Source of the DNA: Treponema sp.
GTDB lineage: Bacteria; Spirochaetota; Spirochaetia; Treponematales; Breznakiellaceae
NCBI GenBank assembly: GCA_031256445.1
Contig: JAIRQN010000054.1
Coordinates: forward strand, 1-55,598
DNA length: 55,598 nucleotides
Reading direction: 5' to 3'
Below the pieces are notes generated by a model. That model saw only the letters and a list, made by a program, of their open reading frames with translations, did not search any database and was not told the DNA's origin. The translations under genes were made by a program, and so were the position numbers. Below, piece after piece: positions 1 through 55,598 of the stretch. Every line of letters begins with the position of its first letter. The stretch's first letter is position 1.

Positions 1-159
1 CTATTTATCCTTGTTTTGATTGGCTAAAAACTTGATGATACTTTTCATGTCTTCGATTGGGATATCCTGTTTATCCTGAATAATGACTTCCTTTATATCA
101 CCTGTTTCATCGTCAATTATATAGTGCTTATTTTCTACGGTAATAACTACTTTACCCAT
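1..159 (-). CDS. Small hypothetical protein, 52 aa
   Basis: A complete small gene whose stop codon is the first three bases of the window. The ATG lies 5 bases after an AGGAGG ribosome site on the minus strand. The product is acidic to neutral with alternating beta-like and charged stretches (starts MGKVVITVENKHYIIDDETG, ends KFLANQNKDK). There is no signal peptide, membrane segment or recognised domain. It lies downstream of a toxin-antitoxin pair on the same strand and may belong to that accessory block. I do not recognise the family. Confidence 0.6.
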   Translation of the reverse strand: MGKVVITVENKHYIIDDETGDIKEVIIQDKQDIPIEDMKSIIKFLANQNKDK

Positions 160-180
160 ATTTTCCTCCTGTTTTTCCAT

Positions 181-220
181 TTGGCAGGGACAGACATTAG
201 TTTCCGGTGTTCAGACACCC
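181..220. repeat. Dispersed GGGACAGACA repeat, copy 1
   Basis: Intergenic sequence containing TTGGCAGGGACAGACA followed by a TTTCCGGTG segment. The same 16-base core recurs at about 1112-1127, and a shorter GGGGACAGACACC core at 1737-1750. The three copies sit at the edges of the two toxin-antitoxin-like pairs. Confidence 0.6.
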
Positions 221-248
221 TGTCGCTGCTGTTGTTTAACATTATCCA

Positions 249-578
249 TCAAGAATGTGAGAAGGAAGATACCCGCTTACCAATAGGTTTTTTGGCTGGC
301 GTTATTATGCTCATCTGCAAACCCAAAGCCGTGATAAGTTTCTGTATGGTGGCGAATTCGGGGTTGCCGTTTTCGGATAGGGTTTTGTAAAGTCCCTGGC
401 GGCTGATACCCATTTTTTCGGCAAGATTTGTCATGTTACGGGCACGGGCTACATCTCCCAGAGATCGGGTGATTTCAGAAATATCCCCGCTTTCAAATGC
501 CGCTTTTAGATATTCGGAGATATACTCCTCATTATCCATGTGTTCGGTTACGTCCCACTTTTTCAATTTTAAAGCCAT
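249..578 (-). CDS. Type II antitoxin, HTH (addiction-module antidote, HigA-like)
   Basis: Antidote of a toxin-antitoxin pair. The 109-residue protein carries a Cro/C1-type helix-turn-helix in its second half (around NLAEKMGISRQGLYKTLS), followed by a short C-terminal tail. The N-terminal part (LKKWDVTEHM, EYISEYLKAAFE) is typical of the 'putative addiction module antidote' family. It would bind and neutralise the upstream RelE-like toxin and repress the operon. The gene follows the toxin with only 3 bases between; its GAGGAGG ribosome site lies inside the toxin's last codons, so the two are probably translated together. The toxin-first order is usual for this subfamily. Confidence 0.85.
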   Translation of the reverse strand: MALKLKKWDVTEHMDNEEYISEYLKAAFESGDISEITRSLGDVARARNMTNLAEKMGISRQGLYKTLSENGNPEFATIQKLITALGLQMSIITPAKKPIGKRVSSFSHS

Positions 579-581
579 TTC

Positions 582-881
582 TTAAACCTCCTCAGCAAGA
601 TAGCTTGCCTTATTGATGTCCGCTTCCTGATTGCGTTTATCGCCTCCGCAAAGCAGAATTATTATTCTATTGTCTCTAATAACATAATAAAGACGATAGC
701 CTGGGCCATAATCAATTCTCATAGCCTTGACTTCTCCTGCTTCGGTCTTCCAATCACCGAAGTTACCATGTTTTGCACGGTCAATACGTTTGTCGATACG
801 GGCTTTAGCTCTTTCATCCCTCAGAGAGGAGTACCATTTAGTATAAACTTCGGTTTCATAAACCTGATATTCAATATTCAT
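582..881 (-). CDS. RelE/ParE-superfamily toxin (addiction-module killer protein)
   Basis: A 99-residue toxin of the RelE/ParE fold, probably a ribosome-dependent mRNA interferase. Family landmarks are seen: an early W-Y-S-L-R segment, RAKARIDKRIDRAKHGNFGDWK, the core GVxExRIDYGPGYR-like strand (KAMRIDYGPGYRLYYV), and a C-terminal LLCGGDKRNQEADI block. These match the 'addiction module killer protein' subfamily, paired as expected with the HTH antidote immediately downstream. The start is the ATG at 881; a weak AGGG lies upstream. Which subfamily (HigB or RelE) is not settled. Confidence 0.85.
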   Translation of the reverse strand: MNIEYQVYETEVYTKWYSSLRDERAKARIDKRIDRAKHGNFGDWKTEAGEVKAMRIDYGPGYRLYYVIRDNRIIILLCGGDKRNQEADINKASYLAEEV

Positions 882-949
882 TGAGTTATAAACCCTATAA
901 AAGACAGTAAACTATAGTTGACGATTAGTCAAGTGCTAAATTAATGAAA

Positions 950-980
950 GTGTCCGAGAAGTTTTCAACTTTTCGAACAC
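950..980. repeat. GTGTCCGA hairpin repeat, copy 1
   Basis: Imperfect inverted repeat with a 14-base stem and a TTC loop, from GTGTCCGAGAAGTT to AACTTTTCGAACAC, followed on the plus strand by a T-rich run. A close copy lies at 46766-46818, including matching flanks (TTAATGAA before, CGC-TTA-TTTTT after). It could serve as a terminator, but its repetition suggests a dispersed palindromic element. Confidence 0.6.
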
Positions 981-1112
981 CGCCTTTATTTTTTTCGGTT
1001 GATTGGATAACAAGGTTTTGACCAATGGTGTGGTGACTTCGACATTGTGCTTGTTTAATTTTGATATGCTGTCAAACAGTTCTTTGTTTGGGTGCGGCAG
1101 GTTTTGCATTTT

Positions 1113-1156
1113 TGGCAGGGACAGACACCGGGGACAGACATTGGTCTCCGGCGGCA
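1113..1156. repeat. Dispersed GGGACAGACA repeat, copy 2
   Basis: Two abutting copies of the core, GGCAGGGACAGACACC followed by GGGGACAGACATTGG and a CTCCGG segment. It shares TTGGCAGGGACAGACA with the copy at 181-196. Confidence 0.6.
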
Positions 1157-1206
1157 ATCACCACCCTAAAAAAAGTCGCTTCCAGTGGTTTTTTTGGAGG
1201 TCAGGC

Positions 1207-1234
1207 TTTAAAAACCTTTACTTTCTTGTATACT
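1207..1234 (+). promoter_or_regulatory. Promoter for a leaderless TA-like operon
   Basis: TTTAAA (1207-1212), 16-base spacer, TATACT (1229-1234), then only six bases to the ATG at 1241. There is no Shine-Dalgarno sequence, so transcription would start at or next to the start codon. Confidence 0.5.
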
Positions 1235-1240
1235 TAAAGA

Positions 1241-1492
1241 ATGCCAATGTATGCCTTGATTAAATTCAACCAAGCAGCGTTCAGACACGACAAGACAGAA
1301 GCCGATATTTTAAGGGCTTTTGAAACATTCGTTTACGAAGACCCCATAGAAGACGCTGACAATAAGTACCTCTTGATTGGGTTTGACCTTAATGGTAATT
1401 TGATTGAAGTAATGTATAATAAGATAGATAACGATGCTATCAATGTATTTCATGCTATGCCTTGCCGAAGGGAATATCGTGAAATGATATAG
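1241..1492 (+). CDS. Putative toxin, BrnT-like small protein
   Basis: An 83-residue protein with the layout of BrnT-like RNases of the RelE superfamily: a helix with FRHDKTEADILRAFE, a central strand pair (KYLLIGFDLNGNLIEVMYN) and a C-terminal HAMPCRREYREM motif. Related small proteins ending in HAMPxRxxY are common next to ribbon-helix-helix partners in many bacteria. It is followed 15 bases later by such a partner, which supports a toxin-antitoxin role, but the activity is inferred. ATG 1241 is preferred because a -10 box lies six bases upstream; ATG 1247 is the alternative. Confidence 0.6.
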   Translation: MPMYALIKFNQAAFRHDKTEADILRAFETFVYEDPIEDADNKYLLIGFDLNGNLIEVMYNKIDNDAINVFHAMPCRREYREMI

Positions 1493-1507
1493 AAACAGGA
1501 GTTAATT

Positions 1508-1738
1508 ATGCCAGAAATGACAGAAGAAGAAGCGTTTGCTTTGGACGAATTGTGGACAAAAACTACTCCCAAAATAAAAAAAGGTGAGGGAGGTTTCTTT
1601 ACGGAACGCCGAGCCAGAATGTTGCTTCTTGATGAGAAAACAGTCCATATTCTTGACGCTCGCGCTAAATCTATGCATCAGACCCCTTCTGAATTTATTA
1701 CCCAACTTATTCAAAAGGAAATGGTTGCTGCGGTTTAG
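1508..1738 (+). CDS. Putative antitoxin, CopG/ribbon-helix-helix-like
   Basis: A 76-residue charged protein. The C-terminal half (RARMLLLDEKTVHILDARAKSMHQTPSEFITQLIQKEM) has the strand-helix-helix spacing of ribbon-helix-helix DNA-binding antitoxins, with the short strand around LLLDEKTV and the TPSEFI turn between helices. The N-terminus is acidic (MPEMTEEEAFALDELW). A GGAG ribosome site lies upstream. It probably neutralises the preceding BrnT-like protein and autoregulates the pair. Confidence 0.6.
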   Translation: MPEMTEEEAFALDELWTKTTPKIKKGEGGFFTERRARMLLLDEKTVHILDARAKSMHQTPSEFITQLIQKEMVAAV

Positions 1739-1800
1739 GGGACAGACACCAGCCCCGGAGTCAGTCACCGCGCACTGCCATCAATTTGAGCCTCCGGTGT
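1737..1800. repeat. Dispersed GGGGACAGACACC repeat, copy 3
   Basis: Begins at the stop codon of the antitoxin-like gene with GGGGACAGACACC and continues into degenerate copies (CCCCGGAGTCAGTCACCG, CTCCGGTGTCAGTCGCCG). It may be a decayed tandem of the same element seen at 181 and 1113. Confidence 0.55.
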
Positions 1801-1928
1801 CAGTCGCCGTACCGCTTCCTATCAAAGAGCTCTCCGGTTTGATGGGAGAACTCTCTCTACGCTACAGATGTTGTCCTTCAGCTTCACGCTACCCGGCAGT
1901 TTGGGGTGACAGGCACGCCGCGCCTTCG

Positions 1929-2454
1929 TTAATTTTGGTATCTGTGGAGTACAATATCTACTTTTGAAGAAGCCATTTCATTAAATGAATCAGGAGGGAG
2001 CGCCATTTTTAGCTGCTCTGCATATTTCTCGTCTTCGGCTATATGTTTTCTGTATTGTTCATTAATATCATGAATAACTAAAACATTTGGCGTACTTACA
2101 TCAAACTGTCCAAAATATCTATCATTTTTAGTGATTGCCTTTGGTCTGGATTTTTCAAGTGATTCATATATTTTGTTTCCATCAAAAAGAATAAAAGATG
2201 TAAATTCCTCCTTTACTTCATTTTCTTCTCCGTAAAGGGCTAAACGCATTGTCCCTTCTTTTATTGAGAATTCATAGATTGCAGTATTATCTCCTATTCT
2301 TTCATCAAAAACTCCATCAACATTTCTGCCTATCATTATCCATTTTCCGTCAAGCGCCATCGCTCCTTCAGGCAATGTCTCCCTTTGGGGCTGTCGCGCA
2401 TGATGACATAATTAAAACCATGAGAACCACAATACCAAATAAACTCTTTTTCAT
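1929..2454 (-). pseudogene. Lipoprotein gene split by an apparent one-base frameshift
   Basis: From ATG 2454 (ribosome site AGGAG 8 bases upstream) the frame encodes a lipoprotein signal peptide, MKKSLFGIVVLMVLIMSSCA, with the lipobox cysteine at position 19, then hits a TGA at 2368-2370 after 28 codons. The remaining open frame, in another frame from about 2375 to 1929, encodes roughly 148 residues (DGKWIMIGRNVDGVFDERIG, later YFGQFDVSTPNVLVIHDINE). It lacks a plausible start of its own, having only a TTG. One inserted or lost base near the AAAGGGAG run around 2380 would join signal peptide and body. The body looks like a lipocalin-like beta domain (GKWIMIG), but I do not recognise a family. 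It may be a real pseudogene or a sequence error. Confidence 0.65.
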
Positions 2455-2523
2455 ACAAATCTCCTTTGCGGTTTTTATGCCGCCGCCGGCATATTTTTAC
2501 TTCCATACGGAAATTTTTCTACT

Positions 2524-4044
2524 CTACCTTCCCCGCGCCCGTCGCGCTTCTTCAAGAAACCGCCTAATGTTGGCATCATTCGGATTGATTCGCAGGGCGG
2601 CTTCATAATCTGCGATGGCGCGGTCAAAATCGTTTCTGTAATAATATATGTTGCCGCGATTGTAATACGCATAGAAATAATTGGGGTCAAGTCTTATCGC
2701 ATGGGTGTAGTCGGCAATAGCGCTGTCATACTCCGTTTTATCATAATACACATTGCCGCGGTTGTAATACGCACCGGCATAATTGGGGTTAAGTCTTATC
2801 GCACGGGTAAAATCCTCAATCGCCCGGTCATAATCCTTTATGTTGCTATAATCGTTACCGCGGTTGTTATATGCCTCAGCGAAATTTGGATCAATCCTTA
2901 TTGCCTGGGTATAGTCAGCGATTGCCTTGTTATAATCGCCTATATTTGAGTACATAATGCCGCGGCTGTTATACGTTTTAGCGTCATTTGGGTTAATCCT
3001 TATCGCCTGGATAAAATCCGCGATTGCCCTGTCATGATCGCCTGTGTTTACGTACGCATCGCCGCGGTTGATATACGCATTTATATAATTTGGGACAATC
3101 TTTATCGCCTGGGTATAGTCGGCAATAGCATTGTCATAGTCATCTTTGTAGGAATACGCATTGCCGCGTTCAACATAGGCCTTGGCATAATCGGGGGCAA
3201 GCCTTATGGCCTGGGTAAAATCATTAATGGCCAGATCGTATACCTTGGCTGTTTCCGCGAGGGTAATCTGTCCAGTCTCATGACGAGTTTCAATATAGCT
3301 GAAATTTTCTTCATTTTTTATTACGTGTGTCCTGCTTGCCACAAGCGCCCTGCCGCGCAGCATATAAGCAGCAGCCATGTCCGGGTTTAATTTAATTGCT
3401 TCATCAAAATCCGCTATGGCTGTTTCATAATCGCCGCGGCTTGCAAACAGAATGCCCCGGTCAAGGAAAGTTCCGGCGGTCTGCGGCGTAACATCAGCGC
3501 TTACTCCGTATTTGGCAACCTTGGTCGTTGTATGCTGCCTTGTTATAGCAGCTAACATTCGTTGTGTTGTATTGTCAGAACGTACATCAAGGCGAGTAAC
3601 GCTTGCACGGACAGCGGTTTCCACATTGATTGCATTGGTTCTGTAGCGGTACATACTGTCTAAATTAAGCATTTGTCCGGTTATAACCATGTCTGCGGCA
3701 AGGAATTTGCCAATAGATTTTGCGCTTTCATCGCTAACTTCGCCTGACATCTGAAAGTCGAGTTCCTTAAATACATATTCAAGATTCTGGCGATCCGCCA
3801 CTTCGATATTCCGGTCAAAAAGCGCTCCGGTAAGTTCTTCCATGATGTAGTCTGAAATATTGTCGTGTTCTGATTCAAAAGCTACGATAGCGACACGGCT
3901 TCCGGCAGGCAGGTTGTTTGCAATTTGTTCCGCAGACTGTTCTATCGCGTCATACAGGCTATATCCGCTTCCGCTTCCGGTGCTGGCGCAGGAAATGAAA
4001 AGGATCATGAGGGCGGCGATTGCCGCCATGGATTTACGGTTCAT
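2524..4044 (-). CDS. TPR lipoprotein with N-terminal CsgG/LpoB-like domain
   Basis: A 506-residue predicted lipoprotein: signal peptide MNRKSMAAIAALMILFISCA with lipobox cysteine 19. Residues about 25-165 resemble the CsgG/LpoB/penicillin-binding-protein-activator domain (SRVAIVAFESEHDNISDYIM, ADRQNLEYVFKELDFQMSGE, GKFLAADMVITGQM). The rest is at least eight tetratricopeptide repeats of 34 residues with the repeating pattern DYDxAIADYTQAIRxxPNxAxAYxNRG. This architecture is common in treponemes; it probably acts as a periplasmic or outer-membrane scaffold, with no catalytic residues seen. Upstream, 83 bases before the start, lie seven copies of a 7-base repeat, so expression may vary with copy number. 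Confidence 0.85.
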   Translation of the reverse strand: MNRKSMAAIAALMILFISCASTGSGSGYSLYDAIEQSAEQIANNLPAGSRVAIVAFESEHDNISDYIMEELTGALFDRNIEVADRQNLEYVFKELDFQMSGEVSDESAKSIGKFLAADMVITGQMLNLDSMYRYRTNAINVETAVRASVTRLDVRSDNTTQRMLAAITRQHTTTKVAKYGVSADVTPQTAGTFLDRGILFASRGDYETAIADFDEAIKLNPDMAAAYMLRGRALVASRTHVIKNEENFSYIETRHETGQITLAETAKVYDLAINDFTQAIRLAPDYAKAYVERGNAYSYKDDYDNAIADYTQAIKIVPNYINAYINRGDAYVNTGDHDRAIADFIQAIRINPNDAKTYNSRGIMYSNIGDYNKAIADYTQAIRIDPNFAEAYNNRGNDYSNIKDYDRAIEDFTRAIRLNPNYAGAYYNRGNVYYDKTEYDSAIADYTHAIRLDPNYFYAYYNRGNIYYYRNDFDRAIADYEAALRINPNDANIRRFLEEARRARGR

Positions 4045-4126
4045 ACGAAGCCCCTTGAGAAAAAATAGTTGTATTGGGATATGCTGTTAGATAGTTGCCG
4101 CGGTTTTTAGAGAGTGTGTATAATTT

Positions 4127-4175
4127 GCCTGCTGCCTGCTGCCTGCTGCCTGCTGCCTGCTGCCTGCTGCCTGCT
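4127..4175. repeat. Heptanucleotide tandem repeat, (GCCTGCT)x7
   Basis: Seven perfect head-to-tail copies of GCCTGCT (AGCAGGC on the other strand), followed by a partial copy. They lie between ackA and the TPR lipoprotein gene, 83-131 bases upstream of the latter's start codon and so in its promoter or leader region. Confidence 0.95.
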
Positions 4176-4316
4176 GCGCTGAAGCGTTCAGCTTGGAGTT
4201 TGCGGTGCAAACTCCGCCCAATTTCAGCAGGACCGAACTTCCGTTGTTCGAGGTTTTGGAGTCTTTTACTGCCCAACAAGGCGTTTTTTCGATCATTGGG
4301 AGCATAATGGCCTATC

Positions 4317-5654
4317 CTATTTCGGTTTTGCTATAATTTCCGCAAGGCCGGGGTTCTTCGCCAGCTCGGCTTTTAAACCTTCGGCGCGGCCCTTGTTTAC
4401 ATAGTCTTTGCTCTGGAAAGAATAGGTAAAGTGAGTATGCGTATCGTAATTTCCTTTCATCAGAGCGTAAGCGTCTTCTGTCATTACAAGTTCCTCATCT
4501 GTCGGGATAATGTAAACCGGTATTTTGGATTCAGGTTTGCTGATAATCGTTTCGGTATTTCTTGTATGCGACATCTCGTTCCTGCGGGGATCGTATACAA
4601 TGCCTATGCCGTCAAGGTTTTCCAGAATCTTGTTCCGCATGAACCACGCGAACTCGCCCACGCCCGCTGTAAAAACAAGAGCGTCCACTCTGCCAAGAAC
4701 GGCCTGATACGCTCCTATGTACTTTCTTACATGGTGGGCTTCGATGTACTGTGCGCGCAGCGCCGTCTTGTCTCCCGCGACCGCGGCGGCCTGAATGTCC
4801 CGCCTGTCCGTATGCTTGCCTGTCATTCCCAAAAGCCCGGCTTTTTTATTCAGGGCGCTTTCCACCTCAGCCGCGCTCATGCCTGTTTTGCGCATAATGT
4901 AGAAGGGCAGAGCCGGGTCTATGTCGCCGGATCGGGTTCCCATTATAAGCCCTTCAAGAGGAGTAATACCCATTGATGTGTCAAACGAGCAGCCGTCTTT
5001 TACCGCGTTCACAGACGCGCCGTTGCCGATGTGGCAGATAATCAAATTTGTTTTAAAAGGATCCTGCCCCAAAAGAACCGCGGCCCTTTTTGCCGTGTAA
5101 AGAAAACTGGTGCCGTGAAAACCGTAGCGGCGCACATGGTACTTTTCGTACCATTCAGACGGAACCGCGTACATATATGACTCAGGGGGCATTGTCTGAT
5201 GCCAGGCGGTGTCCATTGTAGCGCAGTGCGGCACATCGGGAAGCACTTTTTTCGCCGCTTCAATGCCCATGATATTTGCCGGATTGTGCAGAGGGCTCAT
5301 GTCCTGCATCTCGGCAAAAGCTTCCATTGCCGCGTTGTTTACAATAACGGACTTTGTGAATTTATCGCCGCCGTGCACAACGCGGTGGCCTACCGCCTTG
5401 ATTACCGACATGTCGCTGATTACGCCTGTGTCCTTGCTTGTCAGCGTTTTGATGATAAGGTTAATCGCGTCTGTGTGGGTTGGGCAGTCGTGTTCAAATA
5501 CGACTTCTTCCTTTCCTTTTGCCTTGTGTGTGATAAATGAACCGCCGATTGTTACTTTTTCAACTATGCCTACAGCCAGCACATCTTTGCTTTCCCAATC
5601 GTACACCTGATATTTCGCAGATGAAGATCCGCAATTCAATGTTAATATAATCAT
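4317..5654 (-). CDS. ackA: Acetate kinase
   Basis: Interconverts acetyl-phosphate + ADP and acetate + ATP; in an acetogen it is the substrate-level ATP step. The 445-residue length fits the family (about 400) with a slightly longer C-terminus. Motifs seen: N-terminal [16 protein letters not shown] nucleotide site, [10 protein letters not shown], the GFHGTSF segment, [22 protein letters not shown], and VFTAGVGE near the C-terminus. A GGCGG ribosome site precedes the ATG. No phosphotransacetylase gene is adjacent. Confidence 0.97.
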
Positions 5655-5804
5655 AATAACCGCCTTTTTTTGTATATTATTCTGTCTGATTATACCATGT
5701 TATTAAAAAAAAAGAAAGATAAATATAAATTATGGTTAAATTATTGTATCTATTGATTAAATGTTATTTTAATAGTAACATTCCATGATCCATAGGAGTT
5801 ATTC

Positions 5805-7940
5805 ATGAAAATTGGTTTTCTTGAAAAAATCGGCCAAAGCACGCGCCGAATGTCGATAAAAAGTAAATTTGTTATTTTTTCCGTATTTTTATTTTCACTG
5901 ATATTAATTGGCGGAAGTATAATTTTCGTTATTTCCATGAAACAGTTAACGCTGACCAATTTAGGTCATGATCTGAAAAATGAAATTGAAATTGAACGGA
6001 TAAAACTGGAAGCGTCGGTCAACGGCGAAATCGCGATAGCGCTTAAAATGGCTACATCTCCCCTGATAATTTCCCACTTCATGAATCCTTCGGACAGCGA
6101 TCTTCGCAGGCTCGCGTTCGCGGAAATTGTCGGTTATCAGTATGCCTTTAAAAGCAATACCGTTTTCTGGGCAAGCGATGTAGACAAGGAATTCTATTTT
6201 GACGAAAACACCCATTATACCATTAATGTTGATAGTCATGAAAACTACTGGTACAGGATGACGTTATACGAAACCGAAAAATATAACTTTAACATTAACT
6301 ACAACGCGGAAATAAAAAAGATAATGCTCTGGATTAACGCGCCCGTGTTCAGTTCCAGGAACAACCCCATTGGCCTTGTAGGGACAGGAATCGATCTTAC
6401 AAATTTTATCGAAACCATATACAAAGGTTATAAATCAAACGCTTCGTTATACTTCTTTAACGATATGGGTGAAATAACCGGAGCGAAAAAAACCAGCCTG
6501 ATCACGGATAAAGTTACCATGGAAAAAGAGCTTGGGGATAACGGCAAAAATATTTTCGACGCGGCAAAGAGATTAAACCCCGGTGACAGCGTTAATTTTT
6601 CTGTCCCCGGCGGCGAGGCCGCTGTCAGCGGCGTGCCGGCTCTTGGCTGGTATATTGCCGCCATTCAGTCGGCGGGAATTGTTGACGCGCTTAATACGAA
6701 CATGACCGGAGTTTTCCTGGCGATGATTGCCGTTATCGCGGTTATTTTTATTGTTTTCTTTCTTTTTATTACCGGAATTTTAAAGCCGCTGGATTCAATG
6801 GTAAAAAACCTTGAAATAATAATGACGGACTGGGATCTAAACCGCAGGATTAACCTGAACCAGCATGATGAAATCGGTACGTTAGGTGAATATTTCAACA
6901 AAACATTCCACCAGATGAAGAAGCTGATTGTTGGAATAAAAAAGCAGACATTTACATTGTCCGACACCGGCGATGAATTGACTTCCTATATGGTCACCGC
7001 AGGAAAAATTATTGAGGGGATTGATTCAAACATTCAGGATATGAGAGAGCAGGTGTTATCCCAGTCAGACAAGGTGAACGCGGCCGCAGGCTCAATGGAG
7101 CGGATAATTAAAGGGCTTGACACGTTAAATGATCATATCGCGCTTCAGGCGCAAAGCGTGGCTCAGTCTTCGTCCGCGATTGAAGAAATGCTCGCGAATA
7201 TTCAGTCCGTTACGCAGACGCTGGTAAAGAATACCGCCAATATTTCTTCCCTTGCCGAATCTTCCGAGGCAGGCAGGGCGGATCTGCAGAAAGTCGCGGC
7301 TGATATTCAGGATATAGCGCACGAGTCCGAAGGGCTTTTGCAGATTAACTCGGTAATGCAGAATATCTCCAGTCAGACAAATCTTCTTTCCATGAACGCG
7401 GCTATAGAAGCGGCGCATGCCGGAGAGTCTGGCAGAGGTTTCGCCGTAGTAGCTGATGAAATCCGCAAGCTGGCTGAAAATTCCGGGGTACAGTCAAAAA
7501 CAATCAGCGCGGTGCTTAAGAAAATAAAGTCGTCGATAGACGCGATTACCAAATCAACCGGCATTGTACTGGAACGTTTTGGAACCATTGAAAATGAAGT
7601 AGCGACAGTATCAACGCAGGAAAACCAGATTCGCAACGCCATGGAAGAACAGGGGGTGGGCAGCCGTCAGATACTTGAAGCTATAAGCCAGTTGAATAAC
7701 GTTACTGATTTGGTAAAAAGAGCTTCTTCTGAAATGACCGTAGAAAGCAAGGACGTATTAACGCAGAGCAATTCGCTTAAACAGATTACCGGAGAAGTCG
7801 CAGGCAGTATGGATGATATTTCCGGTAATATTGACGAAATCACGGGAGCGATAAACAGGGTGAGGGAAATATCCACGGAAAACAAGGAAAATATCGGTTC
7901 TCTCAGCACGGAAGTAGCCCGGTTTAAAGTGGAAAAATAG
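5805..7940 (+). CDS. Methyl-accepting chemotaxis protein
   Basis: Transmembrane chemoreceptor of 711 residues. A first membrane helix at about 24-48 ([20 protein letters not shown]) precedes a large periplasmic sensor of Cache type (about 50-290), a second helix at about 297-322 ([20 protein letters not shown]), a HAMP domain, and a long cytoplasmic coiled coil. The signalling tip with [20 protein letters not shown] and [11 protein letters not shown] lies near residue 530-560. It would relay ligand binding to CheA/CheW; the ligand is unknown. AGGAG lies upstream of the ATG. No chemotaxis genes are adjacent. Confidence 0.95.
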
Positions 7941-7958
7941 TGCGGGTAATAATACAAT
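7930..7958 (+). promoter_or_regulatory. Promoter-like sequence, leaderless start
   Basis: TGGAAA (7930-7935), 17-base spacer, TACAAT (7953-7958), then five A residues and the ATG at 7964. It overlaps the end of the chemoreceptor gene. No Shine-Dalgarno sequence is present. Confidence 0.4.
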
Positions 7959-7963
7959 AAAAA

Positions 7964-9142
7964 ATGTTAATTATCAGTTTCGACGCGGTCGGTGACATTG
8001 AGTTTGACCGTCTGCTGCGGTATCCGGCGTTCAGCGCATTGGCGAAACAATCCTCCGTTTTCCGCGGCGTATCAACTGTTTTTATCAGCAATACATACCC
8101 TGTCCACACTTCTGTAGCGACCGGCGTTTTGCCGTGTGAACACGGCATAACTTCAAATACGCAGGAGTTTCCCTGCGCAAATCCTGTATGGAACAGCGAT
8201 GAAAGAATGATTCGCGTAAAAACAATCTGGCAGTATGCAAGTGAAAAAGGAATAAAGACAGCGGCTGTTTTATGGCCGGTAACCGGATTTTCCAAAACAA
8301 TTAATTATAATATTCCGGAAGTGATTCCCCGCCCCGGAAAGAGCCAAATAATAACAAGCCTTAAAGCGGGAAGCCCAATTCTTCAGTTAATTTTGTTTTT
8401 GCGTTACGGTAAAATCATGAAAGGTTTTAATCAGCCGCAGCTTGATAATTTTTCAACAGCCTGCATGACGGATATTCTGCGCGGGAAACTTCGCCGCAGC
8501 AGGCGCAATAAAAAGCCGGCGCTTGCCCTTGTGCATTTAACCGCCTATGACACGATATGTCATTATAACGGATTGGGAAGCGAAGCGCTGGAAGAAGCCT
8601 TTCAGTCATTGGACAAAAATCTCGCGGCTCTTCTTGACGCCGCTGATGACGATGACATTATCGTGTTTTCCGATCACACCCAGCTCAATATACATACTGT
8701 TGCCGATCCAAACATCATGCTTGTAAAAGAAGGATTGATTTATCAAACCGGCGACGGTTATATTGGCGGCGAAAACGGCTGCTTTTTTGAATCTGCCGGC
8801 GGTTCGGCATTCTTTCACGCAGGGAAATTACCGCCGCAGCGCATTGAAAATTTGCGCTCCCTTGCCGGTAAAAGCGAAGGATTCCGCCGGTTTTTAACCG
8901 CTGATGAAATGCGTGAAACAGGGCGTGATGACGCCGCCTTTGGCTTTTGCGCGAAGGCCGGTTTCTGTTACGAGATATTCGGCGCTGAAAAAAAAGGAAA
9001 TCACGGGTACCCTCTGGATATGGACGATTATAAAGTATTTTACATGGTTAAAGGATTCGGCCTTCAGCCGGGCATCAATAAAGGCGGCAGCCTGCTTGAT
9101 ATCGCTCCTCTTGTAAAAAAGCGGATTGATGATGCAGTTTAA
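7964..9142 (+). CDS. Alkaline-phosphatase-superfamily phosphodiesterase (NPP-like)
   Basis: A 392-residue member of the type I phosphodiesterase/nucleotide pyrophosphatase family. Metal-binding Asp is in the N-terminal ISFDAVGD, the nucleophile Thr probably in SNTYPVHTSVATG with the following CEHGI, further metal ligands in VFSDHTQLNI, and a late His in NHGYPLDMDD. No signal peptide is seen, so it is probably cytoplasmic; substrate unknown. The catalytic Asp is at residue 7, so the start cannot be much further downstream. It begins 23 bases after the chemoreceptor stop with no ribosome site. Confidence 0.85.
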   Translation: MLIISFDAVGDIEFDRLLRYPAFSALAKQSSVFRGVSTVFISNTYPVHTSVATGVLPCEHGITSNTQEFPCANPVWNSDERMIRVKTIWQYASEKGIKTAAVLWPVTGFSKTINYNIPEVIPRPGKSQIITSLKAGSPILQLILFLRYGKIMKGFNQPQLDNFSTACMTDILRGKLRRSRRNKKPALALVHLTAYDTICHYNGLGSEALEEAFQSLDKNLAALLDAADDDDIIVFSDHTQLNIHTVADPNIMLVKEGLIYQTGDGYIGGENGCFFESAGGSAFFHAGKLPPQRIENLRSLAGKSEGFRRFLTADEMRETGRDDAAFGFCAKAGFCYEIFGAEKKGNHGYPLDMDDYKVFYMVKGFGLQPGINKGGSLLDIAPLVKKRIDDAV

Positions 9143-9229
9143 CCGTAATCAGCCATATCAGGAAAAAACATTATCGCTTGATAAATGAAATAAAACATAA
9201 TATTATTTACATACAGGAGGCGTGTTTAT

Positions 9230-9721
9230 ATGAGTGATGAAAAGAATGTCGTTGTAACAGTATGCGGACGCAATGATACAATCGAAAAATTCTCGATAAG
9301 TATTTTGGCAGAGGCCGCCAGTTATTGCGAAACGATAAACAGTCTGCAACTGGAAGGCGAATCGTGGGTAAACGCCAAAGTTATAAGCCCTGGCACCCAT
9401 TATACGCTGGAAAATTTTTTACCGGTTAGATTCGATGTCATATTAAAACTGGATGACAGGGCCATTCAGAAAATTATGCGCGAAGTGGATTCTCAGGAAC
9501 TTGCCCTGGCGCTCAAGAGCGAGAACGCCGACGTGCAGGACAAGATATTCAAAAATATGTCCAGGCGCGCGGCAGGTATACTTAAAGAAGATATGGAGTA
9601 TATGGGGCCGGTACGTTTAAAGGACGTGGAAAAAGCACAGGAAAAAATCATTGGTATTATGCATCAGCTGGAAAACACGGGTGAAATTATAATCGCGCCA
9701 ACAGGAGATATAATACAATGA
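9230..9721 (+). CDS. FliG C-terminal-domain protein lacking FliG N and M domains
   Basis: Residues about 68-160 of this 163-residue protein read like the FliG C-terminal torque domain: LKLDDRAIQKIMREVDSQEL, ALALKS, DKIFKNMSRRAAGILKEDME, MGPVRLKDVEKAQEKI, and a final TGEIII strand. FliG is normally about 330-350 residues, with N and middle domains that attach to FliF and FliM; those are absent. Instead there is a roughly 65-residue N-terminal segment (VVVTVCGRNDTIEKFSISIL) that I do not recognise. A strong AGGAGG lies upstream. Its stop overlaps the next start (ATGA), coupling it to a protein resembling MotA's cytoplasmic loop, the natural partner of this FliG domain. Function inferred only. 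Confidence 0.85.
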   Translation: MSDEKNVVVTVCGRNDTIEKFSISILAEAASYCETINSLQLEGESWVNAKVISPGTHYTLENFLPVRFDVILKLDDRAIQKIMREVDSQELALALKSENADVQDKIFKNMSRRAAGILKEDMEYMGPVRLKDVEKAQEKIIGIMHQLENTGEIIIAPTGDIIQ

Positions 9722-10116
9722 AACGCAATGAATTTATTTCGCAATATAATGTTTTTTCCAAACGCGCCTTCGCGTGCGCCGAAAAAGCGCGAAGAGAAGG
9801 CCTGTTATCTCTGGAAGATGAAATCGAGCCGGAAAAGATCGCCGCAAGAGATATATTTGAATACGGAATTAGTTTGGTAATTGACGGTACCGATTCACAG
9901 ATCGTAGATAAAATTCTTTCAAATATAGTAGCGCAGGATACCGATGAATTTTCACGTCTTTTTAAAACCATCCAGAAAGAAGCGACGCTTTTGCTGTATT
10001 CAGGCATACATCCGAGGCTTCTTTGCGCGGTGCTGAACTCGTATACCGATTTGCCGTTATCAGACGATGTAGTAACAGAAGAAGGAACAGAAGACGGTAT
10101 TATTGATCTTCCTTAA
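9718..10116 (+). CDS. Soluble MotA cytoplasmic-loop-like protein
   Basis: A 132-residue protein without membrane segments. Residues about 16-66 follow the pattern of the MotA cytoplasmic region between its second and third membrane helices: AEKARREGLLSLEDEIE, then IFEYGISLVIDGTDSQIVDK. In MotA this region contacts the FliG C-domain. The remainder (FKTIQKEATLLLYSGIHPRL) could not be placed, and the C-terminus is acidic. The ATG overlaps the stop of the FliG-C-like gene by four bases. None of MotA's four transmembrane helices are present, so it cannot conduct ions by itself. It may be a motor adaptor, regulator or an unrelated signalling use of the fold. Confidence 0.7.
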   Translation: MKRNEFISQYNVFSKRAFACAEKARREGLLSLEDEIEPEKIAARDIFEYGISLVIDGTDSQIVDKILSNIVAQDTDEFSRLFKTIQKEATLLLYSGIHPRLLCAVLNSYTDLPLSDDVVTEEGTEDGIIDLP

Positions 10117-10751
10117 AACGTTGATAACTGCTTCTTCCCCAGACCCACAAAATAAGTCTCAACTGACTCGCCTCTGCAGGCCTGCGGCTTGAAACTTTTC
10201 GCAGTTGTAAAAAGCGACTTCATCCGTTTTAAAACAGAGCCGCTGCCGCCGCCCTGGAAAATCTTTAAAGCCAGATTGCCTCCGTTAGCCAAAATATTTT
10301 CCGCGTAGGTCATTACTGTTTCCGCGAGTTCACAGGAACGGGCGGCGTCAACAATATGATTGCCGGTAGTGCCCGGCGCGGCGTCGCTTATGATCACCGA
10401 GTACGGGCCTTTCGCGTAAAGAGCGCCCCGCACTTCCTCTGTGGTAATATCACCCTGAATAAAGAAAAAATTGCCATTGTCAAAAAGGCCCTTGTCAAAC
10501 TCGCGGGAAAGGGGCGAAAGGTCCGCTGAGCAGAGAAATCCCTTGTTTATAAATTTTCTCAACACATAGAGGCTCCAGCTTCCCGGAGCGGCGCCCAAAT
10601 CAAGCGCGCGAAGGCCGTTCGCCTTCTCAAAGCAGGGTTTAAAAAGAGAAAATTTTTTATCGATTTCCATCAATTTGTACACCGAGCGGGCAGGGTATCC
10701 TTCGTTTCGCGCCTTCTGCTGCCAGAAATCCGGTTTCTTGTAATCCGCCAT
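10113..10751 (-). CDS. rlmE: 23S rRNA 2'-O-methyltransferase RlmE (FtsJ/RrmJ)
   Basis: Predicted SAM-dependent methyltransferase that makes Um2552 in the large-subunit A loop. The 212-residue length matches the family. Motifs: SRSVYKL-type N-terminus (ARSVYKLMEIDKKF), SAM site LDLGAAPGSWS, catalytic Asp in ISDAAPGTTG, Lys in LALKIFQGG, and Glu in ESVETYFVG, giving the K-D-K-E tetrad. It is convergent with the MotA-like gene with a 4-base overlap at the stops. Confidence 0.95.
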   Translation of the reverse strand: MADYKKPDFWQQKARNEGYPARSVYKLMEIDKKFSLFKPCFEKANGLRALDLGAAPGSWSLYVLRKFINKGFLCSADLSPLSREFDKGLFDNGNFFFIQGDITTEEVRGALYAKGPYSVIISDAAPGTTGNHIVDAARSCELAETVMTYAENILANGGNLALKIFQGGGSGSVLKRMKSLFTTAKSFKPQACRGESVETYFVGLGKKQLSTF

Positions 10752-10781
10752 ATTTTTCCTGTATAATTGTCAAAGGTGATT

Positions 10782-11828
10782 ATGAATATTGAGTATACAC
10801 AAAGAATAGAAAAAATTGAAGCGGAGCTGAAACGCTGGCTTCCGGAGGCATCCGCGAATAGCCAGATATTGCGCGGCTGGGCGCAAACGGTTTTTCCGAA
10901 TGCAGGAAAGGAAATAAGCGCTGATGAAATGGAAGCGCTTTTGGCGCCGGGAAGAGATATACTTTCACGCGGGGGCAAACGATGGCGTCCCCTGCTGATG
11001 ACTCTTGTCTGCGAAAGCCTGGGAGGCGCAGGAGCGGCTCTTCCTTTTTCTCCGCTTGTTGAATTTTGCCATAACGCAAGTCTGATTCATGATGATATCG
11101 AAGACAATTCAGATCAAAGAAGAGGCAAACCATCGATTCATGTTATTTATGGGGTAGATTCAGCCATTAACTGCGGCTCTTTTCTTTACTTTTTGTCTCT
11201 TTCCTGCATTGATAATTTGGAAAATGGCGAAAAGAAAAACCGAATCTACAGTTTGTGGGCAGATTGCATGCGCAGCCTTCATTTTGGCCAGGCGATTGAT
11301 ATCAGGTGGCACAGGGAGATTTCGCTTGTTCCTTCCCCGGACGACTATTATTTTATGAGCGAGATGAAAACCGGCAGTCTTTCCCGGTTTGCCGCGGGGA
11401 TTGGCGCGTACGCGGCGGACGCGTCACCGGAGACAGCGCGGGAATTCGGCAATGCTGCGGAAAAACTCGGCATTGGGTTCCAGATACTGGATGATGTTAA
11501 AAACCTGACTACCGGGAATCCAGGTAAAAAACGGGGAGACGACATTATAGAAGGGAAAAAAAGCTATCCCGTTCTTCTGTACCTGCAAAAATACCCTGAA
11601 AAAAGCAGAAAGGTCTTCTATTGCTTCCATCAGGCGAAAATGAACGGCATCAGCGCGCCGGAAGCGGAAGATCTGATTCATGCTCTCAGCGAAACCGGAG
11701 TTTTGGCGGAAGCTGAAGAAAAAGGACGCTCCCTGACAAATGAAGCGCGCGAAGTGTTTACCTCTTCCGGGAGTGTTGATAAAAACGCCGCAGGCCTTCT
11801 TGGCGGTCTTATCGACATGATTATATAA
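10782..11828 (+). CDS. Polyprenyl (geranylgeranyl/farnesyl-type) diphosphate synthase
   Basis: Chain-elongating isoprenyl diphosphate synthase, 348 residues from ATG 10782, chosen because AAAGGTG lies just upstream; an in-frame TTG at 10767 is less likely. Landmarks: RGGKRWRPLL substrate loop, first aspartate motif in SLIHDDIEDNSDQRRGKPSIH, later GFQILDDVKN and KRGDDIIEGKKSYP. The second aspartate-rich motif is DDVKN rather than DDxxD, so one usual magnesium ligand is replaced. The N-terminal 60 residues are longer than in many family members. Product length is not predictable from this. It is followed after 7 bases by the DUF151 gene. Confidence 0.9.
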   Translation: MNIEYTQRIEKIEAELKRWLPEASANSQILRGWAQTVFPNAGKEISADEMEALLAPGRDILSRGGKRWRPLLMTLVCESLGGAGAALPFSPLVEFCHNASLIHDDIEDNSDQRRGKPSIHVIYGVDSAINCGSFLYFLSLSCIDNLENGEKKNRIYSLWADCMRSLHFGQAIDIRWHREISLVPSPDDYYFMSEMKTGSLSRFAAGIGAYAADASPETAREFGNAAEKLGIGFQILDDVKNLTTGNPGKKRGDDIIEGKKSYPVLLYLQKYPEKSRKVFYCFHQAKMNGISAPEAEDLIHALSETGVLAEAEEKGRSLTNEAREVFTSSGSVDKNAAGLLGGLIDMII

Positions 11829-11835
11829 CGGAAAT

Positions 11836-12402
11836 ATGCGGGAAATGTTCGTCAGCGATATTTGGTCAATTGTTAAAACAATAAATGGCAGCGCGGTGCT
11901 TTTGAAACCGCGTAAAATGGAATTAGCGGTGCCGATTTTTATCGGTATTCCGGAAATGCAGTCCATTTTAATCGCTTTGGAAGGAGTAAACCTGCCCCGT
12001 CCGATGACCCATGACCTGTTTATCAACATGCTCACCCATGTTAACCTTTCAGTAAGAAAAGTCGAGATTCATGAATTAAAAAATGATGTTTTTCATGCCC
12101 GTCTAATTATAACAGGAGGCGAATATACAAAAGAGAACCCGCTTGTCATGGATAGCCGCCCTTCTGACGCTTTTGCCATCGCAGTCCGTAAAAAATGCCC
12201 GATTTTATTATCATCCTCGGTTATTGAGCAAACCGGGATTCCTCTGGATTTCTTTGTTGAGAATATTGAGGATAATACCGATAATAAATACAAATCGCTA
12301 ATGCAACAACTTGAACAGGCTGTTGCGGAAGAAGAGTATGAGCAGGCGGCTGAAATTCGGGATCTGCTAAAAAAACTTCAAAGTGAGACAGAACCTGAAT
12401 AA
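11836..12402 (+). CDS. Bifunctional nuclease family (DUF151) protein with UVR motif
   Basis: 188 residues. The DUF151/BFN domain covers about 1-130 (PIFIGIPEMQSILIALEG, RPMTHDLFINML, DSRPSDAFAIAVRKKCPI). A UvrB/UvrC-type motif follows in the tail (LEQAVAEEEYEQAAEIRDLL). The family is described as having nuclease activity in a few organisms, but the physiological role is unclear. It probably shares a transcript with the upstream prenyl synthase. Confidence 0.88.
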   Translation: MREMFVSDIWSIVKTINGSAVLLKPRKMELAVPIFIGIPEMQSILIALEGVNLPRPMTHDLFINMLTHVNLSVRKVEIHELKNDVFHARLIITGGEYTKENPLVMDSRPSDAFAIAVRKKCPILLSSSVIEQTGIPLDFFVENIEDNTDNKYKSLMQQLEQAVAEEEYEQAAEIRDLLKKLQSETEPE

Positions 12403-12447
12403 AAAGCATTTTTTTATTGCTGCAATGCGCGTAATTACTGCGAGGTA

Positions 12448-12476
12448 TTGCATAAATTTTTTTAATTGAGTAGTAT
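12448..12476 (+). promoter_or_regulatory. Promoter-like sequence, leaderless start
   Basis: TTGCAT (12448-12453), 17-base spacer, TAGTAT (12471-12476), then six bases to the ATG at 12483. No Shine-Dalgarno sequence is present. Confidence 0.4.
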
Positions 12477-12482
12477 TTGTAT

Positions 12483-13499
12483 ATGTCAATCATCAGCGAA
12501 AACGGTTTTAACAGGAATTTTAATCAGGTTCATGAAAATATTTTCAGACTGATTGCGTGCTTATGCCTTGCGTTTATCATAATGCCAGGTTTTTCCGTAA
12601 AACAAAAGGAAATTCCGGCCGCCGAACATGGCATCGGCGGCGGCGATTTCTTTCAGGAAGCCGGTTCAGGTGATGATTATGGCATTTTAACATCGCTCAG
12701 AATGAATGATTTTGACATTCATACGCAGATTGAAACCGCTGTTCCTGAACCGGAGTCGCTTTCCAAGTCAAGAACGCTGTTTTATGACTCATATACAGTC
12801 GAGCCAGGAGAGAATATTTCAGGTCTGGCGATTGATTTTGGTTTAAATCAGGGTACAATTGTTTCTGTTAATAAAATTTCCAATACCCGTCTTTTACAAA
12901 TAGGAAAAGTGTTAAAAATCCCGAATCAGGACGGGATTCTGCATGCGGTTAAGAAAGGCGAAACCATTAGCTCCATTGCCGGGTCATATAAAGCGGATAT
13001 CGAAGAAATAAAAATCGCCAATGAGCTGTTTTCCCATAGGTTAAAACCTGGCACAGACCTTTTTATTCCCGGAGCGCAGCTTGACTGGCTGAAACTTCAG
13101 GAAATTAACGGCGATTTGTTTATATGGCCTGTTAACGGCTATATTACTTCCAATTATGGCTACAGAAGAGACCCGTTTAATGCAAGCAGACGCCAATTTC
13201 ACTCAGGTATAGACATTAAAGGAACTACCGGTACTCCTATCAGGGCAGCAATGGCCGGCCGTGTCAGTATGACCGGGTATGACCGTATTCTTGGGAATTT
13301 TGTGATAATTAACCATCATTCCGGTTATCGTACCGTATACGGGCACATGAATGTCATCAGGACAAGAACAGGAGCCTATGTCGGCACAGGGGAACGTATC
13401 GGCGATGTCGGCAATACCGGCTCAAGCACCGGGCCGCATCTGCACTTTACGGTTTATAAAAACGGCGTTACAGTAAATCCCCGCCCGTTAATCAGATAG
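12483..13499 (+). CDS. Periplasmic M23 peptidase with two LysM domains
   Basis: Predicted cell-wall hydrolase of 338 residues. A membrane or signal segment lies at about 21-37 (LIACLCLAFIIMPGF), then two LysM peptidoglycan-binding modules (YTVEPGENISGLAIDFGLNQ and HAVKKGETISSIAGSYKADI). A C-terminal M23 (LytM) domain follows with intact zinc ligands: HSGID (HxxxD) and PHLHF (HxH). All metal residues are present, so it is probably an active DD-endopeptidase. ATG 12483 is preferred to TTG 12477; no Shine-Dalgarno is seen and a -10-like box lies six bases before the ATG. Confidence 0.92.
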   Translation: MSIISENGFNRNFNQVHENIFRLIACLCLAFIIMPGFSVKQKEIPAAEHGIGGGDFFQEAGSGDDYGILTSLRMNDFDIHTQIETAVPEPESLSKSRTLFYDSYTVEPGENISGLAIDFGLNQGTIVSVNKISNTRLLQIGKVLKIPNQDGILHAVKKGETISSIAGSYKADIEEIKIANELFSHRLKPGTDLFIPGAQLDWLKLQEINGDLFIWPVNGYITSNYGYRRDPFNASRRQFHSGIDIKGTTGTPIRAAMAGRVSMTGYDRILGNFVIINHHSGYRTVYGHMNVIRTRTGAYVGTGERIGDVGNTGSSTGPHLHFTVYKNGVTVNPRPLIR

Positions 13500-13533
13500 T
13501 TTCGTGTATTCTTTCACATATCCGATTTTCTCC

Positions 13534-13562
13534 TTGTTAACCTGTAATTTCTAATTTATACT
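13534..13562 (+). promoter_or_regulatory. Sigma-70-type promoter of rubrerythrin
   Basis: TTGTTA (13534-13539), 17-base spacer, TATACT (13557-13562), followed about 20 bases later by AGGAGG and the ATG at 13591. Confidence 0.6.
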
Positions 13563-13590
13563 GAACCAATAACAAATTCAGGAGGATATT

Positions 13591-14133
13591 ATGGCTGAGT
13601 TAAAAGGTTCCAAAACAGAACAGAATTTAAAAGACGCATTTGCGGGTGAATCCCAGGCTCATGTGAAGTATCAGTATTACGCTTCAAAAGCGGAAAAAGA
13701 AGGCTATCAGCAGATTGGCGCGATATTTAAAGAGACCGCGCTTAACGAGAAGGAACACGCAAAGATATGGTTCAAACTGCTTCATGGCAATGATGTCCCT
13801 GTTACCACAGTTAATCTTAAAGACGCCGCGGACGGGGAGAATTTTGAATGGACAGATATGTACGCCGGTTTCGCCAAAACAGCCAAAGAAGAAGGCTTTA
13901 ACGATATTGCGGTTCTGTTTGAAGAGGTTGGGAAAATTGAAAAAGAGCATGAGGAACGTTACCGCAAACTCCTTGCCAATATTGGGGGAAATCTTGTGTT
14001 TTCACGTGACGGCGATCAGGTATGGCAATGTTCTAACTGCGGTCATATAGCAATTGGCAAAAACGCGCCGGATCTTTGCCCTGTCTGCAAACATCCAAAA
14101 GCGTATTTTCAGATTAAAGCGCAAAATTATTAA
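13591..14133 (+). CDS. rbr: Rubrerythrin
   Basis: Non-haem di-iron peroxidase of anaerobes that reduces hydrogen peroxide. The N-terminal ferritin-like four-helix domain carries the iron ligands ([44 protein letters not shown]). The C-terminal rubredoxin domain has two Cys pairs (WQCSNCGHI and [12 protein letters not shown]). The 180-residue length is typical. It fits a strict anaerobe exposed to some oxygen. The HD-domain gene follows after 2 bases. Confidence 0.97.
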
Positions 14134-14135
14134 TC

Positions 14136-14732
14136 ATGAAAGCCGGAATTGACAGACAGCAGGCATGGGATCTTCTTAAACAGTACAACAAAGACCCCTT
14201 TCATCTGCAGCATGCTTTAACTGTAGAAGGGGTAATGAAATGGTTCGCAGGCGATCAGGGGTTTGCCGGTGAACAGGAATTCTGGGCAATAGCGGGTCTT
14301 TTGCATGACATTGACTTTGAACAGTTTCCGCAGGAGCACTGTTTAAAAGCGCCGGATTTACTGCGCGCCGGCGGCTGCAGCGATGAGCTGATTCACGCTG
14401 TTTGCTGTCATGGTTACGGTATGACCGCCGTTGACGCGAAACCGGAACACCCAATGGAAAAAATTCTTTTCGCCTGCGATGAACTGACCGGCCTTGTCTG
14501 GGCGGCCGCCATTATAAGGCCGTCCAAAAGCGTCATGGACATGGAAGTTAAATCCGTTAAAAAGAAGTTCAAAACCCCCGCTTTTGCCGCCGGCTGTTCC
14601 CGCAAGGTAATTGAAGACGGAGCTGCGCTTTTGGGCTGGGAGCTTGATACCCTGATGGAAAAAACCCTTCTGGCGATGAAGAGCTGCGAAGCCGAAGTTA
14701 ACGCCGCCGCCCTGGCGATAAAAAACGCCTGA
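14136..14732 (+). CDS. HD-domain (HDIG-type) phosphohydrolase-like protein
   Basis: 198 residues with an HD-domain signature: conserved His in FHLQHALTVEG, the HD pair in AGLLHDIDFEQFPQEH, a later His in AVCCHGYG, and Asp in FACDELTGLVWA. Small stand-alone proteins of this kind are common in anaerobes; the substrate is unknown. It starts 2 bases after the rubrerythrin stop and 5 bases before mnmA, so the three probably form an operon. Confidence 0.85.
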   Translation: MKAGIDRQQAWDLLKQYNKDPFHLQHALTVEGVMKWFAGDQGFAGEQEFWAIAGLLHDIDFEQFPQEHCLKAPDLLRAGGCSDELIHAVCCHGYGMTAVDAKPEHPMEKILFACDELTGLVWAAAIIRPSKSVMDMEVKSVKKKFKTPAFAAGCSRKVIEDGAALLGWELDTLMEKTLLAMKSCEAEVNAAALAIKNA

Positions 14733-14737
14733 TTTTC

Positions 14738-15808
14738 ATGCCGGAAAAAACAGCGAAAGAACGCGTAGTGTGCGCCATGTCAGGCGGCGTTGACAGTTCT
14801 GTCGCCGCCGCTCTTTTGCTGGAACAGGGTTTTAAATGTATTGGCGTAACGCTTAAACTTTTTAATTCCGAAAGCGGATGCTGTTCCCTTGCGGATGTTA
14901 ACGACGCGGGAAATGTGGCTTTCAGTCTTGGCATGGATCATTATGTCCTTAATTTTACAAAAGAATTTGACAAAGAGGTGATTCAGCGCTTTGTCGATAC
15001 ATACGAGGCGGGCGCGACTCCCAATCCCTGCATTGAATGTAACCGTCATATAAAATTTAATCTGCTTCTTTTGCGAGCTCTCCAGCTGGAGTTTGACATT
15101 CTGGCGACAGGCCACTATGCGCGCATAACGCATGATGCTTTAAGCGGCAGATTCCTTTTGCAAAAAGCGCTGGATGAAAAAAAAGATCAAAGTTATGTGC
15201 TTTATTGCCTGACCCAGAAACAGCTTGAAAGGACTCTTTTTCCGCTTGGAGAGTTATCCAAAAATCAGGTGCGTAAAATCGCGGAAGAAAAAAAGTTTAT
15301 TAACGCTTCCAAGGGAGAAAGCCAGGACATCTGCTTTGTACCTGACGGCGATTACGCTGATTTTATAACGCGGTACACTGGTAAAACATACCCGTGCGGC
15401 GATATTCTGGATACCGAAGGCAATATTATAGGTTCCCACATGGGCCTGATCCGTTACACGACAGGCCAGCGCCGTGGACTGGGAGTGGCAGCTAACGTTC
15501 CTGTCTATGTGGTTTCAAAATCGGTCAGGGACAACACCGTTACCCTGGGCCCGGATTCCGCCCTTTACAGCAAATCCCTTAACGCCGCCTGTATTAATCT
15601 TATAGCATGCGGCGATTTAAAAAAACCTTTGCGCGTAATGGTTAAAACACGCTATCTGCAGGCTGCGCAAAGCGCCGTTGCCGAACAAACTGGCGAAGAC
15701 AGCCTGCGCATTGACTTTGACTCTCCGCAGAGAGCCATTACTGCGGGGCAGGCTGCTGTTATGTATGACGGGGATATTGTTGTAGGCGGCGGGACTATAA
15801 CGTCTTAA
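14738..15808 (+). CDS. mnmA: tRNA 2-thiouridylase MnmA
   Basis: Thiolates U34 of tRNA-Lys, -Glu and -Gln at carbon 2. The 356-residue length is normal. PP-loop ATP site MSGGVDSSVAA; first catalytic region NPCIECNRHIKF; tRNA/ATP motif ATGHYARI; second catalytic Cys in GESQDICFVPDGDY; C-terminal beta-barrel with TTGQRRGLG. It is the third gene of the rubrerythrin-HD-mnmA run, and convergent with the flavodoxin gene with a 14-base overlap. Confidence 0.96.
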   Translation: MPEKTAKERVVCAMSGGVDSSVAAALLLEQGFKCIGVTLKLFNSESGCCSLADVNDAGNVAFSLGMDHYVLNFTKEFDKEVIQRFVDTYEAGATPNPCIECNRHIKFNLLLLRALQLEFDILATGHYARITHDALSGRFLLQKALDEKKDQSYVLYCLTQKQLERTLFPLGELSKNQVRKIAEEKKFINASKGESQDICFVPDGDYADFITRYTGKTYPCGDILDTEGNIIGSHMGLIRYTTGQRRGLGVAANVPVYVVSKSVRDNTVTLGPDSALYSKSLNAACINLIACGDLKKPLRVMVKTRYLQAAQSAVAEQTGEDSLRIDFDSPQRAITAGQAAVMYDGDIVVGGGTITS

Positions 15809-16265
15809 CCCATTCTTCCGTTTTTTGAATTACGCTTTCCGCGTTTCTTATTGGATACTTAAAGTCAATTTCCGATACGAATTCATTGCCTGTCAGCATT
15901 TCTTTTAATTTGTTCATTGCCCTGCCTGCGCCGCCTCCGTGACACAGGAAAAGGGCGATCTTTTTCCCGCTGATCTTTGTCTGGGAAAGGAATGTTTTTA
16001 TCGCGGGAGCCGGACTGCCCGCCCAGACAGGGCTTCCAAAGATGATAAGGTCGTATGCCTCAGCGTTAAAATTGACAGGTTTTATTTCCGGTATTATTTT
16101 TAAGATAACCTGTTTCCCGCCCCATAAATATTTGGCAAGGCCTGTGCGTTTTTTGTTATCTGTAATTTCTATCTGTACAATATCCGCTTTTATTTGTTTT
16201 GCGATTTGCCTTGCGACAAAAGTGCAGTTTCCTTCGAATGAATAGTATATTACTGCCGCTTTCAT
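15795..16265 (-). CDS. Flavodoxin family protein
   Basis: FMN-binding electron carrier, 156 residues from ATG 16265 (protein begins MKAAVIYYSFEGNCTFVARQ). The YYSFEGNC loop corresponds to the phosphate-binding loop; IIFGSPVWAGSPAPAIKTFL is the typical central strand and FMN loop; ALFLCHGGGAGRAMNKL is the third. The longer open frame upstream overlaps the preceding gene and is unlikely. The start lies one base after that gene's stop, which suggests coupling. Confidence 0.9.
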   Translation of the reverse strand: MKAAVIYYSFEGNCTFVARQIAKQIKADIVQIEITDNKKRTGLAKYLWGGKQVILKIIPEIKPVNFNAEAYDLIIFGSPVWAGSPAPAIKTFLSQTKISGKKIALFLCHGGGAGRAMNKLKEMLTGNEFVSEIDFKYPIRNAESVIQKTEEWVKTL

Positions 16266-16266
16266 A

Positions 16267-16773
16267 TCAGGACCCCATAAGCGATTTGGTAAACGCGGGC
16301 GAAGAGTACCATAAGGTAACAGGCTCATTCTGGCGCGTGTTAACCTTTAAATATACAAGACCGTTTTTTAAATTCCATGAGCTTTCATACGGCCTCAGTT
16401 CCCTTATTATTCCGTCACATACCTTTGTGAAACCGTACCTGTCAAGGAGCTCTTTTTGAACGGTTTTATAACACTGCATCAGTTCATCAAGACTGGTTGT
16501 ATGAAAATAGTAAGTTCCGCCTTCCAGCCCGTTTTTTGAAAAATACGCCAGTAAAAACACAGGATACCCCGATACGGTAATATTATCATAAATAATCGAT
16601 TGCATTCCGTCTCTTTCTTCTGTATGAACCGGTCTTCCCATTTTTGCGGTAAAATCCTTTAAACTCGTTCCCCAGGCAAAATTGTGGAATTTAACATCCG
16701 GATCAACAGGCGTCTCATTGGCATACAACATGGGCGCGATGAATACAACACAGATAATAAGCAGTTTTTTCAT
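16267..16773 (-). CDS. Secreted hypothetical protein, 168 aa
   Basis: From ATG 16773 (GAGG six bases upstream) the product has a cleavable signal peptide, MKKLLIICVVFIAPMLYANE. It continues with a beta-rich domain (VKFHNFAWGTSLKDFTAKMG, YDNITVSGYPVFLLAYFSKN). Proteins with the 'F.WG.S..D' opening often bind small ligands or are outer-membrane-associated, but I do not recognise the family with confidence. It lies immediately upstream of, and is probably co-transcribed with, the flavodoxin gene. Confidence 0.7.
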   Translation of the reverse strand: MKKLLIICVVFIAPMLYANETPVDPDVKFHNFAWGTSLKDFTAKMGRPVHTEERDGMQSIIYDNITVSGYPVFLLAYFSKNGLEGGTYYFHTTSLDELMQCYKTVQKELLDRYGFTKVCDGIIRELRPYESSWNLKNGLVYLKVNTRQNEPVTLWYSSPAFTKSLMGS

Positions 16774-16972
16774 AATATACCTCTGCTTTATTATCGGCGG
16801 AAAATAATCAATACATAATATCAAGCACATGGCACTGAGCCCTAACCCTGCCGGCTCCGACGGTGTGGCTTTTATTTACGCAGGCTCTGGCCTGGCGTTT
16901 TTTGAATCCAGCACCGAAGTCGCCGGCAGAGCCAGGCTCATCTGCCATGAGATTGTTTTTAACTATTATTCA

Positions 16973-18352
16973 TCACCTATTCATGGGTATATTCGGTATT
17001 GTGGCAAAACCTTTTTCCAAATCGGCATCACTTGGTATTTGATCGCTCATTGTTTTGTTTGTGTATGACTGATACGCTGTCATGTCGAAGAAACCTGTGC
17101 CGCTTAATCCGAAGAGGATTACTTTTTTCTGGCCGGTTTTCTTGCACTCAAGGGCCTCGTCGATTGCCGCTTTGATGGCGTGAGACGATTCCGGGGCGGG
17201 AAGTATGCCTTCTACCTTCATGAATTTTATTGCCGCGTCAAATACTTCGGTCTGTGTTTCAGAGCGCGCTTCCAGATAGCCGTCCTGGAAAAGTTTTGAC
17301 AATGTTGAGTTCATGCCGTGGTAGCGAAGGCCGCCGGCGTGGTTCGCGGACGGCATAAAGCCGCTGCCCAGGGTCATCATTTTTATAAGCGGGGTTGTCT
17401 GCGCCGTGTCGCCGAAATCGTAAGCGAATTTACCGCGCGTAAAAGACGGGCAGGAAGCCGGTTCAACCGCAATTATACGCACGTTCGATTTGCCCGCGAG
17501 CTTCTCGCCCATGAAAGGAGCGATAAGTCCGCCAAGATTCGATCCGCCGCCTGCGCAGCCGATGATGATATCGGGCTTTACTCCGAATTTTTCCAATGCC
17601 GTTTTTGCTTCCTGCCCTATAATTGACTGATGAAGCAGGACATGGTTAAGCACGCTGCCCAGCACATAACGGCACTTGTCGGTTTTAACAGCCGTTTCTA
17701 TCGCTTCGGAAATCGCGCACCCAAGAGATCCGCCCGTGTTGGGATCTGAAGCGAGAATTTTCTTCCCTGATTCTGTGGTGTTGGACGGTGAAGCGATTAA
17801 TTTCGCTCCGTAGGCTTCCATCAGCGCTTTACGGTATGGTTTCTGCTCGCTGCTGATCTTTACCATGTAGACTGTCAAATCCAGTCCGTAAAAACCGCAG
17901 GCCATGGCGACCGCTGTTCCCCACTGACCCGCGCCTGTTTCTGTTGTTAGGGATGTAAGTCCCTCTTTTTTCGCGTAATACGCCTGAGGTCCCGCTGAAT
18001 TGAGTTTGTGCGAACCGGATGTGTTGGTTCCCTCAAACTTGTAATAAATTTCCGCCGGAGTATCCAACATTCTTTCCAGATAATAGGCGCGTATTACCGC
18101 GGACGGCCTGTAGGCGCGGTAAAAATCCTGAATGTCTTCCGGAATTGGAATTAGGCGCGTGGTATCATCCAGTTCCTGTTCGATTAGACCTTTGCAAAAA
18201 ACAGGTCCAAGATCGTCCGCGGTTACAGGTTTAAGGGTTCCCGGATGCAGTATTGGATCCGGTTTGTTCTTCATGTCAGAACGCAGGTTATACCAAAATT
18301 TCGGCATTTCCTCTTCTGTAAGGTAAATTCTTGTTGGTATTTTATTTTTCAT
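16973..18352 (-). CDS. trpB: Tryptophan synthase beta-like protein, TrpB2 type
   Basis: PLP enzyme of 459 residues, longer than TrpB1 (about 400) and matching the TrpB2 subgroup. Seen: N-terminal PTRIYLTEEEMPKFWYNL, PLP lysine in NTSGSHKLNSAGPQAYYAKK, ETGAGQWGTA, and phosphate loop GCAGGGSNLGG. It probably condenses indole or a related nucleophile with serine; no trpA is adjacent, as is usual for TrpB2. The ATG at 18352 follows GGAG by seven bases; the extra upstream codons of the longer frame begin with TTG and are rejected. The upstream region has a hairpin and a possible leader peptide. Confidence 0.93.
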   Translation of the reverse strand: MKNKIPTRIYLTEEEMPKFWYNLRSDMKNKPDPILHPGTLKPVTADDLGPVFCKGLIEQELDDTTRLIPIPEDIQDFYRAYRPSAVIRAYYLERMLDTPAEIYYKFEGTNTSGSHKLNSAGPQAYYAKKEGLTSLTTETGAGQWGTAVAMACGFYGLDLTVYMVKISSEQKPYRKALMEAYGAKLIASPSNTTESGKKILASDPNTGGSLGCAISEAIETAVKTDKCRYVLGSVLNHVLLHQSIIGQEAKTALEKFGVKPDIIIGCAGGGSNLGGLIAPFMGEKLAGKSNVRIIAVEPASCPSFTRGKFAYDFGDTAQTTPLIKMMTLGSGFMPSANHAGGLRYHGMNSTLSKLFQDGYLEARSETQTEVFDAAIKFMKVEGILPAPESSHAIKAAIDEALECKKTGQKKVILFGLSGTGFFDMTAYQSYTNKTMSDQIPSDADLEKGFATIPNIPMNR

Positions 18353-18426
18353 TTTTTTCTCCATAAAATAATTTATTTTTGACAAATAACATTTGCCGTA
18401 TCATTCATTAAAATCTTTAATTTAAT

Positions 18427-18495
18427 TCAGGTGTTTGCCGGTGAACCGGCAATTGGTGTTGTTAATAATGCAGGCCGCGCGGCGGCCAAGACCAT
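18427..18495 (-). other. Possible 22-codon leader ORF upstream of the TrpB2 gene
   Basis: On the trpB strand an ATG at 18495 opens a 22-codon frame (MVLAAARPALL...) ending at 18427, 75 bases before the trpB start. It contains a perfect hairpin, TTGCCGGT-GA-ACCGGCAA (about 18435-18452), and a GC-rich palindrome GGCCGCGCGGC nearby. There are no Trp codons and no clear ribosome site, so attenuation is speculative. The rest of the gap 18353-18798 is AT-rich with no gene seen. Confidence 0.25.
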
Positions 18496-18798
18496 GCCTC
18501 GCGTAAAGATGAGGATTTTACGTTAGTTTTTATGCAATGTCTTATTGTCATAATTTTTACGTAAATAATATACTACGATTTTTATGAAAAATTGTCAAGC
18601 AGTTTGAATTATTTCGATTTTTTTTCATGAAAATAAACAACCGAAAACCGCCCTTTTTTGACCGCAGGATGAAAGGGAGCACGGGGGAAACATCACACAA
18701 TCATACTTTTGCTTTTTAGGATGTTGACAGCGCGGTTGCCTGGAGGGGTAAATCAAATTGAAAGCATCCATAAAAGTTTCTTCTTATCTTTTTTTTTA

Positions 18799-18881
18799 TG
18801 CCGGCGATGAGACTCGAACTCATACCCCATTGCTAGGAGGGGATTTTAAGTCCCCAGTGTCTGCCATTCCACCACGCCGGC
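18799..18881 (-). tRNA. tRNA-Leu (UAA)
   Basis: Reverse complement gives a full cloverleaf of 83 bases. The acceptor GCCGGCG pairs with CGCCGGC plus discriminator A. The D-loop is TGGAATGGCAGACAC. The anticodon stem GGGGA/TCCCC encloses CTTAAAA (anticodon TAA). The long variable arm is CTCCTAGCAATGGGG and the T-loop is GTTCGAGTC. The 3' CCA is not encoded. Confidence 0.95.
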
Positions 18882-18889
18882 AAAGCACC

Positions 18890-19020
18890 CCGTTAAGGGG
18901 TGTTTAATCCAAAATAATTAACACGCGCCGGCGCACGCATAATATTTTCTACCCAGTAAATGCAGTGCGCCGCGCCGGTATAAGCAAACATTATACTATC
19001 GTTTTTTGTTAAAAATGACA
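18890..19020. other. Hairpin-rich spacer between tRNA-Leu and the PAP2 gene
   Basis: Contains a short CACCCC-gttaa-GGGGTG hairpin next to the tRNA and a larger GC-rich inverted repeat (CGCGCCGGCGCACGC near 18922, GTGCGCCGCGCCGG near 18964). The latter lies just past the PAP2 stop on the minus strand and could end that transcript. No T-run is clear. Confidence 0.35.
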
Positions 19021-19109
19021 AGTAAGTAATTGATTATGTGTCGACGTTCAGTAGAAATGAACCCTGTTTCCGTGTTTTTAACCACTGTCTTTATGTAGGG
19101 TCTTTTTTA

Positions 19110-19997
19110 TTACCCCGCAAAAAACCTCTTGATAACCAACGGATAAAACGCAGTTATCCATGTGAGCATGAGAAAATACCTTATCGTATCCACAACAAGC
19201 CCTGTGCCTATTAATAGCTTCAACCCTTCCTTGATTACAAGCACGCCAATCAGTCCAAGAAAAAACTTTAAAATCTGCAGGAAAATGTTTTTTGCTTTTA
19301 CCGGAAAATCAATATATACTCGCTCGATATACATTCCAACAGAGAAACCGATGCTGGCGCCGGCGGCTTTAAGGCAGTCCGACAGGTAAACATATTCGAT
19401 CCTTCCACCCGCATAAAGCGCTGACGCGATTATTATAACAACAGCCGCGTACAGTACCATAACGCCGCAAATGATCAGTTCTTTCTTTTTGTCAACAGTG
19501 CCGCCTGTAGTAAATTTCAAAGTGAGCATGATGAACAGAAAACATATCATAAGCGACACTGAAACATCAAGCAGGGTGTGTACTCCAAGATACAATCTGG
19601 AGAAGGCGACAAGAACGGCAAGTGTAAAACAAATTGTTTTAAATGGAATATTTTTAACCTGCGCCCCAAGCGATCCAAAAAGAGCCGCCGCGCTTTGGGT
19701 GTGCCCGCTTGGGAAGGAATACCCTGTTGCGTGTTTAAGAGCAGACGGCACAGGGTTTAAAGAGGGATAGGCGGCCCAGGGACGGTCTATTCTGAAACAG
19801 ATCTTCATTCCCTGAACTGTAAGCCCGGATAAAAAATATGTAATGCCGATTCCGTAAGCGATACGTTTACTGATACACCAAAAAATCAAACAGAGTATGA
19901 CTATCCCTGTTGTTTCTTCGCCAAGCCGGGTAATAAGGCCGATTACAGTGTCCAGAAACGGCGCGCGTATCCCTTCCAGGAATTTCAGCAGTTCCAT
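19110..19997 (-). CDS. PAP2-family membrane phosphatase
   Basis: Integral membrane phosphatase of 295 residues with about eight hydrophobic segments. The three PAP2 signature blocks are intact: KICFRIDRP (Kx6RP), SFPSGHTQS (PSGH), and SRLYLGVHTLLDV (SRx5Hx3D). It probably dephosphorylates a lipid phosphate such as undecaprenyl pyrophosphate or phosphatidic acid; the substrate is not predictable. GGGAG precedes the ATG. The upstream Fe-ADH gene is 29 bases away and probably co-transcribed. Confidence 0.9.
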   Translation of the reverse strand: MELLKFLEGIRAPFLDTVIGLITRLGEETTGIVILCLIFWCISKRIAYGIGITYFLSGLTVQGMKICFRIDRPWAAYPSLNPVPSALKHATGYSFPSGHTQSAAALFGSLGAQVKNIPFKTICFTLAVLVAFSRLYLGVHTLLDVSVSLMICFLFIMLTLKFTTGGTVDKKKELIICGVMVLYAAVVIIIASALYAGGRIEYVYLSDCLKAAGASIGFSVGMYIERVYIDFPVKAKNIFLQILKFFLGLIGVLVIKEGLKLLIGTGLVVDTIRYFLMLTWITAFYPLVIKRFFAG

Positions 19998-20026
19998 TAA
20001 TTTCTCCCGTCAGCGGCGGTCCTTTT

Positions 20027-21211
20027 TTATTCAGCCGCCAGTTTGTAAATTGCCTGCGCGTCTTTTTCTTCCAGTTTGCGGAATTGTCCAATCGGGCCGA
20101 AGTGTACGACGCGCTTTGCCATTTCGGGTATTCGCGCGGGGTCGATATCCGCGTCACAGAAACGAACCGGCATTCCAATGGATTTGAAAAAGTTCTCCAT
20201 GCGGAAGATACCTTCCAGAGCGGCCTGTTTATAATCATAAAAAGCGCCGTCCACTCCCCAGACTTTCGCCGCGAAACGGGCGATGCGTTTGATTACTTCC
20301 GCTTCGCCTGCCTGGATGTTGTACTTAAGCCATGCCGGGAAAATGATGGCAAGACCCGCGCCGTGGGCAGTTTCAAAAAGGGCTGTCAGTTCGTGATCGA
20401 GAGCGTGGCTTGCCCAGTCGCCGATGCGCCCGGTATCCAGAAATCCGTTATGTGCAACTGCGCCCGCCCACATTATTTCCGCTCTTGCGTCATAGTTGTT
20501 TTCGCCTCCCGCGGAGAAAATAACCCGCGCGTTGCGGATAATCGCCCTTAACGCGCCCTCGCACAGTTCGTCTGTAAGTTCAACATGGGGTTCTCTTGTA
20601 AAATAGCGCTCCATAATATGGGCCATCATGTCTGTTACTCCGCAGGCAGTCTGATACGCGGGAAGGGTGTAGGTCAGTTCCGGGTTCAATATGGAAAAGA
20701 CAGGGCGGGTACATGGGAGGTTAACTCCCCGCTTGTACGGGCCGTCTTCGTTTGTGATGACGCTGCTGATGCTCGATTCGCTGCCTGCCGCGGGAATTGT
20801 AACAACAGAGCCAACCGGCAATGCGGCGTTTGTAGTTCTCTTCCTGTCATAAAAATCCCAAACATCGCCTTCGTTGGCCGCGCCGAGCGCGATTGCCTTT
20901 GCGGAGTCAATCGCCGATCCGCCGCCCACGGCGAGAATAAGGGAACATTTTTCGTTTTTGACGATTTCTATACCCTTCCTTACAAGCGAAAGACGCGGAT
21001 TCGGCAGTACGCCTGTCAGTTCCGCCCATTCAACGCCGGCTTCTTTTAAGCTTGTTTTTATCCTGTCGATAAGTCCCGAACGGACAGTTGAGCCTCCTGA
21101 ATGGTGCAGTAGAATCTTTTTAGCGAATAGAACTGTCTCGCTGCCAACCTGGCTTTCCGTTCCCTTGCCGAAAATTATTTTTGTTTTATTGCAATATACA
21201 AAGTTTTGCAT
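20027..21211 (-). CDS. Iron-containing alcohol dehydrogenase (NAD(P)-dependent, BdhA-like)
   Basis: Group III alcohol dehydrogenase of 394 residues. The NAD-binding GGGSAIDSAKAIALGA motif is followed by metal ligands in GVTDMMAHIMERYFT and by the DHELTALFETAHGAGLAIIFP segment with two His. The opening NFVYCNKTKIIFGKG is typical of butanol dehydrogenase-type members. It would reduce aldehydes to alcohols to dispose of reducing equivalents; substrate uncertain. Start supported by AAGGAG. Confidence 0.93.
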   Translation of the reverse strand: MQNFVYCNKTKIIFGKGTESQVGSETVLFAKKILLHHSGGSTVRSGLIDRIKTSLKEAGVEWAELTGVLPNPRLSLVRKGIEIVKNEKCSLILAVGGGSAIDSAKAIALGAANEGDVWDFYDRKRTTNAALPVGSVVTIPAAGSESSISSVITNEDGPYKRGVNLPCTRPVFSILNPELTYTLPAYQTACGVTDMMAHIMERYFTREPHVELTDELCEGALRAIIRNARVIFSAGGENNYDARAEIMWAGAVAHNGFLDTGRIGDWASHALDHELTALFETAHGAGLAIIFPAWLKYNIQAGEAEVIKRIARFAAKVWGVDGAFYDYKQAALEGIFRMENFFKSIGMPVRFCDADIDPARIPEMAKRVVHFGPIGQFRKLEEKDAQAIYKLAAE

Positions 21212-21363
21212 TTTTTTCTCCTTTTTATTTTTTTCTGCTTCAGGATAACAGGATAAGCCTATTTTTTGAAAATGTCAAATTGACGATTGATGGCGGAAAC
21301 GGCGTCTGCTGGACGCGGATTGTAAAGCCTTTCAATTTGTGTAATAATTTTTTGGGTATTGCA

Positions 21364-21831
21364 ATGATTCAAATTCTTAAGGCGCGGCTGGAAGACATGG
21401 AAGCGATTTTGAAGCTTCAATACGCCGCTTTTCATAGCGAGGCTTTAATCCATAATGATTTTACGATTCAACCGCTTACACAGACGTTGGAAGAGAGTAT
21501 CGAAGAATATCATAAATGCGTTGTTTTAAAAGCCTGTATTGCATACGGCGAAATTGTCGGTTCCATAAGGGCGTATTTGGCCGATGATACCGCGCACATC
21601 GGCAAGGTGATGGTGCATCCCGATCATCAGGGCAAGGGTCTGGGGAGAAAACTGCTCGCGGCCATTGAGCGGGAATTCCCCGGTAAAAAATACGAGCTTC
21701 GCACGAGCAGCAAAAGCGAAAGAAATCTTTATTTTTATGAAACATCAGGCTATGTCCGTTTCCGCGAAGATACTGATGTGTCAGGAATTAAGTTTGTGTA
21801 TCTGCGCAAGGAGCCTCTTCGCTCTTCTTGA
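21364..21831 (+). CDS. GNAT-family N-acetyltransferase
   Basis: 155 residues from ATG 21364. The acetyl-CoA binding motif A is clear: HIGKVMVHPDHQGKGLGRKL. It is followed by LRTSSKSERNLYFYETSGYV, the usual motif B region. The longer open frame from 21181 runs through the ADH promoter and is rejected. No good ribosome site is seen. The last 44 bases overlap the end of the convergent MFS gene. Substrate unknown. Confidence 0.85.
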   Translation: MIQILKARLEDMEAILKLQYAAFHSEALIHNDFTIQPLTQTLEESIEEYHKCVVLKACIAYGEIVGSIRAYLADDTAHIGKVMVHPDHQGKGLGRKLLAAIEREFPGKKYELRTSSKSERNLYFYETSGYVRFREDTDVSGIKFVYLRKEPLRSS

Positions 21832-23059
21832 TCGTCATGGCGTAAAAACTGCTGATAAGGCCAAGCGCGGCGGACATTGTAAAGAGCGCCTCAATTCCCG
21901 TTACCTTCCATATCCAGCCGCCCAAAAGGGCGATAAAAATGCTGATAACATGATTTACCGAAATTCCGGTTGACAGAGTCGCGGTTATTTCTTCCTGGTT
22001 GGAAGCGATCCGCTGGACATAGACGTTACTCGCCATGCTAGCGATTGAAATGACGGAATCAAGGACGAAGTTGACACAGACGACAATGAACGCGATATGG
22101 ACAGGGAACAATCTGTGAGCGAAACCGTAAAGGAGGCAGACGACAATCAGAATGAGGGTATCAGCTACCATGACCGCTTTATACCCTGCCTTGTCGATGA
22201 TTCTGCCCACAAGCGGGCTGCATACCATTCCGCAGCCGGCGCAGACAGCGTAAAGAATCGACATTATCGAAGGATCCGCTCCGTATTGTAAAATCAGCAC
22301 ATAGGGAGCAAAGGTGAGAAAGACCTGTTTGCGCGCTCCGTAAAAAATCTCCATTATGTAGAATTTGCGGAATTTTTTCGCGAAGTAGAACCTGCGCCTT
22401 GCTCCCTTGAGCGTTGTCTCTTTCAGAGCCGCTGCGGTCAGGGCCGCCGTGGTCATCAAAGCTGCGGACGCGCCAAAGACAATTCTGTATCCTAAAATAT
22501 CTGTTCTGTTGTAGCCGAATTTTCCAAGCAGTAAAAAAATTATCGTTACAAGAATAAAACCCGCTATGTTGCCGAACTGGCTTATTGAATTTGATAACCC
22601 AAGCGACGCGCCTGTTTTCTCTTTCTTTGCCAGATCCATCGCAATCGTAGCCCGCACCGGCATGATGATATGCTCGCCCGTGCTGAAAAGCACCATAAAA
22701 ATTACTACAAAGATTTTAGTCATAAAGAACTGGCTTGCGCTTGTCAGCGTCAGTCCGATAACGCCGCCCGCCATGACGGCAATGCCGATTTTAAAAATCT
22801 TGCTGTCCGCGAACCTGTACATAAGCGCTAGTATGAGTATCAGCAAAAGGCCCGGAGTTTCCCTGAAAAATTCAACTATTCCACGTTCAAACGGGGTAAT
22901 AAGGATTATCTCCGCCAGATAATTGTCCTGAATGCCCCTGTATAGCCCGAAAGAAATTCCGAACAGGATAAGAACGCTCAGAAAACGCCCTACCTTCGCG
23001 TCACCTCGGTAGGTGTTGTCAATGAATTTAGGCCGTTTTGCCTCAATATTGCCAGTCAT
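21788..23059 (-). CDS. Major facilitator superfamily transporter
   Basis: 423 residues with about 12 hydrophobic helices. Typical MFS features are the early helix pair with GLYRGIQDNYLAEI and the mid-protein loop GRIIDKAGYKAVM between helices. No substrate signature is recognised. The long hydrophilic centre (KETTLKGARRRFYFAKKF) separates two six-helix halves. Confidence 0.88.
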   Translation of the reverse strand: MTGNIEAKRPKFIDNTYRGDAKVGRFLSVLILFGISFGLYRGIQDNYLAEIILITPFERGIVEFFRETPGLLLILILALMYRFADSKIFKIGIAVMAGGVIGLTLTSASQFFMTKIFVVIFMVLFSTGEHIIMPVRATIAMDLAKKEKTGASLGLSNSISQFGNIAGFILVTIIFLLLGKFGYNRTDILGYRIVFGASAALMTTAALTAAALKETTLKGARRRFYFAKKFRKFYIMEIFYGARKQVFLTFAPYVLILQYGADPSIMSILYAVCAGCGMVCSPLVGRIIDKAGYKAVMVADTLILIVVCLLYGFAHRLFPVHIAFIVVCVNFVLDSVISIASMASNVYVQRIASNQEEITATLSTGISVNHVISIFIALLGGWIWKVTGIEALFTMSAALGLISSFYAMTIKKSEEAPCADTQT

Positions 23060-23108
23060 ATTTTCCTTTACTTCAGCCTATCATAAATTGTAATTCTTGC
23101 CGAGACGT

Positions 23109-24077
23109 CTAAAACATCTGATTGCTTAATAATTCCTGTTTTATCCGTTCCGCAGTTTCTTTTTCTTCCGCACATTCTATCCATTTAACGTCCGGGATAC
23201 CGGCGAAAAAAGTGAGCTGCCGTTTCGCGTAACGGCGGCTGTTCTGCGCGACAAGGTTTTTTACTCCCTCAATGTCCTGTGAGAGATTCCATCTGCCGGG
23301 ATTTTCAATATCTTCAATAAAGAATTCACGGTAGCCGATTGCGCGGAGACCGGGATCATTTGGCGTATAACCGGCTTCGTAAAGAGCGCGGACTTCTTCG
23401 GCAAGCCCCTGATCGAACATTGTTTCGCAGCGCTGATTTATGCGGCTGTACAATTCCCCGCGCGGGCGGGAAAGGCCGATTATGATAAAACGGAAGAGGG
23501 AACGCTTTTCTTCACTGCCGTGATGGTTTATTTCAAACGTGGAAAGAGCTCTGCCGCAAAGCCGGTATATTTCGAGAGCGCGCAGCAGCCGGTACACGTC
23601 GTTAATGTGAATGCGCCCTGCGCTTACAGGATCACAGGCGGCAAGTTCTTCCATTAAGGAAGCGGCGCCTTTTTCCCGAAGTTCCGATTTTAACTGTTTG
23701 CGGATTTTTATGTCAGACGGAGGCGCTTCGCTTAATCCCAGAATAAAGTTTTTCAGGTAAAAACCTGTCCCGCCAGAGACTACAGGCAGGCAGCCGCGCC
23801 CGGCGATTTGCAGGCAGGCATCATCCGCTATGCGGACAAAATCGCCGGCATTGAATTGCTGCGATGGGTCGCGGATATCGATTAAATGGTGGGGCAGGCG
23901 GGCCTGTTCCTGCGAGGAAGGTTTCGCCGTGCCAATATTCATGCCGCGGTAAACCTGCATGGAATCGGCGGAGATCACTTCCGCTTTTACATTATTGGAA
24001 AAAAGTTCAAGGAGAATTCCGGTTTTTCCTGAAGCTGTCGGCCCGAAAAGGACCAAAACCGGGATTTTATTGGGCAT
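23109..24077 (-). CDS. miaA: tRNA dimethylallyltransferase
   Basis: Adds an isopentenyl group to A37 of tRNAs reading UNN codons. 322 residues with P-loop LFGPTASGKTG, SADSMQVYRGMNIGTAKP, PHHLIDIRDP and VVSGGTGFYLKNFI. The start is ATG 24077, 11 bases inside the end of the omega-subunit gene; the in-frame TTG just before it is not needed. The overlap indicates co-translation with rpoZ. Confidence 0.96.
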   Translation of the reverse strand: MPNKIPVLVLFGPTASGKTGILLELFSNNVKAEVISADSMQVYRGMNIGTAKPSSQEQARLPHHLIDIRDPSQQFNAGDFVRIADDACLQIAGRGCLPVVSGGTGFYLKNFILGLSEAPPSDIKIRKQLKSELREKGAASLMEELAACDPVSAGRIHINDVYRLLRALEIYRLCGRALSTFEINHHGSEEKRSLFRFIIIGLSRPRGELYSRINQRCETMFDQGLAEEVRALYEAGYTPNDPGLRAIGYREFFIEDIENPGRWNLSQDIEGVKNLVAQNSRRYAKRQLTFFAGIPDVKWIECAEEKETAERIKQELLSNQMF

Positions 24078-24261
24078 CAAGCCTGAATTCGACTTCCTGG
24101 GTAAAAATTTGCCTCGCCGCGAGGGAAACCACCTTGCCGTCGTTGTATTCGATCTCAGGGTCTCTCAGCATGGAAAGCTGATAACTTCTGCGCGAAGCTG
24201 CCGTGGTAATTTCGTACATGTTTTCATCATATTCGATAAGTTCTTCTAAAGGAAAAATCAT
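24067..24261 (-). CDS. rpoZ: RNA polymerase omega subunit-like protein
   Basis: 64 residues from ATG 24261. It keeps the omega core: ENMYEITTAASRRSYQLS corresponds to the conserved N-terminal helix with AxRRxxQL, and GKVVSLAARQIF to the K-P-hVxAhxEI segment. Omega assists beta-prime folding and RNA polymerase assembly. Spirochaete omega proteins are short and divergent, which is why the call is not higher. There is no Shine-Dalgarno; a promoter-like TTGCAT-17-TATGCT ends eight bases upstream. Confidence 0.75.
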   Translation of the reverse strand: MIFPLEELIEYDENMYEITTAASRRSYQLSMLRDPEIEYNDGKVVSLAARQIFTQEVEFRLDAQ

Positions 24262-24269
24262 AATGTTAC

Positions 24270-24298
24270 AGCATAGCGAATAATTAAATCTTATGCAA
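24270..24298 (-). promoter_or_regulatory. Promoter-like sequence for rpoZ-miaA, near-leaderless
   Basis: On the minus strand TTGCAT (24298-24293), 17-base spacer, TATGCT (24275-24270), then eight bases to the ATG at 24261. Confidence 0.4.
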
Positions 24299-24356
24299 TA
24301 GCCAAAAACCCAAAGGCTGTGTATAACCCTGCCCGCGGATAAAAGACCCTGGCCTT

Positions 24357-25232
24357 TTAGCATTGAAATAATTCTTCCAGGTAAATGGCCAGTCCTTCTT
24401 CGGCGTTGGATCTGTAGATAAAATCCGCGGCTTCGCGAATTTTATCCCGCGCGTTTGCGGGAGCGGCGCAAAAGCCGGCGGCGGCGAACATCGATAAATC
24501 GTTTTCCTCATCACCGAACGCAATCACTTCTTCGGGTTTAAGCCCTCTGTGCCGCATTGCCACTTTAAGACCTTCGCCCTTTGATACGCCGTTATTCAGC
24601 ACTTCAAGAAAAGTCGGATAACTGCGTATCACGCTGATCCGCTCTCCGAAACGATCATGCATCCTTTTCCTGATCTCGTCATGCAGCGAAGGGTCGGCTA
24701 TAAACATACCCTTGATGCAGCCTTTTAAATCCGGCATCGCGGCTGCGCTTTTCAGATTTTTGACAACGGGAGTAATTCCGGTATGTTTATAATAATACTC
24801 CGCCTCGGGTCCGTATTTGTCGATTAAAAGCGCTTCCCATTTTTGATTTGGATCTTCCTTCCCTGTCTCCGGCGAAATGCCGGCAGGAAGATAAATCTGG
24901 TAATGAATCCCCAGATCGCGGGCAATTTCGACACCATAATCGGCTACATCAAGGCCGATTAAATTTGTATATAAAATTCTACCGGATGGGACATCGGCTA
25001 CTTCCGCGCCGTTAAAAAAAACCATCGGCCCCTGAGCGCCAAGAGCGCTGCGGTATTTTTCTGACGCTTCAATAGCCCTGCCTGTCGCTATTATTATCTG
25101 CATTCCGCCTGATATCAGGTTTTTTATGCATTTTTGCGTCCGTTCGCCCAAAACTGCCTCAGGCAGCAGCATTGTACCGTCCAGATCGACTGCCAGGGCT
25201 TTTATCGTTTTTGGCTCAATTTTCTTGTTCAT
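24357..25232 (-). CDS. HAD-superfamily Cof-type phosphatase
   Basis: 291 residues from ATG 25232. HAD motif I is LAVDLDGTMLLP, motif II IIIATGRAIEAS, and the C-terminal motif GDEENDLSMFAAAGF; the cap domain between is of the C2 type. These enzymes hydrolyse small phosphates such as sugar or pyridoxal phosphates. An earlier in-frame ATG at 25256 exists, but a TATACT box sits six bases before 25232, so the shorter start is preferred. Confidence 0.88.
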   Translation of the reverse strand: MNKKIEPKTIKALAVDLDGTMLLPEAVLGERTQKCIKNLISGGMQIIIATGRAIEASEKYRSALGAQGPMVFFNGAEVADVPSGRILYTNLIGLDVADYGVEIARDLGIHYQIYLPAGISPETGKEDPNQKWEALLIDKYGPEAEYYYKHTGITPVVKNLKSAAAMPDLKGCIKGMFIADPSLHDEIRKRMHDRFGERISVIRSYPTFLEVLNNGVSKGEGLKVAMRHRGLKPEEVIAFGDEENDLSMFAAAGFCAAPANARDKIREAADFIYRSNAEEGLAIYLEELFQC

Positions 25233-25238
25233 ACCGAA

Positions 25239-25268
25239 AGTATAGCGATTTATCATGGAAATGGGCAA
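25239..25268 (-). promoter_or_regulatory. Promoter-like sequence, leaderless start
   Basis: On the minus strand TTGCCC (25268-25263), 18-base spacer, TATACT (25244-25239), then TTCGGT and the ATG at 25232. No Shine-Dalgarno sequence. Confidence 0.45.
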
Positions 25269-25377
25269 TATATGGCAAATATTGAAGTTCCTGAACATTT
25301 TTTAGAAAAAAATTGTATTAAAGCAGGGAATATATTAAAATGATTGGTATAAGCTTGTAGATTAAAAAAAGGGAAAG

Positions 25378-27345
25378 ATGAAGGAAAATAACCGAATTTC
25401 CACTGGATTTTTTAGCTCGTCAGAGGAATCAAAACATCCTTCAAAGAGAAGATTACATTTTAATAATGAACTGGAACATCATCAGGAGAGAAGCCTCCTT
25501 TTAAATGTTGTAAATGTTGTCGCCGCCACTCTGCTTGAGGCGGAAGTTGACGAGTTTGACAGCACAATACAGCGCTGTCTTGGGATGATGGGAACGTCTG
25601 TAAGCGCCGATCGTGTGTATATCTGGAGAAACCACGTTATAGAAGGCGAATTGCATTGTACGCAATTATATGAATGGTCAGAAGGCGCCGAACCCCAGCA
25701 GAGTAATAAATATACGATAGATATTCCCTATAGCGAAAATATGCCCGGATGGGAGGAGAAACTTTCAACAGGGCATTGCATAAACGGTCTGGTGCGGGAA
25801 ATGGACGCCTCCGCGCAAGCTCAGCTTTCTCCGCAGGCGATTTTATCTATTCTTGTTGTGCCGGTTTTTTTAAAGGAAATCTTTTGGGGTTTTGTCGGAT
25901 TCGATGACTGCCATAATGATCGTATTTTTTCCGTGAATGAAGAATCGATACTCCGCTCCGGAAGCCTGCTTTTGGCCCATGCGCTGCTGCGTAATGAGCT
26001 GACTTTAAATCTTCGCGCAACCGCCAAGGAGCTGGAAACCGCCCTTGATAAAGCGCAGTCCGCCAATCATGCCAAAAGCACTTTTCTTTCAAATATGAGT
26101 CATGAAATGCGCACTCCCATGAACGCTATTATCGGCATGACCCAAATCGGCAAATCGTCAAATGACACGGCAAAAAAAAATTACGCCTTTGAAAAAATCG
26201 AAGGCGCGTCGAATCATCTTTTGGGTTTTATCAACGATGTGCTTGACATGTCAAAAATTGAAGCCGGTAAATTTGATATGGCTTTTCGTGACTTTGAATT
26301 CGAAAAGATGATGTATAAAGCGATGAGTATGACCAGTTTTTGCATTGACGAAAAACATCAGGATTTTTCCTTTTATATTGATCCAAATATCCCGCGTGTT
26401 TTAACGGGCGATGAACACCGGCTGACACAGCTGATTTCCAATCTGCTTACAAATGCCGCAAAATTTACGCCGATACAGGGTTCAGTTTGGCTGACTGCGA
26501 ATTTAATCGGCAGCGGGAATGATCTTTATACCGTCAGAGTGGAAGTTAAAGATAATGGAATTGGCATTTCTTCCGAACATCAGCAGCGGCTGTTTTCATC
26601 ATTCGAGCAGGCGGAGGACAGCATCTCGCGAAAATACGGCGGCACAGGTCTTGGGCTTGCGATTGGCAGGCAAATTGTAGAAAAGATGAATGGAAAAATT
26701 TGGGTTGAATCGGAGGAAGGCAAAGGCTCCAGTTTTATCTTTACAGTTAAATTAAGGCGCGGCTGCGAAGATGCTTATGAAGCGCAAGACAGATGGCAAA
26801 ACCAGACCGGCTATCAGCTAAATCCGGCGAGGCCGCCTGAACCGGTTAACGCTGAACATGATTACGCGGAAATTAATTCGGTAAACAGAAGGATATCATA
26901 TGAAAGCGTACAGGCGGCCGGAGAAAAAATTTCCTTTAAGGATTATAAAATACTGTTAGCTGAAGATGTCGAGATTAACCGCGAAATTGTCCTGTCGCTT
27001 CTGGAGCCGACGGAAATCATTATTGAGTGCGCTGTAAACGGCGCCGAGGCTGTTAAAATGTTCAACGCTTCCGCGGAAAATTACGATATGATTTTTATGG
27101 ATATGCAGATGCCTCAGATGGACGGCCTTGAAGCGACCCGCAGAATCCGCGAAGCGGAAATAAAACTCGCTCCCGGCAATGTCTCGTACAGGCAGATTCC
27201 GATAATTGCAATGACAGCTAACGTGTTCAAGGAAGATATTGATAAATGCCTGGAAGCGGGCATGAACGATCATATCGGCAAGCCTCTGGATTTCCGGGAA
27301 GTGATTCAAATATTAAAGATGTACCTTGGCAGACAGGGAAATTAG
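25378..27345 (+). CDS. Soluble hybrid histidine kinase (GAF-HisKA-HATPase-REC)
   Basis: 655 residues without membrane helices. A GAF-like sensor covers about 40-215. The HisKA phospho-acceptor is His242 in [14 protein letters not shown]. The HATPase has the N-box [12 protein letters not shown]1 VKDNGIGIS and G2 [12 protein letters not shown]-terminal receiver begins at about 520 ([14 protein letters not shown]), with phospho-acceptor Asp575 in [13 protein letters not shown] and Lys in IGKPLDF. A separate Hpt protein would be needed to pass on the phosphate. It lies upstream of the nickel/CODH region on the plus strand; the signal is unknown. Confidence 0.93.
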
Positions 27346-27359
27346 CCGCAAAGGTTCCG

Positions 27360-28016
27360 TCAGATCGGCAGCGCCAGGACTGAGACTCCGCACAGCAGAA
27401 TAGCGCTGCCGGCGAACGCGTGCGCGTATCTTTGCAGCCTGCTGAGTTTTATCAGCTCAAAACCCTTCAGGCCAAGCAGCGTCATTATCAGCATAACCGC
27501 GATTGTGCATACGGAAAAACTTACGGTAACAAGAACCAGGGTAAAGAAATCCATATTTGCCGCCGGATACATCAGAAGCGGAATTAGGGGTTCGCACGGC
27601 CCTAAAACAAAGAAAATAAAAAGCCCCCAGAATACGCTGCCTGACTTTTTTAAATGATGTTCCGCCTCATCATGTCCTGTATGCGTATGCGTTTTATTTC
27701 TTACCGCCGCGGAAATGCCGTAAACCGCGTAAATTAATCCAAAGGCAATCAGCGCATAAGCCGCGATTGTTCCGCGCTTGTCTTCGATGTCAATTAACGA
27801 TGTGACTCCGGCGGCAAGCGTTATGCCCGCAAAACCAAGAATCACTGACCCTAAAACATGACCGGTTCCGCATAACAGAACAACGCATATTGTTTTTTTT
27901 AATGACCAGCTGTTCGCCCTGCTTAATGCGATAAACGGCACATAATGATCAACTCCGATAACGGTATGGATAAGCGCGATTGACACCGCGGTGCCCAATA
28001 AAACCAGTGATTCCAT
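27360..28016 (-). CDS. NicO/UreH-like nickel (cobalt) permease
   Basis: 218 residues with six hydrophobic helices. The first holds HTVIGVDHYVPFIALSRANS and the second GTGHVLGSVILGF, the histidine pattern of the NicO/UreH/RcnA group. A His-rich loop (KTHTHTGHDEAEHH) lies mid-protein. Metal specificity cannot be read directly, but the neighbouring nickel enzymes (CODH/ACS, two CooC) make nickel the likely cargo. It overlaps no gene and follows the DUF3786-like gene by 5 bases, so the two are an operon. Confidence 0.75.
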   Translation of the reverse strand: MESLVLLGTAVSIALIHTVIGVDHYVPFIALSRANSWSLKKTICVVLLCGTGHVLGSVILGFAGITLAAGVTSLIDIEDKRGTIAAYALIAFGLIYAVYGISAAVRNKTHTHTGHDEAEHHLKKSGSVFWGLFIFFVLGPCEPLIPLLMYPAANMDFFTLVLVTVSFSVCTIAVMLIMTLLGLKGFELIKLSRLQRYAHAFAGSAILLCGVSVLALPI

Positions 28017-28021
28017 TTTTA

Positions 28022-28588
28022 TTAACTTCCTTTTTTATGCATATTTATTAAATCATAAACCGCTGCGCCTGCCAGCACGGCGAGATCTTCCGCCGCGAGC
28101 CATGTTTTCGCGTTTTTGTCAAAGAGAATATTCCCGCCGGGAGGGAACTCTTCGCTGCCTTCCCAGATAATAAAAGTCAGCGGAAGGCAGGGAAGGACAT
28201 TTATCGTAACGGAAGCGTCGCCCATGCCCGCCGTTTTTCCCCCGAAAGCGGCTCCGGTTTCAACAAGTTTTTCCGGATGATTGCCAAAGCAGTTAACAAG
28301 CGGATTCACCGCCCGCTTGTAAAAATTCGGCTCATAAAAAAGCGCCGGGGCAAATTCCCTGTAAGCGATCAATTTCCCTGTTTCATTTTTTGAACCGTTT
28401 GCCGTCAGGTAATGAAGAAAAAGTATTTTATGTGTTGTGTCAGCGGAAGAAAGAGTCGTTTCCCTGTTGAGCCATGGTATAATATAATCTCCGTTTTCAT
28501 AACGAACGCGGCACATTTCACAGACTTTCTGTACAGGTATCTGAGCAAGACGCTGTTCAGCAAGCGATAATGCGGCTTCATATGCCAT
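28022..28588 (-). CDS. DUF3786-like protein
   Basis: 188 residues, soluble. Features: a CxxC pair variant near the start (VCEMCRVRYENGDYIIPWLN), a central HYLTANGSKNETGKLIAYRE, and a late LPLTFIIWEGSEEFPPGGNI. This pattern matches the DUF3786 family, which tends to occur near corrinoid and CODH genes in anaerobes; no activity is established. It is transcribed divergently from the methyltransferase operon and just upstream of the nickel permease. Confidence 0.7.
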   Translation of the reverse strand: MAYEAALSLAEQRLAQIPVQKVCEMCRVRYENGDYIIPWLNRETTLSSADTTHKILFLHYLTANGSKNETGKLIAYREFAPALFYEPNFYKRAVNPLVNCFGNHPEKLVETGAAFGGKTAGMGDASVTINVLPCLPLTFIIWEGSEEFPPGGNILFDKNAKTWLAAEDLAVLAGAAVYDLINMHKKGS

Positions 28589-28604
28589 GATAAAACTCTT
28601 TCAA

Positions 28605-28634
28605 TTGCATTTTCCAATATATATGATATATAAT
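28605..28634 (+). promoter_or_regulatory. Sigma-70-type promoter of the methyltransferase operon
   Basis: TTGCAT (28605-28610), 18-base spacer, TATAAT (28629-28634), then about 20 bases to GGAGG and the ATG at 28666. The 77-base divergent spacer is too short for a cobalamin riboswitch and shows none. Confidence 0.6.
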
Positions 28635-28665
28635 GATATATCTTTTATAAAGTAGCGGAGGAAAA

Positions 28666-29553
28666 ATGGCAAGGCAAAAAATCACGGAAGCGTTAAAAAC
28701 AGGAAAAGTCCTGATTTCTGACGGCGCCTGGGGAACTTTTCTGCATAAAAAAGGATTAAAACCGGGCGAATGTCCGGAGTTATGGTGCATCGACAGGCCG
28801 TCTGATGTTTTGGATGTTGCGAAATGTTATATCGAAGCCGGGGCTGACATGGTTGAAACAGACAGTTTCGGAGGGAGCTGTTATAAGCTGGCTCATTACA
28901 AACTGGAGAACAGAACCGCGGAGATCAACGAAGCGGCCGCCAGAATTTCCCGCCAGGCAGCAGGAGATGATCACTGGGTTATCGCGTCTATCGGCCCGAC
29001 AGGCAAGATGCTGGTAACGGAAGAAGTAACTCAGTTTGAACTGTACGAAGCGTTTAAAACCCAGGCTGTCGCACTCGAAAAAGGCGGCGCTGACGCGGCT
29101 TGTATCGAGACAATGAGCGATATCGAAGAAGCCTGCGCGGCTGTTAAAGCAGTCAAAGAAAACACCAATCTGGAAATTATCTGCACATTTACCTTTGAAA
29201 AAACCCTGCAGGGTGAATACAGAACGATGATGGGCGTTGATCCTGTCTCCGCAATGAATGCCGTAATTGAAGCTGGCGCTGATATTGTCGGAGCGAATTG
29301 CGGCAACGGTATCGAAAGAATGATAGAGATCGTCAGCCAGATGCGCTGTGCGAATAAAGATATACCGATTCTTGTTCATGCCAACGCGGGTCTTCCCAAA
29401 AATGTAGACGGGCGTGTTGTGTTCCCGCAAACGCCGCAGGACATGGCCGCGCTTGCGCCTGAGCTCGCCGCTGCCGGGGCGAACATAATCGGCGGCTGCT
29501 GCGGAACAACGCCCGAGCATATAAAAGCCATTAAAGAATCAGTTATTAAATAA
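28666..29553 (+). CDS. Homocysteine S-methyltransferase-family protein (MetH N-module-like)
   Basis: A zinc-dependent methyltransferase barrel of 295 residues, equivalent to the homocysteine-binding module of MetH. Seen: SDGAWGTFLHKKGLKPGECP opening, ETDSFGGSCYKL, IASIGPTGKML, and zinc ligands in GANCGNG and GGCCGTTPEHI. There is no fused folate, B12 or SAM domain, so it needs a partner methyl donor. Strong GGAGG ribosome site. It is first in an operon with a MetE-like methyltransferase and CooC, which points to methyl transfer between a corrinoid protein (perhaps AcsC/D) and homocysteine; this is an inference. Confidence 0.88.
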   Translation: MARQKITEALKTGKVLISDGAWGTFLHKKGLKPGECPELWCIDRPSDVLDVAKCYIEAGADMVETDSFGGSCYKLAHYKLENRTAEINEAAARISRQAAGDDHWVIASIGPTGKMLVTEEVTQFELYEAFKTQAVALEKGGADAACIETMSDIEEACAAVKAVKENTNLEIICTFTFEKTLQGEYRTMMGVDPVSAMNAVIEAGADIVGANCGNGIERMIEIVSQMRCANKDIPILVHANAGLPKNVDGRVVFPQTPQDMAALAPELAAAGANIIGGCCGTTPEHIKAIKESVIK

Positions 29554-29579
29554 CAATAAAGGAAGAGGAGTTATTAAAT

Positions 29580-30644
29580 ATGGTTAAGACCAAATTTCTT
29601 TCTACGGCAATCGGGTCGATGCCTTTTGAAGACCCGGCTTACGCGGTCGGCGTTTCGCTAAAGTCGATGGATGCGCCAATCTGGCCTCAGCTTCCCAGAC
29701 TTGGTTTGCTGGAGCAGATGGAAGTACAGTATTCGGAAAATATTCCGTGCGCGGTAGTGGACACGGGAAAAAACCGCATGTTCTTTCAGACAGACGTTGA
29801 TTATTCGGAAAAATTCGCTGAGTTTTACGAAGCCTATATGACTGCTTCAGACGAAGGCGGTACAAATGATTTTTCTTCAATGGCGATAAGCGAAACATAT
29901 TCAAAGGGAATCTACTCGCTTCTGAATACGTTAAAAGAAAAAGGCGGAAAAAAACCCTGGATAAAAGTGCAGTCCACAGGTCCTGTCACTTTCGCGCTTT
30001 CCATCGTGGATGAAAACAAGCGCGCAATGTATTATAACGAAGAATTCCGCGATGTAATTGTCAAGGCGATTTCCATGAAGAGCCGCTGGCAGATACAGCA
30101 GTTTAAACCATATGCGGATAACATAATTTGTTTTATAGACGAACCGATTCTGTCGGCTTTCGGAAGTTCCACATATGTCTCGGTAAAGCGCGAAGATGTT
30201 GTCAGCATTTTAAATGAAGTAATCGAAGCAATTCACGCCGAAGGAGCAATCGCAGGCATTCACTGCTGCGGAAACACAGAGTGGAGCATTCTTGTTGACG
30301 CGGGCGTGGACATCGTAAACTTTGACGCTTTTGAATACGGCGAAACAATCGCGATTTACGCCGACAGCGTAAAGAAACACCTTGAAAGAGGCGGAACTCT
30401 CGCGTGGGGCGTAGTGCCCACATCCGAAAAGATCAGGGAGCAGACAGCCCAGTCTCTGGAAGAGCAGCTTGAAAAAGTCATGGACAATCTTGCCTCCAAA
30501 GGAATCGATAAAAATCTGATTGCTGAGCAGGCAATTATTACTCCTTCATGCGGAACAGGTTCGTTAGCCGCTGAAGACGCGGAAAAAGTTTTTTCGCTGA
30601 TGGCGGAGCTAACCAAACGAATGAAGAGTAAATATAATTTTTAA
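29580..30644 (+). CDS. MetE/UROD-superfamily methyltransferase (core methionine-synthase-like)
   Basis: 354 residues of the uroporphyrinogen-decarboxylase/MetE-C barrel fold. It begins FLSTAIGSMPFEDP, has QSTGPVTFALS and CFIDEPILSAFGSS, and carries zinc-type residues in GIHCCGN (His228, Cys230) and PSCGTGS (Cys324), as in the catalytic half of MetE. The N-terminal half of MetE is absent. Core MetE-like enzymes in some anaerobes are proposed to take methyl from corrinoid proteins rather than methyl-folate. Its place beside CODH/ACS genes fits that. An MtaA-like role is the alternative. Confidence 0.8.
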   Translation: MVKTKFLSTAIGSMPFEDPAYAVGVSLKSMDAPIWPQLPRLGLLEQMEVQYSENIPCAVVDTGKNRMFFQTDVDYSEKFAEFYEAYMTASDEGGTNDFSSMAISETYSKGIYSLLNTLKEKGGKKPWIKVQSTGPVTFALSIVDENKRAMYYNEEFRDVIVKAISMKSRWQIQQFKPYADNIICFIDEPILSAFGSSTYVSVKREDVVSILNEVIEAIHAEGAIAGIHCCGNTEWSILVDAGVDIVNFDAFEYGETIAIYADSVKKHLERGGTLAWGVVPTSEKIREQTAQSLEEQLEKVMDNLASKGIDKNLIAEQAIITPSCGTGSLAAEDAEKVFSLMAELTKRMKSKYNF

Positions 30645-31411
30645 TGAAGATAGCGGTTTCCGGCAAGGGCGGTGTCGGCAAGTCTACCATTGCCGCCGCT
30701 CTTGCTTTAACGCTCGCGCGAAAAGGACAGCGCGTGCTTGCGCTTGACGCAGACCCTGACGCCAATTTGGCGTGCGCTCTTGGAATACCTGGCACAGTTA
30801 AAATTTCTCCGGTCTCGGAAGAAATCGCGCTTATAGAAGAGCGAACAGGCGCAAAGATAGAACAATACGGTCAGGTGTTCAAATTAAATCCCGATGTAGG
30901 CGATGTAGCGGAAAAGCTGGCGTTTTCACATAACGGAGTTGAGCTTATTGTGCTTGGAGCCGTTAAAAGGGGCGGGGGCGGATGCGCCTGCCCGGAAAAT
31001 GTTTTTATAAAAGCCCTGGTGAACGATCTGGTTCTTTATAAAGACGAGACTTTAATTATGGATATGGAAGCGGGAATTGAACATCTGGGAAGGGCAACCG
31101 CGGCCGGAGTTGATGTGATGGCGATTGTTGTTGAACCCGGTCAGCGTTCACTTGACTGCGCGAAAACGGTTGTTAAAATGTCAAATGAAATTGGTTTAAA
31201 AAATTTTATTTTTATCGGAAATAAAATTACAGGCGAAGATGATAAGGGATTTATCAGTGAGGAGCTGGGAGTCAGGAGTGAGGAGCTGTTTTTTCTTTCG
31301 TATTCTGAACAAATCAGAAACAGTGACAGGGACGGAGTTTCAGCGCTGGATGGGATGAATGATGAAGAAATCAGTGTTATAAAGAAATTGATAGATGTGA
31401 TTATGGAGTGA
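30644..31411 (+). CDS. CooC/AcsF-type nickel-insertion ATPase, copy 1
   Basis: MinD-like P-loop ATPase of 255 residues that would load nickel into CODH or ACS. Deviant Walker A GKGGVGKST at 7-15, DADPDANLACALG, and a CxC nickel site at Cys114/Cys116 (GGGGCACPEN), then MDMEAGIEHLGRA. The start overlaps the preceding stop (TAATG), so it is translationally coupled to the MetE-like gene. Near the C-terminus a heptamer-derived insertion (EELGVRSEEL) is encoded. A second CooC lies 1.6 kb downstream. Confidence 0.92.
   Translation: MKIAVSGKGGVGKSTIAAALALTLARKGQRVLALDADPDANLACALGIPGTVKISPVSEEIALIEERTGAKIEQYGQVFKLNPDVGDVAEKLAFSHNGVELIVLGAVKRGGGGCACPENVFIKALVNDLVLYKDETLIMDMEAGIEHLGRATAAGVDVMAIVVEPGQRSLDCAKTVVKMSNEIGLKNFIFIGNKITGEDDKGFISEELGVRSEELFFLSYSEQIRNSDRDGVSALDGMNDEEISVIKKLIDVIME
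31257..31288. repeat. Heptamer-like repeat within cooC copy 1
   Basis: Degenerate 7-base tandem of the GGAGTGA/GGAGCTG/GGAGTCA kind, read in frame as SEELGVRSEELF. Similar heptanucleotide repeats are found scattered in many bacterial genomes; here one sits inside a conserved gene. Confidence 0.6.
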
Positions 31412-31419
31412 AAACCAGA

Positions 31420-31470
31420 CAGTTTAAAAACGGCTGTTTTAAAATTTAATAGAATACCGTTTAAAAACTG
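31420..31470. repeat. Inverted repeat after cooC copy 1
   Basis: Perfect 14-base arms, CAGTTTAAAAACGG (31420-31433) and CCGTTTAAAAACTG (31457-31470), separated by 23 bases, starting 9 bases after the cooC stop. It may end the operon or be an operator for the next promoter; there is no clean T-run for a standard terminator. Confidence 0.7.
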
Positions 31471-31549
31471 TTTTCATTACAAGTAACGCTCGCAAGAGGT
31501 ACTGAATGGCGGATAAGTGAGTTTAGACTTGATAATACTGCTCCTGAAA

Positions 31550-31578
31550 TGGACATTTTTAGTATTTTATGATATAAT
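31550..31578 (+). promoter_or_regulatory. Promoter of the CAP/FN3 gene, leaderless
   Basis: TGGACA (31550-31555), 17-base spacer, perfect TATAAT (31573-31578), then six bases to the GTG at 31585. This is the clearest example of a promoter abutting a start codon in the window. Confidence 0.6.
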
Positions 31579-31584
31579 AAAAAC

Positions 31585-32931
31585 GTGACTAACCAATCAA
31601 AACTGAAGAAACAGCGTAATATCCTGTTTGCCCTCTTAATGACCCTGCTGCCGGCGGTATTGGCGGCAGCCCCTGTCGAAAAAGTATGGCACGACAGCGA
31701 GTGGGGCGTGTTGCGAATCGCAAACCGGGAACGGATGAAACAGGGGCTGCTTCCCATGTCCACGACACAGGCATTGCAGCAGGCAGCAGGCATACGGGCC
31801 AATGAACTTATCAAAACATTCGAGCATACCCGGCCGGATGGGAGAAGCGCTCTCACCGTTCTTAATGAATTTAAAATCTCCTATAATACTGCCGGCGAGA
31901 ACATCGCCAGCGGGCAATCCAGCCCTGCCAGCGTGATGCGCTCCTGGATGAACAGTCCGGGACATAAAGCCAACATTCTGAACAAGGCATTCAGCCATAT
32001 GAGCGTAGGGTATGTTTCAGTAAATACCGGTTATCAGCATTATTGGGTGCAGTTGTTCACAGGCGGTTGTCAAATCACGAATATTGCTGTGGGTTCTGTT
32101 GCAGATACGCCGGTTTTTAAACTGGGACAAGACATAGATGACCTGGACTTGGTTGTTGTATTAACCTGCAATCATATCAAAGCCTATATGCCTTTGATTG
32201 CAGAAATGTGCAAAGGGTACAATAAAAATAATACGGCAATACAGACTGTCACTGTCACATACGGCTCTTTGGTGACTACATTCTCTTTGTCATTAGAGCA
32301 GTTTGCAGAGCAGTCCGCTGAACCGCCAATCACGCCGGCCGCTGCGCCGCAAAACGTCACAGTTACTGTTCCCGCTGCTCCGCAAAACTTCACAGCCGCT
32401 CCCGGCAATCGTCAGGTTGCGCTGTCATGGGATGCCCCATCAAACAATGGCGGCAGCGTGATCACAGGCTATCAGGTATCAAGCAACAACGGTTCGACAT
32501 GGGTAACAGCTTCAAGTAACATAGGGCATACCTTCACCGGACTGACCAACAGCTCAAGCTATACCTTCATGGTTCGCGCCGTAAACAGCGCGGGCAACGG
32601 CGCGACAGCGGCAGTAACGGCAGCACCGCGAGTCGGAGACGCTGCGCCGCAAAACGCCGCTGTTCCATCTGCTCCGCAAAACTTTACGGCTGTCCCCGGC
32701 AATCGTCAGGTTACGCTGTCATGGGATGCCCCATCAAGCAATGGCGGTAATGCGATTACCGGCTATCAGGTATCGAACAACAACGGTTTCACCTGGGTAA
32801 CAGCTTCGGGCAGCACAAGGCATACCTTCACCGGACTGACCAACGGAACGAGTTATACCTTCAAGGTTCGAGCCGTCAACTGGACGGGTTTCGGCGCTGA
32901 ATCGGTTGTTACGGGCACGCCGCGAAACTGA
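31585..32931 (+). CDS. Secreted CAP-domain protein with two fibronectin type III repeats
   Basis: 448 residues starting at GTG 31585. A signal peptide (residues about 1-28, NILFALLMTLLPAVLAAAPV) is followed by a CAP/SCP domain at about 35-160 with HTRPDGRS, AGENIASGQSSPASVMRSWM and NSPGHKANIL. A Pro/Ala/Val linker leads to two FN3 modules (about 265-350 and 365-448) of nearly identical sequence (NRQVxLSWDAPSxNGG, HTFTGLTN). FN3 modules in anaerobes often mediate surface or polysaccharide contact. It splits the CODH maturation genes and has its own promoter; no metabolic link to them is seen. Confidence 0.9.
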   Translation: MTNQSKLKKQRNILFALLMTLLPAVLAAAPVEKVWHDSEWGVLRIANRERMKQGLLPMSTTQALQQAAGIRANELIKTFEHTRPDGRSALTVLNEFKISYNTAGENIASGQSSPASVMRSWMNSPGHKANILNKAFSHMSVGYVSVNTGYQHYWVQLFTGGCQITNIAVGSVADTPVFKLGQDIDDLDLVVVLTCNHIKAYMPLIAEMCKGYNKNNTAIQTVTVTYGSLVTTFSLSLEQFAEQSAEPPITPAAAPQNVTVTVPAAPQNFTAAPGNRQVALSWDAPSNNGGSVITGYQVSSNNGSTWVTASSNIGHTFTGLTNSSSYTFMVRAVNSAGNGATAAVTAAPRVGDAAPQNAAVPSAPQNFTAVPGNRQVTLSWDAPSSNGGNAITGYQVSNNNGFTWVTASGSTRHTFTGLTNGTSYTFKVRAVNWTGFGAESVVTGTPRN

Positions 32932-32960
32932 CTGTATCGGCGGGAGGTCAGGCTGTTTTG

Positions 32961-32989
32961 TGGACTCTGCGGTTAAAAAATATTAAAAT
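32961..32989 (+). promoter_or_regulatory. Promoter of the second cooC, leaderless
   Basis: TGGACT (32961-32966), 17-base spacer, TAAAAT (32984-32989), then six bases to the ATG at 32996. It resembles the promoter at 31550 in both sequence and spacing. Confidence 0.5.
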
Positions 32990-32995
32990 AACTTA

Positions 32996-33736
32996 ATGAA
33001 CAAACTAATCGCTATAACAGGAAAAGGCGGCGTAGGCAAGACTACTGTAAGCGCGCTTTTAATTAAAAATCTGCTGGCTTCGGGAGTATCTCCGGTGCTT
33101 GCGATAGACGCCGACCCCAACAACTGTCTTGACGCGGCGTTAGGTGTAACTGTTGCCTGTACGGTCGGCAGGGCGCGGGAAGACGCGCGTTCTTCCGCCG
33201 GAGCGAACGCGAATATTTCCACCCGGGAACTTTTACGGTTAAAAATAGAGCAAGGGCTTGTTGAAGCCAGGGGGTTTGATCTTATCGCTATGGGAAGACC
33301 GGAAGGCGAAGGATGCTATTGTTACGCTAATAATATTTTAAAAGATATTATCGCCGAAATTTCTTCGTGTTACCCTTATGTGGTATTGGATAATGAGGCT
33401 GGGCTTGAAAATCTTTCCCGGCGTATAGTTCAAAAAGTAGATATGTTGGTTTTAGTTTCGGACTCTTCCAACGCCGGATTACAAACCTTAATTCGTCTTT
33501 TTGAACTTGCCGCCGAAATGAAAATGTCCTACGGTAAACTGGCGCTTGTAATCAACAGACAGCGCAGTGATACTCTTCCCGGCAGAATTAATGAGATACG
33601 GGCAAAAACCTCCGCGGACATCGTAATCGGCCTGCCTGACGATGAAGAAATCGCCGCTTTCGCGGAAAAGAACGGAAATTTTCTGGAGATTTCGGAAACA
33701 AACGCCGTCTATCAAAAAATCAGGGAGATTATTTAA
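32996..33736 (+). CDS. cooC: CooC/AcsF-type nickel-insertion ATPase, copy 2
   Basis: 246 residues: Walker A GKGGVGKTT, DADPNNCLDAALG, and the canonical CooC nickel motif GEGCYCYANN with Cys107/Cys109, then LDNEAGLENLSRR. It is a better match to classical CooC than copy 1 and lies closer to acsA. With two copies one may serve CODH and the other ACS, as CooC and AcsF do in some acetogens. No Shine-Dalgarno; a promoter abuts the ATG. Confidence 0.93.
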   Translation: MNKLIAITGKGGVGKTTVSALLIKNLLASGVSPVLAIDADPNNCLDAALGVTVACTVGRAREDARSSAGANANISTRELLRLKIEQGLVEARGFDLIAMGRPEGEGCYCYANNILKDIIAEISSCYPYVVLDNEAGLENLSRRIVQKVDMLVLVSDSSNAGLQTLIRLFELAAEMKMSYGKLALVINRQRSDTLPGRINEIRAKTSADIVIGLPDDEEIAAFAEKNGNFLEISETNAVYQKIREII

Positions 33737-33743
33737 AATAAAT

Positions 33744-34529
33744 ATGAATAATGAAATTTCCTCAGTAAAACAATATTCACTAATAAAAATATTGTTAATT
33801 TGGGTTTCCGCCGCGCTGCCGATTGGAATTTGCGGATGGATATTATCTCCTCTATTGCAAAAATATTTTAATAATTTGGGCATTGGCCGCATAACCGCCG
33901 TAACAATTGGATTAGTCTGGTTATTTGTATTAACATTAATTTTGTTAAAAAAAGAATATGGAAAACTGAATTTTTCCATAATAAAAAATGGTTTAATGTT
34001 AAAAAATCCAAAAATACCGGGAACTGATAAAACCAATAAATTATTATGGCTGTTAATAATTCCAATAATTTTTGTAACGGCGTTTTTTCAAATTTATATC
34101 ACTAAAATAATTATAGAATGGTGGACGGATTTAATTCCAATATTCAAAGAACCTTACATTTACAGTTTATCAGGTTTTATCGGTTCTGAAGAAGGAATAA
34201 ATGAAATTTCAGGATCGTGGTTTATTTTTATAATCTGGGTAATTTGCGCCGTTTTCAATACGTTTCTTGGCGAGGAATTTTTATTCAGGGGACTATTATT
34301 GCCAAGAATGAAAAAAGTGTTTAAAAATTTTGACTGGCTTGTTAACGGAATATTGTTTGGATTGTATCATACGCATCAGCCGTGGGGAATATTGGCTACA
34401 ATAATTTTATCATCAGTTATGTGGGCTTTAACGGCAAAAATATTCAAAAGCGCGTGGTTTGGCATAATTCCTCATTCAGCGCAAAGCATATATTTTAGCG
34501 TGGTAATTCTCGTATTGGTAATTAATTGA
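33744..34529 (+). CDS. CPBP-family intramembrane metalloprotease-like protein
   Basis: 261 residues with about seven hydrophobic helices. CPBP/Rce1-type motifs are LGEEFLFRGLLLPRM (EExxxR) and GLYHTHQP, with a third His region PHSAQSIYF. Members are proteases or immunity-type proteins; the substrate is unknown. The sequence is AT-richer than the surrounding CODH genes, and the gene sits between cooC and acsA, so it may be a later insertion. The shorter start at 33744 is used because the longer frame overlaps cooC. Confidence 0.82.
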   Translation: MNNEISSVKQYSLIKILLIWVSAALPIGICGWILSPLLQKYFNNLGIGRITAVTIGLVWLFVLTLILLKKEYGKLNFSIIKNGLMLKNPKIPGTDKTNKLLWLLIIPIIFVTAFFQIYITKIIIEWWTDLIPIFKEPYIYSLSGFIGSEEGINEISGSWFIFIIWVICAVFNTFLGEEFLFRGLLLPRMKKVFKNFDWLVNGILFGLYHTHQPWGILATIILSSVMWALTAKIFKSAWFGIIPHSAQSIYFSVVILVLVIN

Positions 34530-34573
34530 CATTCCCCTTAACAATTCTCCAAAACTGATATAAAATTGATACT

Positions 34574-36511
34574 ATGGAGAACAAAGACATTCTTTCTAAA
34601 GTAAGCGACAACGCTTCGGCGCAGATGCTCGAAAAAAGCCGCGCAGACTGCGTGGAAACCTGCTTTGACCGCGCAGAAACTCAAAAAACCCAATGCGGCT
34701 TTGGAAAAAGCGGCGTTTGCTGCAAGGTCTGCCACATGGGGCCGTGCAGAATCACGCCAAAATCGCCGAAAGGTATATGCGGCGCGGATGCCGACACCAT
34801 CGTTGCCCGCAATTTCCTTCGCGAGGTCGCGGCTGGAACCAGCGCACACTCCGACCACGGCAGACACCTTGTTTTAAAACTTAAGCATGTCGCTGAGGGC
34901 AAGGCTGAGGGCTACTCGATAAAAGACGAAAGAACTCTTTTTTATACAGCCAAACTCTACGGCATCGAAACCGGGAACCGGGACGTAAACGCAATAGCTC
35001 TCGATCTGGCAAATCTTTTTTTAGGCGAGTTCACCTCTCAGGAAGAGACTTTAAAAACTGCCGCCCTCGCTCCAAAAAAGAGGCAGGGCATTTGGGAAGC
35101 AAAGAGCATTAAACCAGGCGGTATCGATCGCATGGTAGTTGAATCTCTTCACCGCACTTCCATCGGTGTAGATCACGATTATAAAAATCTTTTGATGCAC
35201 GCTTTTCGTACATCGCTTTCAAACGGCTGGGGCGGCTCGCGTGTCGCTTCGATTGTTTCTGACATTTTATTTGGAACTCCTTCGCCTGTTAAAAGCGCGG
35301 CAAACCTTGGCGTATTAAAACAAGAAACTGTAAACATATTGATCCACGGGCACGAGCCCGCTATTTCAGAAATTCTTACCGTCGCTGTGTCATCACCTGA
35401 TATTAAAGATTATGCGAAAGCGGCAGGCGCCGCAGGCATCACCCTTGCGGGCATTTGCTGTACCGCGAATGAAGTGCTCATGCGCCACGGCGTACCGCTT
35501 GCGGGTAACATGCTTCAGCAGGAACTTGCGATTGTTACAGGCGCTGTCGAAATGATGATTGTCGATGTTCAGTGCGTAATGCCTGGGCTCGTTGACGTTG
35601 CAAAAAGTTATCACACGGAAATTGTTTCAACAACGGACATGGCAAAAACAATAGGCGCTAAACACATTGTAGTAGGGGAGAGCAATCCTCTTGCCGCAGC
35701 AAAAGAAATTGTAAAACGAGCAATCGATAATTTTAAAAAGAGAGACAAGGCAAAAATAAAAATTCCAAAGGACAACGAGCAGTTAGTCGCTGGCTTCAGC
35801 GTGGATGCGATTAAATACATGCTTGGCGGAAAATACAGAGCGAGTTTTCGTCCGCTTAACGACGCGATAATTCAAAACAGAATTTTCGGCGTTGTTGGAA
35901 TTGTCGGGTGCAATAATCCAAAACAAAAAACCGATGAATATATAAATGTATTAACAGAGCAGCTAATCAAAAATAACATTCTTGTTTTGCAGACAGGCTG
36001 CGCGGCGATTTGTTCCGCGAAAGCGGGAAGGCTCACGCCGGAGACTGCGCTTAAAATGGCGGGCAGCGGGTTACGCGAAGTATGCGAAGCTGTTGGCATT
36101 CCGCCCATTCTGCACATGGGAAGCTGCGTAGACAACACAAGAATTTTAGAAGCAGCAACAGAAATTGTTAAAGAAGGCGGCTTGGGCGACGACCTTGGAT
36201 CGCTTCCGGCAGTTGGTGTTGCCGCCGAATGGATGAGCGAAAAAGCAATCTCGATTGGTTGTTACTTTGTCGCAAGCGGCGTTGACGTTTTCCTTGGGAA
36301 CCCGTTTTATACATCAGGCTCCGAAAACGTAAACAATTATTTGCACGGCGGCGCGACAGAAGATTTTAACGCGTGCTTCCATTACTACGACGATCCGTTG
36401 AAAGCCGCAGAGCGTATTATCGAAATTATTAGCAAAGCGCGCGATGCGCTTGGAATAAATAAAACGCAAGAACGAAAACTTTTCGATATGAAAGACAGGA
36501 GGGAATTGTAA
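34574..36511 (+). CDS. acsA: CO dehydrogenase catalytic subunit (AcsA/CooS)
   Basis: Nickel-iron CODH that reduces CO2 to CO for acetyl-CoA synthesis. 645 residues. Cluster D ligands Cys41 and Cys49; cluster B Cys50, Cys53, Cys58 and Cys69 (CGFGKSGVCCKVCHMGPCRI). C-cluster regions are all present: the HGHEP histidine, GICCTANE, DVQCVMPG, VGCNN, TGCAAICSAKAG and HMGSCVDNTR. It ends with a stop overlapping the acsB start (TAATG). No Shine-Dalgarno is seen; TATAAA lies nine bases before the ATG. Confidence 0.97.
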   Translation: MENKDILSKVSDNASAQMLEKSRADCVETCFDRAETQKTQCGFGKSGVCCKVCHMGPCRITPKSPKGICGADADTIVARNFLREVAAGTSAHSDHGRHLVLKLKHVAEGKAEGYSIKDERTLFYTAKLYGIETGNRDVNAIALDLANLFLGEFTSQEETLKTAALAPKKRQGIWEAKSIKPGGIDRMVVESLHRTSIGVDHDYKNLLMHAFRTSLSNGWGGSRVASIVSDILFGTPSPVKSAANLGVLKQETVNILIHGHEPAISEILTVAVSSPDIKDYAKAAGAAGITLAGICCTANEVLMRHGVPLAGNMLQQELAIVTGAVEMMIVDVQCVMPGLVDVAKSYHTEIVSTTDMAKTIGAKHIVVGESNPLAAAKEIVKRAIDNFKKRDKAKIKIPKDNEQLVAGFSVDAIKYMLGGKYRASFRPLNDAIIQNRIFGVVGIVGCNNPKQKTDEYINVLTEQLIKNNILVLQTGCAAICSAKAGRLTPETALKMAGSGLREVCEAVGIPPILHMGSCVDNTRILEAATEIVKEGGLGDDLGSLPAVGVAAEWMSEKAISIGCYFVASGVDVFLGNPFYTSGSENVNNYLHGGATEDFNACFHYYDDPLKAAERIIEIISKARDALGINKTQERKLFDMKDRREL

Positions 36512-39500
36512 TGTCAAAGCTAATCTGCACAAGCGCGATTGACGGAGCAGTCTCTTTTGTTAATCAGGCGCTGAATAAAGTTGACGAGGCGGTTAAACAA
36601 AAAGGACTAGACTGCGCAGTCGGTTTCCCAGATACAAATTATTTTTTGCCTGTAATTTATTCATTCACAGGCAAGCAAATGAAGACCCTTGCCGATTTAA
36701 AAGCGATTTTGGAAGAAGCAAAGGCTCTTTTACCGGCGCGTCCCGCAGAAAATATTTGGCTTCCATATCTTGGAAGCGCGCTTGACGCTGGCGTCGCCGC
36801 TCTTTTCGCCTGTGAGGTAATCGAAGCGTGCAAATATTTAATTGGTCCCAATCCTATTGACGGAATTTATCTGGGAGCCGCTAACGATGTAATCATGCGC
36901 GAGCGCGGCATTGAGTTCGTAGACGGAACCGCTCCCGGTTTCGCCGCGATTACCGGAGCCGCGCCCGATAACGCTACCGCTGTAAAAATCGCAAAAGAGC
37001 TGCAGCAAAAAAATCTTTATGTGTTCATGGGCGGCTGCACAAAGGGCGTTCAATTCGCGGATCAGCTTGCAGCTGAGGGCGTTCAGCTTGGCTGGGAAAC
37101 TCGCCTTGTTCCTTTTGGAAAAGATGTTTCTTCATTGATATACGCCTTAGGTTTTGCAAACCGAGCCGCGCTTTCCTTCGGCGGAGTTAAACCCGGCGAT
37201 TATGAAGCTAACTTAAAATATAATAAAAATAGAATCTTCGCCTTTGTTATCGCGTTAGGTGAAGTAACTCCCGATAAATACGCCGCGGCAGCCGGAGCGA
37301 TCAATTACGGCTTCCCTGTAATTTCTGACACAAACATTCCGGAAATTCTTCCGACAGGCGTTTGTACTTACGAGCATGTTGTCGCGAATGTTCCTCACGA
37401 TAAAATTGTAGAAAAGGCGCTGGAAGTACGCGGCTGCAAGATCAAAATTGTAGATGTGCCGATTCCTGTCGCTTATGGTCCCGCTTTTGAAGGTGAGAGA
37501 ATCCGCAAAGAAGATACTCATGCCGAGTTTGGCGGCAATAAAACATTGGCGTTTGAATTTGTAACAAGCGCGGAATACGATTCGATTAATGACGGCGAGA
37601 TCAATATAATCGGCCCGGACATTGACGCGATAGAAGCGGGCGGCAAACTTCCGCTCGGCATTTGGGTAGAAGTCGCAGGGCGCAAAATGCAGTCGGACTT
37701 TGAACCAATCCTTGAAAGGCAGATTCACCACCTTGTAAACGGCGCGGAAGGTATTTGGCACATGGGTCAGCGCGACATTGTATGGACGCGCGTTTCCAAA
37801 GCAGGTTTCGCGAAGGGTTTGCGCTTAAAACACTACGGAGAAATTTTGCACGCAAAACTGCTTGCCGATTACCCCGCGATAGTTGATAAAGTGCGCGTAA
37901 CGCTTGTTACAGATCAAACTGAAGTTGAAAAACGTCTTGAAATGGCGCGCAAGGTTTACGATGATCGTAACCGCCGCTTGGAAGCCATGACAGACGAATC
38001 TGTCGATACTTTTTATTCATGTTTGTTATGCCAAAGTTTCGCGCCTAACCATGTTTGCGTTATCACTCCTGAGCGCCTTGGTCTTTGCGGCGCTTACAAC
38101 TGGCTCGACGGCAAAGCCGCTTATGAAATTGACGAGACCGGTCCCAATCAGCCGCTCAAAAAAGGCGAGTGCCTGGACTCCGTAAAAGGAATTTGGACAG
38201 GCGTTAACGAATACGTTTATACAAACAGCCATAAATCAATCGACGCGTTCTGCGCCTATTCAATCATGGACAGACCAATGACAAGCTGCGGCTGCTTCGA
38301 AGTAATTTGCGCGTATGTGCCTGAGTGCAACGGCGTAATGGCAGTTAACCGTGAGTACCTCGGCGAAACGCCTATCGGAATGACATTCTCCACGCTGGCG
38401 GGCTCAGTCGGCGGCGGTCAGCAAACGCCGGGATTTTTCGGCTGCGGAAAAGTATTTTTAACAAGCCGCAAGTTCCTTTCAGCGGAAGGCGGTTTTGGAA
38501 GACTTGTCTGGATGCCCAAGGAGTTAAAAGATTTATTAAAGCCCGATCTTGAAAAACGCTTTAGTGAACAAAAATTGGACAGCTTCTTTGATAAAATCGC
38601 GGATGAAAATAACGCCATTGCAGCGGAAGACCTTAGAGCGTACATGGAAAAGGTGAGCCACCCTGCGCTAAAAATGGAAGATATGTCAAAGTTTGCGGTA
38701 AGCGGTGATGAGCAGAAAAAAGAAGTAAGCGCGGAGTCACATGGAGCCGCGCAGAGCAAAGACACCAAGACAGAAAGTGGTGAACAAAAAGCCGCCGCAA
38801 AACCTGAGTTAAGCGCGAAAGATCTTGCTTCCATTATTGAAAAGGTTAAACTTGATGTAACAAATGAAATCATCAATATATTAAGCGAGAGATTTCTTGG
38901 TCAATCAGTAAACTTGTTAAAAAGCGAAACAATTTCCGAAGTCGCTAAATCAAAACTTCATGACGTTTCCATGACGCCAAAAGTTTCCGCTTCCAAACGC
39001 GTATCCGAGATTCAAAGTTTCGCGCTTCCCGCGGAAAGCTCAAGCGGCGCTACTTATGCCGTAAAACTTGGAAGCGAAAAACGCGGTAAAACTTACACAA
39101 TCGGCGGAGCGAGCTGCATGCCGTTCCATTTCTGGGAAGGTAAGATGCCTAACAAGCCGCTGATCGCGATGGAAGTTTTTGACAGCATAAGCGAAAAATA
39201 CCCTGAAGTTTTGCGTAACATTTACGGAGATGTTTTAACAAAACCCACTGACATGGCAAAACTGTGCGTGTCAAAGTACGGGGCGGATTTAATCAGCGTT
39301 AAGCTCGACGGCATTCATCCTGAGCGCGATAACCGAAGCGCGGCGCAGAGTGTCGAACTTGTTAAGTCGATACTTGCCGCAGTTGATGTGCCGCTGATAA
39401 TTTCGGGTATAAACCATTATGAAAAAAATAACGAGGTGTTAAAAGCAATTGCGCAAGCATGCGAGGGAGAAAACCTCCTTTTCAATTTTGTTGAGCAGGA

Positions 39501-39978
39501 TAATTACAGAACTATCGCTGGAGCGGCGCTTGCATACGGTCACACCTTGGTTGCGCAGGCTCCAATCGATGTGAATATCAGCAAGCAGCTTAACATTTTA
39601 CTTACTAACATGGGCATTGCGCCTGATAAAATTATCATAGACCCGATGACAAGCACAATCGGTTACGGTATCGAGTACACATATTCTGTCATGGAGCGTA
39701 TTCGCCTAACGGGTCTTGGCGGAGACAATATGCTGTTAAGCCCCATGATTGTTTCTGTGGGGCAGGAGTGCGCTAAGATAAAAGAATTTAAAGCGAGCGA
39801 ATCAAACTTCCCCGACTGGGGCGATCTTGTAAAACGCGCGGCTTATTGGGAAGTATCGACAGCGGCTTCGCTTTTATACGCCGGAGCGGATATATTGATC
39901 ATGTATACGCCGGAAGCTGTGATGGCGGTTAAGAAAACCATAAATGATTTAATGAGCGGTAATGGGGAGGGTAGATAA
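36511..39978 (+). CDS. acsB: Acetyl-CoA synthase fused to corrinoid protein small subunit (AcsB-AcsD)
   Basis: A single 1155-residue frame. Residues 1 to about 727 are acetyl-CoA synthase. The A-cluster cysteines are at 504, 507, 516 and 526 (CLLCQSFAPNHVC, then ITPERLGLC), with the nickel-binding CGC about 593-595 (MTSCGCFEV); spacing matches the Moorella enzyme (506/509/518/528 and 595-597). Residues about 728-830 form a charged, Ala/Lys/Glu-rich linker with a helical stretch. Residues about 831-1155 are the corrinoid iron-sulfur protein small subunit (AcsD/CdhD): YTIGGASCMPFHFWEG, GADLISVKLDGIHPE, IIIDPMTSTIGYGIEY. These are normally separate genes. No internal stop or start-site signature is seen at the join. 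It would tether the methyl-carrier to the enzyme that accepts the methyl. Confidence 0.95.
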   Translation: MSKLICTSAIDGAVSFVNQALNKVDEAVKQKGLDCAVGFPDTNYFLPVIYSFTGKQMKTLADLKAILEEAKALLPARPAENIWLPYLGSALDAGVAALFACEVIEACKYLIGPNPIDGIYLGAANDVIMRERGIEFVDGTAPGFAAITGAAPDNATAVKIAKELQQKNLYVFMGGCTKGVQFADQLAAEGVQLGWETRLVPFGKDVSSLIYALGFANRAALSFGGVKPGDYEANLKYNKNRIFAFVIALGEVTPDKYAAAAGAINYGFPVISDTNIPEILPTGVCTYEHVVANVPHDKIVEKALEVRGCKIKIVDVPIPVAYGPAFEGERIRKEDTHAEFGGNKTLAFEFVTSAEYDSINDGEINIIGPDIDAIEAGGKLPLGIWVEVAGRKMQSDFEPILERQIHHLVNGAEGIWHMGQRDIVWTRVSKAGFAKGLRLKHYGEILHAKLLADYPAIVDKVRVTLVTDQTEVEKRLEMARKVYDDRNRRLEAMTDESVDTFYSCLLCQSFAPNHVCVITPERLGLCGAYNWLDGKAAYEIDETGPNQPLKKGECLDSVKGIWTGVNEYVYTNSHKSIDAFCAYSIMDRPMTSCGCFEVICAYVPECNGVMAVNREYLGETPIGMTFSTLAGSVGGGQQTPGFFGCGKVFLTSRKFLSAEGGFGRLVWMPKELKDLLKPDLEKRFSEQKLDSFFDKIADENNAIAAEDLRAYMEKVSHPALKMEDMSKFAVSGDEQKKEVSAESHGAAQSKDTKTESGEQKAAAKPELSAKDLASIIEKVKLDVTNEIINILSERFLGQSVNLLKSETISEVAKSKLHDVSMTPKVSASKRVSEIQSFALPAESSSGATYAVKLGSEKRGKTYTIGGASCMPFHFWEGKMPNKPLIAMEVFDSISEKYPEVLRNIYGDVLTKPTDMAKLCVSKYGADLISVKLDGIHPERDNRSAAQSVELVKSILAAVDVPLIISGINHYEKNNEVLKAIAQACEGENLLFNFVEQDNYRTIAGAALAYGHTLVAQAPIDVNISKQLNILLTNMGIAPDKIIIDPMTSTIGYGIEYTYSVMERIRLTGLGGDNMLLSPMIVSVGQECAKIKEFKASESNFPDWGDLVKRAAYWEVSTAASLLYAGADILIMYTPEAVMAVKKTINDLMSGNGEGR

Positions 39979-41313
39979 ATGGCGTTAAGCGGATTACAAA
40001 TTCAAAAACTCCTTCCCGGAACAAACTGCAAGGAGTGCGGTTCAAGCACCTGTATGGCTTTCGCGATGAAGCTCGCCGCGAAAAAGGCGATGCTCTCTGA
40101 GTGTCCTCATGCTTCAGACGAAGCAAAACAAACATTGGGCGCCGCGAGTGAGCCGCCGGTAAAGGGCGTAAAAATCGGCGCGGATGTTGTAAGCCCCATT
40201 GGCGAAGAAATCGTCATGTACCGGCACGAAAAAACATTTGTTAACAAACCTGTTATCGCTGTAAATCTGGATGAAGGCGCAGACCTCTCTCTCGCGGAAA
40301 AAATTCGCGCCTACCGTCCTGTGCGCGTAGGCGAAGAACTTTTTGTCGGCGCGATTGCGATTACGCAAAAGAGCGATTCTGAAGCCGGCGCGTTTTCTGA
40401 ATACTGCGCGAAGGTTTATGAAAAAACAAAACTGCCTTTAATAATTCGCGCGAAAGACTTGACTTCGCTTGATAAGGCTTCCGCCGCAGTTACCGGCTCT
40501 CACAGTATTCTTTGCGCTGTGAGTGAAGACATTGCAGATAAAGAAGCGGTAAAAATCGCGCAGCGTGATAATCAGGTATTGGCAATTACCGCTCCTGATG
40601 TTGACGGCATTTTTGGGCTGACAACAATGATAAAGGCAGGCGGTTTTAATGACCTTGTGATAGAGTTTCAAACACATTCGCTCTGCGAAACTTTCCAGAC
40701 AAATTCTATCGCAAGAAAAGCCGCGCTTAAAAATAATATAAAAGCGCTTGGTTACGCGTTCCTTCGTTTTATAAACACAGGAAACGCGATGGATGACACC
40801 ATAGCGGCTGTAACAGAAATAAACAAGTTTGGCGGAATAATTGTAATGCCGTCCTTTGATCCCGCGCAGCTTATCACACTTCTTGCGTTACGCCAAAATA
40901 TTTACACAGACCCGCAAAAGCCAATTCAGGTTGAGCCCAAACTTTACGCGATAGGCGAGCCGGATAAAAAATCACCTGTTTTTGTAACAACAAATTTCTC
41001 GCTTACATACTTTTTAGTTTCCGGCGAAATCGAAAACGCTGGAATTTCCGCATGGCTAATTATTCCTGAATGTGAAGGCTTCAGCGTGCTTACGGCGTGG
41101 GCAGCAGGAAAGTTCTCCGGCGCGAGCATTGGAAAGTTTATAAAAGAAATTGAACTTGAAAAACAAGTGGATACACGCTCGATTGTAATTCCGGGTTATG
41201 TCGCGCAAATTTCAGGAGAGCTTGAAGAAAATCTTCCAGGCTTTAAAGTTTTGGTAGGACCCTCGGAAGCCGCAGATTTAGAAGGCTTTATTAAAAACGT
41301 TCTTAAAAAATGA
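39979..41313 (+). CDS. acsC: Corrinoid iron-sulfur protein large subunit (AcsC/CdhE)
   Basis: 444 residues. The N-terminal [4Fe-4S] motif is Cys17, Cys20, Cys25 and Cys42 (PGTNCKECGSSTCMAFAMKL). It is followed by a TIM-barrel and a C-terminal corrinoid-binding domain (GYVAQISGELEENLPGFKVL). With the AcsD half of the preceding fusion it carries methyl-Co(III) to the A-cluster. It starts immediately after the fusion's stop, with GGGAGGGT upstream, and overlaps acsV by four bases. Confidence 0.96.
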   Translation: MALSGLQIQKLLPGTNCKECGSSTCMAFAMKLAAKKAMLSECPHASDEAKQTLGAASEPPVKGVKIGADVVSPIGEEIVMYRHEKTFVNKPVIAVNLDEGADLSLAEKIRAYRPVRVGEELFVGAIAITQKSDSEAGAFSEYCAKVYEKTKLPLIIRAKDLTSLDKASAAVTGSHSILCAVSEDIADKEAVKIAQRDNQVLAITAPDVDGIFGLTTMIKAGGFNDLVIEFQTHSLCETFQTNSIARKAALKNNIKALGYAFLRFINTGNAMDDTIAAVTEINKFGGIIVMPSFDPAQLITLLALRQNIYTDPQKPIQVEPKLYAIGEPDKKSPVFVTTNFSLTYFLVSGEIENAGISAWLIIPECEGFSVLTAWAAGKFSGASIGKFIKEIELEKQVDTRSIVIPGYVAQISGELEENLPGFKVLVGPSEAADLEGFIKNVLKK

Positions 41314-43070
41314 TTAAAGTTACATTTTTGCCTGCAAACATTACCGTAGAAAGCACCGAAGGTTCATCACTCTTGGAGGCGGCGCGCGCGGCAGGCGTGT
41401 ATGTTGAGACTCCTTGCGGCGGCAAAGGAACATGCCAAAAATGCGAAGTAAAAATAATTGCCGTCGATAACGAAAAAAAGAAAACAGTTTTAATTTGCCA
41501 AACAAAAGTTCCAAATCATCCTATTACTGTTGAATTGCAAAAGTCTGCCGACGCTAAAGGTCAGTTTGAAAATTTTGAAGACCCAACTAAATATTTAAGT
41601 GAAGATAAAACACAATTTCTAAAAAAAATAAATCTTAGCGTCGCGCCTGCCGCGCTGCTTGACGGTTTATCAGATGCCGACAGATTTACAAAAGCTTTTT
41701 TAAAAGCAGTAGATTGTCAGTCTGTTGATATTCCGCTTAATGTGTTGGTAGCTTTGCCTGAAAAACTACGCGAAAACAATGGCGAAATAACTGCATATTA
41801 TTATTTAGATAACAACATTGCTTTTTGTGTATCTATTATTTCTTATTCCTCATTCGGCATTGCTGTAGACATAGGCACTACAACCGTTGCTCTCTGGCTG
41901 GTAGATTTAGAAACCAGAAAAGTTCTCGCCTCACATAACGCATACAATAGCCAGGTAGAATGCGGGCTAGACGTAATCAGCCGAATCAATTACGCAAAAA
42001 AAAATCTCGGCGAGTTAAAGAATCGAATTTTAAAAACAATAAATGAATTAATCGCCTCTGTCTGCAAAGACGCACAAATAGAATCTAATAAAATTTTATG
42101 CGTCTCGCTTGCCGGTAATACAACAATGACACATTTGCTTTTGGGAATTAATCCCGAATATATTCGTCTTTCTCCGTATACGCCGGTGGTTTTTCAGCCG
42201 CAAATTTATTCTGCGGCGCAAATTGGAATTTCTGTTTGTGAAAACGCTCCTGTGTTAATCGCGCCGGCAGTTGGAAGTTATGTCGGCGGAGATATTACAT
42301 CAGGGCTGCTTTGTACAGAGCTTGCGAATAAACCTACTGAATTAATTTTATTTATCGACATCGGCACTAACGGAGAAATTGTTCTTGGAAATAACGATTT
42401 TATTTTTGCCTGCGCTTGCTCCGCAGGTCCCGCGTTTGAAGGCGGTGGAATCAAACACGGCGTTCGCGCGCAAACAGGAGCGATTGAACGTGTTGCAATA
42501 AATGAAGGGAAGCTGGAAGTTTACACAATCGGCGGCGCGCCGGCAATCGGTATTTGCGGATCGGGAATAATTTCTGCCATTGCCGAACTTTTTAAAAATG
42601 GAATAATCGATTCTGCCGGAAAATTTTCTGATGGAAACGGCGAATATATATTATGCAAAGGTTCGCAAGGTAAACCGGACATTACAATCAGCGAAACGGA
42701 CATTGAAAACTTTGTCAGGGCAAAGGGCGCTATTTTCTCCGCCTGTCAAACAATGCTGGACAGCGTTGGAATGTCTTTTAATGATGTTGGAAAAGTTTAT
42801 GTAGCGGGTGGTTTTGGAAGGTTTCTCGATCTTGATGACGCAAGAGTTGTCGGTCTTTTACCCCGTGTTGCGAACGACAAATATTTGTTCCTTGGAAACT
42901 CTTCGGTTATAGGGGCGTATCTTACGCTTGTATCCGAAGAACATCGAAACAAAGAGCAGGATCTTGCCAGAAAAATTACATACATGGATTTAAGTAATGA
43001 GCCAAAATATATGTATCATTATACAGGCGCGTTATTTTTGCCGCATACCGACAAAGAACTGTTTGAATAG
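41310..43070 (+). CDS. acsV: Corrinoid protein reductive activator (AcsV-like)
   Basis: 586 residues. An N-terminal plant-type [2Fe-2S] ferredoxin domain has Cys36, Cys42, Cys45 and Cys63 (TPCGGKGTCQKCEV). It joins an ASKHA-fold ATPase (IAVDIGTTTVALWLVDLE, FIDIGTNGEIVLG, YVAGGFGRFLDLDDAR). Such proteins use ATP to drive electrons into Co(II) corrinoid that has become oxidised. It overlaps acsC (ATGA) and is the last gene of the acs operon. Confidence 0.94.
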   Translation: MIKVTFLPANITVESTEGSSLLEAARAAGVYVETPCGGKGTCQKCEVKIIAVDNEKKKTVLICQTKVPNHPITVELQKSADAKGQFENFEDPTKYLSEDKTQFLKKINLSVAPAALLDGLSDADRFTKAFLKAVDCQSVDIPLNVLVALPEKLRENNGEITAYYYLDNNIAFCVSIISYSSFGIAVDIGTTTVALWLVDLETRKVLASHNAYNSQVECGLDVISRINYAKKNLGELKNRILKTINELIASVCKDAQIESNKILCVSLAGNTTMTHLLLGINPEYIRLSPYTPVVFQPQIYSAAQIGISVCENAPVLIAPAVGSYVGGDITSGLLCTELANKPTELILFIDIGTNGEIVLGNNDFIFACACSAGPAFEGGGIKHGVRAQTGAIERVAINEGKLEVYTIGGAPAIGICGSGIISAIAELFKNGIIDSAGKFSDGNGEYILCKGSQGKPDITISETDIENFVRAKGAIFSACQTMLDSVGMSFNDVGKVYVAGGFGRFLDLDDARVVGLLPRVANDKYLFLGNSSVIGAYLTLVSEEHRNKEQDLARKITYMDLSNEPKYMYHYTGALFLPHTDKELFE

Positions 43071-43150
43071 CGGTTTTTTCCCGTACCGGTATGCTTCTTT
43101 GCCTGAAAAGAAGATTATCTTTTAATAAAAACAGTAAAAATATTATTTTC

Positions 43151-43179
43151 TTGACTTTTCAATAAAATACTGTTAAAAA
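43151..43179 (+). promoter_or_regulatory. Promoter-like sequence of the two-component system
   Basis: TTGACT (43151-43156), 17-base spacer, TAAAAA (43174-43179), then 12 bases to the ATG at 43192. No Shine-Dalgarno sequence is visible. Confidence 0.4.
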
Positions 43180-43191
43180 TTTATTTTATAC

Positions 43192-44541
43192 ATGTTAACT
43201 AATTTGAAAAAAATTAAAATATTTTTTGGTACGCAGCTTGATTTCCGTGTCCAATTATTCAACATACTAGCGGCCGCAGGAACGCTCATCAGTTTTATTA
43301 CCGGCGTTACCGGGCTGCTTGTAGGTGCTGGATTTTATAACTTTCTGCTCAATATGATGACAATGGCTCTGTCGGCATTGCTTTTGTGGTACTCATATGC
43401 AAGCGGAAAATACCAGCTTTGTTATACTATTTCAATTATCTGCATATTTTTCGGTTTGTTTTCGTCAATTTTCTTCAGCGCCGGCGGCTATCACAGCTCT
43501 ATGCCCTTGTTTTTTATTTTCGCAGTGGTGTTTACGGTATTTATGCTTGAAGGTAAAAAAATGATTATTATAACTGTTCTGGAAGTGGCGTTTTATTCAT
43601 CTCTTTGCGTTTTTGCGTATTATAACCCCGGTACGGTTGATTTTCTGGATAATGAAGCGAAATTCCTGATAGATATTATTATAGGCATTATTGTTGTAAG
43701 CGCGGCGTTAGGTGTAACAATGGCTTTGCATCTAAGATTATACAATCTGCGGCAGAAAGAGCTGGAAACCGCGCGCAGGCAGGTAGAAGAATACGCGAAT
43801 ATGAAAAGTGAGCTGTTTGCGGGAATGAGCCATGAAATGCGCACTCCGCTTACGGTTATGTCAGCGTACGCGCAGTTTGCTGTGGAGCAGATTAAGGAAT
43901 CGTCGGCAGCCGGATCGCCGGGCGTGAATGAGCAAACGCTCGCCGATCTTGCGACAATCAGCGATGAAGCAAAACGCCTTGCGGAAATGGCAGACGGCAC
44001 GTTAAAAATACTGATGACTGTTCCGGGAACGCGCGATGCCGGCGGGCAGAATAAAACGCCGGTTAATATGGGCATTTTATCTTCCCGGCTGGTAAATCTT
44101 TTAAAACCTGTCGCGCTGCGAAAAGGGAAAGAGTTGTCAATAGAGTTAAAAGACAACATACCTGAAATACCGGGAGACGCGGACGCTTTAACACAGCTTG
44201 TCTGGAATATCCTGCAAAACGCAATTACTCATTCTAACGGGAAAAAAATTGCATTAAACGCCGAAGCGGACTCTGGCGGCGTAAAAATTACTGTTTATGA
44301 TGACGGAACCGGTATCGATCCTGATTTACTGCCCCGTGTTTTTGAACGCGGAGTTTCCGGAAGAAACGGCGGAAGCGGACTTGGACTTTCCATATGCAAA
44401 GATATAGCAAAACGTCACGGCGGAGAAATAAGCATTAAAAGCAAATCTGTTAATTTGAACGGGCAGCCTGCGGATGCGGGGAATATTGCCGCAGACGCGG
44501 GCGTCAGCGTTACGGTGCTGCTGCGCGGACTTGGAGTGTAA
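43192..44541 (+). CDS. Membrane sensor histidine kinase
   Basis: 449 residues. About six hydrophobic segments lie in the first 180 residues (LLVGAGFYNFLLNMM, ISIICIFFGLFSSIFF, FLIDIIIGIIVVSAALGV), a short coiled coil follows, then HisKA with His in [15 protein letters not shown]. HATPase boxes are NILQNAITHS, VYDDGTGIDPD and GGSGLGLSICKD. There is no large periplasmic domain, so it probably senses within the membrane. The response regulator follows directly with no gap. Confidence 0.93.
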   Translation: MLTNLKKIKIFFGTQLDFRVQLFNILAAAGTLISFITGVTGLLVGAGFYNFLLNMMTMALSALLLWYSYASGKYQLCYTISIICIFFGLFSSIFFSAGGYHSSMPLFFIFAVVFTVFMLEGKKMIIITVLEVAFYSSLCVFAYYNPGTVDFLDNEAKFLIDIIIGIIVVSAALGVTMALHLRLYNLRQKELETARRQVEEYANMKSELFAGMSHEMRTPLTVMSAYAQFAVEQIKESSAAGSPGVNEQTLADLATISDEAKRLAEMADGTLKILMTVPGTRDAGGQNKTPVNMGILSSRLVNLLKPVALRKGKELSIELKDNIPEIPGDADALTQLVWNILQNAITHSNGKKIALNAEADSGGVKITVYDDGTGIDPDLLPRVFERGVSGRNGGSGLGLSICKDIAKRHGGEISIKSKSVNLNGQPADAGNIAADAGVSVTVLLRGLGV

Positions 44542-45174
44542 ATGTCAGAAAAAGGAATTGTGCTGTTGGTTGAAGATAATCAGAAAATACTTGATTTAAA
44601 CAGAAGAATACTGGAAAAAGAAGGCGTTTTGGTTTTAACAGCCAAATCAATCGCGCAGGCGCGTGAGCGCGTTAAACAGGCTGTGCCGGATGTGGCTGTT
44701 CTTGATATTATGCTGCCTGACGGAAGCGGCCTTGATTTTATTTCTGAACTGCGTCAATTATGCGAAACGCCGCCAAATTCCGCAGAGTTAAATCCTTTAT
44801 GCGCGCTCTTTTTAACCGCGAAGACTGAACGCGCTGATATATTATCCGGACTCGCCGCCGGAGGAAATGACTATATTACAAAACCCTATGATATAGACGA
44901 GTTCAGAATGCGTATTCTGGGTTTCCTGCGCCTTGTTACATCATCAAAAAGGCGCCTGAATGGTAAAACGCCGGCAGAGACGTTTTCTTCAATATTGTCA
45001 AAAAAAGAACTTGCTGTAGCGCTGCTTGCCGCGAAAGGATTATCCAACAAGGAAATCGGTGAAAAAGTCTTTCTCTCCGAAAGCCGCGTAAAAACATGCC
45101 TGTCAGGGATTTACCGAAAGCTTCAAATATCGGATAAAAACAACAAAAGAAAAATGCTTGCCGGTATGTTATAG
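44542..45174 (+). CDS. NarL/LuxR-type response regulator
   Basis: 210 residues. Receiver with acidic pair LLVEDNQK, phospho-acceptor in VAVLDIMLPDGSGLDF and Lys in YITKPYDIDEF. C-terminal LuxR helix-turn-helix (LAAKGLSNKEIGEKVFLSES, RVKTCLSGIYRKL). ATG follows the kinase stop without a gap. Transcribed just downstream of acsV, it is a candidate regulator of the CODH/ACS genes, but no binding site was identified. Confidence 0.93.
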   Translation: MSEKGIVLLVEDNQKILDLNRRILEKEGVLVLTAKSIAQARERVKQAVPDVAVLDIMLPDGSGLDFISELRQLCETPPNSAELNPLCALFLTAKTERADILSGLAAGGNDYITKPYDIDEFRMRILGFLRLVTSSKRRLNGKTPAETFSSILSKKELAVALLAAKGLSNKEIGEKVFLSESRVKTCLSGIYRKLQISDKNNKRKMLAGML

Positions 45175-45336
45175 ATCAATCTGTTATTTCATGAAAAATG
45201 ATACCTTAATGATACTTAAAATATTACCGGCATGTGATAAATTTCAGGGTAGTGGTCATTAAAATGGCTGTTTTTTAAAAAGGTTAAGATGATTTGAGCC
45301 AGGGATTCGTCCCGTGCACATTGGCACAGATCTTCT

Positions 45337-45360
45337 GCCGCCCTCCGGGGCGGCTTTTTT
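45337..45360 (+). terminator. Rho-independent terminator
   Basis: GCCGCCC-TCCG-GGGCGGC stem-loop (45337-45354) followed by six T residues. It ends the two-component transcript or a short RNA from the 160-base gap before it, which also contains a small GGGATTCGTCCC hairpin. Confidence 0.85.
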
Positions 45361-45433
45361 ATGGCTTTTTTTTAATATAAATTTGATTGCCTTTCAGTAT
45401 TATACTATGTATAATGAAACCGGGAGGGTAAAA

Positions 45434-45775
45434 ATGTATATTATCCACGCCGACAATAGCGGTTTCTTTCGCAAGGTAATAAAAGTATTTTTAGCGGAAT
45501 TAGGCATTGATTCCGATGGTTTCGATAACGGGGATGATGTTTTAAATGAGGTTGGTAACCGTAAAGTAGGCTGCGTTATTACCGGTTTGGAACTTGCCGA
45601 TATGACTGGTGAGGAATTAATCAGGCAGCTTCAATACTCAGGCCACTCAATGACTATTATCGCGGTAACAGGCAGCGACAGCGAGAGCCGTATTCAAACC
45701 CTGGCTAACATGGGTGTTAAGGCGACCATACAAAAAGGCGGCAACTGGAAAGAGAAGCTGCGTGAATATTTTTAA
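45434..45775 (+). CDS. Degenerate receiver-domain protein (pseudo-receiver)
   Basis: 113 residues from ATG 45434, with GGGAGGG upstream; the longer frame runs back through the terminator and is rejected. The fold matches a CheY-like receiver: YIIHADNSGFFRKVI, then VITGLELADMTGEEL, IIAVTGSDSESR, and Lys in ATIQKGG. The position of the phospho-acceptor Asp is Gly51, and only one N-terminal acidic residue (Asp7) of the usual pair is kept. It is therefore unlikely to be phosphorylated in the normal way. Confidence 0.85.
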   Translation: MYIIHADNSGFFRKVIKVFLAELGIDSDGFDNGDDVLNEVGNRKVGCVITGLELADMTGEELIRQLQYSGHSMTIIAVTGSDSESRIQTLANMGVKATIQKGGNWKEKLREYF

Positions 45776-46056
45776 GCTACTTTTTCAAAAACCGGAAGGT
45801 TATTGTTAAAAAGCACTCCCCCCTTGAGTTGAAACGGTCCTGTTATATTGCTGATAAATAAATCCCCGTTCGTGACAGCATAGGTTATTGGAAATTTATT
45901 CGGTTTTGAAGTAAAAATGCAGTGCGTTTTGTCAACAAACTCCACCAATATTTTATCACCGTATAATTTTTTCCAGGTGATCCATTTGGTACCGACAAGC
46001 TGTTCCGGTTCAATAGCGGTTTTTTCTTCCGGTAATACTTTTAATTCGTTTTCCAT
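45772..46056 (-). CDS. Small hypothetical protein, 94 aa
   Basis: Starts at ATG 46056, six bases after GGAGG. Soluble and rich in beta-like strands (GTKWITWKKLYGDKILVEFV, TYAVTNGDLFISN), reminiscent of lipocalin-like small domains in treponemes. No signal peptide. Its stop overlaps the end of the convergent pseudo-receiver gene by four bases. I do not recognise a family. Confidence 0.65.
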   Translation of the reverse strand: MENELKVLPEEKTAIEPEQLVGTKWITWKKLYGDKILVEFVDKTHCIFTSKPNKFPITYAVTNGDLFISNITGPFQLKGGVLFNNNLPVFEKVA

Positions 46057-46138
46057 AAAATCCTCCATTTGGAAATAATAATTAATCATTTCTACAATTT
46101 AGAATTTACGAAAATAAGTATCCGGAGACAAGATTTTT

Positions 46139-46378
46139 TTATTGTTTACCCTGTATATTAATTGACATATGCAATAAAAGACCTTTTAATAATACCTCAT
46201 CATTATAATAATATACATTATTTCCATGGTTATAAATCAGGAGATTTTCCCCTGAATCGTTTTTTTGAGCCCATTTTCCGTATAAATTTGTGTTTAAAGC
46301 TGAATTATTACTGCATCCTGTCAGGGAAATTCCAAAAATTACCGCAATTATTACCAATAAACTGCTGATTTTTTTCAT
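46139..46378 (-). CDS. Small lipoprotein, 79 aa
   Basis: Signal peptide MKKISSLLVIIAVIFGISLT with lipobox LTGC (cysteine 22), then a short domain beginning YGKWAQKNDSGENLLIYNHG. The GKW opening resembles lipocalin-like domains, but the protein stops early, so it may be a truncated remnant. GGGG lies seven bases before the ATG. Confidence 0.6.
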   Translation of the reverse strand: MKKISSLLVIIAVIFGISLTGCSNNSALNTNLYGKWAQKNDSGENLLIYNHGNNVYYYNDEVLLKGLLLHMSINIQGKQ

Positions 46379-46531
46379 ATATCCCCTTTTTTTCTTTTAT
46401 ATAAATTCAGCTTTTCAGTAATATTATCGGTAAATTTATATTGCATATTCCGGTTTTATTCAAGTAACTTTGACAGATAAAAATTCTCGTATAAGTTTTA
46501 TATGAAAAAGTTTCTTATATCATTTATCATT

Positions 46532-46560
46532 TTGAAATTTCACTATTATGCCGATATAAT
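46532..46560 (+). promoter_or_regulatory. Strong sigma-70 promoter of the Lys/Ala peptide gene
   Basis: TTGAAA (46532-46537), 17-base spacer, perfect TATAAT (46555-46560). It lies about 30 bases upstream of the ATG at 46591, with AGGAG between. Confidence 0.75.
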
Positions 46561-46590
46561 TAGTATAAAACTACAAAAGGAGTTTATATT

Positions 46591-46668
46591 ATGCCAGCAG
46601 CAAAAAAAGCAGCAGCCAAAAAAGCGCCTGCGAAGAAAACAGCAGCAAAGAAAGCACCAAAGAAATAA
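46591..46668 (+). CDS. 25-residue Lys/Ala/Pro-rich peptide, histone H1-tail-like
   Basis: Tiny gene with a full expression unit: strong promoter, AAAAGGAG ribosome site, and a hairpin terminator beginning 16 bases after the stop. The peptide (MPAAKKAAAKKAPAKK... to KKAPKK) is 10 Lys, 10 Ala and 3 Pro of 25 residues. It resembles the repeating KKAAAKKAP tails of bacterial histone H1-like proteins but has no globular part. It is very basic and could bind DNA or RNA; this is inference from composition. It is also possible that it is a relic of a longer histone-like gene. Confidence 0.7.
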   Translation: MPAAKKAAAKKAPAKKTAAKKAPKK

Positions 46669-46684
46669 TCAGTATTTCATAAGG

Positions 46685-46729
46685 GGCTGTCCGAGAAGTT
46701 GGTTACTTCACGGATAGCCTTTGTTTTTT
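46685..46729 (+). terminator. Hairpin terminator after the Lys/Ala peptide gene
   Basis: GGCTGTCCG (46685-46693) pairs with CGGATAGCC (46711-46719), followed by a T-rich run. The stem shares GTCCGAGAAGTT with the hairpin repeat at 950. Confidence 0.7.
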
Positions 46730-46765
46730 CTCTTATTTCTGCGAAATAATACGAAAAAACGGTAA

Positions 46766-46818
46766 TTAATGAAGGTGTCCGAAGAAGTTTTCCAACTTTT
46801 CAGACACCGCTTAATTTT
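46766..46818. repeat. GTGTCCGA hairpin repeat, copy 2
   Basis: Second copy of the element at 941-993: TTAATGAAGGTGTCCGA, then GAAGTTTTCCAACTTTTC and AGACACCGCTTA with a T-rich end. It differs from copy 1 by a few substitutions and single-base insertions, which partly preserve the stem. Confidence 0.7.
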
Positions 46819-46867
46819 TATGCGGCATTATTCATACACGCCGCTTTCGCGGCGCTTTCTTTGGCTG

Positions 46868-46951
46868 TGCCCAGAAGAAGACTCGAACTTCCATGCTTTT
46901 AACGGCACTGGTACCTGAAACCAGCGTGTCTACCAATTCCACCATCTGGGC
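46868..46951 (-). tRNA. tRNA-Leu (CAG)
   Basis: Reverse complement gives an 84-base cloverleaf. The acceptor GCCCAGA pairs with TCTGGGC plus discriminator A. The D-arm is TGGTGGAATTGGTAGACAC. Anticodon stem CTGGT/ACCAG encloses TTCAGGT (anticodon CAG). There is a long variable arm, and the T-loop is GTTCGAGTC. The 3' CCA is not encoded. Confidence 0.95.
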
Positions 46952-47182
46952 TGTACTGTCCATAACATTTATTATTATTGCTTTACATATCATGGCATAT
47001 CAAAGGTGAAAAGTCAAGTTCTTAAAAAAGTATCAGTTTTGTCTCAATCAGGAAAATAAGTATCGAACAAGTGTCGGACAGGTGTCGAATAAGAATTATT
47101 GAAGATTGTATTTAGGCTTTTTGGTATCTGTTGATTGCTAACCAAGCCTTAGCATGGTACAATTTTTATGGAATACAATAGA

Positions 47183-47212
47183 GTTGTTCGATAACTTCAG
47201 TTATTGAACAAC
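47183..47212. repeat. Palindrome GTTGTTCGATAACT-TC-AGTTATTGAACAAC
   Basis: Arms of 14 bases with one wobble pair and a two-base loop. No T-run follows, so it is more likely a binding site or a dispersed palindrome than a terminator. Confidence 0.75.
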
Positions 47213-47226
47213 TACCGCTTAAAAGA

Positions 47227-47276
47227 ACTTGTGAGACAACTAACTCGAACCGAAGGTTCGCAGTTGTCGAACAAGT
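47227..47276. repeat. Larger inverted repeat with GTTCGA core
   Basis: Outer arms ACTTGT/ACAAGT, middle arms ACAACT/AGTTGT and an inner CGAACC-gaa-GGTTCG hairpin give a 50-base cruciform-like element. It shares GTTGT and TTCGA words with the palindrome 14 bases upstream. Confidence 0.65.
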
Positions 47277-47347
47277 CCAATGATTATTATAGAGTTTTTA
47301 TTATAATCTTTAATAATTATTTCTGCCATTATGGAAGGTAGACCATC

Positions 47348-50300
47348 ATGAAACTGAATATTTCCGGAAAAATAATTTTAATCGCCGTAGCCGGTGTGAT
47401 AGCGTCAAGTTTGGTTATTCTAAGTTTATCTACCATGCTGATGCGCAGGCTGCTTGATTATACCATACAGAAAGAAATGACAGCCATGCAGTCTCTTATA
47501 GCAAGGATACAGCAGCAGGATCAAATGAGATTATTCCATGATATTCAGCTTCTTATTTCAATGCCCGATCTTGTAGACGCCGTGCAAAGATCAGATACAG
47601 ACGGCATTTTACAAAACAAGCAGCTGGCATGGCTGCGGCGGGATATTGATATTATAACCTTTACCGATTCCAATGGTATTGCCATTGCCAGAAGCCACTC
47701 GTACAGGACAGGAGACGATATCAGCGGCAGCAAGGTTATGCAGTCGACTTTAAAAGGAAATGTTTCCTCCGGAGTCTTTTTTGATGATACAACCATGATT
47801 CCCTACTCGATGCGTTGTTTCGCGCCGATTTATAAAGACGGCGTTTTGGTCGGGACTTTATCTCTGGGTACAGACATCTGCACTGAAAAATATGTTGATA
47901 ATCTTTATAAATTAACCGGAGTGCATTATTCTTTTTATAAAAATGACATTACCCTGATGACCAGTTTAATGGACGATGACGGCAGACGTTTTAACGGTAC
48001 CAAACTCAGAAATACTTATGTTACTGACGCTGTGCTTAACAGGGGCGAAAGCGTGATTGTTCAAAGGGATATATTGGGCGATCCGTATATGGTAATGCAT
48101 TGGGCAATAAAGGACTATTACGGAGAAATCGTAGGAATGTGGGCAGCCGCCATGCCGCTGGAGCGCCAAACAAGAGAAACAAACAGGGTTCTGTGGTTAA
48201 TCATTTTTTGTTCGCTTGGCATCATAAGCGTTTTCGCTCTGGCTGCAAGCATTATTGGAAACAGGATTAGCATACCTGTCCGCAAAATAACCGAATTCGC
48301 TGTCCATGTCGCAAACGGCAATCTGGATGATCAGATAACGGTGAAAAGCAGGGACGAAGTCGGTCAGCTCGCCGGCGCGCTTAATTCAATGGTAACGACA
48401 TTAAAAGACCGTATCAACGAAGCGGAAGAGCAGCATGCGGCGGCTGTCGCGGCGAATAAAGCCAAAAGCACTTTCCTAAGCACAATGAGTCATGAAATCC
48501 GCACTCCAATGAACGCGATTATCGGCATAACGGAAATTCAGTTAAGGCATGAAGATCTGTCAGAGAATGTCATGGATGCGTTTGAAAAAATTTATAATTC
48601 AGGCGATATGCTGATGAGCATAATCAACGACATTCTTGATCTTTCAAAAATCGAAGCCGGTAAACTGGATTTGATGGAAAAAAATTATGAATTCGCCAGC
48701 ATGATCAGCGATACTGCTCATCTTAACATGATGAAGATTGGCAGCAAACGAATTGAGTTTGAAATGGATGTAGATAAAAACATCCCCTTTAATTTGTTGG
48801 GTGACGAGCTGCGCGTCAAGCAAATTCTTAACAATATACTTTCCAACGCGTTTAAGTATACTGCCTCGGGCAAGGTAACAATGTCTGTCGCTCTGGATAA
48901 TAAAAACACGAATGCCGCAGCCGAAGAAGCGTCCGGTAAAATAACGCTTGTTTTCACAATAAGCGATACAGGCCAGGGAATGACCAAAGAGCAGATAGAA
49001 AAACTCTATGACGAATATGCCAGGTTCAACCAGGAAGCAAACCGCGCGACAGAAGGCACAGGGCTTGGAATGAACATTACGCGCAATCTTATCGATATGA
49101 TGAACGGAAAGATACATGTGGAAAGCGAAGTGGGAAAAGGCACAGTCTTTAATATCTATCTGCCCCAGGGCAAAGTCGATTCCGCCGTGATAGGAAGCGA
49201 AATGGCGGAAAACCTGAGTAAATTCCGGATGCATAACCGCTCGTATTTAAAAAATATTCAAATATCGCTTGAACCTATGCCTTACGGCAGAATTTTAATC
49301 GTTGATGATATAGATACCAATATTTATGTCGCCAAAGGATTAATGCTGCCCTATGAGCTGAAGGAAATAGACTCCGCGAATTCAGGGATTGAAGCGATAA
49401 AAAAAATAAAAGAAGGGAATGTATACGACGTGGTATTTATGGATCACATGATGCCGGGAATGGACGGAATAGAAACGGTAAAACATATGCGCGAAGCGGG
49501 ATATAAAGAGCCTATTGTAGCGTTGACAGCTAACGCTGTCGGAGGGCAGGCTGAAATATTTATACAGAATAATTTTAATGACTTTATTTCAAAACCAATT
49601 GATATGCGCCAGTTAAACGTTATCATGAACACCTATGTGCGCGATAAACAGCCGCAGGAGGTAATAGACGAAGTCCACAGACAGATGCAGCTAAAACAGA
49701 ATGCGCAGAAAAAAGATAAACCCGCCGCAGGGAAGTACACGGTGCAGGTTGCTGAGCAGATTGCTCAGCAGAATGCTGAGCAATCTGCTCCGGACTCATT
49801 GTTATTTGGAGTGGAAATTCCCGGGATGGATGTGGCCAAAGGTCTTAAACGTTTTGACGGCAATGAAAAAGTGTACCTGGATGTTCTGCGTTCCTATGCC
49901 GCCGGCGTAAGTTCCATGCTTGACAAGATAGAAACATTCAGCGGGGAAACCCTTGCCGATTATGTAATTAAAGTCCACGGCATCAAGGGAACAAGTTTTG
50001 ATGTTTTCGCGGAGCAGGTTGCCAAAGAAGCCAAAGACCTTGAAGAGGCCGGAAAATCAGGCGATTTGGAATTTATAAAGGCGAATCACTCCTCTTTTAT
50101 GGAAAGCGCGAGGAATCTGGTTTTCGGTATAGAAGAAATGTTAAAAAACCTTGATCTGGAAAGCCGAAAACCTTTAAAAGATAAACCGGATATTAAAATA
50201 TTATTAAAACTGATAAACGCCTGCAAAGATTTTGATATGGACGGAGCGGATGAAGCAATTGCTGAATTGGAAGAATATAAATACGAGTCCGATAATGACC

Positions 50301-50380
50301 TTATTCACTGGCTGCGGGATTGTATTGACAGAATGCAGTTTGAAGAAATTATAGAGAAGCTCAGTCCTGCAGCCTGCTGA
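47348..50380 (+). CDS. Large hybrid histidine kinase (Cache-HAMP-HisKA-HATPase-REC-Hpt)
   Basis: 1010 residues. First membrane helix about 7-27, periplasmic Cache-type sensor about 30-275, second helix about 280-304, HAMP (RISIPVRKITEFAVHVANGN). HisKA His382 lies in STMSHEIRTPMNAI; HATPase has NNILSNAFKYTA, ISDTGQGM and GTGLGMNI. The receiver has Asp699 (VVFMDHMMPGMDG). A C-terminal Hpt has His877 in VIKVHGIKGTSFDV. It is thus a full intramolecular phosphorelay needing a separate output regulator. A Gln/Ala-rich linker around 800-815 is encoded by a GCTGAGCA palindromic repeat. The 3' end overlaps the convergent radical SAM gene by 20 bases. Confidence 0.95.
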   Translation: MKLNISGKIILIAVAGVIASSLVILSLSTMLMRRLLDYTIQKEMTAMQSLIARIQQQDQMRLFHDIQLLISMPDLVDAVQRSDTDGILQNKQLAWLRRDIDIITFTDSNGIAIARSHSYRTGDDISGSKVMQSTLKGNVSSGVFFDDTTMIPYSMRCFAPIYKDGVLVGTLSLGTDICTEKYVDNLYKLTGVHYSFYKNDITLMTSLMDDDGRRFNGTKLRNTYVTDAVLNRGESVIVQRDILGDPYMVMHWAIKDYYGEIVGMWAAAMPLERQTRETNRVLWLIIFCSLGIISVFALAASIIGNRISIPVRKITEFAVHVANGNLDDQITVKSRDEVGQLAGALNSMVTTLKDRINEAEEQHAAAVAANKAKSTFLSTMSHEIRTPMNAIIGITEIQLRHEDLSENVMDAFEKIYNSGDMLMSIINDILDLSKIEAGKLDLMEKNYEFASMISDTAHLNMMKIGSKRIEFEMDVDKNIPFNLLGDELRVKQILNNILSNAFKYTASGKVTMSVALDNKNTNAAAEEASGKITLVFTISDTGQGMTKEQIEKLYDEYARFNQEANRATEGTGLGMNITRNLIDMMNGKIHVESEVGKGTVFNIYLPQGKVDSAVIGSEMAENLSKFRMHNRSYLKNIQISLEPMPYGRILIVDDIDTNIYVAKGLMLPYELKEIDSANSGIEAIKKIKEGNVYDVVFMDHMMPGMDGIETVKHMREAGYKEPIVALTANAVGGQAEIFIQNNFNDFISKPIDMRQLNVIMNTYVRDKQPQEVIDEVHRQMQLKQNAQKKDKPAAGKYTVQVAEQIAQQNAEQSAPDSLLFGVEIPGMDVAKGLKRFDGNEKVYLDVLRSYAAGVSSMLDKIETFSGETLADYVIKVHGIKGTSFDVFAEQVAKEAKDLEEAGKSGDLEFIKANHSSFMESARNLVFGIEEMLKNLDLESRKPLKDKPDIKILLKLINACKDFDMDGADEAIAELEEYKYESDNDLIHWLRDCIDRMQFEEIIEKLSPAAC

Positions 50381-51476
50381 GATGACAAAACAGCAGGTTC
50401 CTGTCTTTGCCGCGCAGATGCATTGCGCCGCCCTTGCAGTATTTGAAGTACCGGCACGCGGCGCATTCCCCCTTCTTTGCCCATGAGCGATCGCGGAAAA
50501 TCTGATACCGGTTATTCCATACGTCCATAAAATTATCATTATGGATATTGCCCTGTGTAAAATGCGGGCGTATATTTGGACATGCCGAAATTGATCCGTC
50601 CGCCAGCACCGATCCTACGCTGATACCCGCCCTGCAAAAGAAAAAACTGTCCCGGACTTCGGTTTCATAATTGCCCAAAAATCCTTCGCAGCCGTAATTT
50701 GTTTTTATCGCGCCTTCTTTGCGCGTAACACTAATAAAATCGAATAACTGTTTAAAAAGAGACGCATCCAGATGCAAATCCCTGTTTTCTGCCGCCATAT
50801 CAGATATGGCCGCTCTGCCAATCGGGCTGACGGTAAATATGCGCCATGCCTTAACGCCTTCTTTTATCAATAATTCTTTCAACGCGGGCAGTTCATTGAA
50901 ATTCCACCGGTTAACGCAAGTCACAACATCAAAAGCCGCGCCGGAATTCGACTGCACAATCATGCGAATGGCGTTAAGCGCGTTTTTGTGGCTTTCCGGA
51001 TGGCCTCTTAAACGGTTGTGCGATTCCTCAAATCCGTCCAGACTCACGGTGATGGAACGCAACCCGGCCTGTTCCAGTTTCGCATAACGTTTTTTATCAA
51101 GTATAAATCCGTTTGTTACCATTCCCCACGGGAAAGCGCGCTTGTAAAGTTCATGTCCGCATTGTTCAAGGTCATTCCTCAGTAAAGGCTCACCGCCTGT
51201 AAGCACTATCATGGTTGTATGAGGATTAACGTGAGGGACAATGATGTCAATGGTTTTAATAAAATCCTCAAAAGGCATGTCAGGCGGGCGCGCGGCTGAA
51301 GAAGCATACGGTATTTTTCTGCAATCGCTGCCGCAATGTACGCAGGAAAGATTGCAGCGAAGGGTACACTCCCAGAATAAATAATTTAAAGGATGCTGTT
51401 TTATAAAGCCGTCCCGCCAGCGGCTGAAAAGTTCCAGCCCAAGACGTTTTTTAAGGGAAACCGGAGTTACATTCAT
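50361..51476 (-). CDS. Radical SAM/SPASM enzyme of the rSAM-lipoprotein system
   Basis: 371 residues. Radical SAM cluster cysteines 41, 45 and 48 (RCNLSCVHCGSDC), the SAM-binding LTGGEPLLRND and TVSLDGFEESHNRLRG. A C-terminal SPASM-like region has additional cysteines (FFCRAGISVGSV, ISACPNIRP, CAACRYFKYCKGGA). It matches the radical SAM family found paired with a small putative lipoprotein (TIGR04133/TIGR04134 type). Its start overlaps the lipoprotein stop by three bases within ATGA, so the two are translated together. The modification it makes is unknown. Confidence 0.88.
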   Translation of the reverse strand: MNVTPVSLKKRLGLELFSRWRDGFIKQHPLNYLFWECTLRCNLSCVHCGSDCRKIPYASSAARPPDMPFEDFIKTIDIIVPHVNPHTTMIVLTGGEPLLRNDLEQCGHELYKRAFPWGMVTNGFILDKKRYAKLEQAGLRSITVSLDGFEESHNRLRGHPESHKNALNAIRMIVQSNSGAAFDVVTCVNRWNFNELPALKELLIKEGVKAWRIFTVSPIGRAAISDMAAENRDLHLDASLFKQLFDFISVTRKEGAIKTNYGCEGFLGNYETEVRDSFFFCRAGISVGSVLADGSISACPNIRPHFTQGNIHNDNFMDVWNNRYQIFRDRSWAKKGECAACRYFKYCKGGAMHLRGKDRNLLFCHLSRLQD

Positions 51477-51970
51477 TCAGGCGCATTATTATTGTCAGGC
51501 GTCATTTTAATTGTGCCTAAATTTATTTCCTTTTGACCAAAATCCCAGTGTCCGCCGCTTTTGGTATATTCCATGTTTCTGAAATCCGCTTCAACTACTT
51601 TGCCTGCAAATAAGCCGTTTTCTTCACCGTCAATATCAGTCAATTCTACATATAATACATCCTGGGGGAATGAGTAGCTTACTACATTGAAATTACCGTT
51701 ATTGCTTGAATAAACAGCATTGCTAATTTCATGGAAATGTTCATCGGAGGAATCGTTTTTATTTAAAAATACCGCGCGTATCCCCTCAATGGGAGTATCG
51801 TCTGTTTCAGATACAACAACGCCTTTGGCCCTAAAAGTCGCTGACGGAGAGCCGTATTCACTGTAATTTTCACCGAAAATACCATTACACCCAGTAACTG
51901 CGCCGGTAAAACCAAGCCAGGTTAATAAAGCGGCAAGTATTTTTGTATATGCCCTTGATATTACTGCCAT
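51473..51970 (-). CDS. Putative radical-SAM-associated lipoprotein
   Basis: 165 residues. An N-terminal hydrophobic segment ends in a lipobox-like GAVTGC (cysteine 28), followed by the family signature ENYSEYGSPSATFRAKGVV. The mature part is an Ig-like or transthyretin-like beta domain (DTPIEGIRAVFLN, VLYVELTDIDGEENG). This matches the partner protein of the adjacent radical SAM enzyme and is the likely substrate, perhaps modified in the conserved Y-G segment after the lipidated cysteine. First gene of the two-gene operon. Confidence 0.82.
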   Translation of the reverse strand: MAVISRAYTKILAALLTWLGFTGAVTGCNGIFGENYSEYGSPSATFRAKGVVVSETDDTPIEGIRAVFLNKNDSSDEHFHEISNAVYSSNNGNFNVVSYSFPQDVLYVELTDIDGEENGLFAGKVVEADFRNMEYTKSGGHWDFGQKEINLGTIKMTPDNNNAPE

Positions 51971-52151
51971 GATAACTCTCGTATCTTAATATACTATAAA
52001 TTCTTAAAAATGTCAGCTTCTTTTTTATAAATTTTTTATGTTCTGGCTTTCCCATTATGTGTTTTTTAAAACATTATTGTAAATTTTTGTGTAAATTAAT
52101 TAAAACCATGATAATATTTAATTATAATGTAATTTATACCAAGGTGGTTTT

Positions 52152-52961
52152 ATGGACAATTCAGACATAGAATTAACAACCGGTAGCGAAAAAGAACGTT
52201 TTAAAATTATTTATGTTGATGATGTTTCTACCAGTCTGTTATCGCTCAAAAGAAGGCTGGCGGGACATCACGAAGTGTACCCTGCGGGCTCCTCCGAGGC
52301 ATTGTTCAAAGCCCTGGAGAAAATTACACCCGATATAATACTGCTGGATATTAATATGCCCGGTGTCGGCGGTTATGAGATTATAATGAATTTAAAAGAG
52401 GATGAACGGTATGCCGATATACCGGTTATTTTCTTTACAGGCAATAACGACAGGGAGAGCGTGCTTAAAGGGTTATCCCTTGGCGCGGTTGATTATATTA
52501 TTAAACCGTTTGAAACGCCAAGCCTGATTGATTGTATCCAAAAACATGTGGCCGCCAGTAAAGCTGAAAAAATCAGGGAAGATGACACAAGACCGCGTAT
52601 CCTTGCTATTGACGACGTAGTCAGCATATTAAAAACAATAAAAGCCGCTTTGCATGCCAATTATATTGTGCATACAATATCCAGACCTGAAGCTGTGCTG
52701 GATTTTCTGGAATTAAGAAAGCCGGATTTAATCCTGCTGGATTATCTGATGCCGGTATACAATGGATTTGAACTTATACCCATGATACGCGAATTATCGG
52801 AGTATAAAAACACTCCGATAATAATGCTTACATCGGAAGGAACGATTTCCAATATAAAAGAAGCCATATCTTTGGGAGCCTGCGACTTTATTGTAAAACC
52901 TTTTAAAGAAAACGAATTGAATGAAAAAGTCGCAAGGTATATCAAGGCGCCGTGCTGTTAA
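52152..52961 (+). CDS. Tandem receiver-domain protein (REC-REC)
   Basis: 269 residues made of two intact CheY-like receivers with no output domain. REC1 has IIYVDDVS, LLDINMPGVGG and YIIKPFET; REC2 has ILAIDDVV, LLDYLMPVYNG and FIVKPFKE. Both phospho-acceptor Asps are present. It could act as a phosphate sink or partner of the hybrid kinases nearby. AAGGTGG precedes the ATG. Confidence 0.92.
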   Translation: MDNSDIELTTGSEKERFKIIYVDDVSTSLLSLKRRLAGHHEVYPAGSSEALFKALEKITPDIILLDINMPGVGGYEIIMNLKEDERYADIPVIFFTGNNDRESVLKGLSLGAVDYIIKPFETPSLIDCIQKHVAASKAEKIREDDTRPRILAIDDVVSILKTIKAALHANYIVHTISRPEAVLDFLELRKPDLILLDYLMPVYNGFELIPMIRELSEYKNTPIIMLTSEGTISNIKEAISLGACDFIVKPFKENELNEKVARYIKAPCC

Positions 52962-53203
52962 TGGCAGCAGCCATTCGCTGAATAACAGCGCGGCATTCAT
53001 CATTTTTAGGCTGACCATTATTACGGTTAATAAGAGAAAAGCCGCCTTCCGCCGCGTTAGCGGAATCGTAAGCGCCGTTTTCCCAGAAGAATGGGACAAT
53101 TCCAAAATATATCGTCGGCAATTATAGGAAAAAAACTAAAAAACAGTAAAATTTTCTAAAATAATTGCCAACAATATTGATTTTTGGTATATTAAAAGTA
53201 ACA

Positions 53204-54016
53204 ATGAGTGTAATAACCGCCAGTAAGAGCATGACCGTCTGCAAAACTGATGGTCAGGTAAACGAAACTGCCGTAAAATCTTCCGTTTTGACAGCCAGAG
53301 AGCAGGAAGTATTGAATTTGCTCCTTACAGGCCTTATCCCAAAAGAAATTGCCGCCGCTTTAAATATCAGCTACGCTACTGTTTTGGATCATCAGAAAAA
53401 TCTTTACCGCAAGCTGGAAATTCATAACATCAATGAAATGTTTGTAAAATTCGGCTCTGCGAAAAATGAAACAATCCAAACTGAGAAAAAAGAAACCCCT
53501 GTTCAAGGAACAGAAGCGCGGGAAGCCAATCCGCTTAGGTCAATTTTTGGGCGATGGGATACGTTTGAAGACAACTTTGGCTCGTATGTAAACTATACGC
53601 AAAAGATTGAACTTATACAGGATAATTATACAGAAACACATTCTATTTCGGGAAATATGTCTAATAAAGGCATGGCTTACGCGGGAGTAAACGCTTATCC
53701 TGATCCCTCTACGCTTGAACTAATGAAAAAAGCGAAACGATTTTCATTTATGGTTTTAGGCGACGGAAATTCTTATGAGGTAAAGATAGCTACGAGCGAA
53801 ACAAGAAAAGACGCTGATTATAACCATTACGCAAAGATATTTTCAACTAAAAACGGCCTTATCTCTGAAATCAATATTAATATTGATGAGCTTACCCCGA
53901 CATATACAATAAAAACAGCGCCTTTCAACCAAAACAGTATAGAAACTTTCATTATTCAAACCTTTTCAAAAGGTGATTTTAACTTGAAGTTCTGGAATAT
54001 AGAGTTTCATTTATAA
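53204..54016 (+). CDS. LuxR-type HTH protein with carbohydrate-binding-like C-terminus
   Basis: 270 residues from ATG 53204. Residues about 28-90 are a LuxR-type helix-turn-helix (LTAREQEVLNLLLTGLIPKE, LDHQKNLYRKLEIHNINEM). After a linker, residues about 115-270 form a beta-sandwich-like domain (IFGRWDTFEDNFGSYVNYTQ, FSFMVLGDGNSYEVKIATSE) resembling CIA30/CBM11-type folds. No signal peptide is present, so it is cytoplasmic and may sense sugars directly. It lies upstream of the endoglucanase gene on the same strand. The domain call is by pattern only. Confidence 0.7.
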   Translation: MSVITASKSMTVCKTDGQVNETAVKSSVLTAREQEVLNLLLTGLIPKEIAAALNISYATVLDHQKNLYRKLEIHNINEMFVKFGSAKNETIQTEKKETPVQGTEAREANPLRSIFGRWDTFEDNFGSYVNYTQKIELIQDNYTETHSISGNMSNKGMAYAGVNAYPDPSTLELMKKAKRFSFMVLGDGNSYEVKIATSETRKDADYNHYAKIFSTKNGLISEININIDELTPTYTIKTAPFNQNSIETFIIQTFSKGDFNLKFWNIEFHL

Positions 54017-54141
54017 AAGTTAATGGGTTTTAATATAAATCCCCCCAGGAACCCCCAATAATCCCCATGATCTTGTGATTGGAAAAATACACATCTGCGT
54101 TTACAATTGAATGCGGACATTAAAAGCAAAGGGAGATTTTT

Positions 54142-55485
54142 ATGAAAAACATAATTAAAATTTTTATGTGCATGGCTCTTATCGCGGCTATCGGATTTGG
54201 GATCACCGCCTGTAGTGATCCTGATAATAGCGGTAATTCTGCAGCGCCGTCAGAACAGCAGCCCTTCAATGATATTACAGCGGCACAACTGGTTTCCTGC
54301 ATTAAAATCGGATGGAATCTGGGTAACAGTCTGGATGCTCATGATTTAACATGGCTTCCTCCAAATCCTCCTGTTGCAGACATGGAAACAGGATGGGGTA
54401 ATCCCGTAATAACAAAAGCAATGATTACCGCGGTTAAGAACGCGGGGTTTAACGCAATAAGAATACCTGTTTCCTGGGACAAAGCTTCAAATTCAAATCA
54501 TGTTATACGGGCGGATTGGATGGCAAGAGTGACTGAAGTTGTCAATTACGCTGTTGAAAACGATATGTATATAATTCTTAATACACATCACGATGAACAT
54601 ATTTTTAAATTTTCAGAAGCGGAAAAAACGGCGTCTCTCGCGGCTTTCAGAAAAATTTGGGAACAAATTGCAGATAACTTTAAAAATTACAATGAAAAAT
54701 TGATTTTTGAAGGTTTGAACGAGCCAAGAACTAAGGGGTCTGCGCAGGAATGGAGCGGAGGAACCGAAGCAGAACGCGCTGTCTTAAACGCGTATTATCC
54801 TGTCTTTATTGATGTTGTAAGAAACAGCGGCGGAAATAATGACAAGCGTATTTTAATGATAAACACTTACGCTGCTTCAACAAGCGCAGCTGCTGTTAAC
54901 GGATTAACGCTTCCTGCAGATACAATTGCAAACAAGCTAATTGCTTCTGTTCATGCCTATGAGCCTTATAATTTTGCGCTAAATGAAAATGCTGCATTAA
55001 ATACGTGGAGTTCTTCCAACCCTGGTGACACATCACCAATACATGCGGCAATTGACAATGTTTATAACAAGTTTGTATCCAAGGGTATTCCTGTAATAAT
55101 GGGTGAATTCGGCGCGGTTGTTAAAGACAATGAATCAGCCAGAGCGCAATGGGCGCAATATTATGTAACTTACGCCGCAGGTAAAGGCGTTAAATGTGTT
55201 TATTGGGACGACGGAGGATTATTTAAATTATTAAACAGGCAGAATAATCAATGGCTGTTTCCTCAAGTTGTTGCAGGTTTAATGAATGGGGCAAACAGTA
55301 ATTATAACCCCGGCGAACCTGTTGAGCCTCCTGCGGCAAATTCCGGAGACCTGGGGAACTATGCCAAATACGAGACGCAGGCTGTTTGGCAATTATCAAG
55401 CGAAAATGTAACATTAGCGAAAACAGCAGGAGCAAAACTTGTTCTTATTTTATCGGCTGTGCATATGGTCGGGACCTGCAAATGA
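54142..55485 (+). CDS. GH5-family endoglucanase lipoprotein, C-terminus frameshifted
   Basis: Lipoprotein signal with cysteine 24 (GFGITACSDPD) and a glycoside hydrolase family 5 domain at about 45-390: KIGWNLGNSLDAHD, acid/base Glu194 in FEGLNEPRTKG, HAYEPYNFAL, and nucleophile Glu322 in IMGEFGAVVKD. A Pro-rich linker leads to a short C-terminal module (NYAKYETQAVWQLSSENVTL). The frame ends at 55485 with VHMVGTCK. The next frame reads WSGPANEWYHTAGQ from about 55470, which looks like the natural continuation of a carbohydrate-binding module. GGGAG precedes the ATG. Catalysis is probably intact; the C-terminal module is not. Confidence 0.9.
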   Translation: MKNIIKIFMCMALIAAIGFGITACSDPDNSGNSAAPSEQQPFNDITAAQLVSCIKIGWNLGNSLDAHDLTWLPPNPPVADMETGWGNPVITKAMITAVKNAGFNAIRIPVSWDKASNSNHVIRADWMARVTEVVNYAVENDMYIILNTHHDEHIFKFSEAEKTASLAAFRKIWEQIADNFKNYNEKLIFEGLNEPRTKGSAQEWSGGTEAERAVLNAYYPVFIDVVRNSGGNNDKRILMINTYAASTSAAAVNGLTLPADTIANKLIASVHAYEPYNFALNENAALNTWSSSNPGDTSPIHAAIDNVYNKFVSKGIPVIMGEFGAVVKDNESARAQWAQYYVTYAAGKGVKCVYWDDGGLFKLLNRQNNQWLFPQVVAGLMNGANSNYNPGEPVEPPAANSGDLGNYAKYETQAVWQLSSENVTLAKTAGAKLVLILSAVHMVGTCK

Positions 55486-55498
55486 ATGGTATCATACC

Positions 55499-55575
55499 GC
55501 AGGGCAAGCCCTGCACCCGCCAGACCACTTACAAGTGGTCTGGCTTTCCGCGGCAAGCCGCGGGGTATGAACCCC
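55499..55575. repeat. Array of four hairpins at the end of the window
   Basis: Consecutive perfect hairpins: GCAGGGC-AA-GCCCTGC (55499-55514), CCAGACCACTT-AC-AAGTGGTCTGG (55520-55543), CCGCGGC-AA-GCCGCGG (55548-55563), GGGG-TATGAA-CCCC (55562-55575). They begin about 14 bases after the endoglucanase stop. The density of perfect palindromes looks like an inserted repetitive element or REP cluster. Confidence 0.8.
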
Positions 55576-55598
55576 TTCGGTGACTGCGCTCGTTCGGT

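Follow-up and report, generated by a model that had tools for sequence, protein, structure and literature searches.

The central feature of this window, by which we mean the whole stretch of 55,598 nucleotides of Treponema sp. DNA that was analysed, is a gene, acsBD, whose product is an acetyl-CoA synthase (AcsB) covalently joined to AcsD, the small subunit of the corrinoid iron-sulfur protein (CoFeSP), with both domains complete and the ligands intact. It occupies positions 36511..39978 (+ strand) as a single open frame of 1155 codons (1155 aa), the window contains no N, and full-length relatives were recovered in 85 extracted frames.

Domains and linker of AcsBD

The AcsB part, residues 1-725 (36511..38685, +), includes an N-terminal CODH-binding domain and scores 1043 bits against NF040764 (cutoff 800), with further matches to PF18537, PF03598 and PF19436 and to ACS chains in a PDB sequence search (E<1e-200). 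Its A-cluster ligand region (38020..38295, +) holds C504-C507-C516-C526 and C593-G-C595, and these six cysteines are invariant in an alignment of 75 fused homologues; acetyl-CoA synthase activity with a Ni-Ni-4Fe4S cluster is a prediction. The AcsD part, residues 839-1148 (39025..39954, +), scores 377 bits against NF003376 (cutoff 280) and matches the CoFeSP small subunit 4djd_D with an E of 1.4e-85 in the PDB sequence search. Furthermore, in an AlphaFold2 model, which has low-confidence patches in the AcsB part and of which the AcsD part was used for fold comparison, the latter adopts a TIM-barrel fold with Foldseek TM values of 0.94-0.95 to 4djd_D and 2h9a_B. The AcsD part reaches only 266 bits against the NCBIfam WLP_AcsD exception model NF040759 (cutoff 430), but this leaves its membership of the AcsD family standing, as the exception model covers just part of that family. 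The first-pass annotation had described one uninterrupted frame holding a complete AcsB, with its A-cluster cysteine motifs, and a complete AcsD, covalently linked while AcsC remains separate, and all of this is confirmed by the separate family and PDB matches of the two parts, by the invariance of the cysteines and by the fact that acsC, encoding the large CoFeSP subunit with its Fe-S domain (PRK04165, 463 bits; PF04060), is a gene of its own at 39979..41313 (+), directly following acsBD.

The two parts are connected by a low-complexity linker of about 113 residues (residues about 726-838; 38686..39024, +), the length of which varies from 61 to 189 aa with a median of 121 among the 85 fused frames. 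The linker flanks are poorly conserved (0.22-0.28 in the 75 aligned fused sequences) and rich in Ala, Glu, Pro and Thr, while the centre is better conserved (0.50 over residues 776-800) and has the consensus ieqlKeqilaeiteElKaslTkEIVrdIIgtLSeKFLGe. In the AlphaFold2 model residues 729-770 and 795-821 have pLDDT values below 50 and are predicted to be disordered arms, and between them DSSP assigns a helix at residues about 769-795 (38815..38895, +), albeit in a region of low confidence with pLDDT about 45-58. Three fused sequences (L064, L066 and L106) have no such helix and several more have a degenerate one, so that the fusion does not depend on it; that it might be amphipathic was considered and rejected, since its hydrophobic moment is no greater than in shuffles. 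The linker had been described beforehand as charged and roughly 100 residues long; simply charged it is not, in view of its composition and conserved predicted helix. The model supports a linker that would be flexible and long enough to serve as a tether, and by analogy the arrangement may resemble the flexible arms of 2-oxoacid dehydrogenases.

Because the assembly is a draft, the fusion could in principle be an artefact of a missed stop, a frameshift or a misassembly in the linker. However, the fused frame recurs uninterrupted 85 times in many independent assemblies (75 distinct sequences), and the linker itself contains a conserved motif; this rules out the missing stop or frameshift that the first-pass annotation had raised against its own reading; we accordingly reject an artefact as extremely improbable.

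Distribution and origin of the fusion

When the family was searched, the fused form turned up in the source genome and in five others at 83-90% identity, so that the occurrence of the fusion in further Treponema genomes, which the first-pass annotation had suggested looking for, is established, whereas most other matching genomes in this search have an unfused AcsB of 41-47% identity. Scanning contigs from one genome per species gave 80 loci, all of them fused where the contig was long enough to tell, although the fused protein served as query and the scan is thus biased toward fused relatives. A few of the 85 frames extracted represent the same genome fetched twice, and 75 distinct sequences were aligned. 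The fused records carry the labels of about 15 phyla, most of these labels being those of metagenome bins, and comprise Spirochaetes, Bacillota/Clostridia, Lentisphaerae, Synergistaceae, Actinomycetes/Coriobacteriia, Planctomycetes, Fibrobacteres/Chitinivibrionales, KSB1, Aminicenantes, Acidobacteria, Ignavibacteriae, Verrucomicrobia, Syntrophaceae, other Deltaproteobacteria, SAR324 and Oligoflexia. When 398 genomes were sampled evenly from Bacillota, the phylum of locus L091, only the genome of L091 itself proved to be fused. The fusion is hence widespread, yet uncommon in the Bacillota sample.

In quick maximum-likelihood trees, which carry SH-aLRT support only and gave long-branch warnings, the fused AcsB sequences form one clade (SH-aLRT 100) and so do the fused AcsD sequences (SH-aLRT 98). 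The Treponema fused copies nest among gut Bacillota, with a gut Clostridiales sequence next to them, an indication of horizontal acquisition, and the trees are most simply explained by a single fusion event and subsequent horizontal transfer. The earlier suggestion of a lineage-specific form does not hold: a Treponema-specific form is rejected given the many labelled phyla, the single origin in the trees and the likely horizontal acquisition. The contrast in GC content between the operon (0.455) and the rest (0.440) is small and was discarded as a sign of recent transfer.

The acs operon and the methyl branch

The operon runs in the order homocysteine methyltransferase, core-MetE-like protein, CooC, inserted gene, CooC, inserted gene, AcsA, AcsBD, AcsC and RACo. 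The CO dehydrogenase gene acsA/cooS (34574..36511, +; TIGR01702, 614 bits) overlaps acsBD, its stop and the acsBD start sharing a TAATG junction, and downstream of acsC lies a corrinoid activator of the RACo/AcsV type (41310..43070, +; PF14574, PF17651, NF040756). The two CooC-type ATPases (30644..31411 and 32996..33736, both +) match P-loop ATPase families and occupy positions that are conserved in fused operons. A homocysteine S-methyltransferase domain protein of the MetH/BHMT type (28666..29553, +; PF02574, 234 bits) has T. maritima MetH as its closest solved relative, and its gene occurs in 29 of the 48 fused loci with at least 8 kb of upstream sequence. Two genes are inserted into the otherwise conserved operon, one (31585-32931, +) with CAP-like and fibronectin-like stretches as judged by eye and one (33642-34529, +) for a CAAX protease (PF02517). 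Divergent from the operon, a gene at 27360-28016 (-) encodes a small membrane protein with a His-rich loop, which resembles a nickel transporter by eye and has no Pfam match.

The core-MetE/MesB-like zinc methyltransferase (29580..30644, +; 354 aa) is present in 47 of the same 48 loci; the flanking DNA retrieved with the nearest unfused operons showed none. It has no Pfam family match, and its sequence profile found no match in the PDB; its identity was resolved through structure comparison, in which the model (pLDDT 91.5) gave a VIA Z of 24.6 to the C-terminal catalytic halves of MetE and to the stand-alone protein 3rpd, showing the MetE catalytic half without the folate-binding N-terminal half. 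H228, C230, D249 and C324 are invariant in 24 core-MetE-like sequences and form the zinc-ligand pattern HxC...D...C with a spacing very close to that of His215/Cys217/Asp236/Cys312, the published zinc ligands of Dehalococcoides mccartyi core-MetE (PMC7005905). Core-MetE/MesB proteins have been defined by a score of at least 173 bits to DET0516 (PMC7857596), and the present gene is likened to them by fold and ligand spacing. According to a proposal by Price et al., CoFeSP is the source of the methyl groups used by MesB proteins (PMC7857596).

As regards the remainder of the Wood-Ljungdahl pathway, the source genome is a draft of 97.7% completeness, and absence calls in all genomes compared here rest on drafts. 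FTHFS is present (PF01268, 885 bits, contig C61), whereas no AcsE above cutoff was found in this draft. Its single pterin-binding protein, a MetH-like Fol+B12 protein, scores 250 bits on the AcsE model (cutoff 259); the gene (L142:4451-6025) starts 33 bases from the end of the 6-kb contig C84 and may be a truncated MetH, and no matching homocysteine domain was found elsewhere in the source genome except that of the acs operon. There was likewise no match to MTHFR (MetF; PF02219) or to formate dehydrogenase/HDCR (TIGR01591), but since 6 of 18 unfused genomes also lack an MTHFR match and several unfused relatives lack one for formate dehydrogenase, these two absences are weak evidence. The term acetogenic complex used in the first-pass annotation is weakened for the Treponema source, FTHFS speaking for it, the undetected AcsE, MTHFR and formate dehydrogenase against it, as does an operon with core-MetE-like and homocysteine methyltransferase genes.

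Of 53 distinct fused genomes, 12 yielded a stand-alone AcsE-like gene, as against 17 of 18 unfused family genomes in the same search (Fisher 7e-8); within the family the gene was found in 0 of 4 fused and in 17 of 18 unfused genomes (p 7e-4). These p-values are descriptive, since species are not independent. Other termite treponemes with unfused acsB and acsD mostly have AcsE. Neither AcsE nor MTHFR was matched in 12 fused genomes (4 Treponema, 3 Oscillospiraceae, 4 Synergistaceae and 1 Clostridia), most of them probably gut-derived judging by their bin names. MTHFR is matched without a stand-alone AcsE in 29 fused genomes, many of which also have a MetH-type frame. With such genomes on one side and the few with AcsE on the other, the fused operon is tied to no single physiology.

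Possible functions and comparison with known systems

The tethering function, the direction of the reaction and the methyl partner and acceptor of AcsBD are inferred. The explanation we favour, to which we give moderate confidence, is that in this organism the AcsBD module moves methyl groups between acetyl-CoA and homocysteine independently of folate, AcsD being tethered to ACS. AcsC would bind the AcsD part and so complete CoFeSP, and a flexible arm, disordered in part and containing a short conserved helix, would keep the corrinoid close to the A-cluster. AcsBD would split acetyl-CoA, AcsA would oxidise the released CO to CO2, and homocysteine would receive the methyl group of CoFeSP through the core-MetE-like protein, the homocysteine methyltransferase encoded in the operon, or both, yielding methionine. 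The incomplete Wood-Ljungdahl route of D. mccartyi shares AcsB, the CoFeSP subunits, core-MetE and FTHFS, and likewise has no AcsE and no MetF that could be found (PMC7005905, PMC7857596), and labelling work cited in these two papers traces the methionine methyl group to acetate, C2 of acetyl-CoA being its source. It is this likeness in gene combination that favours acetyl-CoA cleavage and transfer from CoFeSP to homocysteine. Unlike in D. mccartyi, however, acsB and acsD are fused in Treponema, a CODH (AcsA) is present, and the core-MetE-like and homocysteine methyltransferase genes lie inside the acs operon. The completeness of the domains, the single fusion clade, the disordered linker, the near-constant core-MetE-like gene and the scarcity of AcsE all agree with methionine as the product, but in the 29 fused genomes with MTHFR and without a stand-alone AcsE, where MetH-type frames are frequent, methionine alone does not explain the operon. 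The 12 fused genomes with an AcsE-like gene furthermore argue against a folate-free reading, and in the source genome both the MetH-like Fol+B12 protein and a second corrinoid locus, as a potential methyl source, speak against the methionine reading. A more general proposal, that we are dealing with a distinct, horizontally spread CODH/ACS in which CoFeSP is a tethered swinging arm of ACS, the connection to folate has gone with the loss of AcsE and a core methionine synthase has been gained as partner, turning acetyl-CoA into a methionine methyl source in many phyla, is possible and is put forward tentatively.

An ordinary acetogenic CODH/ACS, fused to fix a 1:1 stoichiometry and with AcsE and MetF either divergent or lost in assembly gaps, seems rather unlikely. 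Three of the 12 AcsE-positive fused genomes (G204, G205 and G244) do have a strong AcsE, in G204 and G205 on the same contig as FTHFS and MTHFR, and the Fol+B12 protein of the source genome falls just below the AcsE cutoff, but AcsE was not found in 41 of the 53 fused genomes, some of them 94-99% complete, though it is found in nearly all unfused family genomes, and formate dehydrogenase is missing in the fused treponemes as well. The module might also run in the synthetic direction, with a donor methyl group passing by way of another corrinoid protein, such as that of the C97 locus, to CoFeSP, and AcsBD then forming acetyl-CoA with CO in a folate-independent methylotrophic acetogenesis. In keeping with this, 5 of the 6 AcsBD treponeme genomes searched have a corrinoid protein of 214-220 aa, those examined having an activator and/or a methyltransferase of the MtaA/CmuA or URO-D type nearby, and the window contains a likely acetate kinase by eye (4317-5654). 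Such corrinoid proteins are however also found in unfused relatives and do not track the fusion, no enzyme was recognised that joins them to CoFeSP, and methyl entry from methylamines or betaine through an MTTB-family methyltransferase is rejected for the treponemes, which have no PF06253 match; we regard the synthetic direction as unlikely. The locus in question, on contig C97 of the source genome G000 (L204:3413-8207), comprises genes for an MtaA/CmuA-type methyltransferase, a RACo-like activator, a 214-aa corrinoid protein and a DUF2284 protein, and similar gene sets occur in other fused treponemes.

The presence of CODH/ACS in a draft genome is often read as evidence of acetogenesis or of CO2 fixation. 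If the favoured explanation is true, such calls would not be safe in termite-gut spirochetes and in many bacteria of sediments, since the fused version is widespread, mostly occurs without the folate methyltransferase and is accompanied by a core methionine synthase, and the fused module may serve methionine synthesis rather than CO2 fixation. The ACS-CoFeSP complex is moreover transient and hard to capture, and AcsBD offers a ready-made tethered version for its study as well as a test of the proposal that methionine is made directly from acetyl-CoA through CoFeSP. In termite-gut spirochetes the pathway has recently been deduced from HDCR and CODH/ACS (PMC13067680), a conclusion for which, to judge by the present locus, CODH/ACS is not sufficient by itself.

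The AcsB proteins of Carboxydothermus, Moorella and Clostridium autoethanogenum share all domains, the A-cluster ligands and an operon with AcsA and CooC with the Treponema AcsB part, to which they are about 45-48% identical in structural alignment, but it differs from them in carrying AcsD at the C terminus. Conversely, the AcsD of 4djd and 2h9a has the same fold and length as that of Treponema, which is however not free but has ACS at its N terminus. In the open-access literature searched, no description of an acsB-acsD fusion was found, and the novelty of the fusion is provisional. The nearest unfused clade (G318, G421, G572, G294 and G550), with AcsB 57-61% identical, shares the order AcsA-AcsB-AcsC-RACo, but there it continues with CooC and a separate acsD, beside which several members have an AcsE-like gene, identified by eye from sequence. 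Finally, termite-gut relatives contain a second, divergent AcsB clade (L007-L012, L014, L016, L021, L027 and L029) with the order CooC-AcsB-RACo, whose retrieved flanks show neither AcsA nor AcsC nor AcsD, and some of the genomes with this clade also carry a canonical acs operon.
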